Shown here: piece after piece, positions 1 through 64,000 of the stretch
How the letters are laid out: each line of letters begins with the position of its first letter
How positions within the stretch are numbered: the first letter of the stretch is position 1
Assembly (NCBI RefSeq): GCF_000025345.1
Contig: NC_013757.1
Span: 3,906,001 to 3,970,000 of the forward strand
DNA: 64,000 nt
Direction of reading: 5' to 3'
Source of the DNA: Geodermatophilus obscurus DSM 43160
GTDB taxonomy: Bacteria > Actinomycetota > Actinomycetes > Mycobacteriales > Geodermatophilaceae
Notes under the pieces: generated by a model
Told to the model about the DNA's origin: nothing
Seen by the model: only the letters and a program-made list of their open reading frames with translations
Databases searched by the model: none
Program-made: the position numbers and the translations under genes

Positions 1-1820
1 ACCCCAGTCACTTTGACGTCGTCATCGTCGACGAGTTCCACCACGCCGAGGCGAGCACCTACCGGAGACTGCTCGAGCACCTCAAGCCGACCGTCCTCCT
101 CGGCCTGACGGCGACGCCGGAACGAACGGACGGCGCCGACGTGCGCACCTGGTTCGGCGGACGCACCGCTGTCGAGCTGCGACTGTGGGAGGCACTCGAG
201 CAGAACCTCCTCGCGCCGTTTCAGTACTTCGGCGTCCACGACGACGTGGCGCTCGACCGGCTGCGGTGGAAGCGCGGCCGCGGCTACGACGTCACCGAGC
301 TGAGCAACGTCTACACCGGCGACGACCACCGCGTCCGGCTCGTCCTGCAGGCGGTCAAGGACAAGGTCGAGGACCCCGGCCGGATGCGGGCGCTGGGCTT
401 CTGCGTCAGCATTCAGCACGCGCAGTACATGGCCGACCGGTTCACCAGGGCCGGCATCCCGAGCCGGGCTGTGACGTCGACGTCGTCTCGTGAGGAGCGG
501 GCGGCGGCACTGGCCGCCCTGCGCGACCGGGCGGTGAACGTCCTCTTCACCGTCGATCTGTTCAACGAGGGCCTCGACATCCCGACCGTCGACACCGTGC
601 TGTTCCTACGGCCGACCGAGAGCGCGACGGTGTTCCTCCAGCAGTTGGGCCGCGGCCTGCGGCTGGCCGAGGACAAGGCCTGCCTGACCGTCCTCGACTT
701 CATCGGCGCCCAGCACAAGAAGTTCCGCTTCGACCTGCGCTTTCGTGCGCTGACCGGCAGCTCTCGACGCGGGCTACAGCGCGACGTCGAGCAGGGCTTC
801 CCCACCCTGCCGGCGGGCTGCCACATCGAGTTGGACCGGGTGGCGCAGCGGATCGTCCTCGACAACATCAAGCAGTCGCTGAGCGTGCCGTGGCAAGAAC
901 TGGTCAGCGAGGCGAAGCGCGAGCAGTCACCGTCGCTGTCCGAGTTCCTCGAGGAGACGGGCGTCGAGCTCGAGGACCTGTACCGCGGCAACGGTCGCAG
1001 TTGGTTGGACCTCAAGCGGGCCGCCGGCTGGGTCGACGACGCGCCAGGACCGGACGACTCCGCGCTGGGTGCCGCGCTGGGCCGCATGCTGCACGTCGAC
1101 GACCTGGAGCGGTTGCGGTTCTTCGGGTCAATTACGCGGTTGGACACCGTGGCGCAGACCAGCGTCCGCATACGGCGGCTGGCCGCGATGCTGCACTTCT
1201 CGCTGTTCGGCTCACAGAGGCCGTTCAGCAGCGGCGAGGCGTCGCTCGCCCGACTGTTGGCCCACCGGGGACGCGCGGAAGAGCTCGTCGAGTTGAGCGA
1301 CGTCCTGCACGGGCGAATTCACCGGGTGGCCCGACCGTTGGCTGAAGCCGGCGACCGTCCACTGCACGTGCACGCCCGCTATAGCCAGAACGAGGCTCTG
1401 GCGGCCTTCGGCAAGACGAATTTGAGCGGCTCATTCGGTGCGGGCGTGCACTGGGTGGAGGAGGACCAAGCCGACGTCTTCTTTGTGACCTTAAAGAAGA
1501 CTGAGACGCATTACTCGCCCACGACGATGTACGCGGACCATGCCATCTCTCCAACCATGTTCCAGTGGGAGTCTCAGAACACGACCTCTGAGCGCACCGC
1601 GGTAGGCAAGCGATACATCCACCACCGAGACATGAGCACGTCCGTGCACCTGTTTGTCCGCGAGACCAAGACGGCGGATGGAACACTCGGGACGCCGCCG
1701 TACCTCTACGCCGGGCCAATGTCTTACGTCTCCCACACCGGCGAACGCCCCATGCGGATCCTCTGGCGACTCGAACACGCACTCCCGGCCGATGTCTTCC
1801 ACGCCGCTAGAGTCGCGTGA
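1..1820 (+). CDS. DUF3427 superfamily II helicase (5' end outside window)
   Basis: The frame is open from the first complete codon at position 3, so the gene starts before the window; 605 residues are visible. The Walker B box reads DEFH near the edge and is followed by the TATPERTDG motif. The second RecA domain has FNEGLDIP (about base 560) and QQLGRGLR (about base 640). From about base 1380 the C-terminus matches DUF3427, with the signature YADHAISPTMFQWESQN. It is an ATP-dependent DNA or RNA translocase by family. DUF3427 helicases often carry an N-terminal phospholipase-D-type nuclease domain; that part cannot be seen here. The last 450 bases are less GC-rich than the rest. It sits beside a DUF262 gene and a DISARM-like operon, so a defence role is an inference from context. 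Confidence 0.85.
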   Translation, partial: PSHFDVVIVDEFHHAEASTYRRLLEHLKPTVLLGLTATPERTDGADVRTWFGGRTAVELRLWEALEQNLLAPFQYFGVHDDVALDRLRWKRGRGYDVTELSNVYTGDDHRVRLVLQAVKDKVEDPGRMRALGFCVSIQHAQYMADRFTRAGIPSRAVTSTSSREERAAALAALRDRAVNVLFTVDLFNEGLDIPTVDTVLFLRPTESATVFLQQLGRGLRLAEDKACLTVLDFIGAQHKKFRFDLRFRALTGSSRRGLQRDVEQGFPTLPAGCHIELDRVAQRIVLDNIKQSLSVPWQELVSEAKREQSPSLSEFLEETGVELEDLYRGNGRSWLDLKRAAGWVDDAPGPDDSALGAALGRMLHVDDLERLRFFGSITRLDTVAQTSVRIRRLAAMLHFSLFGSQRPFSSGEASLARLLAHRGRAEELVELSDVLHGRIHRVARPLAEAGDRPLHVHARYSQNEALAAFGKTNLSGSFGAGVHWVEEDQADVFFVTLKKTETHYSPTTMYADHAISPTMFQWESQNTTSERTAVGKRYIHHRDMSTSVHLFVRETKTADGTLGTPPYLYAGPMSYVSHTGERPMRILWRLEHALPADVFHAARVA

Positions 1821-2025
1821 CGTCCTCCCGGTTGAGAAGACAAGCAACTCAGGACCGTCCACGGGACGGGTGAGCGCCTTCATCCTGACCCCGACTGCAC
1901 CGACATACATGCTCCACATCCCCGATGATGGACCTCCGCAGTGTCATGCTTGTTGGCACAGATTCCCGCCAGAGGCGGCCCAGGCGCCATGACAAGCGGC
2001 ACGGAGTCGCAGGAGGAAGGGTCAA

Positions 2026-2805
2026 GTGGGGTACGGCACCGAGAGCTTGATCAGTCAGGTCCAAGCTCTTCTTGGCGGCAGCCTCGTTATCCCGTCGATC
2101 CAACGCGGTTACGTCTGGCAGAGGCCGCAGGTTCCCCGACTCCTAGACAGCCTCTATCGGGGATACCCGGTCGGGAGCCTCCTGGTTTGGCGGACGACTC
2201 TCGAGGTCCCACTGCGCATAGCGGCCGTCGTCCAAGGCATGCCCACGTACGCACACCCCGGGGTACTCCTGGATGGTCAGCAACGATTGACATCAATGGC
2301 CAAGGTCATCGCTCCTGACAAGGTCATTGGCCCGCCGCTCGACGTCCGTTTCGACCTACGATCCCAAACGTTTCTCAACCCCAGCGCCGTGGAAAGGAGG
2401 GACTCTAAGCTCGTTCCGGTATCGGATATACTCGCCGACTCGCCGCAATTCGCGGAGCTGGTCCGACAAGCGCTGGCCTCCGACGAGCAGGACTTGTTCG
2501 ACTGCTACTACGAGCGCCTCAAGCGCGTCCACAACATCCGACAATACGCGATACCCATCATCGGCATCGAATCTGAGGACTACGAAGAGATTGCGGAGAT
2601 TTTCGCTCGAGTGAACCAGGGTGGTCGACGACTCTCCAAAGGGGACTTGGTCTACAGCGCGATAGCCGCGCGTTGGGCAGACGGGCTAGACACCATCGAC
2701 CGGTTCATGGAGGAACTGGAACACGCAGCCTTCCGTCTTGATCGGGAGGCAGTTCTGCGGCTTATGGGACTTATCGCCGGAACGGGCGCACACGCATCAA
2801 GTTGA
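2026..2805 (+). CDS. DUF262 (GmrS-like) N-terminal part of a DUF262/HNH protein
   Basis: A GTG start at 2026 follows a strong ribosome site, AGGAGG at 2011-2016. The 259 residues carry the DUF262 (ParB/sulfiredoxin-like) fold: IPSIQRGYVW at residues 22-31 and the nucleotide-binding DGQQR at 83-87. DUF262 proteins of the GmrSD type bind NTP and pair with an HNH nuclease domain to cut modified phage DNA. The HNH half lies in the next frame, beginning within four bases of this stop. The residues just upstream of the downstream start continue the family sequence in the other frame, so a one-base deletion or programmed -1 shift is likely. GC content is lower than the chromosome-like genes to the right, which suggests transfer. 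Confidence 0.8.
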   Translation: MGYGTESLISQVQALLGGSLVIPSIQRGYVWQRPQVPRLLDSLYRGYPVGSLLVWRTTLEVPLRIAAVVQGMPTYAHPGVLLDGQQRLTSMAKVIAPDKVIGPPLDVRFDLRSQTFLNPSAVERRDSKLVPVSDILADSPQFAELVRQALASDEQDLFDCYYERLKRVHNIRQYAIPIIGIESEDYEEIAEIFARVNQGGRRLSKGDLVYSAIAARWADGLDTIDRFMEELEHAAFRLDREAVLRLMGLIAGTGAHASS

Positions 2806-3698
2806 TAAATAAGGATGTAACCGGGGACCAGCTGAAGTCCGCCTGGGCGGAGACGGAGTCTGCGGTTCGCCTAGCCGTAGACTTCTTGCGCGCCGAATGT
2901 GGTATTCCGCGAGCGGCCGTACTCACCTCACCCAACGTCGCCGTCATACCCGCCTACCTCCTACACCAGCGAAGAGGCCGACTGACCGACGACGAAGTCC
3001 GCCTCCTGCGGCGCTGGGTTTATACCACCATGGCGTTCAGTCACTACTCCAATCAAGTCGAAAGCAAACTTGACGTCGAGGCCCGCCTCTGCCGAGAGAA
3101 GAGCGGTACCACTCTCTTCGACGACCTGATTCGACGGGCGAGCGGTCCCCGATCGACAGACACGCCCCTATCGCCCGAGGACCTGGCCGGCCGAGGGTCA
3201 AAGAGCCCGTTTTTTGCTCTGCTGTACATCGCCGCCCTTCGAGGTGGCGCCAAGGACTGGCTGTCAAACTCCGCCCTTAGTGCCGCCCCAATGACCAGCT
3301 CGTCGCAAATCGAGTATCACCACATTTTCCCCAAGGCTCGAGTACAGCAGCGCTACGGCAAGGATGCGACGAACAACCTCGCAAACCTAGCCTTCATCTC
3401 CGGGAATGCGAATCGGAGGATCGGGGCCAAGAAGCCCGAGGAATATCTCCAAACTTTGGACGCACGTCGACTGAGCGAGCAGTGGATAACGCACGACGAG
3501 CGACTCTGGCAGATCTCCGCCTTCGAGCAGTTCCTGACAGACCGTCGACTACGCATGGCACAGGTTCTCAATGATCTTTTGGGGCTCCCCAGGTACAAGG
3601 CGGGTCGCGCGCGACACATGGAGAGCACACTCCCATTCGCCGATGAGGACTTTGGATTCCTCCCCTTCAGCGACAGCGAGGATGAAGATGAAACCTGA
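2802..3698 (+). CDS. HNH-nuclease (GmrD-like) C-terminal part of the DUF262 protein
   Basis: This 298-residue frame can begin at TTG 2802, overlapping the upstream TGA stop as TTGA. It holds the helical middle of DUF262 proteins and an HNH nuclease with EYHHIFPK at residues 171-178, followed by the expected asparagines (NNLANLAFIS, 191-200; GNANRR, 201-206). It ends in an acidic tail, DSEDEDE. Joined to the upstream frame it would make about 557 residues, the usual length of one-piece DUF262/HNH proteins. Two readings are possible: a frameshifted gene (mutation or sequencing error), or translationally coupled halves that work as two subunits as in GmrS/GmrD. The catalytic residues on both sides are intact. 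It converges with the UvrD gene across 140 bases. Confidence 0.75.
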   Translation: MINKDVTGDQLKSAWAETESAVRLAVDFLRAECGIPRAAVLTSPNVAVIPAYLLHQRRGRLTDDEVRLLRRWVYTTMAFSHYSNQVESKLDVEARLCREKSGTTLFDDLIRRASGPRSTDTPLSPEDLAGRGSKSPFFALLYIAALRGGAKDWLSNSALSAAPMTSSSQIEYHHIFPKARVQQRYGKDATNNLANLAFISGNANRRIGAKKPEEYLQTLDARRLSEQWITHDERLWQISAFEQFLTDRRLRMAQVLNDLLGLPRYKAGRARHMESTLPFADEDFGFLPFSDSEDEDET

Positions 3699-3838
3699 AA
3701 GACACCACCGCTGGTCGGACGGCGATTTATCGGCATGACTCACGGAGCCGTGACCGACATTGATGCGCTAGCTAATGTCCGACTCCCGAGACAAGTTGAG
3801 CCGCGGCATCTCGTCGCATACCCGCTGCGAATACAGCG

Positions 3839-6097
3839 CTACGACAGTTGGACGGCGGGCAGAAACTCGCTCTTTCGTCCGCTGGTGGTAATGACGAGCT
3901 CATCTCGGGCACGGGTTGCCGCGACGTATAGCAGCGACCGCTCCCGGGTGAGCGCGTCCGCACGGTCTGCCTCGGTGAGGTCCTTGAGAAGATACTCAGC
4001 CGGCACCAGCCCCTCGTTCACACCGAAAATCAGAGCGCGGGAAAACTCCATGCCCTTGGCGCGGTACATGGTCATCACCAGTGGGTGGCCCTCACGCTGG
4101 GCTCCCTGCTCCACGACTCGCACCGTGATGCCCCGCTCCTCGAGTCCTCGGCTGACCTGGCCGGCCTGCTGGGCATCGCGGACAAGGATGCCAATGGTCT
4201 CCGGGACGACGCCGCTCTTCAACCACTCACCCACCGTGTCGGCCGCCGCCTTGAGCTCCTCGCTGAGGTTGCTGCACTCCGCGACCCGAGGTGGAGGACC
4301 GCTGCGTGCCGAGCGGTAGTGCCCCGAGGTCTCGGGGGCGTCCTCGAGATCGATGAAGTCCTCCCCTTCGAGCACGCCGACGGCGTACTGCAAGGTCTGA
4401 GCGGTCGTCCGGTAGTTCAGCTTCAGCCGCTGTGAACGCCCGACGACCCGGATGCCGTATCGCCCGAGCACGACTCGTTGGCCGTAGATGCGCTGCTGAG
4501 AGTCCTCGGCCAAGAACATGTCGTTAGGTCCCAACTCCACGAGCGCGCGTAGGAACTGCCAGTGGCTAGGGTTCAGGTCCTGGCCCTCGTCGACTAGCAC
4601 GTGGTCCAGCACTCGAGGTTCTCCACCCGACGCCCGCCGTTCCAGCGACGTTGCGGCGATCGCGCCGGCTTCGGCAAAGGCGATGCTGCCCTCGATGCTT
4701 GCCCGCGACCGATACGCCTCGATGACGGACCAGACGGCCAGCCGCTTCTTGCGGTCAAGGGCCACCCCTCGTCCGGGCCGACGAGCGGTGAGGTACGCAT
4801 CACGAGTGGTGACCCGCGCGGGCAGCACGACCATCGCGTACTCCGAGATGAGGAAGGCCTTGCTGCGAAGGTCGGCTGGAAGCTCCGATCCAACAGCCGC
4901 GGCAGCATCCCGCCACACGGAATCGGGAGTACGAGTAAAGATCTCCCATGAGCGGGACCCGAGCACCGGCTCGATGTCCAGCGCCAGATCCGCCTCGTCG
5001 CTCCGAAGGACAGCGCTGACCGCAGCGTCGATGCCGGAGACGAAGACCCCGGGCTCCCCCAGCCGGCGGGCGAGCGGCAACGTTGGGTCGAGCCGGCGCA
5101 GGTCTGCCTTCATGGCGTCAGCCAGGTTCTTCGTGAAGGTCGTCAGCAGGATGCGCGCATTAGGGTTCTGACGAGCCAGATGGCGGGCACGGTGCAACAG
5201 GACGACGGTCTTCCCCGTCCCGGCACCACCGGAGAGCCGAAAGGGGCCGTTGTACGTGGCGGTGGCGTACTTGCGCTGCTCTGGATGGAGGAACACCCGC
5301 CACGCCGCGAAGTCGGTGTCCTCAATGGCCCGGCGTAGTTCATCGTCGTCCTCGATGAACGCGAACTGCATCTGCGCCGCAGGGTGCTGCAGCGCCGCGA
5401 GCAGCCGCTCGTCCTCACCGTCATCGGCGACGAGTGCAGCCGGCCGCTGATCGATGCTGAGAGTGGTCTTCACGTCGTCGACGCTCGTGCCACTGGCCAG
5501 GTCGATCAGGGCGAGACCCTGCCACTGCACGGCCTTGTCGGCGAGCGCGAGAATCGTGTCCTCGGACGTGGCCGCAAGTGCCGCGTGGGCCAGCGCCTCA
5601 TCGATCCCCAACTGCTTCACCAACACGTCCTCGTCGATCCCGAACCCCGGGAGCAGCGCGGGCAAGGGGGCAGGAGTGACGAGCTCGCGGGGCGGTTCGG
5701 GTGTGGCGGCGACCGGCGGTGCCACATCAAGGGGTGGGACGGCGTCCTCGGCGAGCTGATCCTCGCCGGCGATGATGAGTTCGGCGATGCCGTTGACCGG
5801 GTTGACGGTGAGCCGCGCCTTCTTCGCGAAGGCGATCGCCTCGTCGTGAGCGAGGACGCCGAGGTACACGTAGTGGGCGGCGGCTCCGTGGCCCTGCACC
5901 TTGAACAGCACGGCCCGGTAGAAGTCGTTGACCCGGCCGGTGCGGACCCGGTCGTCGATCGCGCCGTTGATGGGCTCGATGTGCAGCCCGGGCAGCGCGT
6001 CGTTGTCGGAGAGCTTCTCGAGGAAGGCGTAGGCCTGCTTCTTGACCGACGAGTCGAGCGCCCCGGTCTGGCTGGGACCCATGATGATCTGCGGCAC
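3839..6097 (-). CDS. UvrD-type helicase with RelE-like N-terminal domain
   Basis: This is the last gene of the four-gene operon, starting at GTG 6097, three bases after the previous stop. The 752 residues begin with about 100 residues resembling the RelE/ParE toxin fold (VRTGRVNDFYRAVLFKV near residue 52, the strand pair that carries RelE arginines). A linker with helical hairpins follows at about 150-215. The SF1 helicase core has Walker A GGAGTGKT at about 288, Walker B DEGQDL at about 500, and VAATRARDELVI at about 722. UvrD enzymes unwind DNA 3' to 5' using ATP. The toxin-like domain may bind or cut RNA, or only dock on a partner; that is unproven. Its place in the operon suggests it belongs to the DISARM-like system. 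Confidence 0.85.
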   Translation of the reverse strand: MPQIIMGPSQTGALDSSVKKQAYAFLEKLSDNDALPGLHIEPINGAIDDRVRTGRVNDFYRAVLFKVQGHGAAAHYVYLGVLAHDEAIAFAKKARLTVNPVNGIAELIIAGEDQLAEDAVPPLDVAPPVAATPEPPRELVTPAPLPALLPGFGIDEDVLVKQLGIDEALAHAALAATSEDTILALADKAVQWQGLALIDLASGTSVDDVKTTLSIDQRPAALVADDGEDERLLAALQHPAAQMQFAFIEDDDELRRAIEDTDFAAWRVFLHPEQRKYATATYNGPFRLSGGAGTGKTVVLLHRARHLARQNPNARILLTTFTKNLADAMKADLRRLDPTLPLARRLGEPGVFVSGIDAAVSAVLRSDEADLALDIEPVLGSRSWEIFTRTPDSVWRDAAAAVGSELPADLRSKAFLISEYAMVVLPARVTTRDAYLTARRPGRGVALDRKKRLAVWSVIEAYRSRASIEGSIAFAEAGAIAATSLERRASGGEPRVLDHVLVDEGQDLNPSHWQFLRALVELGPNDMFLAEDSQQRIYGQRVVLGRYGIRVVGRSQRLKLNYRTTAQTLQYAVGVLEGEDFIDLEDAPETSGHYRSARSGPPPRVAECSNLSEELKAAADTVGEWLKSGVVPETIGILVRDAQQAGQVSRGLEERGITVRVVEQGAQREGHPLVMTMYRAKGMEFSRALIFGVNEGLVPAEYLLKDLTEADRADALTRERSLLYVAATRARDELVITTSGRKSEFLPAVQLS

Positions 6098-6100
6098 GGA

Positions 6101-9100
6101 CTACGGCCTTCTTACGGTGAGTGCTTCACGAACGGCGTCGACATCCGGCGGGACGACGTGCCACTGGGCGTCCTGAAGATCAGCTCGGTCGTCGTCGTTG
6201 AAGCCGATGTCCACGACCACACGGTGCTCCGGCCAGGAGAGTGACAGGACGATTCCCTCCGCCGTCTCGTCCCCCTGGGTGGGCACGTCTACTCCCGCCT
6301 CCGCCAGGGCGACGACGAGCTCGCGCTCGAGCGCGGTGCCGTTCTCGTACAGTTCCTGCCACTCCGCGGGCAACGTCGTCGCGGGCGTCACCGCGGACCC
6401 CGACGTCCCCGTCGAGGAGGCCACTCGCGTTCTCGTGCTGATGACGGTGGGCGCCGTGCGGAGGTTCAGCAGGTTGCTGAGCCTCAGCCAGTCGCGCCAG
6501 GCGTTCCGATGCGCCTCGCCTACGCGGTCGGTCCGGTCATCGAGGATGAGCGCCACCTCCGCTGAGTTCGTCGCTGGGTCAGCGACCCGCGCCGAGAGGG
6601 CGACGGTGTCATCCCTCCACAGCCAGCCGAAGACCCCGTCCGCCGGCTCTGGGGTCAGGCCGTCGAGCACCTGCATCGCCGTGGCGGCCGGACCGTCCAC
6701 CCTGACGCCCTGGTGCCCGGCTGAGCTCAGGAGGAACAGCGGGAGCCAGTTCGCGAGGTTCTCCACGGCCGCCGGCTGGGGATTTTGGATCCAGCCGATC
6801 AGGAAGTCCACCGGCCCGCCGGCGATGAGCTCGATCGACGCGGCCGTGAGCTGTCCGGCGGCGGCCTCGATGATGGGGCCCGACTGGTCAGGAGAGAACC
6901 AGGACGGCGGGGCGACGGCGCCGGCTTCGGCGTCCTCGAGGTCCTGCCAGGTGACCCCCAGCACCATCCGGCCGCTGTCCCGCAGCACTGCCCGCTTGCC
7001 GGCGTCGTCGGAGAGTCGGTTGATGGCCGGGCTGGCGTGGTAGCGCCACCCGTCGGTGAAGATGGCCACCTCCGGGATGCCGGCCTGGTTGCACCTCAAG
7101 ATGAAGTCCGGCTTGGAGCCGAGCACGATCTGCTGGGGCTCCAGGGTCCACACCCGTCCGCTACCGCCCACGGTGATGGTCGAGCGGTTGCCTGCACTCG
7201 TCGGCTGGTCCTTGACGGTCGCACCGGCTGCCTTCAGCCGGGCGTTGAAGACAGCGCGGAACCGCTGCTCGAGGTTCGACTCCGGGTCGAAGCCACTGGG
7301 CTCGGTGATGGTGCAGGTCCAGGCCATCTCCGCCGGCGGTTCGTCGCCGGTGCCGCTGGTGAGGATGTCGCGCAGGTGCCGCTCACCGGCGGCCCGAGAC
7401 ACCGACTTCACCTGGTGTGGAGCGGCGAACGGCAGCAGGCAGCGGTGGCAGGCAAGCCGCTTCTCGGCCTGGCACTCGCAGTCCCGCAGCGTGGTCCAGG
7501 CCCGGTAGAGGATGGACCAGACGGTCTCAGGATCGGCGAGCTCTGACAGGTATCCCGTGCCACCGGGGACGACGTCGTGTAGGAGGAGCGCGTCGTGGTT
7601 GTCGGTGCCGTCGGACAGGGTGGGGTCCACGACGGTGGCGACCTGGATGTGGTCGGGCGCACCACCGATGCGTTCCCGCAGACCCAGCAGGATGGCCGCG
7701 GACAGGCTCGGGATGGCGAAGTTGTCCCCGAGCGTCACCGAACGGGGCAGCCGCACGACGAGCCCTTCGGTGCGAAGCGTACGGCTCAACGCGATGTTGC
7801 GGGTGCTCTCGATGGTGGCCTTGCGGTGGGGGCACCAAGGGCGATGTTCGCTAGGACGGTTGGCACCCGTCGAGGTGTCGAGTTGACCGCACGACTTGCA
7901 GATCCGGAACAGCGGTGCCGTGTGCTCGGTGTTGGCGAGGACGCGGGACGACCCCTGACCTGTCGCCTTGCCGATGTTGATCCACCGGATCGTCTGGTCA
8001 CGGAGGTGCTTGGCGCCGAACCCGTAGTCCTCGACGAACCACTGACGCGTCACCTGCGCCGGATCGACATCAGCCGCGGTGACCAGTGAGAAGACCTCGC
8101 TCGTGCGCTCGTCTCGCTCGTCGGTGATGGCGGCGTCGTCGCGGCGCATCGCCGAGTAGACCCGGTTGAGTTCGACGACGTCGAGCCGCTGCTTGGTGTC
8201 CGCGATCTCCGCGTTCCCGCAGCGTGGACAGCTGGCGATCGTCCCGCTCACGGCCGGATCGGCGGCGTAACCGCAGGCCGGGCAAAACACCCAGGTGCGG
8301 ACGGCTTCTCCGTCGTGCCCGAGGTCGATGGCGTCGATGAACAACCGGTGGCCGCCGGCGTAGAAGGTGGCCCCAGGTGCGAACTCGCGGAGCGCCTGGC
8401 TGCCGCCACGGTGGTACGAGAAGGGGTCGGTCTGGTACTCGCCGGTGTCAGGGTCGACCCAGCTCAGCGTGACGTCGAGCGTGACGCTGTCGTCGAGGAG
8501 CGTGTAGTTGGGGAACAGGCCGTACTCCTCCAGGACACCGATCCAGTAGTCGCCGCGGAGATCCGAGAGTTGCTTCTGGGTCAGGCGCAGGGAAGCACGA
8601 GCCGTTCGGAACGCGCGCTTGTCCTCGTCGGTCGCGGCCGGCCCTTCGGCGATCTTCTGCAGGTCGGGCAGCGCGGCCGTGATGGCGGCGCGGCGGAACT
8701 CCAGCGTCTCGACCGTGTGCGCCCATCGCTGCGCCTCGCGGTGCAGGCGCCCCGCTAACGCGCTGGTGCCCGGGGCTCCGTCGAGGGGCGTCGCCCAGCG
8801 GCGCAGCGCCTCTCGCGCCGTCTCCCCGAGGTCCGGGAATCCGTCGAGGAACGCGGTGAGCAACCCGTCGGCGTGTGTCTCGGCCTCGGTGATCAGCGCG
8901 TGCAGGTAGGAACCGTCCTCGGTGCTCCCGATGGCGTCCTGGGCGGAATGGGGATGGGGCGCCTGCGGGTCGCGGGCGAGGCGGTCGGCGACGGAGGCGA
9001 CGTACTGGCGCCGAAGGATTTCCTCGGCATCGAGATAGGTGGCCGGCGGTCGCACCTGACCGTTGATCACCGACAGCGGATCGCCCAGCCGCGGGAGCTG

Positions 9101-12100
9101 GTCGCCCCGTCCCGTGACGAACGCCAGGTTCATCGCGTTGCCGGTCAGCCGGCCGGCACGGCCGACTCGTTGGAGGTACGAGGCCACGGTCCGCGGGAGA
9201 GACGCGAGCATCACCGCGGACAGGTCACCGATGTCGATGCCCATCTCCAGGGTGGGCGTGGCGACGAGGACGTTGGGCGCGTCGGGATTTGCCTGCTGCG
9301 CCTTGAACTGTTCCTCGTACCGCAGGCGGTCCTTGTCCTCGAGCAGGCTGGTGTGCTCACGAGCCACCACCCGGCGGACGTCGGTCGATGCGTACATCCG
9401 CCGGTAGAAGTTGTCCTGCCGGCCTTCCGGCCGCAGATGCCCGGCGCAGCGGGCGACCATGCAGGGGGCGCCGGCCAGCTGCTGGACGACGGTCCTGCTG
9501 CCTGGGACGAGGGTCTGGCAGACGTCGCACAGCAGGTGGTGAGCACCCGCCTCTAGGTCCGGCAGCGCGACCGGTCCCACGACGATCGAGGACTGCGGCA
9601 GCTGGTAGATCTGCGCAGCGGTCCTGCTGGTGACCACGCCGATCACGTTCAGCTGGGCGAGACGCTGGAGGAGCAGTCGAGCGAGCTTGGCGCCGTCCGC
9701 GGGCGCGAGCCCCAGGTTCTTCGCCGTCCACTGGGCGTACCAGCTCTGCGAGCTCGTGACGGGGTCCAGGTCGGTCTGCTTCTTCAGCTTGTCGCCGCCG
9801 ATCCGCGGATACCCGGGCGCTGGTCGCCCGGCCGGGAAAGCCGGCATGCCGTCGGACCGCGGACGCCCTCCCGTCAACGACCAACGGTTCCCGTCCTCCT
9901 GCTGGTAGCGGCTGAACCACTCATGCTCGATGGCGCCTCGCTCACGCATGCGCTCGAGGACCCCGCGCACCCATGCTGTCTTGGCTCTGGTGTCGGGTTC
10001 GAGCCCGTTGAGCGTGGGGAGGCCACCGGCCTCGTCGATCGCCTGGTCGGCCGCCCGCACGAGCACGGCCGGCGCTACCGCCACCTCGGCGGAGGCGCTT
10101 CCGGTGCGCTCGAGCGTTCGACCGGTGCGGGACTGGAGCCCGAACTCCAGAGACGCGTCCAGCAGAAGCCGGCGCTTCACCCGGGTGCGGACCCCGGCCG
10201 GCACGTCGCGCAGTCGGGGCTTCTGCCAGAAGGGAGCGAACTCCTCCCGATCGACGACCGCGGGAGGTACGACGCGGTAGCGGCGGTGCGGGTTGTCCCC
10301 GGCGTCGAGGATCACCTGTTCGACGAGACCGTCCAGGCTGACCGGTTGCTCACCCACTGCCTCGCGCAGCACCGAGCGCAGGGTGAGGCTGTACGAGCGG
10401 CTCTGCACGAACCCGGCGCGGTGCGCGGCGTCCTGCACGCTGTCGGTGAAGACCAGCGCCTTCTTCTCCGCCTCGTCCAACCCCTCGGCACCGAACAAGG
10501 TGGACAGCGTCACCGAGAGCAGCGTCGCGATCGCCGAGCCGAGGAACCGGATCCCGTCCTTGTGCTGGCAGGCAGGACAGGTGTCGTCGAGCGACAGCTC
10601 GCCCGCGTCGACACCTTGGTGCGTGAGGACCGGGAGGACACCGCCGCTGCGGATCTCCCGTTCGTCGTCGGGCAGCGCGGCAAGCAGTCGACGTTCCCGG
10701 ACGGCGAACCACATGAGCCCTTCGACCGGATCCGCGTCCCGCGCGGTAGCGCGGTCGCCTTCCGCCGGGGCGTGGATCAGAGGCCGGAACCTGTCGTCAC
10801 GCCGGAATCGGCGACTCCGGATCGTCTCGTCGTTGGTGTCGAGGTCCGAGCCTGTCGGCGCAAGGATCACGCCCCAGCCCGAGCGCCCGCAGTGCCGGCA
10901 GAACAGCGCGGGCAGTGGCCGTCCCTGGTCCACGGCAGTCGCCTCGGCGGAGTGGACACTCTGCAGCTCGCCGTCGTCGCTCCAGTGATAGCGGGCGGTC
11001 CCGCTGGCCGTCCGATCGATCCGGGAGAGCTCGCGGACCCACAGGTGCAGATCGACGGACGCGGCCTCGCGACCGACGACCGAGCGGACGTGGCTGAAGG
11101 CGGCGAGCAGAGCGACGACGAACTTCTGCCACCGGGCCGGCAACGGCTGATCTGCCGAGCCGGCAGCCGCGGCCAGCGCATCAGCGAGCTGCGACGCGGA
11201 CACCGCATCGGCCGCAGCGTCGAGCAGCAGTGGCGTTATCGGGTGCCCCTTGAGCATCGCGAGTAGCGAGGCCTCGGGGGTGGCCGTCAACTGGGACCGC
11301 GGTATCCGGCCGCCGATCCCTTCCGCGATGTAGAGCCCGCCGACCACCACCTCGGTGATGCGTCGGCCGTCGGCCTCGTCCTCGAGGGCCTCCACCGCCT
11401 CGGCGATGCCCGCCACGACGGCGTCATCGAGAGGTACGGGCACGAACCCCAGCTCACCCACTCGGCTCGGCGCGGCCCCGATCCAGTCGGACGGCTCGAG
11501 CCGCGTCTCGGTAATGACGCTGTCGGCCGGGAACTCCTCGCCGAACACGGTCCGGGCGAACTCGAGCATCGCGGCAGGATCGCCCTTGTCCCCCAGCGTG
11601 GCCGAGGTGGCGACCGGTGTGATCAGGCCCAGCGGACGCTGCCAGTCCTCGGGTGTGAGCGTCGGATCGCTTGCGGGCCAATGGCTCTTGAGGGCAAGGC
11701 CGAGCCGCCGAAGGAGCATCGAGACGTCGGTGCCTTGCGCCCCGTCATAGGTGTGGAACTCGTCGAGGACCAGGTACTGCAGGCTGCGGGCGCTCTTCGC
11801 CCACAGCCCGGCGTCGTCGTGCCGGAGCAGCAGCTGGTCCAGCATCTTGTAGTTGGTGAGCAGGATGTCCGGCGGGTCGCTGCGGATGACGGCCCGATCG
11901 GTGATCAGCCCGTCGGCGGTCACCCGCGTTCGGCTCGCCCCCTTCTGCCCGGTGTACAGGGCAGCCGACACACCTGCCAGCGCGTCGAGCTTCACGAGTA
12001 GCTCGGTCAGCCGTTTGGCCTGGTCGTTGGCAAGGGCGTTCATCGGGTAGAGGACGATCGCCTTGGTCCCGGTGACGCCGTTGCGCTTCGCCCGCAGGAC

Positions 12101-12475
12101 ATGGTCGAGGATCGGGACGAGGAAGGCCTCGGTCTTTCCCGAGCCGGTTCCGGTGGTGACCAGCGTCGGCAGAGGTCGCGGCTTGTCCGACGACAAGTTG
12201 GCGCTCGACAGCCGAGCGAACGCTGCAGCCTGGTGCCCGTACGGCGGGAACCCCTCGTACCAGTCCAGCGACGACCGCCAGCCGGGCTCCGCCGGCCGGA
12301 ACGGCAGGCGGAACCGGACGTACGGACCCTTGAACAGCCCCGTCTCCGAGTCTTGGAGGAATTCCGTCAAGGCGGTTCGCGCATCTTCGTCAGTGAGGGC
12401 GAACGTCGTCGTCAGGTAGTCGAGGAGGCTGTCTCGGATCTCCTCGGCCTGGACCGTGGGCAGTAGCTCACTCAC
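6101..12475 (-). CDS. giant DEAD-box helicase with DUF1998 and Vsr-like nuclease tail (DruE/DrmAB-like)
   Basis: This GTG start overlaps the upstream stop as GTGA. The 2124 residues contain, in order: an SF2 core with Walker A TGTGSGKT (about 108), DEFH (about 240), SATLGD (about 292); cysteine pairs CRHC (about 524), CPAC (about 633) and CDVC (about 985); the second RecA domain with TPTLEMGIDIGD and QRVGRAGR (about 1075-1115); CPAC/CPRC and CKSC pairs (about 1395-1550); a DUF1998-type region with HDVVPGGTGYL and CEC...CHRCLLPF (about 1630-1680); and a Vsr/PD-(D/E)XK-like stretch KPDFILRC...EVAIFTDGWRYH (about 1788-1810). In DISARM the helicase DrmA and DUF1998 protein DrmB are separate; in Druantia the giant DruE joins them. 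The nuclease tail could supply the cutting activity. Confidence 0.88.
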   Translation of the reverse strand: MSELLPTVQAEEIRDSLLDYLTTTFALTDEDARTALTEFLQDSETGLFKGPYVRFRLPFRPAEPGWRSSLDWYEGFPPYGHQAAAFARLSSANLSSDKPRPLPTLVTTGTGSGKTEAFLVPILDHVLRAKRNGVTGTKAIVLYPMNALANDQAKRLTELLVKLDALAGVSAALYTGQKGASRTRVTADGLITDRAVIRSDPPDILLTNYKMLDQLLLRHDDAGLWAKSARSLQYLVLDEFHTYDGAQGTDVSMLLRRLGLALKSHWPASDPTLTPEDWQRPLGLITPVATSATLGDKGDPAAMLEFARTVFGEEFPADSVITETRLEPSDWIGAAPSRVGELGFVPVPLDDAVVAGIAEAVEALEDEADGRRITEVVVGGLYIAEGIGGRIPRSQLTATPEASLLAMLKGHPITPLLLDAAADAVSASQLADALAAAAGSADQPLPARWQKFVVALLAAFSHVRSVVGREAASVDLHLWVRELSRIDRTASGTARYHWSDDGELQSVHSAEATAVDQGRPLPALFCRHCGRSGWGVILAPTGSDLDTNDETIRSRRFRRDDRFRPLIHAPAEGDRATARDADPVEGLMWFAVRERRLLAALPDDEREIRSGGVLPVLTHQGVDAGELSLDDTCPACQHKDGIRFLGSAIATLLSVTLSTLFGAEGLDEAEKKALVFTDSVQDAAHRAGFVQSRSYSLTLRSVLREAVGEQPVSLDGLVEQVILDAGDNPHRRYRVVPPAVVDREEFAPFWQKPRLRDVPAGVRTRVKRRLLLDASLEFGLQSRTGRTLERTGSASAEVAVAPAVLVRAADQAIDEAGGLPTLNGLEPDTRAKTAWVRGVLERMRERGAIEHEWFSRYQQEDGNRWSLTGGRPRSDGMPAFPAGRPAPGYPRIGGDKLKKQTDLDPVTSSQSWYAQWTAKNLGLAPADGAKLARLLLQRLAQLNVIGVVTSRTAAQIYQLPQSSIVVGPVALPDLEAGAHHLLCDVCQTLVPGSRTVVQQLAGAPCMVARCAGHLRPEGRQDNFYRRMYASTDVRRVVAREHTSLLEDKDRLRYEEQFKAQQANPDAPNVLVATPTLEMGIDIGDLSAVMLASLPRTVASYLQRVGRAGRLTGNAMNLAFVTGRGDQLPRLGDPLSVINGQVRPPATYLDAEEILRRQYVASVADRLARDPQAPHPHSAQDAIGSTEDGSYLHALITEAETHADGLLTAFLDGFPDLGETAREALRRWATPLDGAPGTSALAGRLHREAQRWAHTVETLEFRRAAITAALPDLQKIAEGPAATDEDKRAFRTARASLRLTQKQLSDLRGDYWIGVLEEYGLFPNYTLLDDSVTLDVTLSWVDPDTGEYQTDPFSYHRGGSQALREFAPGATFYAGGHRLFIDAIDLGHDGEAVRTWVFCPACGYAADPAVSGTIASCPRCGNAEIADTKQRLDVVELNRVYSAMRRDDAAITDERDERTSEVFSLVTAADVDPAQVTRQWFVEDYGFGAKHLRDQTIRWINIGKATGQGSSRVLANTEHTAPLFRICKSCGQLDTSTGANRPSEHRPWCPHRKATIESTRNIALSRTLRTEGLVVRLPRSVTLGDNFAIPSLSAAILLGLRERIGGAPDHIQVATVVDPTLSDGTDNHDALLLHDVVPGGTGYLSELADPETVWSILYRAWTTLRDCECQAEKRLACHRCLLPFAAPHQVKSVSRAAGERHLRDILTSGTGDEPPAEMAWTCTITEPSGFDPESNLEQRFRAVFNARLKAAGATVKDQPTSAGNRSTITVGGSGRVWTLEPQQIVLGSKPDFILRCNQAGIPEVAIFTDGWRYHASPAINRLSDDAGKRAVLRDSGRMVLGVTWQDLEDAEAGAVAPPSWFSPDQSGPIIEAAAGQLTAASIELIAGGPVDFLIGWIQNPQPAAVENLANWLPLFLLSSAGHQGVRVDGPAATAMQVLDGLTPEPADGVFGWLWRDDTVALSARVADPATNSAEVALILDDRTDRVGEAHRNAWRDWLRLSNLLNLRTAPTVISTRTRVASSTGTSGSAVTPATTLPAEWQELYENGTALERELVVALAEAGVDVPTQGDETAEGIVLSLSWPEHRVVVDIGFNDDDRADLQDAQWHVVPPDVDAVREALTVRRP

Positions 12476-15400
12476 GAGCGGTCCTTCAGCAGCCGCTCGA
12501 AGTGGGCGTACGCCTGCCGCATGTCGGCCTCGCGGTCGAGGGTCACGAAAGGCAACTTGTACATGTACGTATTGCCTGCCTGATTCGTAGCAGTCCGCTC
12601 GTTGTCAGTAATCCGGTCACCCTTACGACGCCAAGCCTGGAGAACCGCCGTCGGGACCACTCGACCGTTCTGGTCGTACCAACAGGAGTTGCGGTCATAG
12701 AAGTAGAGACTGCCGAATTGTGTTCGATAAATGGTACAGAGGTCCTCGATATGCATCTTCAAACTCAAGGCGACGATTGTATCGATCTCCAGTAGTGCTT
12801 GTCGGCGATCAGCGGCACGACGGAGTCCAACCGTTGTCGACCACTCCTTCGAGTCGACCGCCAGTGGCCCACGCTCACCATGCTCAAAACCGCCCGTCCA
12901 GCCCGCGAATGAGGGAAGCGCATCGAAGCAGTCTTCCCAAAGCGGTGCGTATGCGGCCGTCAGGCAGTTGAGCCTCAACGTGCGCAGACTTAGCTCGCCC
13001 GCCAGTTCCGGCAATGCGAATCGTGGTAGACGACGAATGGTGGCCGGGACTACATTATTCTTTGGTACCGCGCGGATAGCGAAATCTAGCGGCAGCGATG
13101 CGAGCGTGCCAGCGAGCTCCACGAGGTCCAAGTTGGAACGCTCTCCGCCCCCCATTGAGGAGACCGAATCGCCTTGATTCGCACCCGGAGGAGCGATCGA
13201 CGCTACTAGCGTGCGCTTTCCTGAATTATCGACCATCTTGCGCCACACGACCCTGAACGCTTCGCGCGATGCTTGACCACCGTGGTTCCACCAAGCAGTG
13301 AAGGCGTTGTAGAGCGGTCGGTCCGACCCCGGCTTGTATGCGGTCACAGGGACGTCGGCGTCCCCTACCGCTTCAATGTCTACCTCAAACCAATCTGTCG
13401 AGTGGCGCATGCTCTCGTTCGGCGCCTTGAAGAACGGCGTCGCGACGTAAAAGTGGGATTCCTGGAGCCAGACATCATCCCAACTGGACGGTGCACCCCA
13501 ACGGGGTTCGATCACTCCTCGCTGAACAGCCGCACGTTCGGGAGATCCGGTCGCGAACTCCCATCCCTCGTCTGCTATTCGTGGGGCGCGCCCGATTAAG
13601 TCGAGCGCCTGAGCAGCGGCGCGGTTGACTGCGTATACCATCCGACTCTCGTGCGGAGGGCTATGCTTTTGCTCCAGGATTGTCGCCCACGACTTAATCA
13701 TCGCTGAGTCGACCATGAACACTCTATTACGGTGGGGGCGCAGATCCCAGCCTCCATCCGGATGCTTAACTCCTGGCTCAGGTCCAGAACCGTCGTGGGC
13801 CAGTGACCTCAGTACGGTGTCGGGGTGAAAGAGCGACGTGGCCATTACGAACCTGGGCCGAGCAAGCGGTCGACCATAGACATTGACCCCATAGTGCTTC
13901 TGATGCTGGATCTCAAAAAGCTTGAGCTCATTGATGAACTCCCAGTGGCGTCGAAGGCGCCTGTAGGTCTCGGCCCGCAGGTGGCCAGCAGCTTCATCCG
14001 TGAAGTGTGACTCGAGGTGAATCAAAGCTTGCACGCCCTCATGAGCCCCAGCCCGCCAGACCTGCGCCATGAAGCAGCGATATAGGTCCGTCTGCATCCC
14101 GTCGAGAACGGGGAAGTGCTGCGCAGACCCAAGGAACGCTAGGTTCGATGACGCCTCGGAGACGCCGTCGAGCACAAGATTTCTCATTCCGGGGAGCACG
14201 AGGGTGGCCGCACGCTTGCGGACCAGCTCTTCCTGGTCCGGCTTAACGGCAAGCTGCCACCACGGATCACCTTCAGCGAGCAATGCATCAAAATCCAGTC
14301 GCGGACGTACCCACGGCGGATTTCCCACTTGCAAATCAAAGCCACCGCGCCCAAGGACCGGCGCGAAGTCAAGCTCCCAGTGGAAGAAGCCCTGCTGCGA
14401 TGCCACCTGCTCGCAAACTATGAGCCACGGGTGCTTGGTCAAGACCGCGGGCACCGAATAGGCACTGGCGAAGCCGAGGTCGTTTGTCTCGAAGTCGCCG
14501 AGCTCTGCCCAGGTCGTCCCTGCGGCGATCGTCTGCTGCCCGGCCGCGGTGCGACCTCTGCCGGCGTGCCGCCCGAGCAGCATCTGCAGCGCGTCAATCC
14601 ACTGGTCCAACGTCGGCGGATCGATCCGACGCGGCACCCCGTCGACCTCGCGAGTCGTCAAAGTGTCGGTGAGCGGCCAGAACCACAGGGCACACCACGC
14701 GTCCATGACCCGGCGCAGGCGGCGGTAGGCGCCTGTTGCGTCGGCGAGCGCCTCCTCGATCTCCGCGCGTTGGACCGCGCCGCCTTCGGGCAAGGCCTCG
14801 GTGCCCCACACCGGGATGGCCCGGCGGATCTCCTGCTCAGCGATCTGCAGCCGCCGGTAGGCGATCTGCCACAGCGCCTCGACGCGGTAGCCGAGGTCCA
14901 CCAGGGCGCCCACCTGCTTGACGCTCGGTTTGACCTGCAGGCTCTTGCGCCAGGCCTTCAACCGGACGAGCGCATCAGGGGCCAATGCCTTGGCTTCCTT
15001 GGCGTCCACCGTCGCGCCCCACCCCGCGGACGGCAACAGGAAGTGGTGAATCCGTCCGCTGACCCCGGTCGCCAGCGTCTCGGCCTCGACGTCCTGGGCC
15101 AACGTCGTGAGCGGGGCGTCCGTGGGCACGTCGGTGAGCCAGGTCTTCTTCGTCACCTGGTCCCGCCGGAACGTCGCCCGACGAACACCGATAAGCGAGT
15201 TGCCGCGTCGCAGGTGCAGTCCGAACCACGGGGCGTCCAGCCCTTCCACCATGGTGTCGAGCCAGAGGGAGATCTCGGCGAGCTCCACCGCTGTGGCGTT
15301 GAAGTCGACGCCGTACACCTGGTGCAGTGCGATGTAGGCCTTCACCTGCTGCAGGATGCGGGGGTACTCATCGGGCTCGATCCGCTGACCGAGCTCCTCC

Positions 15401-17199
15401 TGCCGGCGACGGAGGTACTGCTCGGCGAGCTGTCGAACCGCCTCGATGGCGAACGCGCCGGACCCCAGGGCCGGCTCGCACACGGTCAGCTGAAGCACCT
15501 GCTCGGCGGAGGTCCTCTCGCCGTCCTGGTCCAGCAGCTCTTCCAGGGCCTGTGAAACCACGAACCGGGTGAGCACCTCGGGCGTGTAGTACGACGCGGA
15601 CTGCTGGCGCTCCCGTCCGGCCAGCCGGAAGACGAAGGAGCCCTGCCGGTGCAGGACCGGCCGCTCCTCCCCGGTGACCGGGTCCTCGTTCCTGACGAAG
15701 TCGGACGGTGAGATGTCGTCGGCCCGGTCCACGGGCACGACCCAGGAACCCTTGCCGGCGTCGCCGCCCTTGGCCACCTCGTACAGATCCGTCTCGGCGA
15801 AGAAGCCGGTGTAGCTCATGAGGCCCTCGTAGACGGCCCCGAGCTGGTTGATGCCGAGCTCGGCGTAGGAGATGAAGCCGCGGTCCTTCCCCTTCGACTC
15901 CTTGCTCAACAGCAGGTGACGCAGAACCTGCTGGAGGGCCGCGTTCCCCAGCCCGACGTCGTCAATGTGGGCCGTGGCCACCGGCCGGAAGAGGTCGGCG
16001 CGCAAGCTGCGGAAGTTCAAGCCCTCGGGTGGTTGACCGTCCGTGGCGATCGTCTTGGTGTCGCGGTCGACGAGCCGGAACAGCACGGCCAGGGAGTCGT
16101 ACAGGTGCGATCCGTGCTGCGCGCTGGGGCTGGCCAGCTCAACGAGGGTCAGCTCGCGCAAGCGGTCGAGGCTGTACCCCCTCTCGTACTCCGGTGAGCC
16201 GACGGGCAGCACCCCCAGCTCCGGCGAAGCCTCGGCGTACAGCAGGAAGAGGATGCGGTAGAGGAACCGCAGCGACTGGATGGCGAGCGGCTGTGCCTGA
16301 TCGGCCGGCAGCGGCTGGAGGCCCTGGCGAGTGCGCCGGTTCACGACCTCGTTTGCGAGGATCTCGATCGACAGGCGGACGCCCTCGCGCAGGTCCTTCG
16401 ACACCCCCACGGTGTGCTTGACGGACTCCTCGAGGACCGCGCTCCACCAGATGTCACCCTCGGCATCCGGTGCGAGGGACTCCGCGCTGATGCAGACCAG
16501 CGCGCGGTCGACCTCACCGCCACGACGGTCCTCGTTGCGTTCACACACCAGCTGGAGATCGACAGTCAGGTAGCGGCCTTCCGCCCATTTGGCGCGTTCG
16601 GCGACGAGCACGAAGCGTCCCGCCAACACCAGCGCGAAGGTGGGTGCGTCGTCCGACACGAAGAGGGCCGACAACGTGCGGGCCACGGAAGTCAGCTCTG
16701 TCTTGTAGTCGAGCGCGAACGGCGACAGCAACGTGTCGGCGTCCTTCTGCAGCAACGTCTCCAGGCTCCCGGTGGCCCGTCCCTCGACGATGACCAGCGG
16801 TGCGCCGTCCGTCATCCCCGGCGCGCTGACGCGGAGCACCGGACCGGTGCGTTCGGTGTGCAGACCGACGCCGCCGTATCCGAGCACCTCGAGCAGCCGC
16901 GCGTACAGGTCGGGAAGGACGCCGTCCGGTACGGGGACCAGGTCGGTGTCCTCCGCAGCCACACCGAGGCCGGTCAGCTGGTCCAGCAGCCAGCGGCGGG
17001 CCTGGGTGAACCGGGTGCGCGTGGTCGCTGCTGGGCGCTGCCGGCCGTCTTCGCGCGGAGCGCCTGCTGCCTGCGCCTCGTCCCACGCCTTGCGTCGCGC
17101 GACCACCCGCGCCTGGAAGGACTGCGAGGTGGCGTCGGTGGTGAAGAAGTGCTCGGAGATCCAGTCCTCGCCGATGAGGATGGCGTCACTGCCGGCCAT
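12472..17199 (-). CDS. large N6-adenine DNA methyltransferase (DrmMI / Eco57I-like)
   Basis: The ATG at 17199 overlaps the upstream stop by one base (TGATG). The 1575 residues hold the SAM-binding motif CEPALGSGAFAIEA at about 573, followed by GVDFNATAVELAEISLWLD, and the catalytic NPPW motif at about 963, which sets target-base flipping in N6-adenine enzymes. The long insertion between the two motifs is usual for Eco57I/PglX-type enzymes. The remaining 600 residues should hold target recognition. In DISARM a methyltransferase marks host DNA so the helicase complex spares it. From about 14480 to 12500 the DNA is clearly less GC-rich than the 5' part, so the specificity portion may have been exchanged as a block. 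No nuclease motif is evident in this protein. Confidence 0.88.
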   Translation of the reverse strand: MAGSDAILIGEDWISEHFFTTDATSQSFQARVVARRKAWDEAQAAGAPREDGRQRPAATTRTRFTQARRWLLDQLTGLGVAAEDTDLVPVPDGVLPDLYARLLEVLGYGGVGLHTERTGPVLRVSAPGMTDGAPLVIVEGRATGSLETLLQKDADTLLSPFALDYKTELTSVARTLSALFVSDDAPTFALVLAGRFVLVAERAKWAEGRYLTVDLQLVCERNEDRRGGEVDRALVCISAESLAPDAEGDIWWSAVLEESVKHTVGVSKDLREGVRLSIEILANEVVNRRTRQGLQPLPADQAQPLAIQSLRFLYRILFLLYAEASPELGVLPVGSPEYERGYSLDRLRELTLVELASPSAQHGSHLYDSLAVLFRLVDRDTKTIATDGQPPEGLNFRSLRADLFRPVATAHIDDVGLGNAALQQVLRHLLLSKESKGKDRGFISYAELGINQLGAVYEGLMSYTGFFAETDLYEVAKGGDAGKGSWVVPVDRADDISPSDFVRNEDPVTGEERPVLHRQGSFVFRLAGRERQQSASYYTPEVLTRFVVSQALEELLDQDGERTSAEQVLQLTVCEPALGSGAFAIEAVRQLAEQYLRRRQEELGQRIEPDEYPRILQQVKAYIALHQVYGVDFNATAVELAEISLWLDTMVEGLDAPWFGLHLRRGNSLIGVRRATFRRDQVTKKTWLTDVPTDAPLTTLAQDVEAETLATGVSGRIHHFLLPSAGWGATVDAKEAKALAPDALVRLKAWRKSLQVKPSVKQVGALVDLGYRVEALWQIAYRRLQIAEQEIRRAIPVWGTEALPEGGAVQRAEIEEALADATGAYRRLRRVMDAWCALWFWPLTDTLTTREVDGVPRRIDPPTLDQWIDALQMLLGRHAGRGRTAAGQQTIAAGTTWAELGDFETNDLGFASAYSVPAVLTKHPWLIVCEQVASQQGFFHWELDFAPVLGRGGFDLQVGNPPWVRPRLDFDALLAEGDPWWQLAVKPDQEELVRKRAATLVLPGMRNLVLDGVSEASSNLAFLGSAQHFPVLDGMQTDLYRCFMAQVWRAGAHEGVQALIHLESHFTDEAAGHLRAETYRRLRRHWEFINELKLFEIQHQKHYGVNVYGRPLARPRFVMATSLFHPDTVLRSLAHDGSGPEPGVKHPDGGWDLRPHRNRVFMVDSAMIKSWATILEQKHSPPHESRMVYAVNRAAAQALDLIGRAPRIADEGWEFATGSPERAAVQRGVIEPRWGAPSSWDDVWLQESHFYVATPFFKAPNESMRHSTDWFEVDIEAVGDADVPVTAYKPGSDRPLYNAFTAWWNHGGQASREAFRVVWRKMVDNSGKRTLVASIAPPGANQGDSVSSMGGGERSNLDLVELAGTLASLPLDFAIRAVPKNNVVPATIRRLPRFALPELAGELSLRTLRLNCLTAAYAPLWEDCFDALPSFAGWTGGFEHGERGPLAVDSKEWSTTVGLRRAADRRQALLEIDTIVALSLKMHIEDLCTIYRTQFGSLYFYDRNSCWYDQNGRVVPTAVLQAWRRKGDRITDNERTATNQAGNTYMYKLPFVTLDREADMRQAYAHFERLLKDRS

Positions 17200-20120
17200 C
17201 AGTTCCCTCCCACCATCGCGCGGACGTCGGCCTCACGTGGGACGACCATCAGGAGAGGGCGCACCAGTCGCCGCTCGGGCAGCATGCCCTTCGCCATCTC
17301 CCGCTCTTCCTCCATGCGCTGACGCCGGTCACGCAGCTCCGAACGCTGCACCAACGCCCCCGCCTCGTCGTCCCATCGATTCGTTCGCTCCGACCACCGC
17401 TGCACCCGCTCCCGAGTGGCCGACTCGGCTGCCTGGACCACGTCACCCATGAGCTGGTCAGCGGCTCGGACCGCGGGACCGACGTAACAGGTAAGCAGAT
17501 CCGCATCGACGAGGCCGCCGGCGTTGATGGTCACCCCGGTGAATCCGGCCTCAGCGAGAGCGGCCGCCGCCGAGGCGTACGGCGTGACGAGGGCGAATGA
17601 GCTGTTCATCGGGTTCGGGAAGGTGGCGAGCAAGAACGACGCCGCCACCACCTGGCCGCGGACGTTGGTCAGGCTGCCCTGCAGCAGCACGGTCAGCTCG
17701 TCGACGTCACCACGGACGGCGAACACCTGGTTGCGGCCCAGGCTGGCCAGCGCGCGATCACTGGCCCAGTCCACGACCGGGTGCAGCGGTGCGAGGTAGT
17801 GCGCCTCCGGCCAGAGGGAGGTCGACTCGTCGGCGAGCGCCTGGGTCAGCTCCGCCTTGCCCCGCTGTGGAGTGCTCGCAAGCCGCATCTTCTGGGCCAC
17901 CCGACGGGCGGCTAGGTACGACTGCGGCAGCACCTCCAGGCGCTGACGCAGGTCGGCCGGCGGCACGAACTCGACGATGGAGTATTCGGGGTGCTCCTTC
18001 CACGAGACCCCGTTGGGCGGCTCGGCTCCGGGGGTGGGGAGGAACTCGTCGAGCGCCTCGCGGAAGAAGTCGAGCTCAGTCGGGAAGACCCCGACCGATC
18101 CACCGCTTGGCGGCGCCGTCGTGGGCACGTCGGCGGGCTTGGCTGCGGTGAGGCGAGCGAAGAGGCCAGCTATCCCGGGCGAGGCCTTGACCTCCTCGAC
18201 GGTCTTCACCTCGTCGTCGAGGTCACGGCCTTCCGCGAGCACCCGGCGGATGGCGTCCTCCTCGGCCTCGACGTCGTACTTGCCCATCAACGAGGCAGAG
18301 TCACCGAGCGCCCTGTGCGCCTCGTCCTCCTTCTCCACCAGCTTCGCGAGCACGCGCACGTCACCGGCGAACTTCCCGCTGTCCGGATCGAGCAGGAGTG
18401 TGGTGATCTGCGGCTGGTGCTTCTGCCCGTACCGGTCGATGCGCCCGTTGCGCTGCTCGATCCGGATCAGCGACCAGGGGATGTCGAAGTGAATCAGCTC
18501 GTGGCACTGCGCGTGCAGGTTGACGCCTTCTGAAGCGACGTCGCCGGTGACGAGGACCCGGATCGGTGACGATGCCTGCTTGAACGACTCGACGACCTCC
18601 TGCTGATCGACGTCGCTGAGACCGCCGTGCAGGACGGCGACCTGGTCCTGGGACAGGCCGAGGTCGGCACAGAGCGACTCTTGCAGCCAGCGGAGCGTGG
18701 CAACGCGCTCGGCGAAGACGACGGCGCGCATTGGCTTCTTGGGGCCGACGCCGATCTTTCGCAGGTAGGTCAGCAGCGCGGCGCACTTGCCGGACGTCTC
18801 CGTGCCCGCCTCGGCGGCCAGGGCGTCCAGGTTCTCCAGCGCCTCGATCTCACGGCGCTGTTCGGAGGTGGGCGCTGGGCGAGCGGCCTGGTCCCCCTTC
18901 CGCGGCGGGTCCAGCCGACGGATCCGCTCGCGCACGGATTCGCGCAAGGCCGCCGGCGAGGAGAGGAAGGCCTTGGCCAGCGTCCAGGGGAAGAGACCGC
19001 CGTTGGCTCCGGAGTACGGGGATGACCCGTCCGGTGGGTACAGCCACGTGTCCTCGAGCTCGCGGACGATGGCACTCTCCGCGGGCGAAGGTGCCACCAG
19101 CAGGTTCTGCGGCTCCTTGCGCTCGGCCCAGTCGCCGCCGACCACGCTGGCGACGTCGGGGCTGTGCCGGTGCCGGCGGATGACCAGCCGCTTCACCTCG
19201 TCCTCGATGAGGCCGCCGTCCGGGCGCACCGCGCTCGGGTCGAGCATCCGGACGAGCTCCGCGAACGACGCGGTCTTGCCGTTGTGCGGCGTCGCGGACG
19301 CCAGCACGAGCGCGTCGGTACGGGACGCGAGGAGGCGGGCGAGTCGGTTGTTCTGCGAGGTGGAGTTCGTGACGTTGTGCGACTCGTCGATGACGACGGC
19401 GTCCCACCGTTGCTTCTGCAGGTGGGCCAGGTAGCGGTCGGACTTCAGCGTGTCGATAGAGATGATCACGCGCTTGTAGAAGGTGAAGGGGTTGCGGTTC
19501 GCGGGGAGCTGCTGCCGGATGCGCTGGATGCCGAGTGAGTCGAGGCGGACAAACGGGAGCGCGAACCGGGTCCACAACTCGAACTGCATTTGCTCGAGGA
19601 CGTGGCGTGGGGTGACCACGAGGATGCGCTCACCCCGGCCCCGGCGGACGAGCTCGGCGAGGATCATGCCGATCTCCAGCGTCTTGCCGAGGCCGACCGC
19701 GTCCGCGAGCAGGATCCGCGGGCGGAGGTTCTCCGGGTCGAGCGCCTTGCGGACCGCAGCCTGCTGGTAGCCGAGCGGGTCCGCCAGACCGCGGGTCGCC
19801 ACGGTGAGGGCCGGGTCGGTGAGCGGGACCGGCGACTTACGCAGCATGGCCTCAAGCCAGAGGCGCGTGCGCCGGTATGCCGGGGAGTCGTCCGCCACGA
19901 CCCTGGCGTCGGCCGGGTCTACGACACGGACGTCGTCCAGAACAGTTGCGAAGGTGGCTGTGGTGTCGCGGACCAGCTCCGTGAGCCCTTGGACGTCGAT
20001 CAGCCAGCCGTCGCCGTCCTTCTCGACCCCGGTGATGAGCCACTGTTCGTCGCGGACCTCGACGACCGACCCGGGGGCGCCTTGGAAGTCGTCAGCTGAG
20101 CGCTTAATTGTGGACGTCAT
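17199..20120 (-). CDS. SNF2-family helicase, DrmD-like
   Basis: I place the start at ATG 20120 because GAGGGGGA precedes it at the right distance; an upstream GTG or ATG would add about 19 poorly coded residues. The 973 residues carry an SNF2 ATPase: LLADAVGLGKTLEIGMIL at about 137, DESHN at about 244, SATPHNGK at about 274, and the C-terminal RIEQRNGRIDRYGQ at about 555. This is the architecture of DrmD, the first gene of class 1 DISARM, which lies next to the methyltransferase DrmMI in the same order as here. It would act as a double-stranded-DNA translocase. It is the promoter-proximal gene of the operon; the stop overlaps the methyltransferase start. Confidence 0.85.
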   Translation of the reverse strand: MTSTIKRSADDFQGAPGSVVEVRDEQWLITGVEKDGDGWLIDVQGLTELVRDTTATFATVLDDVRVVDPADARVVADDSPAYRRTRLWLEAMLRKSPVPLTDPALTVATRGLADPLGYQQAAVRKALDPENLRPRILLADAVGLGKTLEIGMILAELVRRGRGERILVVTPRHVLEQMQFELWTRFALPFVRLDSLGIQRIRQQLPANRNPFTFYKRVIISIDTLKSDRYLAHLQKQRWDAVVIDESHNVTNSTSQNNRLARLLASRTDALVLASATPHNGKTASFAELVRMLDPSAVRPDGGLIEDEVKRLVIRRHRHSPDVASVVGGDWAERKEPQNLLVAPSPAESAIVRELEDTWLYPPDGSSPYSGANGGLFPWTLAKAFLSSPAALRESVRERIRRLDPPRKGDQAARPAPTSEQRREIEALENLDALAAEAGTETSGKCAALLTYLRKIGVGPKKPMRAVVFAERVATLRWLQESLCADLGLSQDQVAVLHGGLSDVDQQEVVESFKQASSPIRVLVTGDVASEGVNLHAQCHELIHFDIPWSLIRIEQRNGRIDRYGQKHQPQITTLLLDPDSGKFAGDVRVLAKLVEKEDEAHRALGDSASLMGKYDVEAEEDAIRRVLAEGRDLDDEVKTVEEVKASPGIAGLFARLTAAKPADVPTTAPPSGGSVGVFPTELDFFREALDEFLPTPGAEPPNGVSWKEHPEYSIVEFVPPADLRQRLEVLPQSYLAARRVAQKMRLASTPQRGKAELTQALADESTSLWPEAHYLAPLHPVVDWASDRALASLGRNQVFAVRGDVDELTVLLQGSLTNVRGQVVAASFLLATFPNPMNSSFALVTPYASAAAALAEAGFTGVTINAGGLVDADLLTCYVGPAVRAADQLMGDVVQAAESATRERVQRWSERTNRWDDEAGALVQRSELRDRRQRMEEEREMAKGMLPERRLVRPLLMVVPREADVRAMVGGN

Positions 20121-20834
20121 CGTTTCCCCCTCATGGGCGAGGTGGCCCTCGGGCAGGTGGTGGTCCCGCTCATGCACCTGAGGGGCGTAACCCAGTCGTG
20201 GGCCAAGCCAGACTTGGCCGTCCGCCGCCGTCCCCGTGCACCCGTCAGTCGCCGCTGCCGGTCGGGCGTGCAGCGATGGTCTGTTTGCGCCGACTCCATA
20301 GCAGTGCTGATGAAGCTTGCCGACACCTCTCCTCGTTTCCTCACTCGGTCACGGGCCAGCACCACCGCCCGTGAGACAGCCCCAACGGACTGTAGGCGTC
20401 CGGGCAGGGCCATGGGTCCAACCGACTGGAACTGATTCGGCAACTGGCACGGCAGCGCTGCACTCCATCCCAGTTGTCACATCTGCCCCGACGTGGAGGA
20501 TCACGAGTCCGTTGTCTTGGGTGATCACTCGCCACCCGGCGCTCCGGGACGAGGATCTCCGCGAGCCAAGGGCTCAGCGGAGACCAAGTCGCTTACGGCA
20601 TCGGGGACTGCCCGGGCTGGGCCGTCCGGTCCTCATCGATCGCCTCGCTGCACGGGCCGAAGAGCTCGCGGGTCGTGAACGTCAGGGTGGTGCGCAGCTC
20701 CGGCGCGCGTACGTCAACAAGGCCAGGCCGTCGAACGCTCGGAGCACCTCACCGAGCCATTGCCTCGCGAGCCGGAGGCCGAGAGGGTGAGCCGCGAGGC
20801 GATGCCGCCGGGGCGCCGCCCGAACGGAGGTGGC
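20121..20834. other. 714-base stretch without a recognised gene, edge of defence island
   Basis: Between the SNF2 gene and the ABM-fold gene no frame has a convincing start, ribosome site and family match. On the minus strand around 20620-20770 two overlapping frames read LGEVLRAFDGLAL and VRAPELRTTLTFTT; they look like pieces of a decayed protein, but I cannot name a family. The operon promoter for the four defence genes should lie at the left end of this stretch. I saw no tRNA gene or obvious attachment-site repeat. Confidence 0.4.
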
Positions 20835-21458
20835 ATGTACGCCCGATCCACCAGCATCCGCGGCAACCTCAGCAACCTCGACGCCGGCATCGCCTACGTG
20901 CGCGACGAGGTGATGCCGGCGGTGCCAAAGATGGAAGGCTGCGTCGGCCTGTCACTGCTCGCCGACCGCGAGAGCGGCCGCTGCATCGTCGCGACCTCCT
21001 GGGTCGACGAGCAGGCCATGCGCGCCACCGCCCACGAGGACCGCACCGTCCAGCACCGCCTCATGCACACCCTCGGCGGCGAGCACGCCGACGTCCAGGA
21101 GTGGGAGATCGCCGTCCTCCACCGGGACCGTCCGGCCGGGGACGGCGCCGGCGCGCAGGTCACCTGGGCCCGCATCGCGCCGAACCACCTCGACGACCTG
21201 CTCGACGCCTACCGGCACAACCTGCTGCCCAAGCTGCAGGAGCTCCCCGGCTTCTGCAGCGTCAGCATGCTGGTCGACCGGCGCCTCGGCCGGACCGTCA
21301 GCGTCACCAGCTTCGAAAACCGCGACGCGGCCGGGCTGGTGCGCAAGCACGCCCGGGTCCTGCGCCAGCAGTTCGCCCAGGCCATGGGCGCCAAGATCGT
21401 CGACGTCGCTGAGATGGACCTCGTCCTCGCCCACCTGCACGTCCCCGAGGCCGTCTGA
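20835..21458 (+). CDS. duplicated antibiotic-biosynthesis-monooxygenase (ABM)-fold protein
   Basis: The ATG at 20835 has GGAGGTG just upstream; earlier in-frame starts add unlike residues. The 207 residues contain two similar halves of about 95: MYARSTSIRGN...RDEVMPAVPKMEGCVGLSLLADRESGR and RIAPNHLDDLLDAYRHNLLPKLQELPGFCSVSMLVDRRLGR. Each fits the dimeric alpha/beta-barrel fold of ABM and related proteins, so one chain can make a pseudo-dimer. Some relatives are monooxygenases acting on quinone-like substrates without cofactors; others only bind ligands, and the function here is unknown. It stands alone, first gene right of the defence island. Confidence 0.6.
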   Translation: MYARSTSIRGNLSNLDAGIAYVRDEVMPAVPKMEGCVGLSLLADRESGRCIVATSWVDEQAMRATAHEDRTVQHRLMHTLGGEHADVQEWEIAVLHRDRPAGDGAGAQVTWARIAPNHLDDLLDAYRHNLLPKLQELPGFCSVSMLVDRRLGRTVSVTSFENRDAAGLVRKHARVLRQQFAQAMGAKIVDVAEMDLVLAHLHVPEAV

Positions 21459-21689
21459 CCAGCCCCTGAGACACAGAGCGCTCCGTGGTCGCCGGGGCGC
21501 ATCCGCGAGCTGAGGTCAGACCCGGCCGACCCAGCGGCGTCGAGCGCCGACTCCGTCGACGGCACCGCCGCGACGGTCCGGCGCGACCGGAGTGGCTGCT
21601 GTTACCCACGGGACGCCGGTGCCGCCGACACCGCCCGCAACGTCACCGACACGGGGGTCGCTGCGCCGTCATCCCGCCGTCGCGTTTAA

Positions 21690-21721
21690 GTTACTCGCCA
21701 GTGACCTAACTCACCGGTAAC
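21690..21721. promoter_or_regulatory. candidate operator/promoter before the PHB depolymerase gene
   Basis: A locally AT-rich stretch 27-58 bases before the start contains GTTAC at 21690-21694 and its complement GTAAC at 21717-21721, with the repeated ACTCGCC/ACTCACC between them. This could bind a regulator of TetR type. The evidence is sequence pattern only. Confidence 0.25.
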
Positions 21722-21747
21722 GCTCCGACTCCGCGACAGGCAGGCCG

Positions 21748-22992
21748 ATGCTCTACACCGCTTACGAGATCAACCGTCGAGCCACGGCGCCCGTCCTCAC
21801 GGCGTCCGAGCTGACCGCTCGGGCACTGCAGGCCCTTCCCGCACCCTGGGCCCGCACGCCCGCCGTCCGCCACGTGCGAGCCCTCTGCGACATCGTTGCC
21901 AAGGCGCGCCCCACGCACGACCGCCCGGCGTTCGGCATCCCGACCGTCCAGGTCGACGGCCGCGACGCCGACGTCTTCGAGCGCCCCGCGCTGACCACGC
22001 CCTTCGGCACCCTTCTGCACTTCGCCAAGCCCTCGGTGACCGGCCAGCCCCGCGTGCTCGTCGTCGGCCCCATGTCCGGCCACTTCACGACGCTGATCCG
22101 GCCGACGATCAAGACCCTGCTGGCCGACCACGACGTCTACGTCATCGACTGGCACAACGCCCGTGACATCCCCGCGGCGCACGGGCCCTTCGGCCTCGAC
22201 GAGTACATCGAGCACGTCATGCAGGCGCTGCGCCACCTCGGCCCCGACACCCACGTCGTGGCCGTGTGCCAGCCCGCCGTCCCGGTGCTGGCCGCCGTCG
22301 CCCTGCTCGCGGCGCAGGACGACCCCGCCCAGCCGGCCAGCGTCACGCTCATGGCCGGCCCGATCGACACCCGGGTCAACCCCAACCGGGTCAACAAGTC
22401 CGCTGCCGACAAGCCGATCTCCTGGTTCGAGCGCCGGGTTGTCGACACCGTGCCGAGCCGGTACCCGGGCGCCGGACGGCGGGTCTACCCCGGTGTCGTC
22501 CAGCTGACGGCCTTCATGTCGATGAACCCCAGGCGGCACCTCAGCGCGCACGCCCGGCTGTACCGCGACCTGGTCACCGGCAACGCGGCCGCGGCTGCGA
22601 CCACCCGCGCCTTCTACGACGAGTACGGCGCGGTGATGGACGTCCCCGCGGAGTTCTACCTGGAGACGGTCGCCCGCGTCTTCCAGCAGCACGAGCTCCC
22701 GCTCGGGCGCTTCACCTGGCGGGGACAGCACGTCGACCCCGGCGCCATCCGCAACACCGCGCTGCTCACCGTCGAGGGCGCGAACGACGACATCTGCTCC
22801 CCCGGCCAGACCGAGGCCGCCCACCGGCTGTGCACCGGGATCCCGGAGGAGCGCAGGGGCCACCACCTGCAGAACGGGGTGGGCCACTACGGCGTCTTCA
22901 GCGGCTCCCGCTGGGAGGCCGAGATCTACCCCGTCGTCCGGTCCTTCGTCGAGTCCGCCCGTACTGCCGAGCGGGTGGCGTCCGGCAGCTGA
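21748..22992 (+). CDS. phaZ: intracellular polyhydroxyalkanoate depolymerase
   Basis: This 414-residue protein begins MLYTAYEINRRATAPVL, typical of the PhaZ1-type intracellular PHB depolymerases, which degrade stored polyhydroxybutyrate granules in the cytoplasm. The nucleophile region reads AVCQPAVP with Cys174, the cysteine used by this family instead of the lipase serine. The C-terminal half has ANDDICSPGQTEAAH and HHLQNGVGHYGVFSGSRW, supplying the catalytic aspartate and histidine. The length is normal. No phasin or synthase gene is adjacent. An acyl-CoA synthetase lies 0.9 kb downstream but is not clearly co-transcribed. Confidence 0.88.
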   Translation: MLYTAYEINRRATAPVLTASELTARALQALPAPWARTPAVRHVRALCDIVAKARPTHDRPAFGIPTVQVDGRDADVFERPALTTPFGTLLHFAKPSVTGQPRVLVVGPMSGHFTTLIRPTIKTLLADHDVYVIDWHNARDIPAAHGPFGLDEYIEHVMQALRHLGPDTHVVAVCQPAVPVLAAVALLAAQDDPAQPASVTLMAGPIDTRVNPNRVNKSAADKPISWFERRVVDTVPSRYPGAGRRVYPGVVQLTAFMSMNPRRHLSAHARLYRDLVTGNAAAAATTRAFYDEYGAVMDVPAEFYLETVARVFQQHELPLGRFTWRGQHVDPGAIRNTALLTVEGANDDICSPGQTEAAHRLCTGIPEERRGHHLQNGVGHYGVFSGSRWEAEIYPVVRSFVESARTAERVASGS

Positions 22993-23246
22993 CCTTCGCC
23001 CGCCAGGGACGGCCGGCCGCAGAGCCGGCCGCCCGCGGCGACGCGGACGTCGTCGAGCGCACGGTTCCGGTCCGGACCCATCGGATGGGGAGGTCACCCC
23101 TCCCGACACCCGTCACCCCGCGCACGACCGGAGCGCCGCCCGCTGAGGCCGCGACACGGACGCAGCCTGGACGGCGAACGGCACCCCGGCGCGCTCCGGT
23201 CAGCAGTGCCGGATCCGACGGACCTCGGCGCCCGCTCACCGACGTG

Positions 23247-23549
23247 TCATCGGGACTCGTTGTAGTCCACCGCAGCCTGCAGGGTGGCGGCTCCCTCCTG
23301 GATGTCCAGCACCGGGTACAGCTCGAAGTCGAGGAACGGGCTGAAGATCGCGCAGTCCTTCGCCAGGGCGGTCGGGTCGTCGGTCTCGGCGACGGCGAAC
23401 CCACCTCGCCCGTCGACCCGGCTGACGAACTGGAGCATGGTCGCGCTCGGCGTCCACTTGCTGAACACCTCGAGCGAGCGCTTCATGGTCGCCAGGTTCT
23501 CCTGGCCCGACCCACGGGACCGGGTGGTCCACTGGAGCACGTACTTCAC
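23247..23549 (-). CDS. DUF3303 small protein
   Basis: The GTG at 23549 follows GAGGGGAGG, so I prefer it to a longer frame that begins at 23615. The 100 residues start VKYVLQWTTRSRGSG and continue with the two-layer alpha/beta pattern of DUF3303 (a dimeric ferredoxin-like fold related to ABM and YCII proteins). Function is unknown. It is transcribed opposite to both neighbours, with 254 bases to the phaZ end and 331 bases to the acyl-CoA synthetase start. Confidence 0.65.
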   Translation of the reverse strand: MKYVLQWTTRSRGSGQENLATMKRSLEVFSKWTPSATMLQFVSRVDGRGGFAVAETDDPTALAKDCAIFSPFLDFELYPVLDIQEGAATLQAAVDYNESR

Positions 23550-23880
23550 GTCGGCCTCCCCTCTGTCCGGTTCGGCTCGGGCACCGCTCGAGGCCCGGTG
23601 TGCCACGGCACGCACGGCGGGGCCGGAGCGGTGGCGGCGAGCACCGGCAGGCTCTCAGCGGAGCCGGTGCAGCTCAAGGTGGCCGTGCGCCGGGATGGGG
23701 CGGGACCCGGCGTTCCTCCGTCCGCGGCAACCGGCTGCTACGCACGGTGCGGACCCGCGGCCCGGTCGCCACCGGGTACATCCGCCGGCACGAGGGTGGC
23801 CGGCCCCAGAGCCGTCCGCCCCTGGCGACGCGGGCTCCGCCGGCGCCACGATCCGACCCTCACCGGATCGGGAGGCCGCC
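23550..23880. other. 331-base divergent intergenic region
   Basis: This lies between the divergent DUF3303 and acyl-CoA synthetase genes. It should hold both promoters. I see ribosome sites at each end but no clear -10/-35 pair and no convincing extra gene. Confidence 0.4.
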
Positions 23881-25425
23881 GTGTACCTCACCCAGGGGCT
23901 GCACCGCCACGTCCAGCAACGCCCGGACGAGATCGCCACCGTCTGCGCCGGCCGCACCCGGACCCACGCCGAGTCGGTCGACCGGATCGCCCGGCTCGCC
24001 GCTGGTCTCCAGCAGCTCGGCATCCGGGACGGCGAGCGCGCGGCCATCCTGTCGCTGAACTCCGACCGCTACTCCGAGTTCCTCGCCGCGACGCTGTGGG
24101 CCGGCGGCGTCGTCGTCCCGGTCAACATCCGGTGGAGCGTCCCCGAGATCGCCGAGTCGCTCGCCGAGGTCGACGCCCGGGTCCTCGTCGTCGACGACGT
24201 CTTCGCGGGGTGCACCGAGGGCATCAGGGCGGGCCACCCGTGGCTCCGGCACGTCGTCCACGGCGGTGACGGACCCACGCCCGACGGCATGCTCGCCTTC
24301 GAGCAGCTGGTGGAGACCTCCGAGCCGGTCGAGGACGCCCGCCGCGGCGGCGACCAGCCCGCCGGCGTCTTCTACACCGGCGGCACCACCGGCCGGGCCA
24401 AGGGCGTGCTGCTCAGCCACGACAACCTGCTAACGTCGGCCATGGGCGCGCTGGCCACCGATCACGTCACGCCCGACCGCGTGCTCCTGCACGCCGCGCC
24501 GATGTTCCACGCCGCCGCCTTCTCCGGCTGGGTCGGCAACGGCGTGGTCGGCGGCACGCAGGTGGCGATCCCGGTGTTCGACCCGGTCGCCGTGCTGACC
24601 GCCGTCCAGGAGCACGGCGTGACCGACGTGCTCCTGGTCCCCACGATGATCCAGCTCGTGGTCGACCACCCCCGGGTCGACGAGTTCGACCTGACCACCG
24701 TCCGGCGCCTGATGTACGGCGCCTCCCCCATGTCCGACGCCCTGCTCGGTCGGACGATGAAGGTGCTGCCCAACGCACGCTTCCTGCAGGCCTACGGCAT
24801 GACCGAGCTGGCCCCCGTGGCCACCCTCCTCACCGCGGACGACCACCAGGACCCCAGGCACCGGCGCTCCGTCGGCCGCGCCGCGCCGCACGCCGAGGTG
24901 CGCGTCGTCGGCCCGGACGACGTCGAGCTGCCCCGCGGCGAGGTCGGCGAGGTCGTCGTCCGCGGCGGCTCCGTGATGCTCGGCTACTGGAACCGGCCGG
25001 AGGAGACCGCGGAGGCGCTGCGCGGCGGATGGATGCACACCGGCGACGCCGGCCGGATGGACGACGAGGGCTACCTGTACCTCACCGACCGCCTCAAGGA
25101 CATGATCATCTCCGGCGGGGAGAACGTGTACTCGGTCGAGGTGGAGAGCGTCCTCGCCCAGCACCCGGCGGTGGCCACCTGCGCGGTCATCGGGGTCCCC
25201 GACGACACCTGGGGCGAGCGCGTGCACGCCGTCGTCGTCCCGGCGGCCGGCGCCACCGTGACCCTCGAGGAGCTGCGCGCCTCCTGCACCGGCCGGCTCG
25301 CGAGCTACAAGGTGCCCAGGTCGATGGACGTCGTCGACGCGCTGCCGCTCTCCCCCGCCGGCAAGGTGCTCAAGCGCGAGCTGCGCGAGCCCTACTGGGC
25401 CGGGCAGGAGCGCGCCGTCCACTGA
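23881..25425 (+). CDS. long/medium-chain acyl-CoA synthetase (AMP-forming)
   Basis: The GTG at 23881 sits after GGGAGG; the frame is open further upstream but codes nothing family-like there. The 514 residues have the ANL-superfamily core: the P-loop YTGGTTGRAKGV, the A5-type motif YGMTE, HTGDAGRMDDEGYLYLTDRLKDMI, and the catalytic lysine in LSPAGKVLKREL near the C-terminus. The enzyme activates a carboxylic acid to acyl-AMP and then acyl-CoA. The substrate is not evident from sequence; fatty or aromatic acids are both possible. It appears monocistronic. Confidence 0.85.
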   Translation: MYLTQGLHRHVQQRPDEIATVCAGRTRTHAESVDRIARLAAGLQQLGIRDGERAAILSLNSDRYSEFLAATLWAGGVVVPVNIRWSVPEIAESLAEVDARVLVVDDVFAGCTEGIRAGHPWLRHVVHGGDGPTPDGMLAFEQLVETSEPVEDARRGGDQPAGVFYTGGTTGRAKGVLLSHDNLLTSAMGALATDHVTPDRVLLHAAPMFHAAAFSGWVGNGVVGGTQVAIPVFDPVAVLTAVQEHGVTDVLLVPTMIQLVVDHPRVDEFDLTTVRRLMYGASPMSDALLGRTMKVLPNARFLQAYGMTELAPVATLLTADDHQDPRHRRSVGRAAPHAEVRVVGPDDVELPRGEVGEVVVRGGSVMLGYWNRPEETAEALRGGWMHTGDAGRMDDEGYLYLTDRLKDMIISGGENVYSVEVESVLAQHPAVATCAVIGVPDDTWGERVHAVVVPAAGATVTLEELRASCTGRLASYKVPRSMDVVDALPLSPAGKVLKRELREPYWAGQERAVH

Positions 25426-25566
25426 CCCCTGCTGCTCGGTGGCACTTCGGGTCAGCTCGGCCAGCCGGTGCAAGTGGCATGGGCGACTGGGCCGACAGCG
25501 CGGAGGGCGACACGCCCTATCGCGAAACCTGACCGAACGGCCACCAAGTAACCGCAGAATCACCAT

Positions 25567-25815
25567 GTGTACACACTGCTCGGTGGGGACGGCGTCCCGT
25601 ACCAGTCCCCGACTCCCGGGACCTTCGGCGGATACAAGCCCATGCGGATCTACGGTCGACTCGACTGTCGCTCGGCTCTCCGGCACATCGCCGCAGGCCA
25701 CTATGTCCCGCACCGCGTCTTCTTCGCCGATGAGGTCACGGCCGTCACGGCCGGCTACCGACCGTGCGCGAGATGTCTGCCGGCCGCCTACAGGGAATGG
25801 AAGCAGCAGTCATAG
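25567..25815 (+). CDS. small Ada-type zinc-binding protein
   Basis: The 82 residues match the Ada metal-binding fold: YGRLDCRSALRHIA, VFFADEVTAVTAGYRPCARC, then LPAAYREW. Three cysteines are present (one in LDC, two in PCARC), so one ligand of the usual four is replaced. In Ada the domain demethylates DNA phosphotriesters; isolated versions like this are common in actinobacteria and their role is unclear. The start is GTG 25567; an overlapping ATG at 25565 is in another frame. The following 270 bases to the MNT gene hold nothing I recognise. Confidence 0.6.
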   Translation: MYTLLGGDGVPYQSPTPGTFGGYKPMRIYGRLDCRSALRHIAAGHYVPHRVFFADEVTAVTAGYRPCARCLPAAYREWKQQS

Positions 25816-26086
25816 CAGGCGCTGAAGTCGGTGGGCCAGTCGACCAGCTCGTCGCCGAGTTCTTCGCGCACGTCCGCGTCCGTCCGGTGTCGATCAGCAG
25901 CCTCTGCAACACGGCTACCTCGACCAGCTCGAGGGACAGCGACTCGCGGTCTTGTAAAGACCCCTCGGGTGTCTGCGGAGTGATCGGCCGCCCCAGCGTC
26001 GTCGGTGCACAGGTCGCGAGGCGCCTCACGGCAGGCATCACTCCACGCGGCTACCCGGTGACGTACGCGTCTCCTACTCTCGGGCC

Positions 26087-26494
26087 GTGTCCGTCGCCGA
26101 GTCGCTCGACCGTCTGTGCGCCGCCGCCGACGACGGACGGCTCGACGGTCTGACGCGTCGGCACGGCATCACGCTGCTCACCGTCTTCGGCAGCGCCCTC
26201 CGTACCCCGGAGCGGGCCCGCGACCTCGACGTCGCCGTGTCCTTCCCCGCTGGAACGCACGGGCTGCTGGCGCTGGTCGGAGAACTCGCCGACCTGACCG
26301 GCAGCGACGACGTCGACCTGCTGGTCCTCGACGGCGCCCCTCCGACGGCGCGGTTCGCCGGACTGGTCGGCGCGCGACCTCTGTACGAGGATTCGCCCGG
26401 CCTCTTCGCCCGGACCCAGATGGCTGCCGCCCTCGAGTTCTACGAGACGGCGTGGCTGCGCGACCTCGACCTGCAGCGGATGGCGAGTTCGTGA
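26087..26494 (+). CDS. MNT-type nucleotidyltransferase antitoxin
   Basis: The 135 residues carry the minimal nucleotidyltransferase signature: GS at residues 35-36 and DLD at 46-48, with a further aspartate in DDVDLLVL. MNT proteins of the MntA type neutralise a HEPN toxin by adding AMP groups to it. The stop overlaps the start of the HEPN-like frame as GTGA, the usual antitoxin-first order. The HEPN partner is truncated here, so the antitoxin may be an orphan or serve another toxin elsewhere. Confidence 0.75.
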   Translation: MSVAESLDRLCAAADDGRLDGLTRRHGITLLTVFGSALRTPERARDLDVAVSFPAGTHGLLALVGELADLTGSDDVDLLVLDGAPPTARFAGLVGARPLYEDSPGLFARTQMAAALEFYETAWLRDLDLQRMASS

Positions 26495-26745
26495 CGCCTC
26501 ACCCCGTCGACGTCGCCTCGGTGCAGGCGAAGCTCCGCTCGCTCGAGGAGCTGCTGGGCGCGCTGCGCCTGGTCGGGGAGGTCGACGGCGCCCGGCTGGG
26601 GCAGGACGTGCTGCTCCGCCTGGCGGTGGAACGAGCCCGGTCCCTCAGACCGGGTCGAGGAGCCGGCCGAGGTCGGCCGGCTCAGCGGGGCGACCGAGGT
26701 AGGTGCCCTGCCCGGCGTCGCAGTCCAGCTCCCGCAGGATGGTGA
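26491..26745 (+). pseudogene. truncated HEPN toxin, partner of the MNT gene
   Basis: From GTG 26491 the frame reads a HEPN-like first helix (VDVASVQAKLRSLEELLGAL) and second helix (LGQDVLLRLAVERARSL), ending about base 26645. After that the sequence is unrelated and overlaps the convergent GGDEF-EAL gene in low-complexity arginine/glycine codons up to a stop at 26743. The RNase motif of HEPN toxins (R, four to six residues, H), normally about 40 residues further on, is absent. I read this as a toxin cut off at its 3' side by a rearrangement that placed the neighbouring gene here. Confidence 0.55.
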
Positions 26746-28813
26746 CCTGGGCCTGCGTCTCCACGCCCTCGGCGGTGACCGTGAGGCCGAGCAAGTGGGC
26801 CAGCGAGATGATCGAGCCGACGAGCTGGACGTCGACGGGGTCGACCGCGTCGTCGGAGCGCAGCCCGCGGAGGAATGAACCGTCGAGCTTGAGCTCGTCG
26901 AGCGGCAGCCGCCGCAGGTGGGCGAGGTTGGAGTACCCGGTGCCGAAGTCGTCGATGGCCAGGCGCACCCCCATCCCGGCGAGCGCGTCGAGCGTGTGAC
27001 CGGTGAGCGGGTCGGTGCCGAGGACCGCGCTCTCGGTGATCTCGAGCTGCAGCTGCTGCGGGTGCAGCCCGCTGTCGGAGAGCGCGGTCCGGACGTCGTC
27101 CACCAGGTGCTCGTCGCGGAGCTGCCGGCTGGCGAGGTTGACGCTGACGTACGGGCCGCTGCTGCCGGCTCCGAACCAGGAGAACGCCTGCCGGCAGGCG
27201 GCCCGGAGCACGTGCCGGCCGAGGGGGACGATCATCCCCGACTCCTCCGCCAGGCCGACGAAGCTCTCGGGACCCAGGAGCCCCATGCGCGGGTGCTCCC
27301 ACCGGACCAGCGCCTCCACGCCGTGCAGCCGGCCGTCGGCCAGCCGCCGCAGGGGCTGGTAGTGGACCAGCAGGTGCTCCCCCGCCAGCGCCGCGGGCAG
27401 AGCCGAGGACAGCCGGTACCGGGTGATCTCCCGGGCGTCGCGCTCCGGCTCGAACAGCGCCCACTGGCTCCTGCCGTCCGCCTTCGCCCAGTAGAGCGTC
27501 ATGTCGGCGGCGCGCAGCAGCTCCGCCGGGTCGATGTCGGCGATCGACCGCTCCACCACACCGACGCTCGCGGTGATCTCGACCCGGCGACCGCCCAGCT
27601 CCACCGGCTGCGCCACCGCGGCCAGGACCTCCTCGGCGAGCGCGACCAGCTGCCCGCTGCCCGACGTCCCCGGGACGAGGACGACGAACTCGTCCCCGCC
27701 GAGCCGGGCGACCGACAGCCCGCGGTCGCGCACCACGGACACCAGGCGCTGGGCGACCGCGACGAGCAGCTGGTCGCCGACCTCGTGTCCCAGCGTGTCG
27801 TTGACCGCCTTGAAACCGTCGAGGTCGAGGTAGCACAGTCCCGCCCGGGCACCCGGCGACGCCTGGTCGAAGACGGCGTCCAGGTGGGCGAGGAACGTCC
27901 TCCGGTTGGGCAGTCCGGTCAGCGCGTCGTGCTGGGCCTCGAACTCCAGCCGGCGGCGCAGGTGGCGCAGCGCGGTGACGTCGTGGATCAGCGCCAGCTG
28001 GTAGCGGGGCCGGCCGTCCCCGTCGCGGAGCAGCGACACCGTGAGGTCGGTCCACACCGACTCGCCGTCGGACTTGAGGAACTGCTTCTCCAGCCGGAAG
28101 TGGTCCCGTTCCCCGCGGATCAGCTCCCCGTAGAGCCGCCACACGTGCTCGACGTCGGCAGGATGCATGAACTCCTGCACGGAGCGGCGGCGGAAGTCCT
28201 CGACCGGATGACCCAGCAGCCGCACCAGGGCCGGGTTGACCTCCAGGATCCGGCCCTCCAGGTCACCGATCCCGATCCCGATCGTGGCGCCCTCGAAGAC
28301 CGCGCGGAAGCGCTGCTGGCTGACGTGCAGCGCCTCCCGCGCCTGCTCCCGAGCCGCGGCGGCCGCGCCCAGGATGGCCTCCTCCTCCCGCAGCGCCCGT
28401 TCCTGCAACGCCGCGCTGAAGCCCTCGGCGACCGCCGCCACGAGCGCGTGCCACCGGCGGTCGGGAAGGACACCCTCGCGGAGCGGCGCCGCCCCGCCGC
28501 CCGGCTCGCCATCCAGGAGCACGCACAGGGTCTGGGAGAGCGACTGCGGATTGGTGAAGTGGGCGTCGACCAGGGCGGCCCCCACCTGCCGGCCGACGTC
28601 TCCCCGGCGGACCGGCGGCTCGTCGACCGCGGCGAGGAGACGGCGCAGCAGACCCCGCAGCAACTCCTCCAGCTCGTCCGGCCGCAGCGGCACGTAGCTG
28701 GTGCCGGCGACGGCGTCGGCCCACCGCGCGGCGAGGGCACCGACGGGGTCGGGAGGGACGGCGGCACCGGCCCGGTCCCCGTCGTCCCGGGAGCCCGCCA
28801 CCGCCGTGCTCAC
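26645..28813 (-). CDS. PAS-GGDEF-EAL cyclic-di-GMP enzyme
   Basis: The GTG at 28813 overlaps the upstream methyltransferase stop as GTGA; a longer in-frame extension runs through that gene and is not real. Of 722 residues, about 1-150 form a helical sensor-like region, about 160-280 a PAS domain (FEGATIGIGIGDLEGRILEV), then a diguanylate cyclase with an intact RLGGDEF, then a phosphodiesterase with EAL in GVEALVRWEHP, EITESAV and DDFGTGYSNL. Both active sites look complete, so it could make and break cyclic-di-GMP, with the PAS and N-terminal parts deciding which. The C-terminal end overlaps the truncated HEPN frame. Confidence 0.88.
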   Translation of the reverse strand: MSTAVAGSRDDGDRAGAAVPPDPVGALAARWADAVAGTSYVPLRPDELEELLRGLLRRLLAAVDEPPVRRGDVGRQVGAALVDAHFTNPQSLSQTLCVLLDGEPGGGAAPLREGVLPDRRWHALVAAVAEGFSAALQERALREEEAILGAAAAAREQAREALHVSQQRFRAVFEGATIGIGIGDLEGRILEVNPALVRLLGHPVEDFRRRSVQEFMHPADVEHVWRLYGELIRGERDHFRLEKQFLKSDGESVWTDLTVSLLRDGDGRPRYQLALIHDVTALRHLRRRLEFEAQHDALTGLPNRRTFLAHLDAVFDQASPGARAGLCYLDLDGFKAVNDTLGHEVGDQLLVAVAQRLVSVVRDRGLSVARLGGDEFVVLVPGTSGSGQLVALAEEVLAAVAQPVELGGRRVEITASVGVVERSIADIDPAELLRAADMTLYWAKADGRSQWALFEPERDAREITRYRLSSALPAALAGEHLLVHYQPLRRLADGRLHGVEALVRWEHPRMGLLGPESFVGLAEESGMIVPLGRHVLRAACRQAFSWFGAGSSGPYVSVNLASRQLRDEHLVDDVRTALSDSGLHPQQLQLEITESAVLGTDPLTGHTLDALAGMGVRLAIDDFGTGYSNLAHLRRLPLDELKLDGSFLRGLRSDDAVDPVDVQLVGSIISLAHLLGLTVTAEGVETQAQVTILRELDCDAGQGTYLGRPAEPADLGRLLDPV

Positions 28814-29616
28814 GTGCGGCGGCCGACCCCGGCGAACCCCGTGGTCCGCTCCGGGTGCCGCGCCGCCGCGTCGCCGTCGTCCGGCCGCCAGAGCGGCAAC
28901 CACACCAGCCCCGGGTCGAGGAGGTCGAAGCCGTCGAAGAACCGCGCGATCTCCTCGCGGCTGCGCATCGTCATCGGCGTCGGGGTTCGGCTGTAGAGCT
29001 CGCGGTGGGAGGCAGCCGCCTCGGGACGCCCGTCGGCGCTGGCGTGGGACAGGACGAGGTGGCTGCCCGGTGCCAGCCGGTCCCGGATCCGGGCCACCGC
29101 CCCGAAGGGGTCGTCCTCGTCGCTCACGAAGTGCAGGACGGCCACCACGAGCACCGCGACCGGCTGGTCCAGGTCGAGCGTCGCCCGGACCGCCGGGTCC
29201 TCCAGGATCGTCTCCGGCGCCCGGAGGTCGGCGTGGACCACGGCGGTGTGCTCGTTCCCGGCGAGGATCGCGCGGCTGTGGGCCACCGCCACCGGGTCGC
29301 TGTCGACGTACACGACCCGGGTCCCCGGATGCGCCTGCTGAGCGGCCTCGTGCACGTTGCCCACGGTGGGGATCCCGGATCCGATGTCGAGGAACTGGGT
29401 GGTGCCCTGCCCCGCCAGATAGCGGACCGCCCGGCGCAGGAACGCGCGGTTGGCCTGCATGATCACGGGGAGGTCCGGCCACAGCGAGATGGCCTCCCGC
29501 GCCATGCGCCGGTCGACCTCGAGGTTGTGCGATCCCCCGAGGTAGTAGTCGTACACCCGGGCCGCACTCGGGCGGCTCAGGTCGACCTCGGCGGGGACCC
29601 AGCTCGGACGGTACAT
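28810..29616 (-). CDS. SAM-dependent methyltransferase, DUF574/Methyltransf_19
   Basis: The 268 residues fit the actinobacterial Methyltransf_19 family: DLSRPSAARVYDYYLGGSHN at the N-terminus, the SAM-binding loop FLDIGSGIPT, VVYVDSDPVAV (acidic residue for ribose), and LHFVSDEDDP. Substrates of this very large family are mostly unknown. It overlaps by four bases with the GGDEF-EAL gene downstream, so the two are one transcript; a link to signalling is inference only. Confidence 0.85.
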   Translation of the reverse strand: MYRPSWVPAEVDLSRPSAARVYDYYLGGSHNLEVDRRMAREAISLWPDLPVIMQANRAFLRRAVRYLAGQGTTQFLDIGSGIPTVGNVHEAAQQAHPGTRVVYVDSDPVAVAHSRAILAGNEHTAVVHADLRAPETILEDPAVRATLDLDQPVAVLVVAVLHFVSDEDDPFGAVARIRDRLAPGSHLVLSHASADGRPEAAASHRELYSRTPTPMTMRSREEIARFFDGFDLLDPGLVWLPLWRPDDGDAAARHPERTTGFAGVGRRT

Positions 29617-29953
29617 GTTCCGTACTCCTCATCCCGCGCCCGCTGCTCGCATGCAGCGGCCCGACGGACGACGGCCTCGATTCCACCCGCATCTGTACCC
29701 GAGATCCCGCCGTCCCGGTGCCGGATCGCGCCAGTGTCGGGCGACACGCCGGAGCGGCTGTCCCCGACGGACGCTCCGCCCATCCGGTGGCTCCCCGCTG
29801 CGGCGCCGCTGCCGTCCGCCGGTGTCCTCCGTCGGGAGCTGCCCTGCGACGGGACGGTCGCCAGCACGCGGCCTGACGGCGAGCACGGCCAGGGTGGTGT
29901 GGGGGCGAAGTGGCTACAATCGTACGTCGAGATGTGGCTACAAGGAGGTCGGA
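29617..29953. other. 337-base divergent intergenic region
   Basis: This separates the methyltransferase (minus) and the VapBC pair (plus). The right end holds the vapBC control region described separately. The rest shows no supported gene. Confidence 0.4.
29911..29943 (+). promoter_or_regulatory. vapBC promoter and probable VapBC operator
   Basis: The nine-base direct repeat TGGCTACAA occurs at 29911-29919 and 29935-29943, 24 bases apart, flanking the small palindrome CGTACG (29921-29926). TACAAT at 29915-29920 is a good -10 element, so repression by VapBC binding here would be direct. The ribosome site AAGGAGG follows at 29942-29948. Confidence 0.4.
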
Positions 29954-30211
29954 GTGGACTCGGTGGGCATCCGTGAACTGCGCGACGGGCTGAGCCGGTA
30001 CCTGGCCCAGGTCCGGGCCGGGCGCACCGTCACCGTCACCGACCACGGCCGCCCGGTCGCCCGGATCGTCCCGGTCGATGAGTCCAGCCCGTTGGAGCGG
30101 CTGATCGCCGAGGGGCTCGTCCAGCCGGCCCGCCAGCGCGAGCGGTCGGCACCCCGGCCCGTCGAGGCCTCCGGGACGGTCAGCGACCTGGTCGCCGAGC
30201 AGCGCAGGTGA
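29954..30211 (+). CDS. VapB-type (Phd/YefM) antitoxin
   Basis: The GTG at 29954 lies right after AAGGAGG. The 85 residues begin VDSVGIRELRDGLSRYLAQV and continue with VTVTDHGRPVARIVPV, the Phd/YefM DNA-binding fold, and the C-terminus (SSPLERLIAEGL) should wrap the toxin. The stop overlaps the toxin start as GTGA. It should repress its own promoter together with VapC. Confidence 0.85.
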   Translation: MDSVGIRELRDGLSRYLAQVRAGRTVTVTDHGRPVARIVPVDESSPLERLIAEGLVQPARQRERSAPRPVEASGTVSDLVAEQRR

Positions 30212-30633
30212 TCGCTTACTTCGACACGTCGGCAGTCGTGCCGCTGCTGGTCGAGGAGGCGGGGACCGACGTCTCCCTGCGGGTCTTCCTCCAGGCCGAG
30301 AGCGTGGCGACCGTCCGGATGACGTTCGCCGAGACCTCCGCGGCGCTCGCCCGCGCGTCCCGGCTCCGTCGCCTGACGGCTGACGCGCACGACAGGGCAC
30401 TCGCCGGACTCGAGTCCGTCTGGGCCCAGATGGACGTCCTCGACGTGGACGACGGCCTCGTCCGCGCGGCAGGGGTCCTGGCGCGCGATCACGCCCTCCG
30501 TGGCTACGACGCCGTGCACTGCGCTGCAGCTCTGCGGGTCACCAGCGGGACGACCGTCGCACTGGCCGGTGACCGTGACCTGCTCGCCGCGTGGCAACGG
30601 GAAGGTCTGCAGGTCCTCGACACGCAGTCCTGA
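30208..30633 (+). CDS. VapC-type PIN-domain toxin
   Basis: The 141 residues start MIAYFDTSAVVPLL. The metal-binding acidic residues of PIN ribonucleases are all present: Asp6, Glu42, Asp101 (GYDAVH) and Asp122/Asp124 (GDRDLL). VapC toxins cut tRNA or rRNA when released from the antitoxin. The gene is coupled to vapB by a four-base overlap and appears complete and active, unlike the MNT/HEPN pair 4 kb upstream. Confidence 0.87.
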   Translation: MIAYFDTSAVVPLLVEEAGTDVSLRVFLQAESVATVRMTFAETSAALARASRLRRLTADAHDRALAGLESVWAQMDVLDVDDGLVRAAGVLARDHALRGYDAVHCAAALRVTSGTTVALAGDRDLLAAWQREGLQVLDTQS

Positions 30634-30722
30634 CTCCCCGACCGCCACCGCCCAGCTGCGACTCGTCGGGGCGGGCCGGAGCGCGACGTCCACCGCACGC
30701 CCTCCGGCGCTACGGTCCGCCG

Positions 30723-32066
30723 GTGACCTCCGAGGACGGCGGGCCGCTCCGGGGCCGCCTGGCCCGGACGGCGCGGCTCGCCGCGCTGCCGGCCGCCTAC
30801 GCCGGGCGCACCGCTCTCGGGATCGGCAAGCGCCTCGGCGGCCGCCCCGCCGAGGTGGTCGCCGCGCAGGTGCAGCAGCGCACCGCCGAGCAGCTGTTCG
30901 CCGTCCTCGGGCAGCTCAAGGGCGGCGCCATGAAGGTCGGCCAGGCGATGTCGGCGATGGAGGCCGCGCTGCCCGAGCAGCTGGTCGGCCCCTACTGGGA
31001 GGCGCTGGTCCGGCTGCAGGAGGCGGCGCCGGCCATGCCGACCCCGCTGGTGCACCGGCAGCTCGACACCGCGTTCGGACCCGACTGGCCGCAGCGACTC
31101 GAGGACTTCGACGACCGGCCCGTCGCGGCGGCCAGCGTGGGGCAGGTGCACCGCGCCACCTGGTCCGATGGCACCCCGGTGGCCGTCAAGGTCCAGTACC
31201 CGGGCGCCGGCGAGTCGCTCGTCGCCGACCTGGGGGTGCTGCAGACGCTGACGCCGGTCGTGCAGGCGGCCGTGCCCGGCCTCGACGTCCGGCAGCTGCT
31301 CGCCGAGCTCCGCGACCGGCTCGTCGAGGAGGTCGACTACGTCCGGGAGGCCGACGCCCAGACGGCGTTCGCCGACGCCTACCGCGACGACGCCGACATC
31401 GCCGTCCCCGATGTGCTGGCCGTCGAGGGTCAGGTCCTGGTCACCCGCTGGGTCGACGGCACTCCCCTGGCGCGGGTCATCGCCGACGGCACCCAGGACG
31501 ACCGGGACCGCGCCGGTCAGCTGCTGGTCCGCCTGCTCGCCTCCGCGCCCGTGCGCGCCCGCCGACTGCACGGCGACCCGCACCCAGGCAACTTCCGGCT
31601 GCTGCCCGACGGCCGGCTCGCCGTCCTCGACTTCGGGGCTACCGAGGCTCTGCCGCACGGCTGGCCGGCCCGGCTCGGCCCGCTGCTCGCCGCCGGCCGG
31701 GACGGCAACGCCGCCGGTCTGCACCGCATCGCCGCCTCCGCCGGACTGCTGCAGCCGGACCAGGTCAGCGAGGGTGCCCTGCTGGCGCTGCTCGACCCCT
31801 ACCTGCAGCCGCTGCGCAGCCCGTCGTACCGGTTCACCCGGGCCTGGGTGCAGGAGCAGACCCGCCGCGCCTCCGACCCGTTCAGCGCCGCCGCGCGCAC
31901 CCAGCGCCGGCTGACCGTCCCGCCGCGCCACCTGCTGCTCCAGCGCGTGGCCGCCGGGCTGGCCGGCGTCCTCTGCTCACTGGACGCCACCGTCGCCGTC
32001 GACGACGAGGTCCGGCGGTGGGTGCCCGGCTACGACGCCTCCTGGGACCCGGGCACCCGATCCTGA
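30723..32066 (+). CDS. ABC1/AarF-type atypical kinase (UbiB family)
   Basis: The start is GTG 30723. The 447 residues have the hallmarks of ABC1 kinases: GGAMKVGQ (the KxGQ motif), an alanine-rich loop AAASVGQVHRA replacing the glycine loop, VAVKVQYPG with the catalytic-pocket lysine, GDPHPGNF and VLDFGA. Family members support isoprenoid-quinone synthesis or membrane-lipid functions; the exact role in actinobacteria is unsettled. It stands 90 bases after vapC and is probably separate. Confidence 0.85.
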   Translation: MTSEDGGPLRGRLARTARLAALPAAYAGRTALGIGKRLGGRPAEVVAAQVQQRTAEQLFAVLGQLKGGAMKVGQAMSAMEAALPEQLVGPYWEALVRLQEAAPAMPTPLVHRQLDTAFGPDWPQRLEDFDDRPVAAASVGQVHRATWSDGTPVAVKVQYPGAGESLVADLGVLQTLTPVVQAAVPGLDVRQLLAELRDRLVEEVDYVREADAQTAFADAYRDDADIAVPDVLAVEGQVLVTRWVDGTPLARVIADGTQDDRDRAGQLLVRLLASAPVRARRLHGDPHPGNFRLLPDGRLAVLDFGATEALPHGWPARLGPLLAAGRDGNAAGLHRIAASAGLLQPDQVSEGALLALLDPYLQPLRSPSYRFTRAWVQEQTRRASDPFSAAARTQRRLTVPPRHLLLQRVAAGLAGVLCSLDATVAVDDEVRRWVPGYDASWDPGTRS

Positions 32067-32106
32067 CGGGAACGGCCGGGCAACGAACCGGTCACGCACG
32101 AGGACG

Positions 32107-32985
32107 GTGCCGTCACTCAAGTGTCAGATCCTCGTGGACGATGTAACGGAGATGACCAGGACCGATTGCGTCGACATCACGCTCTGCACGAACGGCGTGC
32201 TGACGTACGAGGAGATCGGCGGGCACCTGCGCCCGACGGGCACCGGAGCGGTCGAGATCGACCTGACCAGGCTCAAGTTCATCGACCCGGCCGGTCTGGT
32301 GAGCCTCGCCGTCATCGCCGAGCGGGCGAGGCTCCAGCGCCGTCCCGTCCACTTCCGCAAGCCCGAGGGCGGCGACGTCGCCAACTACCTCACCCGGATG
32401 CGCCTCGGCGACGAGCTCGCCGGACTCGACGTGGTGCACGACCTGCCCCAGGTGCGGGAACGCCGGCTCGGCCACCGCCTCGTCGAGCTGCGCCGGTTCG
32501 ACGGAGAGGCCGGGCTGGACACCGTCGCGGCCGCCCTCGTGCAGACCTACGTCGACGACCACCCCGAGCTCATCCAGCCGCTGTACGCGGCGCTCGACGA
32601 GATGGCCCGGAACGTGCTGGAGCACAGCACCCGGTCGCACGGGTACGTGGCGCTGCAGCGGTACGACAACAGGGGCGACATCTCGTTCGCCGTCGGTGAC
32701 AGCGGCATCGGGCTGCGGAAGCGGCTCGCCGCGGCGATCCCCGTGCCCGACGACCGGACGGCGATCGTGCGGGCGGCCCAGGTCCACGTCACCTCGATCG
32801 GGCGCCCGGGCCGCGGGCGCGGGATCAGCCGGGTCATCGGCATCACCGGCGAGCACCGCGGGAGCGTGACGCTGATCAGCGGAGCGGCCAGCGGCACCTT
32901 CCGCCGCGGTCTCCCGGAACCCGAACTGTCGGATCTGCCGGCGTCCTACCCCGGTACGCTCGCCCACGTGCGCCTGAGCCTGTGA
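32107..32985 (+). CDS. STAS-like plus GHKL ATPase regulatory protein
   Basis: The 292 residues have an N-terminal STAS-like segment (GAVEIDLTRLKFIDPAGLVSLAVI, about residues 44-67) and a C-terminal ATPase of the histidine-kinase/anti-sigma type: LDEMARNVLEHS (N box), VGDSGIGLRKRL (G1 box) and GRGRGISRVI (G2 box). Such proteins sense or relay signals by ATP-dependent binding. GTG 32107 is used as the start; ATG 32152 is an alternative. The next gene, a DUF4325 STAS-like protein, follows nine bases later, so the two form a unit. Confidence 0.65.
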   Translation: MPSLKCQILVDDVTEMTRTDCVDITLCTNGVLTYEEIGGHLRPTGTGAVEIDLTRLKFIDPAGLVSLAVIAERARLQRRPVHFRKPEGGDVANYLTRMRLGDELAGLDVVHDLPQVRERRLGHRLVELRRFDGEAGLDTVAAALVQTYVDDHPELIQPLYAALDEMARNVLEHSTRSHGYVALQRYDNRGDISFAVGDSGIGLRKRLAAAIPVPDDRTAIVRAAQVHVTSIGRPGRGRGISRVIGITGEHRGSVTLISGAASGTFRRGLPEPELSDLPASYPGTLAHVRLSL

Positions 32986-32993
32986 GGAGGTCG

Positions 32994-33290
32994 ATGACCG
33001 TGCCTGCTGTCCTCCCACCGATCGAGGTCCCGCAGCTGAGCGGCGGCCGCGAGCGCGCCCGTGCGCTGGTCGACGGCCTCGCCGACCGCATGGGCGGCGC
33101 CACCATCGTGGTGGACTTCCGCCGCATGGTGGCCGGGACCCCGTCCTTCGCCGACGAGCTCGTCACCCGCGTGCTGGTCGACGGTGGTGCCGCCCTGCTC
33201 CGCGCGGAGCACGTCAGCCGGGAGTTCGGCGAGTACCTCCTCGAGGCCGCCCGGGACCACGGCGTCGCGGAGCGCCTGCAGACCGCCTGA
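32994..33290 (+). CDS. DUF4325 STAS-like protein
   Basis: The ATG at 32994 has GAGGAGG at 32984-32990. The 98 residues include TIVVDFRRMVAGTPSFADELV, the DUF4325 core in which PSFADE occupies the place of the STAS phosphorylation loop. It is likely the partner of the ATPase just upstream, by analogy with anti-sigma factor and antagonist pairs. What the pair controls cannot be read from the sequence. Confidence 0.7.
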   Translation: MTVPAVLPPIEVPQLSGGRERARALVDGLADRMGGATIVVDFRRMVAGTPSFADELVTRVLVDGGAALLRAEHVSREFGEYLLEAARDHGVAERLQTA

Positions 33291-33296
33291 CGGCGG

Positions 33297-33743
33297 TCAG
33301 TCCGCGGCGCGGACGGCCTCGCCCGTGACCCGCATCGCCGTCTCCCACGTCTCGGCCTCCGCCGCGGCGGTGCCGGAGTCGTCGCCCTGGAACCAGGGCA
33401 GCGCGGCCGCCTCCCACGCCAGCGCGGCTTCCCGTGCGGCGGACGACGACACGCGGTGCACGAGCATCTGGTACCTCGCCCGGGCGGCCGAGAGCTGCTG
33501 CTCCGTGGCGCGCAGGGGCAGCAGCTGGGTCTTGTCCCGATCCAGCGCCGCCCGGTAGTCGGCCATGGCGGCCTGCAGCTCGATCAGGGTCTCGCGCTGG
33601 AACTCCTGGGACGCGCGCTCCCGCTGCTCCTGCCGCGCCCGCGCCGCGGCACGGGCCTTGAGGGACTCGGCGGTGGCCTGGGCCGCGACCGTCAGCAGCC
33701 CGCCGACCACCACGCCGATGAAGGCCCAGACGGCTGTGCTCAC
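33297..33743 (-). CDS. membrane-anchored coiled-coil protein
   Basis: Starting at GTG 33743, the 148 residues open with one membrane segment (VWAFIGVVVGGLLTVAAQA) followed by a long alanine/arginine/glutamate-rich helix, probably a coiled coil (LKARAAARARQEQRERASQEF). No family with known function is recognised. A longer in-frame extension to 34349 crosses the nitronate monooxygenase gene antisense and is rejected. Its stop lies six bases from the DUF4325 stop. Confidence 0.6.
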   Translation of the reverse strand: MSTAVWAFIGVVVGGLLTVAAQATAESLKARAAARARQEQRERASQEFQRETLIELQAAMADYRAALDRDKTQLLPLRATEQQLSAARARYQMLVHRVSSSAAREAALAWEAAALPWFQGDDSGTAAAEAETWETAMRVTGEAVRAAD

Positions 33744-33924
33744 CGTGCCCCCTCCCCTCGGTCTGCACTGCAGGTTAGGACGGGCGTACGACGAGTATCG
33801 GCCGCCCACCCGCTCCGCTTGAGCGAGGCGTCGGTGTCCTCCCGGCCGGGAGGACACCGACGCCTTGACGGCGCCCTCTCCCGGCGAGACCGTCGATCCG
33901 CCCCATCCCCGGGAGGAGGCGGCC

Positions 33925-34929
33925 GTGAGGACGCGGTTCACCGAGCTGGTCGGCTGCTCCGTACCGATCCAGCAGGCCCCGATGGGGACGATCTCCTCGC
34001 CCGACCTGGCCGTGGCGGTCGCCGATGCCGGCGGCGTCGGCACGGTCACCGCGCTCGGCCTCCCTCCGGAGGTGCTGGTCCGCCGCCTGGACGAGATGGG
34101 CCGACGCACGTCCGGCGTGCTGTCGGCCAACGTCGTCAGCGCGGACGTCGGCGAGCAGGTCGTCGTCGACGTCGGCGAGCAGGTCGTCGTCGACGTCGCC
34201 GAGCGGGTGCGGCTCGTCGACTTCTTCTGGTTCGACCCGTCGCCACGGCTCGTGGACCTCGTCCACCGGTCCGGGGCGCTCGCGGGGTGGCAGGTCGGCT
34301 CGGTCGCGGAGGCGCGCGCCGCGGAGGACGCCGGCTGCGACGTCGTCACCGTCCAGGGGGTCGAGGCCGGTGGTCACGTCCGGGGCGCCGCGCCGCTGCG
34401 CCGCCTCCTCCCCGAGGTGCTCGACGCGGTCGACGTCCCCGTGCTCGCGGCCGGCGGTATCGCCGACGGACGGTCCTTCGCCGAGGTGGTGGCCGCCGGC
34501 GCGGCCGGCGCCCGCATCGGCACCCGGTTCCTCGCGACCGTCGAGTCCGGCGCGCACCCGGCGTACAAGCAGGCCGTCGTCGACGCTGCCGAGGACTGCA
34601 CCGTCATCACCGACGCGTTCGCCGACTGCCCCCTCTGCGCCACGAGCCCACGGGCCCGGGTGCTGCGGAGTGCGGTGGAGAGGGTGGGCGAGCTGGAGGA
34701 CGACGTGGTCGGGACGGCGGTGATGGGTCGTGCGCGCGTTCCCGTACCACGGGGGTCCGGCCTCCCGCCCGTGGCCGGCGCCGAGGGCCACCTCGACGCG
34801 ATGGCCATGTACGCCGGGGCCGCCGTCGGCTCGGTGACCGACATCCGGCCGGCCGCGGAGGTCGTCGCCGAGCTGGTGGCCGAGCTGGATCGCCGTCGGC
34901 CCGGCCTCGGCTCGAGCGGCGTCCGGTGA
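33925..34929 (+). CDS. nitronate monooxygenase (2-nitropropane dioxygenase family)
   Basis: GTG 33925 follows GAGGAGG. The 334 residues form an FMN TIM barrel: VPIQQAPMG near the start, VQGVEAGGHVRG with the catalytic histidine, VLAAGGIADG, and ARIGTRFLATVES for phosphate binding. The enzyme oxidises nitronates such as propionate-3-nitronate using FMN and oxygen. An eight-residue unit (DVGEQVVV) is repeated in tandem at 34144-34191, with a third diverged copy after it; this lengthens the strand before VDFFWF. The gene ends ahead of a 40-base palindrome acting as terminator. Confidence 0.85.
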   Translation: MRTRFTELVGCSVPIQQAPMGTISSPDLAVAVADAGGVGTVTALGLPPEVLVRRLDEMGRRTSGVLSANVVSADVGEQVVVDVGEQVVVDVAERVRLVDFFWFDPSPRLVDLVHRSGALAGWQVGSVAEARAAEDAGCDVVTVQGVEAGGHVRGAAPLRRLLPEVLDAVDVPVLAAGGIADGRSFAEVVAAGAAGARIGTRFLATVESGAHPAYKQAVVDAAEDCTVITDAFADCPLCATSPRARVLRSAVERVGELEDDVVGTAVMGRARVPVPRGSGLPPVAGAEGHLDAMAMYAGAAVGSVTDIRPAAEVVAELVAELDRRRPGLGSSGVR

Positions 34930-34953
34930 GCGCCGGTCGGGCCACTCTGGAAC

Positions 34954-34993
34954 GAGTCGTGCTCTGCCCACCGTGGTGGGCAGAGCACGACTC
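34954..34993. terminator. palindrome family copy A (bidirectional terminator-like)
   Basis: This is a perfect 19-base inverted repeat with a two-base centre; the left arm is GAGTCGTGCTCTGCCCACC. It lies 24 bases after the nitronate monooxygenase stop. Three more copies occur at 42539, 42932 and 52546. It has no U-run, as is common for actinobacterial terminators. Confidence 0.6.
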
Positions 34994-35151
34994 ACCGCGG
35001 GATGACCCTGGGGCCGGGAAGTGCCCGAGTCGACGGACGGCAGGGGGACAGCGCCGCGTCGGCCGGCCAGCTGATCACGTCGGAGGGCCGACAACCCGCG
35101 GGCTGACGTCCCGCACCCCGCGCCGACGAGACACGAGTCCCATTGCCCCGC

Positions 35152-35195
35152 ACGACGGTGCCCCGGCCTCCGCACGGAGGCCGGGGCACCGTCGT
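35152..35195 (-). terminator. strong hairpin terminator of the DUF4407 gene
   Basis: A perfect inverted repeat with 21-base arms around a two-base centre lies 14 bases beyond the DUF4407 stop. The inner arm reads CCCCGGCCTCCG. With copy A 160 bases away, the two convergent genes each have their own hairpin. The 158 bases between the hairpins hold nothing recognisable. Confidence 0.75.
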
Positions 35196-35208
35196 CCGGG
35201 ACTGCGGA

Positions 35209-36594
35209 TCACACCGGCGTCGGGACCCGGTCGGCCGGACGCCGGCGGGCGCCGAGCACGGTGCGGGCCAGCCGCATCGGGCCGGTGTCCCACGGCCGCA
35301 ACGTCTCCGCCGCCGAGGCAGCCGGCGCCTCGGCCGCTGCAGCAGCCCGCTCGGCCGCGCGGACAGCAGCCGCCTCGGCGGCCTCCCGCCGGGCGATGAT
35401 CGCCTGCTTCTGCCGGTCGATCCGCTCCTGCTCGGCCATCACCAGCATCTCCTCGCGTGCCACGGCCACGGTCAGCCGCGACTCCTTCTGCAGCTCCTCG
35501 ATCTCCACGTCACCGGAGTCCCGCAGCGCCGCGAGCTTGTCGTAGGCCGACGGCGGGCCGAAGTTCAGCAGCAGCTTCATCAGCACCGGCAGGATCTCGA
35601 TGCTCATGAACAGCAGCGACAGCATCACCTGCGCCGCGGCCAGGGTCGCGTTGCGGTCACCCAGCCGGTCGAGGGCCTCCAGCCGCGCCAGGATCCCGTC
35701 GGCGTCCTCGTTGGTCGCGTCGAACGCCGTCTGCAACCGGGTCTGCTCCGCGGTCAGCCGCGTCAGCTCCGCCCGGTCCGTCTCCAGCGACGCGGACGCC
35801 AGCCCCGCGCTGCGCCCCTCAGCCGCCGACGCGGACGCCAGCGCGGCATCCAGCGACGACTTCGCCGAGGCCACCACGGTGGCCTGCGCGTCCGCAGCCG
35901 CCCGCGCCTCGACGTACGCCTGACCCGTCCCGGCGTCCCCGGTGCCGCAGGTGCCGTCCAGCTCGCACTGCGCCTTGGCCTCCAGCTCCCGCTGGGTCGC
36001 CAGCGCCGCGTCGTAGGCCTGCTGGGCCGCCGTCGCGTCGCCGTGCACCGCCGCGAGCTGCGGGTCCGCCGCACCCCCGGTGGCCACGATCGACTCGCCC
36101 AGCGCCACCTCCTCGCGCAGTGCGTCCAGCCCGGCGAACCGTGCGTCGGTCTCCAGCGTCTCCCGGTAGGCGTCGGCGGCCTCGGCCTGCATCGCCTTGA
36201 CCTCGGTGTCGATCTCCGACGAGAACACCTGCAGGGTCAGCGGCGTCGCGATGACCGCGCCCAGGATCAGCGCCAGGCCCACCCGCGGCACCGCCAGCAC
36301 GAGGTTGCGCTTGAGCGAGGCGTCGTGCGCCATCCCGACCAGCAGCATCCGGTCGAGGTTGACCACGACCGCGCCCCAGCCCAGGCCGATCAGCAGCGCC
36401 AGCGGCCACCACACGCCCAGCGCCATCGCCACGGCGAACGCCATCGACACGACCGCGAGCCCACCGGTGCTCAGCAGCACGCCACCCAGCGCCACGAACC
36501 GCGGCCGCGCACCAGGCGCCGCCTCGAGCACGTCCGGGCGCGCACCGCCCAGCACCGCCAGGCCGTCCCCGAGTCGTCTCAGCACTGCCGACAT
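35209..36594 (-). CDS. DUF4407 membrane protein
   Basis: The start is ATG 36594. The 461 residues begin with two adjacent membrane segments (ALGGVLLSTGGLAVVSMAF and VWWPLALLIGLGWGAVVV), then NLDRMLL, a third segment (VGLALILGAVIATPLTLQV), a long periplasmic or cytoplasmic helical region rich in alanine and glutamate, and a fourth segment (AQVMLSLLFMSIEILPVLM). The C-terminal 130 residues are charged and probably coiled coil. This order is typical of DUF4407. Function is unknown. It is monocistronic with its own terminator. Confidence 0.8.
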   Translation of the reverse strand: MSAVLRRLGDGLAVLGGARPDVLEAAPGARPRFVALGGVLLSTGGLAVVSMAFAVAMALGVWWPLALLIGLGWGAVVVNLDRMLLVGMAHDASLKRNLVLAVPRVGLALILGAVIATPLTLQVFSSEIDTEVKAMQAEAADAYRETLETDARFAGLDALREEVALGESIVATGGAADPQLAAVHGDATAAQQAYDAALATQRELEAKAQCELDGTCGTGDAGTGQAYVEARAAADAQATVVASAKSSLDAALASASAAEGRSAGLASASLETDRAELTRLTAEQTRLQTAFDATNEDADGILARLEALDRLGDRNATLAAAQVMLSLLFMSIEILPVLMKLLLNFGPPSAYDKLAALRDSGDVEIEELQKESRLTVAVAREEMLVMAEQERIDRQKQAIIARREAAEAAAVRAAERAAAAAEAPAASAAETLRPWDTGPMRLARTVLGARRRPADRVPTPV

Positions 36595-36777
36595 GGAGCC
36601 ACTCCCTAACGACGGGGGTAGAGATCGATCCGTCGTCTCCCCCGGCTCATCGGCACTCAGCCGGCGCGCCTGGACGAGCCAGTCACACCAGCCCCACGAG
36701 GCGTCAGGGCGGGTCGCCCGAGTTGCCACGACATCCGGCCCGGCGGAGGCTCGGCGTCTGCCGACCCCGGAGCCGTC

Positions 36778-37893
36778 ATGCCCCGCGTCCGCCGCGCCGC
36801 CGCGGCCCTCGCCGTCGTCCTGACGGCCGCCTGCACCGGTGAGGGCGACGCGGGCCCGTCTCCGCGCACCGGCACCGACGGCGCCCCCGCCCTGCTCGGC
36901 ACCGTCGACCTCGACGCGGCCGTCGGCGGCGACGCCCGGCTGCTCGACCTCGCCGCCGCGCCCGGCGACGACCCGGTCGCGCTGCTGGGGGACGGCGGCA
37001 CGCGGGCCTGGCTGGTCGAGGTGGGTCCCGGCGAGGACGGCCCGACGGCCACCACGATGCTCGAGCTGCCCGTCGTCGGGGACGACGCCGAGCTCTCCGT
37101 CCTCCCCGGTGGCTCGTTCCTCGTGGCCCACACCAGCCCGATCGCCGGGTACCAGCTGCTCACCGTCCCGCGCGACGGGCAGGCCACCGTCACCGCCCTC
37201 GGGCTGCGCCCCGACCGCGCGGCCACCGCGCTCTCCCCCGACGGGCGCACGCTCTACGCCGCGCTGAGACTCCCCGCCCCCGGCCCGGCCCAGCTGCTCG
37301 CCGTCGACCTGGCCGCCGGGGTCGTCACGAGGACCGCCCCCGTCGTCCCCGACGGGACGGTCCCCGCACTCGCGACCCGGCCGGACGGCGGCGTCGCCGC
37401 GCTGGTCGAGTCCGCGGACGGGCGCGCCCTGCTCACGGCGTACGACGCCGACCTGCGGCCGGTCGGCGAGCCGGTCGACCTCGCACCCGACGCCCCGGTC
37501 GGCACACCGGCCGGCCTCGACGTGACCGCCGACGGCACCGTCGTCGCCACCCTGCACGTCAGCGACGGGCGCGAGCTGGGGCGGCTGGTCACCGTGGCGG
37601 ACGGTGCGGTGGCCGGCTCGATCGAGCTGGACGGCGTCGGCGACTCCGCACTGGAGGTCGTCGTCTCGCCCGACGGCGGCTCCGCGTGGGTGCCGCAGGC
37701 CGACCTCTCCTACCCCGCCGAGCTGGTCACCGTCGACCTGGCCAGCGGGCAGCGGGTGTCGGCGGTGTCGCTGTGCGCCGGGGCCGCGGTGCTGGGCGAC
37801 GTCGCCCCGTTCGGTGCGGACGCCGGTCTCGTCGCCACCGGGTCGTGCGTGGACGGCGACGGTCCGCAGGCCACGGCCTTCCTCGTCGGCTGA
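36778..37893 (+). CDS. lipoprotein with beta-propeller-like repeats
   Basis: The 371 residues start with a signal peptide ending in the lipobox LTAAC (Cys19), so the mature protein should be attached to the outer face of the membrane. The body shows repeated segments of the type SPDGRTLYAAL, RPDGGVAAL, TADGTVVATL and SPDGGSAWVP, as in six- or seven-bladed propellers. No catalytic motif is seen. It may bind or scaffold something at the cell surface; the ligand is unknown. Confidence 0.65.
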   Translation: MPRVRRAAAALAVVLTAACTGEGDAGPSPRTGTDGAPALLGTVDLDAAVGGDARLLDLAAAPGDDPVALLGDGGTRAWLVEVGPGEDGPTATTMLELPVVGDDAELSVLPGGSFLVAHTSPIAGYQLLTVPRDGQATVTALGLRPDRAATALSPDGRTLYAALRLPAPGPAQLLAVDLAAGVVTRTAPVVPDGTVPALATRPDGGVAALVESADGRALLTAYDADLRPVGEPVDLAPDAPVGTPAGLDVTADGTVVATLHVSDGRELGRLVTVADGAVAGSIELDGVGDSALEVVVSPDGGSAWVPQADLSYPAELVTVDLASGQRVSAVSLCAGAAVLGDVAPFGADAGLVATGSCVDGDGPQATAFLVG

Positions 37894-37965
37894 GGTGGCC
37901 AGAGGATCCTTGAACGCAGCGACCGTCCGTCAAAGGATCGCGTGTGATGCTTTAACAGCGAGTCC

Positions 37966-37985
37966 GGCCGTGAAAGGTTACGGCC
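37966..37985 (+). promoter_or_regulatory. hairpin enclosing the ribosome site of the Fic gene
   Basis: GGCCGT (37966-37971) and ACGGCC (37980-37985) can pair directly before the GTG start at 37986, leaving the ribosome-site bases GAAAGG in the loop. This could limit translation of a toxic enzyme. The stem is only six pairs, so the call is tentative. Confidence 0.25.
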
Positions 37986-39278
37986 GTGGCGAGATGGCTG
38001 GAGGCGGTCTGGGAGCAGTCCGACCTCGACATGGTCCCCCGAGCGGATCGACTCTTCGGCCCCTACCGCCAGTACGAGCCGGATCTGGTGACCTCCCGCC
38101 CGCTGAGCATGTCGCCCGAGGCCAACCGGGACGCCACGGTGGCGGAGCGGGCGGTCCGCGAGCTGGCCACGGGACCCGGAGCCCAGGCACTCGAGGGGCT
38201 GGCCCGCTTCCTGCTGCGCTCGGAGGCCATCGCGAGCTCCCTCATCGAGGGGATCACGCCCTCACCCCAGCAGGTCGCCCTCGCGGAACTGGCGCAGGAC
38301 GAGGACGTGCGCGGCTTCAGCGACCAGGCCCGGCTGGTCGCCAACAACATCACCGTCCTGCGGCGGGCCGGCGAGGACCTCGCCTCCGCCGACGCCATCA
38401 CGATGGACGACATCGAGGCTCTGCACCGCGCGTTGCTCCCGGACGAGCAGCACCACGGACTGCGCCGCGTGCAGAACTGGATCGGCGGCTCGAGCTGGCA
38501 CCCGCTGTCCGCTGATTTCGTCCCCCCACCGCCGGAGCTGGTCCCCGGGCTGATGGATGACCTGGTGGAGTACGCGAACGGATCGGTCCACGCGCCCCTC
38601 GTGCAGGCCGGGATCGTGCACGCCCAGTTCGAGACCATCCACCCGTTCACCGACGGCAACGGCCGGGTGGGACGAGCGCTCATCCACACGGTGCTCACCC
38701 GTCGGGGCTTGACCCCCTCGGCCATCCTCCCGGTCAGCCTCGTGCTGGCCACACTCCGCGGACGGTACGTCGACGGACTGACCGCCTACCGGTACACGGC
38801 ACCGCCGCACAGTGCCGAGGCGGCGAACGCGGTCGCGTCCTGGCTCGACGTCTTCCTGCACGCCACGACCGTTGCTGCCGAACAGGCTCGCCTCTTCGCC
38901 GGACAGGTCGCGGACCTGCAGGCCGCCTGGGAGACGAGGCTGGCGGAGCACCGCGCAGCTCAGGGGCGGCGGGAGACCCCGCGAGCGGACTCGGCGACCT
39001 CGCGCATCCTCCGGACCCTGCCCGAGGTCCCCATCCTCACGACCCGCACCGCACAGCGACGGCTCGGCGTCTCGTTCCCGGCCGCGCGGGCCGCCCTCGA
39101 AGAGCTGGCCGACGCAGGGATCCTCGCCCGTCGCTCGGTGGAGCGCGGGACGACGGGGTACACAGCAACCGACGTCTTCTCGCTGGTCACCCACGCCGAA
39201 CGGCAGCTGGCCAGCACCCGATGGGACACGCGTGTCTCGGCACCGCGTCGGCCCGTCCCCGCACCGCCGCAGGACTGA
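37986..39278 (+). CDS. Fic-family AMP-transferase with N-terminal inhibitory motif and winged helix
   Basis: The 430 residues carry the Fic signature HPFTDGNGRVGR with catalytic His219. Upstream, SSLIEG (Ser84-Glu88-Gly89) fits the inhibitory S-x-x-x-E-G motif, whose glutamate blocks ATP binding, so this is a self-inhibited class II Fic protein. The C-terminal third resembles a winged-helix domain (TRTAQRRLGVSFPAARAALEELADAGIL). Fic enzymes add AMP to target proteins. The DNA-binding tail is common in this subfamily. No antitoxin gene is next to it, as expected for the self-inhibited class. Confidence 0.87.
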   Translation: MARWLEAVWEQSDLDMVPRADRLFGPYRQYEPDLVTSRPLSMSPEANRDATVAERAVRELATGPGAQALEGLARFLLRSEAIASSLIEGITPSPQQVALAELAQDEDVRGFSDQARLVANNITVLRRAGEDLASADAITMDDIEALHRALLPDEQHHGLRRVQNWIGGSSWHPLSADFVPPPPELVPGLMDDLVEYANGSVHAPLVQAGIVHAQFETIHPFTDGNGRVGRALIHTVLTRRGLTPSAILPVSLVLATLRGRYVDGLTAYRYTAPPHSAEAANAVASWLDVFLHATTVAAEQARLFAGQVADLQAAWETRLAEHRAAQGRRETPRADSATSRILRTLPEVPILTTRTAQRRLGVSFPAARAALEELADAGILARRSVERGTTGYTATDVFSLVTHAERQLASTRWDTRVSAPRRPVPAPPQD

Positions 39279-39285
39279 CGGGGAC

Positions 39286-39302
39286 CGCACCCGAGCGGTG
39301 CG
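39286..39302. terminator. short GC hairpin between convergent genes
   Basis: CGCACC and GGTGCG pair around a five-base loop between the Fic stop (39278) and the stop of the minus-strand membrane gene (39304). It could end transcription from both sides. Confidence 0.35.
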
Positions 39303-39303
39303 C

Positions 39304-39684
39304 TCAGCCCTTCATCGACCGGACCGCCAGCGCGGCCGCGCCGTAGGCCACCGAGCTGACGACCGCCCGCAGCGTGGTCGGCCGGCCGGCCTGGGCAGCG
39401 GCCGCCAGCGCGGTCAGCGCGTCGATCGCGTTGGCGCCGGCCAGCACGGCCAGCCCGCGGTCGACCTCCTCGTCGGTGCGCGCGGTCAGCGCCAGGACCG
39501 AGATCGCCAGCGCCCGGCTGCCGAACAGCCGCTGCAGCTGCAGACCGGCCGGAGAGACCGGGACCCCGTAGCTCCTCGCGACCACCCTCGGCGCGACGAC
39601 GCTGGTGAGCCCGAAGGCCGCCCCCGTGGCGCCCAGCGCCCTCGCCAGCTGCTGCTTCGACATCCCCGCGACCGTCGTCGCCAT
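39304..39684 (-). CDS. small membrane protein, DUF4267-like
   Basis: ATG 39684 follows GGGAGGGG; the longer frame to 39759 has no support. The 126 residues have two to four hydrophobic alanine-rich segments (ALAISVLALTA, GLAVLAGANAIDALTALAAAAQ, AVVSSVAYGAAALAV) and a conserved-looking FGSRALAI. The pattern resembles DUF4267 and related small membrane proteins. Function is unknown. Confidence 0.55.
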   Translation of the reverse strand: MATTVAGMSKQQLARALGATGAAFGLTSVVAPRVVARSYGVPVSPAGLQLQRLFGSRALAISVLALTARTDEEVDRGLAVLAGANAIDALTALAAAAQAGRPTTLRAVVSSVAYGAAALAVRSMKG

Positions 39685-39790
39685 GGCGCACCCCTCCCGG
39701 GCCGACCCGGACGGCTCGGCTCGCCGTCTGCCGGGAGTCAACCAGCAACGTCGTCCCACCGCAGCGGACGCCGTTGGCTACGGTCGCGCC

Positions 39791-40573
39791 ATGGCTCTCG
39801 ACCCCGGCGAGGGTCCGCACAGCCCACCCGACGTCGAGCTCGCGCACCGCCCCACCACCTGGGGCGTGGTGCGCAGCCGCACGGTGGGCGCGCCGCGCGA
39901 CGGCGTCCCCGAGGTCGTCGTCGTCCCCGGCCTGGCCGTGTCCGACTACCTGCAGCCGGCGCTGTGCGAACTCGGCAGCTGGACGCGCGCCCACCTGGTC
40001 GAGCTGCCCGGCTTCTCGGGCAGCGGGGAGCCGCCGCACCCGCTGGACGTCGGCCAGTTCGCCGACGCCGTGGTGCAGTGGCTCGACGCCGGTGGCCTCG
40101 ACCGGGTCGTGCTCGCCGGGCACTCCAGCGGCACCCAGGTGGCCGCGCACGTCGCGGTCCGCCGTCCTCGGGCGGTGCGGGCGCTCGTCCTGGCCAGCCC
40201 CACCATCGACCCGCGCTTCCGCAGCCGCCGGCGGGTGCTGATGGCCTGGCGGCGGAACCGGCAGCTGGAGCCGCCGAGCCTCGACGAACGGCACACCTCC
40301 GAGCGGCAGCGGGCCGGCCTGCGCCGCGTGGCACACGCGCTGGGGGTCCACCTGGCCGACGCCCTCGAGGACGTCGTCCCGCGCGTGCCGGTCCCGGTGC
40401 TCGTGCTGCGCGGCGACCGGGACCGGTTGTGCACGGAGGAGTGGGCGCGCGAGCTCGCCGACCTGGCGCCCGACGGCCGGTTCGTGCCCGTGCCCGGGGC
40501 GCACAGCTTCGTGTGGACGGCGCCGGGAGCCTGGTCCGCCCCCATCGAGGACCTGGCGAGCCAGGTGCCCTGA
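39791..40573 (+). CDS. alpha/beta hydrolase
   Basis: Starting at ATG 39791, the 260 residues show the alpha/beta hydrolase triad: nucleophile Ser in GHSSGTQ, acid in LRGDRDRL, and His in GAHSFVW near the C-terminus. The oxyanion region is VVVVPGLAVSDY. Substrate cannot be inferred. Only 106 bases separate its start from the divergent small membrane protein. Confidence 0.75.
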   Translation: MALDPGEGPHSPPDVELAHRPTTWGVVRSRTVGAPRDGVPEVVVVPGLAVSDYLQPALCELGSWTRAHLVELPGFSGSGEPPHPLDVGQFADAVVQWLDAGGLDRVVLAGHSSGTQVAAHVAVRRPRAVRALVLASPTIDPRFRSRRRVLMAWRRNRQLEPPSLDERHTSERQRAGLRRVAHALGVHLADALEDVVPRVPVPVLVLRGDRDRLCTEEWARELADLAPDGRFVPVPGAHSFVWTAPGAWSAPIEDLASQVP

Positions 40574-40653
40574 CCGGACCGCCGGTCCAGGAGCTGGGGC
40601 GCGGTGGACCCGCGGCCGGACAGCGCAGCTCGCCGGCCTCATCCGCCCCCACC

Positions 40654-40723
40654 GTTGATCATGGGGTCGTAACCCTCGGGCGGCGTGCCGGGGCGTGTCG
40701 GCGGCAACAAGCCCATGATCAAC
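40654..40723. repeat. 12-base inverted repeat with 46-base spacer between convergent genes
   Basis: GTTGATCATGGG (40654-40665) is perfectly repeated in inverted form at 40712-40723; the right arm overlaps the stop of the DinB-like gene. The spacer itself is GC-rich with smaller symmetries. It may act as a bidirectional terminator or be a mobile-repeat relic. Confidence 0.45.
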
Positions 40724-41303
40724 ATGCCGGCGGGCGCCAGGCCGGGTCGCGGCCGGTGAGGCCGAGCAGCCGGTCCAGCGGCGGTGCGTCGTCGGGCACG
40801 GGCACCGGCGGGCCGAACAGTCCCGGAGTGGGCCCCTCGGCGGCGGCCTGGGCGGCGAACTCCGTGCACACCGCCACCGACGTCGGATCGGCCACGTAGT
40901 CCTGCCCGGTGGCGACTGCGAGATCCCAGCCGTGCACCAGCACCTCGTCGAGCGCCACGGCCGCCGCGACGGACGCGGGCATCGTCACGCCGCCGGCCTC
41001 CGCGGTCCCCTCCCACGCCGAGGGCCGCCGCCACGCCTCCACCAGTGCGTCGAGCTGAGCCGGGATCCCGGTGCGCCAGTCGGGCGGCAGGTCGTCGGCC
41101 GACGCCGAGGGCCCACCGGACACCGGCGTCTTCTCCGCTGCCATCCGGAACGCTGTCGTCAGGCCCACGACATGCGCGAGCAGCCCCGCCACCGGGGTGC
41201 CGGCGCACGGGGTCGGGTCGCCGAGCTGGTCGTCGCGGATGCCGGCCACCACCTGGGCCAGCTCCGCCGCCTGCGGACCGAGGTCGAGCTGCATCGTCTC
41301 CAT
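40719..41303 (-). CDS. TIGR03086 / mycothiol-dependent DinB-like protein
   Basis: The 194 residues match the TIGR03086 subgroup of DinB-fold proteins: an N-terminal LGPQAAELAQVVAGIRDDQLGDPTPCAGTPVAGLLAHVVGL-type helix pair with the first metal histidine, and LDEVLVHGWDLAVATG with the last. The fold includes mycothiol-dependent maleylpyruvate isomerase, so a mycothiol S-transferase is plausible. Two starts are possible, ATG 41303 and ATG 41294; the second has GGAG a few bases before it. Confidence 0.75.
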   Translation of the reverse strand: METMQLDLGPQAAELAQVVAGIRDDQLGDPTPCAGTPVAGLLAHVVGLTTAFRMAAEKTPVSGGPSASADDLPPDWRTGIPAQLDALVEAWRRPSAWEGTAEAGGVTMPASVAAAVALDEVLVHGWDLAVATGQDYVADPTSVAVCTEFAAQAAAEGPTPGLFGPPVPVPDDAPPLDRLLGLTGRDPAWRPPAC

Positions 41304-41411
41304 GCGAGGACAGACCGGACGGTGGCACGGAACTCACCGCGTGACTCACCGGGCCTCACGCTCCGCCGCCGTACCATGACGGTTCGCGTCCACCAGGGAG
41401 AGCACCGCGCC

Positions 41412-42533
41412 ATGCCCCACGGCTCACCGGATCGCTGGCCCGGCGTCCGCCGCCGCCGGACCCGCGGCACCACGACCGCCGACCGACCCGAGCGCGGCTG
41501 GTCCGGGTACGGCGACGCGGTCCCGTCGCGGCCGGTGCCGCCCCTCCGCTCGCCGTGGGACGACGCGGCCGACCGGTACGGCGTCGACGGTTCCGGCCCC
41601 GCCCCCGAGGAGCAGCCTGGGCGCCGGCGGCGGCGCCGCGACCGGGAGGACCGCGACGAGCGGCGTCCCCGGGGCGGCCTGCGGGACGGGTACGACCGGC
41701 CCGACCGGCCGGATCGGTCCCGCGGGCGCCGGCAGCTCGCCGGGCGCGTCGGGAAGGTGCTCGCCGTCGCCCTCGTCGTGCAGGCGCTGGTGATGGTCTC
41801 GCTGCGCTGGGTCGACCCGCCGACGACGGCGTTCATGGCGGCCAACCCCAACGGCGCCATCCAGCAGTCGGTGCCGGTCGAGCACGTGTCGCGCAACTTC
41901 CTCGCCGCCGTCATCGCGCACGAGGACGCCAAGCTGCCCTACCGATCCGGTGCCTTCACCTGGGCCGAGATGTGGGCCCGCGCGCACGCGCACCTCGTAG
42001 GCGACGAGGACCCCTCGGGCTCGACCATCCCGCAGCAGGTCGCCAAGAACCTCTTCCTGAACCAGGAGATGAGCTCTTGGCGCAAGGCCGTGGAGGCCGG
42101 GCTGTCCGCGGAGCTCGCGCTGGCGGTCGACGACCGGCGGATGCTCGAGCTCTACGTCAACTACGCCCAGTTCGGGCCGTCGCTCTACGGCGTCTGCGCG
42201 GCCAGCTGGTACTACTTCGACCGCCCGCCGCAGGACCTCCCGGTCGACCAGGCCGTGCAGCTGGTCGGGCTGCTCCCATCCCCCGGCCACGTGCAGCGGG
42301 CACCCGGCGGCGGCCTGGACTTCGACGTCGCCGACGGTCAGGGCTGGCTGTCCCGCTCGCACGTGATCAACGCGCAGAACCGGGTGCCGCGGCACATCGA
42401 GCGACTCGGTTTCCAGCCGGTGGAGGACGCCGGGATCACCGGACTGGCCGGTGACCAGCCGGCCTCCGACGACGACTGCTCGACCCGTCCGCAGGCGGTC
42501 GCCGACCTGATCGCCGCGGAGGGCACCGCCTGA
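41412..42533 (+). CDS. mtgA: monofunctional peptidoglycan glycosyltransferase (GT51)
   Basis: I start at ATG 41412, preceded by AGGGAGAG; ATG 41376 is an alternative. The 373 residues have a basic, arginine-rich cytoplasmic N-terminus (about 110 residues), a single membrane anchor (VLAVALVVQALVMVSL), and a GT51 domain: AVIAHEDAKLPY with the catalytic glutamate, GSTIPQQVAKNLFL, and RKAVEAGLSAELALAVDDRRMLELYVNYAQFG. The enzyme polymerises lipid II into glycan strands outside the membrane. No transpeptidase domain follows. Palindrome copy B starts six bases after the stop. Confidence 0.85.
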   Translation: MPHGSPDRWPGVRRRRTRGTTTADRPERGWSGYGDAVPSRPVPPLRSPWDDAADRYGVDGSGPAPEEQPGRRRRRRDREDRDERRPRGGLRDGYDRPDRPDRSRGRRQLAGRVGKVLAVALVVQALVMVSLRWVDPPTTAFMAANPNGAIQQSVPVEHVSRNFLAAVIAHEDAKLPYRSGAFTWAEMWARAHAHLVGDEDPSGSTIPQQVAKNLFLNQEMSSWRKAVEAGLSAELALAVDDRRMLELYVNYAQFGPSLYGVCAASWYYFDRPPQDLPVDQAVQLVGLLPSPGHVQRAPGGGLDFDVADGQGWLSRSHVINAQNRVPRHIERLGFQPVEDAGITGLAGDQPASDDDCSTRPQAVADLIAAEGTA

Positions 42534-42538
42534 CCGGC

Positions 42539-42576
42539 GCTCGTGCTCTGCCCACCACCGTGGGCAGAGCACGAGC
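42539..42576. terminator. palindrome family copy B
   Basis: This copy has 17-base arms (left arm GCTCGTGCTCTGCCCAC) around a four-base loop, right after the transglycosylase stop. It shares the core TCGTGCTCTGCCCAC with the copies at 34954, 42932 and 52546. Confidence 0.6.
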
Positions 42577-42612
42577 ATGCGCGGGACGACTCTCCGAGGG
42601 AGACCCTGCCGG

Positions 42613-42897
42613 GCGGCGTTCGCGACCAGGTACCCATGGGTGACCCGGTACGACCCTGCGCAGCGGTACGCGGCCGGTGACCTGGCCGAGGCGGGCGGCC
42701 TGCCGGCGTTCGTGTCCGGGAACCAGTCGCTGGAGGACGAGGACGTCGTGCCGAGGCACACCTGCGGGTCGACCCACTTCCCGCGCCCGGAGGACTGGCC
42801 GGTCATGTCGGTCGAGGTGGTCGGCTTCCGGCTGGTACCGGTCGGCTTCTTCGACCGCAACCCCGCACTGGACACCCCGCCTCGACGTCGTCTCCCT
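42613..42897 (+). pseudogene. C-terminal remnant of a copper amine oxidase gene
   Basis: From about 42613 one frame reads YPWVTRYDPAQRYAAGDL, then GLPAFVSGNQSLEDEDVV, THFPRPEDWPVMSVEVVGFR and LVPVGFFDRNPALDTPP, the last 85-90 residues of primary-amine oxidases, including the distal copper-ligand histidine in THFPRPEDWP. The upstream 550 or so residues with the topaquinone tyrosine and the other copper ligands are missing; a palindrome copy stands there instead. After NPALDTPP the frame degenerates. The piece is a gene relic. Confidence 0.7.
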
Positions 42898-42931
42898 GCA
42901 CCGCCGGGTGGCCGGACCCGCGGTACCGGCG

Positions 42932-42967
42932 CTCGTGCTCTGCCCACGGTGGTGGGCAGGGCACGAG
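42932..42967. terminator. palindrome family copy C
   Basis: The 16-base arms (left arm CTCGTGCTCTGCCCAC) enclose four bases; one position in the right arm is changed so that it would form a G-U pair in RNA. It lies between the amine oxidase relic and the convergent gene ending at 43032. Confidence 0.55.
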
Positions 42968-43031
42968 TCCGTGGGAGGGAGGACACCGGGACCCAGCTCT
43001 CGTCCGGGTCGCCCGCTTCGCCGGCCGCGCG

Positions 43032-44066
43032 TCAGAGCGGGCGGACGGCGGCGGTCACCGAGCGCGAGCCCCCCGCCCAGGTCGGCAGCAGCGCCATCTT
43101 GCCGCCCGCCCCGCCGGTGACCACGACGCGCACGTCGTCTGCCGAGGCCGCCACCCGCAGGTCCCCGGCGGCGTAGGCCGGCAGGCCCGCGCGGAACGCC
43201 AGCGCGGACGCCGACGCCCGCAGCAGCGCACTGCCCTGCTCGAAGAGGAACCCGGCCATCCGGTCGGCGCCCCAGCCCTGCTCCCCCAGCAGCGCGGCCA
43301 GCTCCGGCGGCAGCAGCAGGAACTGCTCGCCGTCCCGGAAGCGGCCCGGGTCCCCCGCGGCCATCGCCGCGCCCGCCATCGCCGCCGCAGCCGGACCCAG
43401 CACGGACGGCGGCTCGCGGTACCCCTCACCCGGCAGCACCTCGACCAGCCCACCGACCCCGACCACGGTCACCGCGTCGACGTCCACCCCGAGCCCGCGC
43501 CGCTGGGCCAGCGAGGGCAGCGGGCGGGGCGCCTCCGCCGTGCAGCAGGTGTACTTCGCCGGCGAGCCGATCGTCGCCATGTCCGTCAGCCCGGCGCGCG
43601 CCCCGCCGATCCCGGCGAGGGCGAGGGAGACCGCCCGCCCGACGCCGGCGTTCCCCGCGTTCCCGGTGCCCAGCCCGCCCGCTCCCGAGGTCATCCCGAC
43701 CCGGCGGGCGACCGGCCCGTGCACCAGCACGCCCACCGCCGGCGCCCCGGTCGTCGTCGCGAGGCCGAGCAGGTTGAAGCCCGGCTCCAGCGCCGCCCGG
43801 CACGCCGCCACCACCACCGGGAGCGCGGGCCTCGGGCACCCGGCCAGCACCGCGTACCAGGCCACCGCCCGCACGGTCAGCTCGCCGAACAGCGGCGGCA
43901 CCTGCCCCAGGACGGCGTCCGGGTCGGCGGCCCCGGCCAGCATCGCGTCGAGCCGGGCGGCGGTCGGCGGCACCACCGGCAGCCCGTCGCCGTGCCCCGC
44001 GGCCAGCAGGTCGGCGGCCACCGCTGCCGGATCGGCGGCGTCGGGGAACAGCGGCAGGTCAGGCAC
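43032..44066 (-). CDS. UGSC-cluster protein of unknown function (paralogue 2)
   Basis: The GTG start lies three bases after the previous stop. The 344 residues align along their length with the upstream neighbour (44070-45101). Shared landmarks are GDGLPVVPPTAARLDAML near the N-terminus, the cysteine in LAGCPRPALPVVVAAC, a glycine-rich GMTSGAGGLGTGNAGNAGVGRA, GSPAKYTCCTAEAP, and a C-terminal VVVTGGAGGKMALLP. I do not recognise a family of known function. Its place at the end of an operon with a selenoprotein-flavoprotein fusion and CoA enzymes suggests the two paralogues form a complex or act on the same substrate. Confidence 0.7.
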   Translation of the reverse strand: MPDLPLFPDAADPAAVAADLLAAGHGDGLPVVPPTAARLDAMLAGAADPDAVLGQVPPLFGELTVRAVAWYAVLAGCPRPALPVVVAACRAALEPGFNLLGLATTTGAPAVGVLVHGPVARRVGMTSGAGGLGTGNAGNAGVGRAVSLALAGIGGARAGLTDMATIGSPAKYTCCTAEAPRPLPSLAQRRGLGVDVDAVTVVGVGGLVEVLPGEGYREPPSVLGPAAAAMAGAAMAAGDPGRFRDGEQFLLLPPELAALLGEQGWGADRMAGFLFEQGSALLRASASALAFRAGLPAYAAGDLRVAASADDVRVVVTGGAGGKMALLPTWAGGSRSVTAAVRPL

Positions 44067-44069
44067 GGT

Positions 44070-45101
44070 TCACACGCGGGAGGGGACCGGTCGCGACACC
44101 GCCGCCGTCGCACCGAACGACGGGATCCACACCGAGTGCTTCCCCGCTCCCCCGGCCACCAGCACGTGCAGCATCTCCGGACCGGTGCTCACCGGGTAGG
44201 CGTCGCCTTCGGGCAGGACGCCCCAGTCCTCGAACTGCCGCTGGTTGGCCTCCGACACCTTCGACACCGGGATGCGCGCCCATTCCCACAGCGCGTCCCG
44301 CACCGCGTCGGCCGTCCACCCGTCGCGGGCGAACGTCGCCGCGTGCTCGGGACCGAGCACCAGGAAGTGCGGGCCCTTGACGTACACGTTGTTCGAGCCG
44401 GGCTGGGCCATCGTCCCGGCGATGGTGAGCAGCAGGTCCTCGGCCGTCGTCCCGCCGTGGTCGTTGACGTTGTGCGGCCCCTCGGTCGCCGCGACCGTCA
44501 CCACCGACTCCCCGGGCGCGAAGCCGCGGCGCACCGAAAACGGCGGGAACGGGCTCTCCTCCTCGTTCTCCCCGAAGCAGAACGAGTACTTGGCCGGACT
44601 GCCCTGCGTCGCCCGGTCCATGACGCCCGGGCGCGCCCCTCCGACGTGCGTGGTGACCAGCTGCACCGCCCGGCCGATGACGGCGTTGGCCCGCACGCCC
44701 TGGCCCAGGCAGTTGCTGCCGGAGTTGATGCCGAGCTCCCCGCGCACCGGGCCGTTCACGACGACCATCGGCGCGCACGGGTGGGTCGTCGCCAGCACCC
44801 CGTGCAGGTTGTACTCGGGAGCCTGCAGCGCGCGGACGGCGGCGAGCACCACCGGCAGGTCCGCGGGCCGGCAACCGGCCATCACCGCGTTGGCCGCAAA
44901 GCTCTCCCGGGTCGGCACCAGTCCGGACGGCGGCAGCGGCCCGAGCTCCAGGTCGATGCCGTCCAGCGCGGCCAGCGCCGCCGCCACCCGGGCCGGGGTC
45001 GGCGCCACCAGCGGCAGCCCGTCGCCCCAGCCGCGGCGGTACGCCTCCTCCTGCCAGCTCTCCTCCGTGACCCCGGGCAGGTCGAGCAGTCCGGCGCTCA
45101 C
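44070..45101 (-). CDS. UGSC-cluster protein of unknown function (paralogue 1)
   Basis: The GTG at 45101 overlaps the stop of the flavoprotein-UGSC gene as GTGA. The 343 residues share the plan of the downstream paralogue: GWGDGLPLVAPTPARVAAAL, MAGCRPADLPVVLAA, GINSGSNCLGQGVRANAVIGRA, DRATQGSPAKYSFCFGENEEES, and VLVAGGAGKHSVWIPSFG. Cysteines at the CRP site and the SFCFGEN site might ligate a metal or react with thiols; this is inference. The tight coupling to the selenoprotein gene suggests that they act together. Function unknown. Confidence 0.7.
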   Translation of the reverse strand: MSAGLLDLPGVTEESWQEEAYRRGWGDGLPLVAPTPARVAAALAALDGIDLELGPLPPSGLVPTRESFAANAVMAGCRPADLPVVLAAVRALQAPEYNLHGVLATTHPCAPMVVVNGPVRGELGINSGSNCLGQGVRANAVIGRAVQLVTTHVGGARPGVMDRATQGSPAKYSFCFGENEEESPFPPFSVRRGFAPGESVVTVAATEGPHNVNDHGGTTAEDLLLTIAGTMAQPGSNNVYVKGPHFLVLGPEHAATFARDGWTADAVRDALWEWARIPVSKVSEANQRQFEDWGVLPEGDAYPVSTGPEMLHVLVAGGAGKHSVWIPSFGATAAVSRPVPSRV

Positions 45102-46513
45102 GCCCCTCCCCTCGCCTCGTCGGCCATCCGCAGCAGCTCCGCCGCCGCGCCCTCGATCCGGGCGGCCAGCTCGGCCTCGTTCAGCCCGCCGACCGGGTGC
45201 GGGACGACGACCAGGCGGGGCCGCACCCGGCGCGCCTGGGCCTGCGCCTGCACCAGCGGCAGGAACGTCTCGGTTACCACCAGCGGTGCGACGACGCCAC
45301 GGCGCTCCAGTTCCACCGAGTCGTGGAGACTCCACGACGAGCACGAGCCCTAGTCGCCGACCGCCACCAGCACCATCTTGAAGCGCTGCGACAGCCAGTC
45401 GATGGTGTCCTTGTCCGCCGCGACCGAGGCGCTCTCCTTGGCCGCGAAGCCGAGCTCCGGCAGCTCCCAGTGCGCCTGCAGCCGCTCGCCCAGCCCGCGC
45501 AGCAGCTCGGTCGCGTTCGGCTTGGAGTTGGTGAACAGCGCGACGTCGGTCCACGTCGCCGTGCTGCCGGCGGGCTCCAGCGGCCCGGCGTCGTCCTCCG
45601 GCGGCAGGCCGTACGTGGGGTCGACGATGCGCAGCGACCCGGCCGCGGTCGCGAGCGCCGCGACCGCGGCCTCCCCGGCGGCGCGCCCGTCGGCCTCGGC
45701 GGCGGTCAGCGACTGCTCCGCACCGGCTCGCGCGTCACCGGCCACCAGCACCCCGTGCGACGGCACCAGCCGGCCGTGCTCGTCGGCGGCCAACCCCTCG
45801 ACCAGCCCCTCGGGCCCGCGGCGGTTCACGAAGGGGAACAGCCCGGCCACGGCCAGCTCGCGGTCGCCGTCGCTGGTGCGGACGACGACGCCGGACAGCA
45901 CGCCCTCGCCGCGCAGCGCGGTGACCGTCGCGTCCGGGACCACCTCGACCCGCTCGGCGGCCGCCAGCCGCTCCGCCCGCTCCGGCGACCAGCGCGGCGG
46001 GCCCGGCACCAGCACGGTCACCGCCGACGCCCAGCCGGCCAGCTCGAGCGCCTCCTCCGCCGTCCACTCGTCGTCGCCGAGCACCGCGACCGGGCGCCCG
46101 CGGAACAGCGGGCCGTCGCAGCCGGCGCAGGTGGAGACGCCGCGGCCGACGAGCGCCTCCTCCCCCGGCAGCCCGAGCCGCCCGGGGCCGAGCCCGGTAG
46201 CGACGACGACCGCGCCGGCGCTGACCTCGCCGTCGGAGGTCTCCAGCCGCACCGGCGAGCCCGGGTGCACCCGGGTGACCTCGACGTACGCCAGACGGAC
46301 CCCGGCCCCCTCGGCCGCGGCGGTGAGCGCCGCCATCAGCTCCGGCCCGGTGCCGCCCGGGTGCTCGTGCAGCGCGGTGAGGTTCACCAGCTGACCGCCG
46401 GGGGTCAGCCGGTCGTAGGCGACCACCCGCAGGCCCCGTTCGGCGGCGACCCGCGCGGCGGTCAGCCCGGCGATCCCGGCGCCCACGACAGCGACGTCCC
46501 AGTCGATGCTCAC
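45098..46513 (-). CDS. thioredoxin-reductase-like flavoprotein fused to UGSC selenoprotein, Sec encoded by UAG
   Basis: From GTG 46513 (overlapping the upstream stop) one frame runs 471 codons to TGA 45098, interrupted only by TAG at 45350-45352 (codon 388). Residues 1-290 form an FAD-dependent disulfide reductase: VVGAGIAG (9-16), redox pair CAGC (129-132) and VLVAGDARAG near the end. Its NADPH loop reads LGDDEWTAEEAL and is degenerate. From residue 294 (LRIVDPTYG) the UGSC family follows: ALFTNSKPNATELL, SASVAADKDTIDWL, VLVAVGD-TAG-GSCSSWSLHDSVELERRG, VVVPHPVGGL. The codon at TAG is exactly where the family has Sec or Cys. A hairpin with a GU-bearing loop follows. Termination at TAG would remove the redox centre, so read-through as selenocysteine is the best reading; a nonsense mutation is the alternative. 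Confidence 0.8.
45320..45352 (-). promoter_or_regulatory. UAG codon and bacterial SECIS-like hairpin
   Basis: On the minus strand the TAG codon (45352-45350) is followed after 11 bases by a seven-pair stem, GTCGTGG with CCACGAC (plus-strand 45320-45326 and 45332-45338), closing the five-base loop AGUCU. The loop's GU lies 20-21 bases after the codon. Bacterial SECIS elements need a G in the first loop positions and a spacing in this range; the E. coli fdhF loop is AGGUCU. This would recruit SelB to insert selenocysteine. Confidence 0.65.
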
Positions 46514-47577
46514 GCCTCCACCAGCCCGGTGGAGATCCGCGGCCACAGCGCGTCGGCGCCCTCGGCGGCCAGCTGCCGGCCCAGCTCCCGGCTCCAGTAC
46601 CGCTCGCCGCCGAACTCGTCGCGCCACGACCACAGCCGGCGGGAGAGCTGGCCGAGCTCGTACTCCTTGGTCATGCCGATCGCGCCGTGCGCCTGGTGGG
46701 ACGCACGCGCCGCGATCGTCGCCGCCTCGCCGGCCGCCGCCTTCGCCGCCGCGACGTCGAGGAACGACGGGTCGGGACGGGCGTTCAGCGCGGCCACCTG
46801 GACGGCGAGACCGGCCAGCTGCGCCTCCTCGGCGATGCTGACCAGGTGCGCCTGCACCGCCTGGAACCGGGCGACCGGGCGACCGAACTGCTGCCGCTCG
46901 CCGGTGTAGCGGACGGTCAGCTCGGCCACCCGCGCCAGCGCCCCGGCGATCTGCGCGGAGCGGGCCAGCGCGCCGCGCAGCCGCAGCGCCGCGGCGTCCA
47001 CCCCGGGTGGGGCCGGCGCCACCGCGTCGTCGGGCAGCTCGACGTCGTCCCACACCAGGGTGTCGCGCGGCTCGGCGGCGAGGTTGCGGCCGGGCGTGAC
47101 GGTCGCGGCGGCGGGAGGCGCGGAGACAACGAACCGCTGCCCGCCGCTCTCGGCGAAGGCGACCACCCGGTCGCTGCGCCCGCCCCACGGCACCCGGGAC
47201 AGCCGCGCGGAGAACCGCCGGCCGGTGAGCTCGACGGCATCACCGGGCGCGCCGACGGCCACCGACAGCGGGCCCTCGGGCAGCTCCATCCCGGCCGCGC
47301 CCAGCGCCCAGCCGCCGAGCAGCCCGGACTCGGCCAGCGGCACCGGGGCGGCGAACCGGCCGGCGACGGTGAGCAGCGCACAGGCGTCGGCGACGTCCCC
47401 GCCGGAGCCGCCGGCCTCCTCGGGCACCGACACCAGCGGGAAGCCGGACTCGGTGAGCGCCGTCCAGAGCCGCTCGCTCCACCCGGTCGCCTCCGCGGCG
47501 ACGACGTCCTGGGGCGTGCACAGGTCGCGGAACAGGCCGGTGGCGACCTCGGTCAGCACCGTGCGGTCCTCGCTCAT
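46510..47577 (-). CDS. acyl-CoA dehydrogenase (short form)
   Basis: The ATG at 47577 overlaps the stop of the preceding dehydrogenase gene as ATGA. The 355 residues follow the acyl-CoA dehydrogenase plan: N-terminal helices with VSVPEEAGGSGGD, a beta middle domain, and the C-terminal helical domain with RYTGERQQFGRPVARFQAVQAHL, ASHQAHGAIGMTKEYEL and LSRRLW. The motif usually holding FAD and substrate (WITN/WVTG) is poorly kept, as in the alternative subunits of heteromeric ACADs. It therefore may pair with the upstream dehydrogenase as an FadE-type heterotetramer of the kind used in steroid side-chain breakdown; the pairing is inferred. Confidence 0.85.
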   Translation of the reverse strand: MSEDRTVLTEVATGLFRDLCTPQDVVAAEATGWSERLWTALTESGFPLVSVPEEAGGSGGDVADACALLTVAGRFAAPVPLAESGLLGGWALGAAGMELPEGPLSVAVGAPGDAVELTGRRFSARLSRVPWGGRSDRVVAFAESGGQRFVVSAPPAAATVTPGRNLAAEPRDTLVWDDVELPDDAVAPAPPGVDAAALRLRGALARSAQIAGALARVAELTVRYTGERQQFGRPVARFQAVQAHLVSIAEEAQLAGLAVQVAALNARPDPSFLDVAAAKAAAGEAATIAARASHQAHGAIGMTKEYELGQLSRRLWSWRDEFGGERYWSRELGRQLAAEGADALWPRISTGLVEA

Positions 47578-48710
47578 GCGGACAGTCCCTTCGCGGCGAC
47601 CGAGCGGAGGATCTCGGTGGTGCCGCCGCGCAGCGTGTACGACGGCGAGGTCAGCACCGCCTCGGCGAGCAGTGCCTGGAACAGCGAGCCCGAGCCCTGG
47701 TCGAGCTCGGTCTCCGCGGCGTCGCGCAGCGCCTCGATGAGGTCCTGCTCGAAGCGGGTGCCGACGTCCTTGACCAGCGCCGCCTCGACCACCGGGGCGC
47801 TCCCGCCGTCGAGGGCGCGGGCGACCGACAGCGACAGCTGCCGGATCGCCCGGAACCGGGCCGCCATCCGGCCGAGGACGACGGCCTCCTCGCCGGAGAA
47901 GCCGGCCCCGCGCTCGCGCAGCCACTCGCGCAGCACCGGGAAGGTCGACAGCCAGCGGTCGGGGCCGCTGCGCTCATAGGCCAGCTCGCTGGTCACCTGC
48001 TGCCAGCCGGAGCCGAGCTCGCCGAGCACCATGTCGTCGGGCACGAACACGTCCTCCAGCGCCACCTCGTTGAAGTGGTGGCTGCCGTCGAGGTACGGGA
48101 TCGGCGAGATGCGCACGCCCGGCGCGGACAGGTCGACGATCAGCTGGGAGAGGCCCGCGTGCTTGCGGCCCTCCTCGACCGGGGAGGTGCGGCACAGCAC
48201 GGCGAAGAAGTGGTTGTGGTGGGCCTCGCTGGTCCACACCTTGGTGCCGGTGACCGTCCAGCCACCCTCGGCCCGGGTGGCCCTGGTGCGCACGGAGGCG
48301 AGGTCGGAGCCGGAGTCCGGCTCGCTCATGCCGAGGCTGAAGTAGACCTCGCCCGCGGCGATGCCCGGCAGGAAGCGCTGCCGCTGCTCCTCGGTGCCGA
48401 AGTGCAGCAGCGCCGGCGCGGTCTGCCGGTCGGCGACGAAGTGCGCGCCGATGGGGGCGCCGGCGGCGAGCAGCTCCTCGGCGACGAGGAACCGGTCGGC
48501 GGCGCTGCGGCCGTGCCCGCCGTACCGGGGCGGGATCGCCATGCCGACCCAGCCGCGCTTGGCCAGCGTGCGGGAGAACTCCGGGTCGTGCCGGCCGGCG
48601 AACCCGAGCGCGGGCCGGTGCCCGGCGGGGAGCTCGGCGGCGAGGAACTCGCGCACCTCGGCGCGCAATGCCTCCTCGGCCGGGGTGAGCACGGTCGGCG
48701 CGAACTGCAC
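47574..48710 (-). CDS. acyl-CoA dehydrogenase
   Basis: The 378 residues contain FSLGMSEPDSGSDLASVRTRA (FAD-pyrophosphate loop), WTVTGTKVWTSEAHHNHFFAVL, HHFNEVALEDVFVP and a C-terminal SPSYTLRGGTTEILRSVAAKGL. The last motif carries the usual G-T-x-E-I region binding CoA and FAD. It oxidises an acyl-CoA to the 2,3-enoyl-CoA. It is followed by a second, shorter dehydrogenase with a four-base overlap, so the two are probably subunits of one enzyme. Confidence 0.88.
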   Translation of the reverse strand: MQFAPTVLTPAEEALRAEVREFLAAELPAGHRPALGFAGRHDPEFSRTLAKRGWVGMAIPPRYGGHGRSAADRFLVAEELLAAGAPIGAHFVADRQTAPALLHFGTEEQRQRFLPGIAAGEVYFSLGMSEPDSGSDLASVRTRATRAEGGWTVTGTKVWTSEAHHNHFFAVLCRTSPVEEGRKHAGLSQLIVDLSAPGVRISPIPYLDGSHHFNEVALEDVFVPDDMVLGELGSGWQQVTSELAYERSGPDRWLSTFPVLREWLRERGAGFSGEEAVVLGRMAARFRAIRQLSLSVARALDGGSAPVVEAALVKDVGTRFEQDLIEALRDAAETELDQGSGSLFQALLAEAVLTSPSYTLRGGTTEILRSVAAKGLSA

Positions 48711-48773
48711 GGCATCCCTCCTCGGGTGGGTCCCGCTGGGCCGGCTCCGTCGCCGGCCCGGCGGGGGTCGGGG

Positions 48774-49511
48774 TCAGGCGGTCTCGCGCCGCCGCTGCGA
48801 CCACATCTGGGTGGCCCGCTCGAAGTGCAGCGCGGCCTCCCAGCCGATCCCGGGCGGGCCGGCCTCGGTACGGAAGGAGCGGACCGCCTCGCGGGCCAGC
48901 TCCGGGTCCTTGGCGGCGCGGCCGGCGAGCTCCAGGGCGAGGTCCTCGACCTGGTCGTCGGGCACGGCCTTCCAGGCCAGGCCGATCTCCGCGGCGCGCA
49001 CGCCGTCGATCTCCTCGCTGAACAGTCCCATCGCGGCGGTGGCCTCGCGGCCCGCCGTCCGGCTGCTGATCGTGAAGTAGCCGCCGCCGGGGTGCAGGCC
49101 GATGCGCAGGAACCCGGCGAGCAGCCGGGCGCTCTCGGAGACGATGCGCAGGTCGGTGGAGAGGGCCAGGTTGATCCCCGCGCCGACCGCGGCGCCGCGG
49201 ACGGCGGCGATGGTCGGCACCTGCAGCGTGCCCACCCGGCGGAAGGCGGTGTAGACCGCGCCGAGCTCCTTGTAGGTCTTGTCCTCGGCCTGGTCGCTGC
49301 CCGGCGTCCAGCGCCGGCGGTCCGCGCCGGAGCAGAAGGTGCCGCCCGCGCCCCGGACGACGGCCGCGCCGACCGCCGGGTCGGCGTCCACCTCGTCGCA
49401 CAGCTCCGACAGCTGCAGCCCCATCTCCGGGGTCAGCCCGTTCTTGACCTCGGGCGAGTCGACCGTGACCACGGCCACGCCGCCGTGCCGCTCCAACTGG
49501 ATCTGTCCCAC
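48774..49511 (-). CDS. enoyl-CoA hydratase/isomerase
   Basis: The start is GTG 49511; a much longer in-frame extension crosses the next gene and is rejected. The 245 residues show the crotonase fold: VAVVTVDSPEVKNGL, RGAGGTFCSGADRRRW (first oxyanion-hole segment), AAVRGAAVGAGINLALSTDLRI (second), and FLRIGLHPGGGYF. One catalytic glutamate of typical hydratases is replaced by glycine-rich sequence, so isomerase or another crotonase reaction is possible. It lies between the CoA ligase and the dehydrogenases, consistent with beta-oxidation-like chemistry. Confidence 0.82.
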   Translation of the reverse strand: MGQIQLERHGGVAVVTVDSPEVKNGLTPEMGLQLSELCDEVDADPAVGAAVVRGAGGTFCSGADRRRWTPGSDQAEDKTYKELGAVYTAFRRVGTLQVPTIAAVRGAAVGAGINLALSTDLRIVSESARLLAGFLRIGLHPGGGYFTISSRTAGREATAAMGLFSEEIDGVRAAEIGLAWKAVPDDQVEDLALELAGRAAKDPELAREAVRSFRTEAGPPGIGWEAALHFERATQMWSQRRRETA

Positions 49512-49576
49512 GCTGGGTGTCCTGCCTCTCTGCTGGGGTGGTCTGGGGAGCCTCGGAGTCTGGTGGCAGGGCCTGC

Positions 49577-51721
49577 CTACTCGCCCACCGGCTCCCGCGA
49601 GCCGGTGGTGCGCACCAGGACGTCGACGGCGGTCGCCCCCCGGCCGCGGGGCGCGACGATGAGCGGGTTCACCTCGAACTCGGCCAGCCGGTCGCCCGCG
49701 GCCACCGCCGCCTGCGAGAGCCGGACGACGGCGTCGACCGCGGCCGGCACGTCGGCGGGCTCGGCGCCGCGGAAGCCGGCCAGCAGCGGCCACGCCCGCA
49801 GGCCGCGCAGCATCGCCCACGCCTCCTCCGGCGAGACCGGGGCCAGCGCCGAGGCGAGGTCGCGGTAGAGCTCGGTGGTCACCCCGCCGAGGCCGACGGT
49901 CACCACGGGCGGGAACCCGTCGCGGCCGGCGGTGACCGCGAGGATCAGCTCGGTGCCCGGCGGGACGAGCTCCTGCACGTGCACGCCCTCGACGCCGGGG
50001 ACGTGGTGCCGGCGCGCGGCGTCGAGCAGCTCGGCGAAGACGCCCGCCGCCTCGTCGGGGCCCACGCCGACCCGCACCCCGCCGACCTCGCTCTTGTGCG
50101 CCAGGTCCGCGGCGGCGAGCTTGAGCACGCCCCGGCCGGGCAACGCGGCGACCGCCTCGCGCGCGGCCTCCGGGCTGGTCACCAGCGTGGACGCCGGCTG
50201 CCCGATGCCGATCGACCGCAGCAGCGCCGCGCCGTCCACCACCGGCCCCTCCAGCAGCGCGCGCACCTCGGCGGCCGGGACGTCGGGCACTGCCGGCAGC
50301 GGCGGCGGCGTGCCCCGGTGCCGGGGCGGGGCCAGCCGCGCGGCGACGCGGGCGAGGTCGCCGACCGAGCCGAACACCGGGACGCCGGCCTCGCGGAAGA
50401 CCCGGCGGCCCTCGACGGTCAGCTCCTGCCCGGCGATCCAGCCGACCAGCAGCGGGCAGCGCAACTTGGCCGCGGTGGCGACGAGGTCCTCGGCCAGCCG
50501 GGCGCCGGCGTCGCCGACGACCATGGTGACCAGGACGGCGACGACGTCGACGGCGTCGTCCTCGGCGATGATCCGGCAGACGTCGCCGAAGGCGTGCGCC
50601 CCCTGGTTGAACAGCTGCGCGGTGACGTCGACCGGGTTGGCCAGCGCACCGAAGGGCGGGATCAGCGGGCGCAGCCGCGCCTGGGTGGCGGCCGACAGCT
50701 CGGGCATCTGGAGGCCGACGTCCTCGCACTGGTCGGCGGCGAGGCTGCCGGCCCCGCCGGAGGTCGTGACGACGGCGACCCGCGGCCCCTCGGCCGGCTT
50801 CCCGGCGGCCAGCACCGCCGCGACCGCGAGCAGCTCGTCGATGTCGTCGACCAGCACCACGCCGTACCGCCGGGAGGTGAGCACGAAGGCGACGTCGTCG
50901 CCGAGCATCGAGCCGGTGTGGCTGGCCACCGCCCGGCGCCCGGCGCTGGACCGGCCCGAGCGCAGCACCACCAGGGACTTGCCGGCGAGCTGCGCGCGGC
51001 GGGCCAGCTCGGCGTAGGCCGCGCCGTTCCCGGTGGCCTCCACGTAGAGCATCAGCACCCGCACCGTCGGGTCGGCCAGCAGGTGCAGGGACACCTCGGT
51101 CAGGTCGAGGTCGGCCTGGTTACCGGTGCTGAACCACGCCGCCAGGCCCAGGCCCATGTCGGTGGCCAGGTCGAGCACCGAGCCGCCGACGGCGCCGCTC
51201 TGCCCGACGTAGGCCACCCCGCTGCCGGAGGTCAGCGGCCGGTCGGCGGCGGCGGTGAAGGTGGCGACCACGCCGGTGGGCGCGTAGAGGAAACCCTGGC
51301 AGTTGGGTCCGACGACGCGGACGCCGGTCTCCCGGGCCACCGCGGCCAGCCGCTGCTGCAGCGCCACGCCCTCCGGGCCGACCTCGGCGAAGCCGGAGGC
51401 GTAGACGACCGCCGCCCGGGCGCCGACCGCGGCGGCCTGCCGGATCGCGTCCTCCACCCGGTCGGCCGCGACCAGCACGAGCACCAGGTCGACCGGGCCC
51501 GGGACGTCGGCCAGCGCCGGGTAGCAGCGCCGGCCGACCAGTTCCTCGTAGTTCGGGTTGACCGGGTAGACGCCGCCCTCGTACCCGTGCTCGACCAGGT
51601 AGCGCAGCGGCCGGGACATCAGGTTCTCCGACCGGCCCGAGATGCCGAGCAGCGCGATCCCCCGCGGTCGCAGCAGCGCCTGCAAACCGCCGTCCATCGG
51701 GTCCGGCGTCGGCACGGTCAT
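49577..51721 (-). CDS. ADP-forming acyl-CoA synthetase (NDP-forming, CoA-binding plus ATP-grasp)
   Basis: The 714 residues contain a CoA-binding Rossmann domain (RGIALLGISGRSENL), a succinyl-CoA-ligase-like domain with the phosphohistidine region VASHTGSMLGDD, and a C-terminal ATP-grasp domain (GVLKLAAADLAHKSEVGGVRVGV; VHVQELVPPGTELILAV; EFEVNPLIV). The enzyme makes acyl-CoA from acid, CoA and ATP with ADP release. It is the first gene of the operon and is divergent from a TetR gene with a shared operator, so it is likely the main regulated step. Confidence 0.87.
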   Translation of the reverse strand: MTVPTPDPMDGGLQALLRPRGIALLGISGRSENLMSRPLRYLVEHGYEGGVYPVNPNYEELVGRRCYPALADVPGPVDLVLVLVAADRVEDAIRQAAAVGARAAVVYASGFAEVGPEGVALQQRLAAVARETGVRVVGPNCQGFLYAPTGVVATFTAAADRPLTSGSGVAYVGQSGAVGGSVLDLATDMGLGLAAWFSTGNQADLDLTEVSLHLLADPTVRVLMLYVEATGNGAAYAELARRAQLAGKSLVVLRSGRSSAGRRAVASHTGSMLGDDVAFVLTSRRYGVVLVDDIDELLAVAAVLAAGKPAEGPRVAVVTTSGGAGSLAADQCEDVGLQMPELSAATQARLRPLIPPFGALANPVDVTAQLFNQGAHAFGDVCRIIAEDDAVDVVAVLVTMVVGDAGARLAEDLVATAAKLRCPLLVGWIAGQELTVEGRRVFREAGVPVFGSVGDLARVAARLAPPRHRGTPPPLPAVPDVPAAEVRALLEGPVVDGAALLRSIGIGQPASTLVTSPEAAREAVAALPGRGVLKLAAADLAHKSEVGGVRVGVGPDEAAGVFAELLDAARRHHVPGVEGVHVQELVPPGTELILAVTAGRDGFPPVVTVGLGGVTTELYRDLASALAPVSPEEAWAMLRGLRAWPLLAGFRGAEPADVPAAVDAVVRLSQAAVAAGDRLAEFEVNPLIVAPRGRGATAVDVLVRTTGSREPVGE

Positions 51722-51771
51722 CGGGCGGCACGCCTCCTCGGGGGACGACAGCGGAGCTGGACAGCAGCTAA

Positions 51772-51795
51772 GTTGACATCGACGTCAATGTCAAC
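51772..51795. promoter_or_regulatory. 24-base palindromic operator between TetR and CoA-ligase genes
   Basis: GTTGACAT (51772-51779) is mirrored by ATGTCAAC (51788-51795), with an eight-base centre CGACGTCA that adds a nested TTGAC/GTCAA symmetry. It lies 51 bases from the ligase start and 21 bases from the TetR start, a standard place for a TetR dimer to control both directions. Confidence 0.65.
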
Positions 51796-51815
51796 GACGA
51801 GGGCCGGAGGTGCCC

Positions 51816-52490
51816 GTGCCCCCACCACCCGAGGCGGTGAGCGGCCCGGCCGGCACCGCCCCGGCCGCCCTGCCGACGACCGAGCGCGGCCGCCGGATGC
51901 GGGCCCGGCTGCTGGCCGCCGCCCGCGAGGTGTTCGAGCGCGACGGCTTCCTCGAGGCCCGGGTCACCGACATCTCGGCGGCGGCCGGCGTCGCCCACGG
52001 CAGCTTCTACACGTACTTCGGCTCCAAGACCGCCGTCTTCCGGGCGCTCGTGGCCGAGACGATGGACGACCTCTACGCCTCGATGGGCACCCGCGGCGAG
52101 CCGGGCCCGCCGGACGGCTCACCGGAGGAGGTCGCGGTGCACCGCATCGACCGGGCCAACCGCCGGTTCGTCGACACATACCTGCAGAACACCGCACTGA
52201 TGGCGCTGTTCGAGCAGGTCACCACCTTCGACCCTGAGGTGCGGGCGCTGCGCCAGGCCGCCCGGGAGCGCAACGTCGGCCGGGTGCGGCACAGCATCGA
52301 GCAGCTGCAGCGCGACGGCCTGGTCGCGGCCGACCTCGACGCGGAGTACAGCGCGCACGCGCTCGTCGCGATGGTCAACGGGCTGGTGCACTACTGGCTG
52401 GTGCTCGACGGCGAGTTCGAGCAGGAGCGCCTGGTCGCCGCGCTGACCCGGCTGTGGGCGCAGGCCCTCGGCCTGCCGGTGCGCACCTGA
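51816..52490 (+). CDS. TetR-family transcriptional regulator
   Basis: I prefer GTG 51816 because GGAGG ends at 51810; the GTG at 51810 overlaps that site. About 224 residues. The helix-turn-helix reads RARLLAAAREVFERDGF...VTDISAAAGVAHGSFYTYFGSKTAVFRALV (about residues 27-75), followed by a helical ligand domain. It probably represses its own gene and the divergent CoA-ligase operon; the likely inducer is an acyl-CoA or the acid degraded by that operon. Confidence 0.87.
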   Translation: MPPPPEAVSGPAGTAPAALPTTERGRRMRARLLAAAREVFERDGFLEARVTDISAAAGVAHGSFYTYFGSKTAVFRALVAETMDDLYASMGTRGEPGPPDGSPEEVAVHRIDRANRRFVDTYLQNTALMALFEQVTTFDPEVRALRQAARERNVGRVRHSIEQLQRDGLVAADLDAEYSAHALVAMVNGLVHYWLVLDGEFEQERLVAALTRLWAQALGLPVRT

Positions 52491-52495
52491 CCGAG

Positions 52496-52545
52496 CCGCA
52501 CTGACCTGCTCCGCGGGGAGCCGCACCGACTTGCTCCGCGGAGAG
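52496..52545. repeat. 25-base tandem repeat
   Basis: Two adjacent copies of a 25-base unit, CCGCACYGACYTGCTCCGCG and five further bases, differ at three positions. They lie directly between the TetR stop and palindrome copy D. Confidence 0.5.
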
Positions 52546-52579
52546 TCGTGCTCTGCCCACGACGGCGGGCAGAGCACGA
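52546..52579. terminator. palindrome family copy D
   Basis: TCGTGCTCTGCCC and GGGCAGAGCACGA form a perfect 13-pair stem with an eight-base loop, between the convergent TetR and FAH-family genes. It shares its core with the copies at 34954, 42539 and 42932. Confidence 0.6.
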
Positions 52580-52619
52580 GCGTCGGCAGGTGGGAAGTCC
52601 GGCGCGGCCGACGCCCGCC

Positions 52620-53390
52620 TCAGACGATGCGGGTGGACAGCGACCCGATCCCCTCCAGCGTCACCGTCACCTCGTCGCCGGCCTGCAGCGGCCCGACCCC
52701 GGCCGGGGTGCCGGTGAGCACGACGTCGCCGGGCAGCAGGGTCATGGTCTGGCTGACCCACGACACGCACGCGGCGACGTCGAGCAGCATGTCGGCGGTC
52801 GTGCCGTCCTGCTTCACGTCGCCGTTGACGGTGGTCCGCAGGGACAACGCCGCCGGGTCGACGTCGGTCTCCACCCACGGCCCCAGCGGGCACGAGCGGT
52901 CGAAGCCCTTGGCGCGGGTCCACTGCTTCTCCGCACGCTGCATGTCCCGCATCGTGAGGTCGTTGGCGACGGTGTAGCCGAGCACGACGTCGGCCACCCG
53001 GTCGGCCGGCACCCGCGTGCACTCCTGCCCGATCACGACCGCCAGCTCGCCCTCGAAGTGCAGGTTCCCGGTGTCCGGCGGATAGGGCACCTCGGCGTCG
53101 GGGCCCACCACCGACGTGGAGAACTTGGCGAACACGACCGGGATCTCCGGCACCTCGTTGCCCAGCTCCTTGGCGTGCTCGGCGTAGTTGCGGCCGAGGC
53201 ACAGCACCTTGCTGGGCTCGACCGGGGCGAGCAGCCGCACCTGACCGAGCGGGGTCCGCTCCTCCGTCGTCCGGACGCCGTCGAAGGGGTTCCCCTCGAG
53301 CCGGACGACGACGGCGTCGTCGCCGTCCCCCTCGACCAGGCCGTAGGACGCCGGACCGCCGGCGGCCGGGGTGTAGCGGGCGATGCGCAT
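52620..53390 (-). CDS. fumarylacetoacetate hydrolase (FAH)-family protein
   Basis: The ATG at 53390 overlaps the SDR stop by one base (TGATG). The 256 residues show the FAH fold with metal ligands in NLHFEGELAVVIG (E-x-E) and the downstream aspartate in VLGYTVANDLTMRD, plus KGFDRSCPLGPW and LLPGDVVLTGTPAGVG. Members hydrolyse or decarboxylate 2-oxo acids or hydrate 2-oxo-pent-4-enoates in aromatic meta-cleavage pathways. It is the last gene of an operon with an SDR, a second FAH-family gene and a DHDPS-like lyase. Confidence 0.85.
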   Translation of the reverse strand: MRIARYTPAAGGPASYGLVEGDGDDAVVVRLEGNPFDGVRTTEERTPLGQVRLLAPVEPSKVLCLGRNYAEHAKELGNEVPEIPVVFAKFSTSVVGPDAEVPYPPDTGNLHFEGELAVVIGQECTRVPADRVADVVLGYTVANDLTMRDMQRAEKQWTRAKGFDRSCPLGPWVETDVDPAALSLRTTVNGDVKQDGTTADMLLDVAACVSWVSQTMTLLPGDVVLTGTPAGVGPLQAGDEVTVTLEGIGSLSTRIV

Positions 53391-54178
53391 CAGATGGCCC
53401 GCACCATGCCGCCGTCGACCAGGAAGTTCTGGCCGGTGACGTAGGTGTTGGCGCCCGAGGCGAGGAACGCCGCCACCTTGCCGAACTCCTCCGCGGTGCC
53501 GTAGCGGCCCAGCGGGATGCCCGCCTCGCTCTGCGCGCGGACCTCCTCCACCGACAGCCCGGTCTTCTCGGCGCGACCGGCGTCGAGCGAGGCGACGCGG
53601 TCGGTGGCGATCCGGCCGGGGCCGAGGGTGTTGACCAGCACGCCGTCGGAGGCCACCTCCAGGGCGACGCTCTTGGCCAGCCCGAGCAGGCCCACCCGCA
53701 GGGTGTTGGACAGCGTGAGGTTGTCGATCGGCTGCCTGATCGACGAGGACGCGACGGTGACGATCCGGCCCCAGCGCTGCTCGCGCATGTGCGGCAGCAC
53801 GCCGCGGAACAGCCGCACGGTGGAGAGCAGGTTCAGCTCGAACGCCTGCTGCCACTGGGCGTCGTCGAGCGCGTCGAACCCGCCCGGCGGCGGCCCGCCG
53901 GCGTTGTTGACCAGCACGTCGACGCCGCCGAGCCGCTCCCGCGTCTCGCGCAGCAGCCGGTCGAGGTCGCCGGCGTCGGAGACGTCGGCCGGGCAGTGCT
54001 CGACCTGCGCGCCGGTCGCGTCGGCGATCTCCTGCGCGGTGCGCGCCAGCTGGTCGGCGCCGCGGCTGGAGATCATCACCCGCGCGCCCTCGGCGGCCAG
54101 CTGGGTCGCGGTGGCGCGGCCCAGGCCCTTGGAGGCGGCGGTGACCAGGGCGACCCGGCCGGTGAGTTCGAGGTCCAT
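53390..54178 (-). CDS. short-chain dehydrogenase, atypical active site
   Basis: From ATG 54178, 262 residues. The Rossmann signature is TAASKGLGRATA, with NNAG at the usual place. The catalytic region reads TVASSSIRQPIDNLTLSNTL followed by RVGLLGLAKS: the serine and lysine are present, but serine/asparagine stand where the tyrosine of Y-x-x-x-K belongs. This is the known pattern of the BKR-like SDR subgroup that lacks the tyrosine, so the chemistry may differ from simple ketone reduction. It sits between the two FAH-family genes. Confidence 0.83.
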   Translation of the reverse strand: MDLELTGRVALVTAASKGLGRATATQLAAEGARVMISSRGADQLARTAQEIADATGAQVEHCPADVSDAGDLDRLLRETRERLGGVDVLVNNAGGPPPGGFDALDDAQWQQAFELNLLSTVRLFRGVLPHMREQRWGRIVTVASSSIRQPIDNLTLSNTLRVGLLGLAKSVALEVASDGVLVNTLGPGRIATDRVASLDAGRAEKTGLSVEEVRAQSEAGIPLGRYGTAEEFGKVAAFLASGANTYVTGQNFLVDGGMVRAI

Positions 54179-54203
54179 CGGTTGTCCTCCGTCGGTCGGG
54201 CGC

Positions 54204-55058
54204 TCAGGCCACGGGGTTGGTGAGCTCGCGGAAGCCGGTGATCTGCACACCGGCGGTGTCACCAGAGCGGATGTGCGCGGCACCCGGCGTGCCGGTGGAG
54301 ATGACGTCGCCGGGCAGCAGCGTCATCACCCGGGAGTGGAAGGCCACCAGCCACCAGGGCCGGAAGGTCATGTTCGAGACGACGTTGCGCCGGTGCACCT
54401 CGCCGTTGTGGATCGTGGCCACCTCCAGCGCGTCGACGTCGTCCACCTCGTCGACGGTCACCAGCTCGGGGCCGAAGCTGAAGAAGGTGTCGAAGCTCTT
54501 GGACCGGGTGAGGTAGCGCGGGTTCTTCTCGAGGATGTCCTCGGCGGTCATGTCCACGATCGTGGTGAACCCGGCGACCACCGAGGGGGCGTCGGCCTCG
54601 TCGACGTCCTTGCACTCGCGGCCGATCACCACGCCCAGCTCACCCTCGGCGGTGGTGCGCTGCGACTGCGGGGGGATCCGGATCGGGTCACCCGGCCCGA
54701 TGATGGCGGTGTCGGGCTTGAGGAAGCTGGCCGGCTCGGTCGAGGGCGCCTTCTCGGACAGGTCGGCGGCGTGCTCGACGTAGTTCAGGCCGATGCCCCA
54801 GATCTTGCGCGGGCGCCGGTAGAGCGGCGCGTACGCCAGCTGCTCCTGCGGCACGACGAGCTCGTCCAGCCCGGCGGCGTCCTGGCCGGCGACCCAGTCG
54901 CGCAGCTCCTCGACCCGGCCGCTCTCGAGCAGCTCCTGGACGGTCTCCGGCCAGTCGGTCTGCAGGCGCCGGTTGAGCGCGGGCAGCGGTACCGCGCCGC
55001 CGGGGCGCACCAGCGCCCCCGGCTCCGCGCCGTCCAGTCGCAGCGTCGTCAGTCGCAC
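54204..55058 (-). CDS. FAH-family protein (second copy)
   Basis: From GTG 55058, 284 residues. It has TTAEGELGVVIGREC (metal-binding glutamates), FTTIVDMTAEDIL with the third acidic ligand, RSKSFDTFFSFGP and LLPGDVISTGTPGAAH. It is longer at the N-terminus than the FAH gene at 52620 and only distantly similar, so the two probably act on successive or different intermediates. The stop is 25 bases before the SDR start. Confidence 0.83.
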   Translation of the reverse strand: MRLTTLRLDGAEPGALVRPGGAVPLPALNRRLQTDWPETVQELLESGRVEELRDWVAGQDAAGLDELVVPQEQLAYAPLYRRPRKIWGIGLNYVEHAADLSEKAPSTEPASFLKPDTAIIGPGDPIRIPPQSQRTTAEGELGVVIGRECKDVDEADAPSVVAGFTTIVDMTAEDILEKNPRYLTRSKSFDTFFSFGPELVTVDEVDDVDALEVATIHNGEVHRRNVVSNMTFRPWWLVAFHSRVMTLLPGDVISTGTPGAAHIRSGDTAGVQITGFRELTNPVA

Positions 55059-55121
55059 AGCGGTGTCCTCTCGCAGGCGGGCGCGGGCCGTGCGGCAGCA
55101 CGACCCGCGGAGGGTGGGGGG

Positions 55122-56009
55122 CTACAGGCCGACGGCGGCGATGAGGTCGTCGAGCTCGGCGAGGGTGAGCTCGTCGACCGGCGGGGCCGGGAAGCGGGCG
55201 TGCGGGGAGGCGATGGCCCCGCGCCGGGCGAAGACCTGCTTGCGGATGGTCACCCCGCCGACGCCGAGCTGGGCCTCGTAGCGGATCAGCGGGAGGTACC
55301 GGAAGAAGAACTCCTGCGCGCCCGCGCGGTCGCCGGCGACGAACCGCTCGTAGGTGCCGACCAGCACCTGCGGGAAGCCGAAGCCGGTCATGATGCCGTC
55401 GGCGCCGCGGAGCAGCTCCTCGTACAGGTAGAGCCCGCCGAGGCCGCCGAAGATGCCGACCGGCCCCTTCGCCTTCTGCCGCACCGCGGTGATCTTGGGC
55501 AGCGTCGGGGTCTCCTCGAGCTTGAGGTAGCGGCACCCCTCGATCTCGTCGAGCAGCCGGACGAGGAACGGCGCCGGCATCACCACGCCGGTGTTCACCG
55601 GCTCGTCCTGGACCACGACCGGCACCGACACCGCCTCGGCGACCAGCCCGAAGTGCTCGAAGACCAGGTCGAGGTTCCGGGTGTTGTCCGGCGGGGCGAG
55701 CATGACGGCCGCCGCGCCGGCGTCCTCGGCCCGGCGCGCGTAGTCCAGCGCCATGCGGGTGGCCCGGGCGGAGACGCCGGCCACCACCGGCACCCGGCCG
55801 GCGGTCGCCTGCAGGTAGCGGCGCAGCACCCGCTCGCGCTCGTCGTCGAGCAGGCGGGCCGCCTCGCCCATGATCCCGAGGATGGTCAACCCGTGGGCCC
55901 CGGCGCCGAGGTAGTCCTCGACGAGGCTGTCGATGCTGCCCTCGTCGACGTCGCCGCCATCGGTGAACGGGGTGAGTGTGATCGGTAGCACACCCGTGAG
56001 GGCGGTCAC
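55122..56009 (-). CDS. dihydrodipicolinate synthase-family lyase/aldolase
   Basis: The 295 residues have the N-terminal GVLPITLTPF, the GIMGEAARLL loop (replacing the usual G-T-T-G-E), VVQDEPV near the catalytic tyrosine position, and the Schiff-base lysine in YLKLEETP at about 160. The family condenses or splits pyruvate with aldehydes. Because the substrate loops differ from DapA, it is likely a catabolic aldolase or a hydratase-aldolase. It is first in its operon and divergent from lhgO across 141 bases. Confidence 0.83.
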   Translation of the reverse strand: MTALTGVLPITLTPFTDGGDVDEGSIDSLVEDYLGAGAHGLTILGIMGEAARLLDDERERVLRRYLQATAGRVPVVAGVSARATRMALDYARRAEDAGAAAVMLAPPDNTRNLDLVFEHFGLVAEAVSVPVVVQDEPVNTGVVMPAPFLVRLLDEIEGCRYLKLEETPTLPKITAVRQKAKGPVGIFGGLGGLYLYEELLRGADGIMTGFGFPQVLVGTYERFVAGDRAGAQEFFFRYLPLIRYEAQLGVGGVTIRKQVFARRGAIASPHARFPAPPVDELTLAELDDLIAAVGL

Positions 56010-56150
56010 CGGGAACTACCCTGCGGACGGGAGCAGAGGCCGGGGGCTCGGCGCGCGACGGAGATCACATCGGCACCGTAGCCGCCTGCCGGGAGCCCTT
56101 CCCACACCCGCCCCCCGCAGAGCCGCGGGCGGCCGAGAGGACGGAGAGCG

Positions 56151-57362
56151 ATGCCGGTCCAGCGATACGCCGTGGTCGGGGGCGGGATCATCGGGACGGC
56201 GGTGGCCCGGCGGCTGCTCGCCCGTGCGCCCGACGCCGTGGTGACCGTCCTCGAGAAGGAGGACCGGCTCGCCGCCCACCAGACCGGCCGCAACAGCGGC
56301 GTGGTGCACGCCGGCCTCTACTACGAGCCCGGCTCCCTCAAGGCGACGCTGTGCCGCCGCGGGGTCTCCCTGCTGCGGGAGTTCTGCGCGGAGAAGGGGC
56401 TGCCCTACGAGGAGATCGGCAAGGTCCTCGTCGCGCTCGACGGGGCCGAGGAGGAGCGGCTGGGCGCGATCGCCGAGCGGGCCCGCGCCAACGGCGTCCC
56501 CGGGGTCCGGGTGATCGACCGGGCGGAGCTGCACGAGCTCGAGCCGCACGTCGCCGGCATCGCCGCGCTGCACTCGCCGACCACCGCCATCGTCGACTAC
56601 GTCGCCGTCACCGAGCAGCTGGCCGAGGAGGCCCGCAAGGCCGGGGCCACCGTCCGCACCGGCTTCGAGGTCGCCGGCCTCCGGTCCACCGGCGGGGAGG
56701 TCGTCGTCACCAGCACCGCCGGCGAGGAGGTCGTCGTCGACCGGGTGGTGCTCTGCTCCGGGCTGCAGGTCGACCGGCTGGCGCGGCTGGCCGGGGACGA
56801 CGACGCCCCGCGCATCGTGCCCTTCCGCGGCGAGTACTACGCGCTGCGGCCGGACAAGCGGGCGCTGGTGAACGGCCTGGTCTACCCGGTGCCCGACCCC
56901 CGGTACCCGTTCCTCGGCGTGCACCTGACCCCACGGGTGGACGGCGAGGTGCTGGTCGGCCCCAACGCCGTCCTGGCGCTGGCCCGCGAGGGCTACCGCT
57001 GGCGGGACGTCTCCCCCACCGAGCTGGCCGCGATCGTCCGCTTCCCCGGCTTCCGGCGCTTCGCGAAGCAGCACTGGCGCACGGGCCTGGCGGAGATGCG
57101 CGGCTCGTTGAGCAAGCGCGCGTACACCGCCGCGGCCCGCCGCTACGTGCCCGAGCTGACCGTCGAGGACATGGTCCCGGCCACCGCGGGGATCCGGGCG
57201 CAGGCGCTGGAGTCCGACGGCAGCCTGGTCGACGACTTCCGCATCACCCGGCGGGGCGCCGTGGTGGCCGTGCGCAACGCCCCCTCCCCGGCGGCGACGT
57301 CCTCCCTCGCGATCGCCGAGCACCTGGTGGAGCTGCTGCTGGCGGAGGGCACGGCACCGTGA
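56151..57362 (+). CDS. lhgO: L-2-hydroxyglutarate oxidase
   Basis: The 403 residues match LhgO: FAD loop VVGGGIIGTAVA, then QTGRNSGVVHAGLYYEPGSLKA, PTTAIVDYVAVTEQLAEEA, VVLCSGLQVDRLA, PFRGEYYALRP and FLGVHLTPRVDGEVLVGPNA. It oxidises L-2-hydroxyglutarate to 2-oxoglutarate and passes electrons to quinone or oxygen. The ribosome site is GGAGAG. Ten bases separate its stop from the following MFS gene, so they are probably one transcript and the transporter may have imported a related hydroxy acid. Confidence 0.87.
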   Translation: MPVQRYAVVGGGIIGTAVARRLLARAPDAVVTVLEKEDRLAAHQTGRNSGVVHAGLYYEPGSLKATLCRRGVSLLREFCAEKGLPYEEIGKVLVALDGAEEERLGAIAERARANGVPGVRVIDRAELHELEPHVAGIAALHSPTTAIVDYVAVTEQLAEEARKAGATVRTGFEVAGLRSTGGEVVVTSTAGEEVVVDRVVLCSGLQVDRLARLAGDDDAPRIVPFRGEYYALRPDKRALVNGLVYPVPDPRYPFLGVHLTPRVDGEVLVGPNAVLALAREGYRWRDVSPTELAAIVRFPGFRRFAKQHWRTGLAEMRGSLSKRAYTAAARRYVPELTVEDMVPATAGIRAQALESDGSLVDDFRITRRGAVVAVRNAPSPAATSSLAIAEHLVELLLAEGTAP

Positions 57363-57372
57363 GCGGGGCGGC

Positions 57373-58597
57373 GTGAGAGCGCGCCGGGAGCGGCCGGCGG
57401 GCTCGGCCCGCGCGGCGACCGCCGCGGTCACGGTGACGACCGCGGGGGTGCTCCCGGCCTACCTGGTCGGCGTGCTGTGGGTGCAGGTCAGCGCCGACCT
57501 CGGCGTCGGGCCGTCGCTGCTCGGCCTGCTGGTCGCGGCGTTCTTCGCCACCTCGGCGGTGTCGGCGCTCTTCGCCGGCGCGCTGGTGCGGAAGCTGGGC
57601 AGCATCCGGGTCGTGCGGCTCTCCGGGCTCACCGCGGCGCTGGCGATGCTGGGCGTCGCGGTCGCCGCCCGTGACACCGCCGTCCTGGTCGCCGCGCTCG
57701 TCGTCGCCGGGTGGGGCAACGGCGTCGGGCAGCCGGCCAGCAACGACCTGATCGCCCGGTCGGTGGCCGCCGACCGGCAGGGCCTGGCCTACGGTCTCAA
57801 GCAGGCCGCGATCCCGCTGTCCACGCTGCTCGCGGGCGTCGCCATCCCGCTGGTGGCCATCCCGCTGGGCTGGCGCACGGCGTTCGGCCTGGGCGCCGTC
57901 CTGGCGCTGCTGGTGGTGCTGTCGGTGCCCGGCGCGCGACGGATGGGGTCGGCCGGGTCCTCGGCACCGCCGTCGGAGGCGGCCGGGCCGTTCCGGCGCG
58001 GACCGCTGTACGTGCTGGCCGCCGGGCTGATGCTCGGCGCGGGCACCGGCAACGCGCTGGGCTCCTTCTTCGTCAGCACGGCGGTCGCCGGCGGCATCGC
58101 CCCGGCGACCCGCCGGCGTGCTGGCCGCGGTGGCCAGCGGGTTGGGGGCCCTGGCCCGCGTGGTCGCCGGCTGGCTGGCCGACCGGGTGCGCACCCGCTG
58201 GCTGCTCGTCGTCGCCGCGCAGATGTCGCTGGGCGGGCTGTCCTACGCGCTGCTGGGCACCGGGGTCGAGGCGCTCATCGCCATCGGCGCGGTGGTCGGC
58301 TACTGCACCGGCTGGGCGTGGGCGGGGCTGTCGACCTACGCCATCACCCGCATGCACCACGGCATGGCCGCGCAGGCGACGTCGATCACACAGGGCGGTA
58401 TGGGCATGGGCGCCGCGCTCGGCCCGCTGGCGTTCGGCGCGGTCGTGTCGGCCGGCTCCTACGCCGTGGCCTGGACCGCCACCGCGGCCCTCGCCGTCGT
58501 CGGCGGGCTGGTCATCGTGCTCGGCCGGCACCTGCTGCTGCGCGACCGCCCCGCGCTGGTGGCCGCACACCGCCGCCGGGCCGCCGCCCGGGCCTGA
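57373..58597 (+). pseudogene. MFS transporter, frameshifted
   Basis: From GTG 57373 the first seven or so membrane segments read normally to GGIAPAT near 58110, then the frame loses sense. The protein continues in the +1-related frame from about 58118 (VLAAVASGLGALARVVAGWLADRVRT) to a stop at 58595-58597. The DNA between reads as GGC GAC CCG GCC GGC GTG would with two G bases lost (about 58099-58115), so two single-base deletions or two sequencing errors in G runs explain it. Repaired length would be about 408 residues. It resembles the second MFS gene at 62376, including the GLKQAAIPLSTLLAG / GIKQSSIPAATLLGG motif. Confidence 0.75.
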
Positions 58598-58603
58598 GCG
58601 CGG

Positions 58604-58651
58604 TCAGCCGCGCAGCGGCCGGGCGATCAGCCGCGCAGCGGCCAGGCGGCC
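58604..58651. repeat. tandem 23-base repeat at the end of the 58627 gene
   Basis: The unit beginning CAGCCGCGCAGCGGCC occurs twice in tandem from 58606. The stop codon of the minus-strand gene lies at the junction, so the second copy trails the stop. Confidence 0.5.
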
Positions 58652-59064
58652 AGCGGCGGCAGCTCCCCGCCATGGCTGCCGCCGGCGTGGGCGACGGCGG
58701 CCAGCAGCAGCACGAGGCCGTCGCGGTCGAGGCCCGCGGCGAGGTCGCCGAGGTCGACCGGGTGGCCCTCGGCGAGGGAGACGGCCGCCCGGAGCAGACG
58801 CAGCTGGCTGCTGCTGCCTCCGATGCGCCCGGCGCGCAGCGCGGCGTCGAGGTCGGGCCAGGCGACCTGCGCCCACAGCCCGTCGCCGTCGACGTCCCCG
58901 AGCAGACAGATCAGGCCGGCGCCCTGCAGCTGGGGCAGCCAGTGCCCGGCGTTGGCGAGCAGCAGGACCGCGGCCTCGGCGGAGTAGTCGCCGACCGCGG
59001 CGCGCAGCAGGGCGTTCTCGACCTCGACGAGGTCCAGGTCGGCCGCCCGGGGCTCGAGGATCAC
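58627..59064 (-). CDS. hypothetical protein
   Basis: The GTG at 59064 follows GGGAGGGG. The 145 residues are mostly helical and leucine-rich: VEVENALLRAAVGDYSAEAAVLLLANAGHWLPQL-type helices, LICLLGDVDGDGLWAQVAWPDL, and a repeat-like LLRAAVSLAEGHPVDLGDLAAGLD. There is no signal peptide or membrane segment and I recognise no family. An overlapping frame (58604-59104) is rejected because it is arginine-rich low-complexity sequence. It diverges from the DUF222/HNH gene. Confidence 0.6.
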   Translation of the reverse strand: MILEPRAADLDLVEVENALLRAAVGDYSAEAAVLLLANAGHWLPQLQGAGLICLLGDVDGDGLWAQVAWPDLDAALRAGRIGGSSSQLRLLRAAVSLAEGHPVDLGDLAAGLDRDGLVLLLAAVAHAGGSHGGELPPLAAWPLRG

Positions 59065-59115
59065 CGCGTCCCCTCCCGGAGTCCGTGTCGTGTGTCCCCG
59101 GCACCCTGCCCGCGG

Positions 59116-59232
59116 GGTACGACAGTTCCGGGCGGCAGTATCCGCGGCGGATCGCGGATGCGTGGGGAGTCGACGAGCCGGGGTGACCTCGACCCGCTGA
59201 TCCCTCGATCAGGAGCCGAGAACTGTCGTACC
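59116..59232. repeat. 13-base inverted repeat flanking the divergent promoter region
   Basis: GGTACGACAGTTC (59116-59128) is perfectly repeated in inverted form at 59220-59232, with 91 bases between. The right arm abuts the SOS-like site before the HNH gene. Confidence 0.55.
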
Positions 59233-59248
59233 TCGTACGTATGTTCGG
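59233..59248 (+). promoter_or_regulatory. LexA (SOS)-box-like site before the DUF222/HNH gene
   Basis: TCGTAC-GTAT-GTTCGG matches the actinobacterial SOS box TCGAAC-N4-GTTCGA at 10 of 12 fixed positions and ends three bases before the start codon. Mycobacterial 13E12-type genes are known members of the LexA regulon. Confidence 0.5.
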
Positions 59249-59251
59249 GTC

Positions 59252-60748
59252 ATGAGGTCAGCCGGTCCCGCGCGTACGCCGCTGGAGGCCGAGCTGGTCG
59301 GCCGGCTGCTCGAGCGGCCGCCGACCAGCGCGCGGCTGCCTGTGGGGCTGCTGACCCGGGCGGAGAAGGCCGCCGAGCTGCAGCGCCTGCAGGCCCGCAA
59401 GGCGATGGACGCCGCCTACGAGGCCGAGCTCGTCATGGGCCTGGCCGACGACACCCCGGACTCCCTCGACCCGCCGCCGGGCCACCCCGGCGCCAGGAAG
59501 GGCTCGTGGGCCCCGGATCCCGAGCTGCCCGGGGTGAGCGAGTTCTTCACCTCCGAGCTGGCAGTGGTGCTCAACTGCGGCCGGGGCACCGCCTCCCACC
59601 TGGCGCACCGCGCCTGGACCTACCGGGGGAACCTGCCGGCCACCTGGGCCGCGCTGGCCGATGGGGTTCTGGACGAGCCCCGCGCGAAGGTCCTCGCCGA
59701 CGTCCTCACCCACACGACACCGGCGATCGCCCGGGGAATCGAGTCGCGGCTGCTGCCCGAGGCGCCCGGCCTGTCCACCGGCCGGTTGCGGGCCCGGGCG
59801 CTGGCACTTCTGCTGGAACTCGATACCGACGCCGTCGACGCGCGGCGCAAGGACGCTCGTCGGCAGGCCGACGTGCGCTCCTATCCCTCACACCTGGAGG
59901 GCATGAGCACGCTGGCTGCGGACCTGCCCACCCCGGTGTCGGCCGAGTGCCTCGACGTGGTCGACCGGTTGGCAGCGATGCTCAAGACCGATGGCGACCC
60001 CCGGCCGATCGGCGAGCTGCGCGCCGTGGTGCTGGCTGACCTGATCCGCCGTCCCTGGGACACCAGCCGGACGCCGGTCACAGCTCAGCTGACGATCACC
60101 GCCGCACTCGACGCGCTGGCCGGCCGGACCGACCAGCCCGGGGAGGTCAACGGGCAGCCGATCACCGCCGCCCAGCTGCGCGAGCTGCTCATCCGGCTCG
60201 GTGCCCTGGGGCTGCAGACACCCGAGGGCGGCACGGTGACCCTCGCGGTCACCGACGACGGCGCTCTGGTGGCCACCACCACCCTCGACCAGCTGCGCCG
60301 TCTGGCCCGCCGTGGCTGCGCCACCCACCACGAGCAGGACTGCGGCTGCCCGGTGCTCGACCGACCGGCACCCACCGACGCCTACCCACCCACCGCCGCC
60401 CAGGACGCCTTCGTCACCACCCGCGACCGCGCCTGCCGCTTCCCCAACTGCGGCCAGCGCGTCGGCTGGACCGACCGCGACCACGTCGTCCCGCACGCCG
60501 ACGGCGGCGCCACTGACTGCGCCAACCTGTGCTGCCTGTGCCGCAGCCACCACCGCCTCAAGACCCACGCCCGCGGCTGGCGATTCGCCATGGACAACGA
60601 CGGCGCCCTGCACGTCACCACACCATCGGGCGTCACCCGCACCACCCGACCACCCGGCCTGCGACCATCCCAGCCACCCGGATCAACAGCGGCCGCCTCG
60701 ACTCCGCCAGCGGTGTCCATCTCGGACGACGATCCGCCACCCTTCTGA
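59252..60748 (+). CDS. DUF222 (13E12 repeat) HNH endonuclease
   Basis: The 498 residues have a long helical DUF222 region (LAVVLNCGRGTASHLAHRAW at about 107; LADGVLDEPRAKVLADVL; RARALALLLELDTDAVDARR) and a C-terminal HNH nuclease with CRFPNCGQR, WTDRDHVVPHADGG and CANLCCLCRSHHRLKTH. This is the 13E12 family that spreads in many copies in actinobacteria and may be a homing-like or SOS-induced nuclease. A proline-rich tail follows. An SOS-box-like site precedes the start. Confidence 0.88.
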   Translation: MRSAGPARTPLEAELVGRLLERPPTSARLPVGLLTRAEKAAELQRLQARKAMDAAYEAELVMGLADDTPDSLDPPPGHPGARKGSWAPDPELPGVSEFFTSELAVVLNCGRGTASHLAHRAWTYRGNLPATWAALADGVLDEPRAKVLADVLTHTTPAIARGIESRLLPEAPGLSTGRLRARALALLLELDTDAVDARRKDARRQADVRSYPSHLEGMSTLAADLPTPVSAECLDVVDRLAAMLKTDGDPRPIGELRAVVLADLIRRPWDTSRTPVTAQLTITAALDALAGRTDQPGEVNGQPITAAQLRELLIRLGALGLQTPEGGTVTLAVTDDGALVATTTLDQLRRLARRGCATHHEQDCGCPVLDRPAPTDAYPPTAAQDAFVTTRDRACRFPNCGQRVGWTDRDHVVPHADGGATDCANLCCLCRSHHRLKTHARGWRFAMDNDGALHVTTPSGVTRTTRPPGLRPSQPPGSTAAASTPPAVSISDDDPPPF

Positions 60749-60802
60749 CCCCGCACGAGGACGCGTGTGGGCTGTGACGGTCCCGGTCGCCGGCGGCACC
60801 GC

Positions 60803-61684
60803 TCAGCCGGGCAGCGAGCGCAGCACCTCCAGCGCGTCGGCGAGCGTCGGCGGCACCTCCCCCGCCCGCCGTCCGGCCCGCTCGAGCCCGCGCGCGGTGC
60901 GCTCCTGCCGGGCCACCAGTGCGGCCGACATGAACGGCTCGACGCCGGTGCCGGCGACGGTGTCGCGCACCATCCGGGCCTCCCCCTGCCGGCGGCCGGC
61001 GTGCGCGACGTGGGTGGTGACGAGCATCGTGGCGAAGTCGCGGGTGGGCCAGCGGTCCAGCGTCTCCTCGACCATCGCGATCAGCGGCTCCACGACGTCC
61101 AGCTCGCGGGCGGCCAGCAGCGCCTCGGTCCACAGCCCCTCCAGGCCCTTGACCACGACGCTGCGCAGCATCTTCAGCGCGGCCGCGGCCCCCACCTGCT
61201 CGCCGACGACGGCGGTGCGGAACCCGGCGCCCGCCAGCAGCCGGGCCGCCTCCGGGGCGTCCGGCCCGGCCAGCGAGATCGGGATGCGGCTGCCGTCGAG
61301 CCGGATGCCCCCGCCGGTCATCACGCCGTCGACCACCCGGGCGGCGGGCAGCGCGGCCGCCACCGCCTCCTTGACCGGCGGCGCGGTGGAGTTGAGGTCG
61401 ACGTAGAGGACGCCGTCGCCGACGACGGCCCGGAGCCCCTCGGCCGCCGCCAGCGCGGTGGCCGGGGTGACCAGCGACAGGACGACGTCCCGGTCGGCGA
61501 GCCCCGCGACGTCGGCCACCGGCTGCGCCCCGGCCGCCCGCACCGCCTCCGCCAGCCCCGGACCGCGCTCCGGGTCGAGGAGCACCCGGTCGTGCACCGC
61601 CAGGTCGGCGCCGGAGGCGGCCAGGGCGGTGCCGATGACCCGGCCGGCCTCGCCGAAGCCGACCAGCCCCCACCGGGTGCTCAC
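60803..61684 (-). CDS. 6-phosphogluconate-dehydrogenase-like oxidoreductase (beta-hydroxyacid dehydrogenase type)
   Basis: From GTG 61684, overlapping the RraA-type stop as GTGA; 293 residues. It has the Rossmann loop GFGEAGRVIGTAL, YVDLNSTAPPVKEA (substrate region), GVMTGGGIRLDG, and ALKMLRSVVVKG with the catalytic lysine. The C-terminal half resembles DUF1932, as in 6PGDH-like enzymes of catabolic clusters. It would oxidise a hydroxy-acid with NAD(P). It ends 55 bases from the convergent HNH gene. Confidence 0.82.
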   Translation of the reverse strand: MSTRWGLVGFGEAGRVIGTALAASGADLAVHDRVLLDPERGPGLAEAVRAAGAQPVADVAGLADRDVVLSLVTPATALAAAEGLRAVVGDGVLYVDLNSTAPPVKEAVAAALPAARVVDGVMTGGGIRLDGSRIPISLAGPDAPEAARLLAGAGFRTAVVGEQVGAAAALKMLRSVVVKGLEGLWTEALLAARELDVVEPLIAMVEETLDRWPTRDFATMLVTTHVAHAGRRQGEARMVRDTVAGTGVEPFMSAALVARQERTARGLERAGRRAGEVPPTLADALEVLRSLPG

Positions 61685-62364
61685 GCGACCACCCCGGGGC
61701 CCACCCGGACCTCGGTGAGCGCGGCGGCCACCCACGACCGGTCCCACGTGCCGGCGGCGATGTGCGCGAACACCGCCTCCTCCGTCCGCGCCTGCTCCTC
61801 GCCGGTCGCGACCACCTCCGCGACCCGCTCGCGCGGCACGACCACGACGCCGTCGGCGTCGCCGACCACGACGTCGCCGGCACGCACCACCGTGCCGCCG
61901 GCGTGCACCGGGCCGCCGATCTCGCCCGGGCCGTCCTTGTACGGGCCGAGGTGGTTGACGCCCCGGGCGAAGACCGGCACGGCGCCCGCGGCCAGCCCCT
62001 CGACGTCGCGCACCGCCCCGTCGACGACCAGCGCGGCCAGCCCGCGAGCGGCCGCGTAGCGCGCGATGATCTCGCCGAGCAGCGCCCGGTCCAGCGCGCC
62101 GCCGCCGTCGACGACGAGCACGTCGCCGGGCTGGGCGAGGTCCAGGGCGCGGTGGACGACGAGGTTGTCGCCCGGTCGGGTGCGCACGGTCAGCGCGGGC
62201 CCGGCCACTCGCGGCCAGCCGCCGCCGGGCACCCGGTGCACGCCGCAGATCCCGCCGCTGCGGGCCATGCAGTCGGACAGGATGCTCGTCGGCAGCGCAC
62301 GGCAGCGCTCCAGCAGGCCGGCGTCCGGACGGGGGCCGGGCGGGTGCAGCCGGCAGGTGCTCAT
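61681..62364 (-). CDS. RraA-family protein, likely 4-hydroxy-4-methyl-2-oxoglutarate/oxaloacetate aldolase type
   Basis: From ATG 62364; 227 residues. The RraA fold is shown by DNLVVHRALDLAQPGDVLVVDGGG, RALLGEIIARYAAARGLAALVVDGAVRD and VVVGDADGVVVVP. Family members with this pattern are metal-dependent aldolases cleaving 4-hydroxy-4-methyl-2-oxoglutarate or 4-carboxy-4-hydroxy-2-oxoadipate, with oxaloacetate decarboxylase activity. The coupling to dehydrogenases and a transporter supports a carboxylic-acid catabolic role rather than RNase E inhibition. Confidence 0.82.
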   Translation of the reverse strand: MSTCRLHPPGPRPDAGLLERCRALPTSILSDCMARSGGICGVHRVPGGGWPRVAGPALTVRTRPGDNLVVHRALDLAQPGDVLVVDGGGALDRALLGEIIARYAAARGLAALVVDGAVRDVEGLAAGAVPVFARGVNHLGPYKDGPGEIGGPVHAGGTVVRAGDVVVGDADGVVVVPRERVAEVVATGEEQARTEEAVFAHIAAGTWDRSWVAAALTEVRVGPGVVA

Positions 62365-62375
62365 GTCGGGGCTCC

Positions 62376-63692
62376 TCAGGTGGGTGCGGGCAGGTCGGGG
62401 GCGCGGCGCCGGCGTCCGGGCAGCCGGCTCACCGGGAGCCCGCGCGACCGGCGGACCATCCGGCGGCTGACCCGGACGGTGACCGCGCCGGCCAGGCTCA
62501 GCGCCGCGGCCGTGAGCCAGGCCGCGGAGTAGGACCAGGTCTGCGCGACGACGCCGAACAGCAGCGGACCGGAGGCGGCACCCAGCGACAGGCCGGTCTG
62601 CACGAACCCGGTGACCGACGCCGCGGCGTCGCGGTTGTCGCGGATGACCGCGAAGTGGAACAGCCCGGTCCACGCCCAGCCGGCGCCGTAGGCCAGCACG
62701 CCGCCGGCGACGGACGCCGGCACCGTGCCCGCCGCGAGCAGCACGTAGCCGGCCGTGCCGGCGGCCAGCAGGTTGGCGATGAACAGATAGGCGCTGCGGG
62801 TGGGGTGCCGGTCGACGAGCAGGCCGTAGCCGATCCGGACCACCAGCCCCAGCACCGAGCAGCCCGCGAACAGCAGCCCGGCCGCGCCCGCGTCGGTGCC
62901 GGCGGCGACCGCGGAGTCGACGAGGAAGACCCCGGTCGGGGTGGCCGCGGCCGAGCCCAGGAAGCCACCGACGGTGAGCACCACCAGCCCGCCGCGGGGC
63001 AGCCCCCGGTCCGGCGCCCGGGGAGCGCCGGGCGCGCGCGGCGCCCCGCCCCGCCGCCGTCCGACGTCCCGGCCGGTGAGGGAGACCAGCAGCAGGACGA
63101 CGGCGAGACCGACGGCGCAGGCGACCGCCCACCGCCAGCCGAAGACGAGGGCCACCCCGGGGACGGCGAGCCCGCCCAGCAGCGTCGCCGCCGGGATCGA
63201 GGACTGCTTGATGCCGAAGGCGACGCCGAGCCGCTGCTCGGTGACCAGCTCGGAGACCACCGCGTTGGCCGACGGCTGGGCGACGGCGTTGCCCAGGCCG
63301 CCGACGGCCAGCCCGGCCATCAGCGCGGCCGGCGAGCCGGCCAGGGCGATGACGGTGAGCGAGGCCGTGGCCAGCGCCGCGGCCAGGGCAGCACCGCGGC
63401 GCGACCCGAGCCGCTGCACCAGCCGGCCGGCGGGCCGGGCGAGGCCGCCGGAGACGGCGAACAGCGTCGCCGCGGCCAGGCCGAACAGGCCGAGGCCCAC
63501 CTGCAGGTCGGCGCGGATCTGCACCGCCAGCGCCCCGACGAGGAAGGCCGGCAGCACGCCGAGCACCGAGACGGCCACCGCCCGGAGCACGGCGCCCACC
63601 GCGCCCGGGGACCGGGCCCGCCGGCTCGGGGCAGCGGTGCGCCGGCCGGGTTCGTCGGGGTCGGCGTCCACGTCCCCGGCCGGGTCAGCCAC
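62376..63692 (-). CDS. MFS transporter
   Basis: From GTG 63692, which lies eight bases inside the upstream gene's end; 438 residues with about 12 membrane segments (LGVLPAFLVGALAVQI first, AAWLTAAALSLAGAVTV last) and a basic C-terminus. It resembles the broken MFS gene at 57373. By context it imports the substrate of the Ldh/RraA/6PGDH-like pathway; the substrate is unknown. Confidence 0.83.
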   Translation of the reverse strand: MADPAGDVDADPDEPGRRTAAPSRRARSPGAVGAVLRAVAVSVLGVLPAFLVGALAVQIRADLQVGLGLFGLAAATLFAVSGGLARPAGRLVQRLGSRRGAALAAALATASLTVIALAGSPAALMAGLAVGGLGNAVAQPSANAVVSELVTEQRLGVAFGIKQSSIPAATLLGGLAVPGVALVFGWRWAVACAVGLAVVLLLVSLTGRDVGRRRGGAPRAPGAPRAPDRGLPRGGLVVLTVGGFLGSAAATPTGVFLVDSAVAAGTDAGAAGLLFAGCSVLGLVVRIGYGLLVDRHPTRSAYLFIANLLAAGTAGYVLLAAGTVPASVAGGVLAYGAGWAWTGLFHFAVIRDNRDAAASVTGFVQTGLSLGAASGPLLFGVVAQTWSYSAAWLTAAALSLAGAVTVRVSRRMVRRSRGLPVSRLPGRRRRAPDLPAPT

Positions 63693-64000
63693 GCGCCACG
63701 ACCGCGAGCGGCCGGCCGACCTGCCCGGCCAGCGCCTGCAGCGCGCGGTGCGTCTCGGCGTCCAGCGGGACACCGAGCTCGCGGCGCAGCGCGCGCTCCG
63801 CGGCGGCCCGCTGTCCCGGCGTCCGGACCGGCAGGTCCGGGTCGACCGGGGCCAGCCCCCGCAGCTCGGCGAGCAGCCGGGCGGCGCCGCCGCCGATGGC
63901 CTCCGGGTCGCCCAGCCGCGCCGGGTCGAGGACCACGACCAGGTGACTGGTGTCCGGCGACCGGGCGCCGGACCGGAACGTCAGGTTGCCCACCCCCGGC
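63685..64000 (-). CDS. Ldh-family (malate/L-lactate dehydrogenase type) oxidoreductase, C-terminal part
   Basis: The frame runs off the right edge; about 105 residues are visible. GNLTFRSGARSPDTSHLVVVLDPARLGDPEA and then LPVRTPGQRAAAERALRRELGVPLD fit the C-terminus of the Ldh_2 family, NAD(P)-dependent dehydrogenases of malate, lactate, ureidoglycolate or sulfolactate. It is the first seen gene of the operon that continues with the MFS transporter. Substrate cannot be decided from this piece. Confidence 0.75.
   Translation of the reverse strand, partial: PGVGNLTFRSGARSPDTSHLVVVLDPARLGDPEAIGGGAARLLAELRGLAPVDPDLPVRTPGQRAAAERALRRELGVPLDAETHRALQALAGQVGRPLAVVARG

Follow-up and report, generated by a model that had tools for sequence, protein, structure and literature searches.

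Within a 64,000-nucleotide stretch of the Geodermatophilus obscurus DSM 43160 genome (contig NC_013757.1, positions 3,906,001 to 3,970,000; hereafter the window), an in-frame TAG at 45352–45350 occupies the selenocysteine (Sec) position of a UGSC domain. Judging from the sequence data, we consider it very likely (probability about 0.97) that this codon is read by a tRNA-Sec with the anticodon CUA, which SelB is predicted to deliver at a hairpin downstream of the codon. G. obscurus is a soil actinobacterium, and its genome consists of one contig of 5,322,497 bases. The original prediction, that UAG serves as a selenocysteine codon in a UGSC-family protein, is supported by the CUA tRNA-Sec and the sel genes of this genome and by the match between codon and anticodon in its relatives. 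The codon lies in a gene that fuses a thioredoxin reductase (TrxR)-like part to the UGSC domain and has the following features.

45098..46513, minus strand: TrxR-like/UGSC fusion gene, 471 amino acids with TAG as Sec, GTG start and TGA stop
45671..46501, minus strand: thioredoxin-reductase-like FAD domain, residues 5–281 (profile match and alignment)
46118..46129, minus strand: CAGC, residues 129–132, at the CxxC position of thioredoxin reductases in the alignment to 5mh4
45128..45628, minus strand: UGSC domain, residues 296–462 (Pfam match)
45350..45352, minus strand: codon 388, a TAG, predicted to encode the Sec of U-G-S-C (frame and alignment of relatives)
45320..45338, minus strand: SECIS-like hairpin with a stem of 8 bp and a triloop GUC, +12 to +30 after the TAG

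The minus-strand frame from 46513 to 45098 contains a single internal stop in 471 codons. This stop, the TAG at codon 388, is the first position of the U-G-S-C motif (VAVGD-TAG-GSCSSWS) and is followed by 83 sense codons before the TGA stop. Reading the frame confirmed the earlier claim that it is broken solely at the residue where UGSC proteins carry Sec or Cys, with 83 stop-free codons thereafter.

The TrxR-like part matches Pfam Pyr_redox_2 (69.4 bits, cut-off 26.1). The product differs from thioredoxin reductase (TIGR01292, 5mh4) in scoring below the TIGR01292 equivalog level (159.4 against a curated cut-off of 343.45), in the added C-terminal UGSC domain, and in the replacement of the usual NADPH-binding letters, as seen in the alignment to 5mh4. 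Several of the 120 database proteins listed as matches (P0124–P0243) bear the name thioredoxin reductase (NADPH).

The UGSC domain scores 128.0 bits with its Pfam family (PF24696, gathering cut-off 25). With C in place of U, the query reaches 107.1 bits with the NCBIfam equivalog NF041046, below the curated cut-off of 125. In the available part of PMC2398784, UGSC is a selenoprotein family from the GOS survey. The product shares the U-G-S-C motif and the Pfam domain with this family (PF24696, NF041046) and differs from it in the fusion to a TrxR-like domain and in the TAG that replaces TGA. A further difference concerns the fold, which is flavodoxin-like alpha/beta in the structure predicted for the domain (pLDDT 87.3, pTM 0.83), whereas the same part of PMC2398784 holds a Trx-like fold to be likely for the family.

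The original prediction had implied a tRNA-Sec with a CUA anticodon together with selA, selB and selD, and the genome holds all four side by side. The tRNA-Sec at 1689368–1689459 scores 65.1 bits with Rfam RF01852 (cut-off 47), and its anticodon is CUA (CTA in ARAGORN) in the alignment to the covariance model. It is adjoined by selA (TIGR00474, 402.8 bits, cut-off 267.9), selB (TIGR00475, 277.4 bits, cut-off 242.25), and selD (TIGR00476, 381.5 bits, cut-off 125). Because the CUA anticodon pairs with UAG, the TAG of the TrxR-UGSC gene is predicted to be read as Sec. A search of the genome for further TAG-coded candidates, covering the UGSC and molybdopterin oxidoreductase families, returned two more genes.

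G000:C1:2512049-2512549: second UGSC gene, stand-alone, with in-frame TAG (EALAD-TAG-GSCTSC)
G000:C1:364687-366615: formate dehydrogenase with in-frame TAG (ARI-TAG-HS)

Within known selenoprotein families, TAG thus stands at the Sec site of three G. obscurus genes, two for UGSC proteins and one for a formate dehydrogenase. By a rough count, in which ORFs were picked by a composition rule, 12 of 42 ORFs end in TAG, and UAG probably also terminates ordinary genes in this organism.

One scan of named genomes for relatives yielded 24 UGSC loci. The Sec-site codon is TAG in all 16 Geodermatophilaceae (L010–L025), TGA in all five Pseudonocardia (L026–L030) and in both metagenome-assembled genomes (L031, L032), and TGC in Nocardioides (L033). 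The tRNA-Sec anticodon was tested in 11 of these genomes, including 5 of the 16 Geodermatophilaceae; it is TCA in 5/5 Pseudonocardia and CTA in 5/5 tested Geodermatophilaceae, and no tRNA-Sec was detected in the Nocardioides genome at E <= 1e-9. The codon at the Sec site of the homologues is hence TAG, TGA or TGC, in step with the anticodon of their own tRNA-Sec. In a genome from another family of the class (L085), a stand-alone UGSC gene has TGA where the stand-alone copy of G. obscurus has TAG.

The frame downstream of the TAG is exactly 83 codons long in 17 of 17 TAG sequences, the window included. Pooled omega between the window and the 16 relatives is 0.27 for 58 codons after the TAG and 0.33 for 60 codons before it; the codons after the TAG are under purifying selection, similar to those before. 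Among degenerate codons with an invariant residue, those that vary number 2 of 9 at +1 to +11, 23 of 33 at +12 to +70 and, over the 40 codons before the TAG, 10 of 17.

The distance from the TAG to the loop of the hairpin is 19 nt, within the 16–37 nt given for SECIS hairpins (PMC10778597), and the loop contains GU. Its folding energy is nothing unusual (z = −1.0, with 34 of 200 shuffles folding equally well), as it is in all three hairpins judged (z −1.0, −0.3, and 0.0), so that one sequence alone would not prove its SECIS-like nature. In a sample of 41 UGSC rows (25 distinct sequences with 6 distinct hairpins), standard pairs occupy 200 of 200 pair cells, including one double change from G-C to C-G; when the partners are shifted, the number falls to 28–108 of 200. 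The hairpin of the formate dehydrogenases shows 132 of 133 standard pairs against 38 to 87 with shifted partners (31 rows, 19 distinct). The letters of the UGSC hairpin are the same in 21 of 22 TrxR-UGSC genes (17 with TAG including the window, 5 with TGA). The hairpin claimed after the TAG exists, with pairing conserved across 25 distinct UGSC sequences; the single sequence from which it was called SECIS-like was insufficient for that judgment.

Public databases annotate the TAG as a stop; among 120 listed database proteins out of 316, coverage of the query never exceeds 82%, the point at which the TAG stands, and none of those listed is carried beyond the UAG. Were the codon a genuine stop, or the result of a nonsense mutation, the TrxR-like protein would end there and the UGSC tail would be dead or separate. 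We regard this as extremely unlikely, given that TAG stands at the identical place in 17/17 sequences with purifying selection behind it, and that other lineages have TGA or TGC for this residue. A sequencing error that made TAG from TGC, TGT or TGA is refuted, its probability being practically nil, by the TAG in 16 other genome records and in other genes.

A UAG codon and a CUA anticodon are also what pyrrolysine decoding uses, and ARAGORN calls the CUA tRNA a tRNA-Pyl; it attaches this label to L001:1501-1596 and to the other CUA tRNA-Sec loci because of the CTA anticodon. We give pyrrolysine almost no weight. The best PylS match (TIGR02367) in the G. obscurus genome reaches 25.8 bits, below the cut-off of 178.15, in a search with 14 control genomes including Methanosarcina acetivorans, one of which passes. 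The tRNA, moreover, fits the covariance model of tRNA-Sec (65.1 bits) and adjoins selA, selB and selD, and homologues have Cys or UGA at the TAG position. Serine or cysteine may replace Sec at low selenium, and this general possibility would apply here if the tRNA-Sec read the UAG but often inserted serine or cysteine. We judge such insertion very unlikely, as the matches to SelA and SelD are free of internal stops.

If UAG is read as Sec by the CUA tRNA-Sec, the steps would follow the known Sec pathway. The tRNA-Sec would be charged with serine, and SelA would convert the seryl-tRNA-Sec using selenophosphate made by SelD. SelB would then carry the tRNA-Sec to the UAG, competing there with RF1. 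Elsewhere UAG would retain its meaning as a stop, so the hairpin would mark which UAG is Sec. The predicted product is a 471-amino acid enzyme in which electrons probably travel from the flavin and CAGC of the TrxR-like part to the Sec388/Cys391 pair of the UGSC part, and its gene stands in a gene cluster of acyl-CoA metabolism. The neighboring genes are as follows.

43032..44066, minus strand: second downstream gene, without assigned family (neighborhood comparison)
44070..45101, minus strand: gene after UGSC, no known Pfam family, overlapping the UGSC gene by 4 nt
46510..47925, minus strand: open frame upstream of the UGSC gene, acyl-CoA dehydrogenase domains at residues 124–430 (profile match)
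47574..48710, minus strand: acyl-CoA dehydrogenase (neighborhood comparison)
48774..49862, minus strand: frame with enoyl-CoA hydratase/isomerase domain (neighborhood comparison)
49577..51721, minus strand: acetate-CoA-ligase-like gene of the same cluster (profile match and neighborhood comparison)

In all 24 loci a homologue of the gene at 44070–45101 follows UGSC, even in those in which no TrxR part was found. This gene and that at 43032–44066 are probably related, since both match the same stretch in several distant loci. UGSC clusters of the Geodermatophilaceae contain acyl-CoA dehydrogenases, an enoyl-CoA hydratase and a CoA ligase. Locus L025 gave no match to the dehydrogenases, and L013, L019 and L023 gave none to the second of them. 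Three Pseudonocardia loci hold the TrxR and UGSC parts in separate frames (L027 read directly; L028 and L029 from a short tblastn range), which suggests that the two parts work as partners. From the acyl-CoA genes around the TrxR-UGSC gene, we infer that it may encode a reductase that depends on Sec and serves an acyl-CoA pathway.

UAG-coded Sec had been valued as new, a valuation that does not hold, as it is already published for Geodermatophilaceae according to PMC5330540. The available part of that paper reports a CUA tRNA-Sec in three Geodermatophilaceae genomes, credits Mukai 2016 with reporting for this family two kinds of UAG-coded selenoprotein, formate dehydrogenases and proteins with the UGSC motif, and adds an AhpC. 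It thereby states in print what the original prediction attributed to Mukai 2016 on UAG-programmed Sec in Geodermatophilus and Blastococcus, and by this account the UAG-coded Sec described here is already known; for the G. obscurus genome itself, it has probably been published as well. As far as PMC5330540 describes the Geodermatophilus/Blastococcus system of Mukai et al. 2016, the CUA tRNA-Sec, the UAG site, the selenoprotein families and the bacterial family are the same, and the mechanism is no different. What is added here is a family-wide census, lineages whose tRNA-Sec is exclusively UCA, and a single genome that carries the two kinds of tRNA-Sec. Among the listed matches in the open-licence literature, there was no report of two Sec codons in one genome. 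Genomes with two tRNA-Sec are on record in PMC5330540, whose available part makes no mention of differing anticodons in them.

At E <= 1e-9, tRNA-Sec was found in 108 of 112 Geodermatophilaceae genomes, with 110 genes in all, 102 with the anticodon CTA and 8 with TCA. Among the 108 genomes, 101 have CUA and seven have UCA only (G066, G068, G069, G070, G072, G073 and G074; genera g5, g6 and g7); the eighth TCA gene is the second tRNA-Sec gene of a Geodermatophilus genome, G058. The anticodon arm reads GGC-CTCTAAA-GCC in 102/102 CUA tRNAs and GGT-CTTCAAA-ACC in 8/8 UCA tRNAs, the closing pair of the anticodon stem changing together with the anticodon in all 110. Genome G037 has two tRNA-Sec genes (contigs C25 and C168), both CUA.

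UGSC matches in the family number 95 in 54 genomes, of which 72 have one TAG, 23 no stop and none TGA; these stops are those in the stop column of the search program, with the codon read directly in part of the loci. The formate dehydrogenases gave 125 rows from 101 genomes. One TAG is present in 118 of them, and the aligned ranges of the other seven, four of which are pieces in G079, do not span the Sec codon. Two formate dehydrogenase regions of G079 (contigs C4 and C12) are split around the Sec site, and one piece has two TGA. No formate dehydrogenase match was found in the UCA-only genera g5–g7.

A tree of SelA, built on 33 rows (31 of them different) from loci long enough to hold SelA, places the 25 CTA rows on one side of a branch with support 100/99. 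The eight TCA rows comprise six from four genomes of the family, next to the CTA rows, and two plasmid rows. The tree requires one anticodon change, and most likely the Sec codon moved from UGA to UAG once, within the Geodermatophilaceae, along with the tRNA anticodon. This would be a natural change of the Sec codon in which codon and anticodon were altered in step, the SECIS-like hairpin and the proteins staying unchanged. As the family holds both tRNA states and the probable branch of the change, the movement of a Sec codon is open to direct study. On the Arthrobacter and Tsukamurella plasmids (L262, L263), tRNA-Sec, selA, selB, selD and formate dehydrogenase occur together.

The genome with both tRNAs, G058, combines CUA and UCA tRNA-Sec with TAG and TGA at Sec sites, the two marks that dual decoding would leave in the sequence. 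Its contig C11 holds a sel cluster with the CUA tRNA-Sec, and its UGSC and formate dehydrogenase genes are TAG-coded. Near one end of contig C17 (69,133 bases) lies a UCA tRNA-Sec (81.8 bits) with an AhpD-like gene beside it.

L133:1169-1263 (G058 contig C17): UCA tRNA-Sec
L133:1579-2157: AhpD-like ORF, 192 codons, TGA at codon 98, 315-base gap from the UCA tRNA-Sec

Given the two tRNA-Sec and the TGA-coded AhpD-like gene, two stop codons may be read as Sec in G058. With odds a little above even, we favor the view that the inherited CUA tRNA-Sec would read UAG and that a second one, brought in on an IS-rich island along with a UGA-coded AhpD-like selenoprotein of its own, would read UGA. The UCA tRNA is identical to a Tsukamurella plasmid tRNA-Sec at 81 of 93 positions and to the CUA tRNA of G058 at 68 of 94, and being nearer to the former it was probably acquired. 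The region around it has lower GC and contains transposases. At a distance of 34 kb from the tRNA, part of C17 shows 81–87% DNA identity with 2 of 25 congeners (G042 and G053), which makes it probable that the contig comes from the genus; the other 23 gave short or weak matches only, and C17 may instead be a misassembly or a contamination from a close relative. If its acquisition is real, a lineage that left UGA for UAG would have regained UGA through a portable pair of tRNA and selenoprotein using the host SelA, SelB and SelD, and G058 would be a test case for two Sec codons in one cell with one SelA/SelB set.

Read through its TGA, the ORF scores 112.6 bits with TIGR01926 (cut-off 81.8) in a match that spans the TGA, which identifies the predicted product as an AhpD-like peroxidase-related protein. 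The TGA is the U of a CxxU motif, CFYU, as in the name of the selenoprotein family NF041238 (AhpD_rel_CFYUT); with NF041238 itself, the ORF scores 51.8, below the cut-off of 175. A 10-nt spacer follows the TGA, and then a hairpin with the loop GUU and ordinary energy (z −0.3). In 17 aligned homologues, taken from 120 listed of 233, the residue at the TGA site is Cys in nine, Trp in seven and Leu in one. The homologues with Trp at this Sec/Cys site are P0004, P0005, P0007, P0008, P0009, P0016 and P0020, in which the gene caller has perhaps rendered a TGA as Trp.
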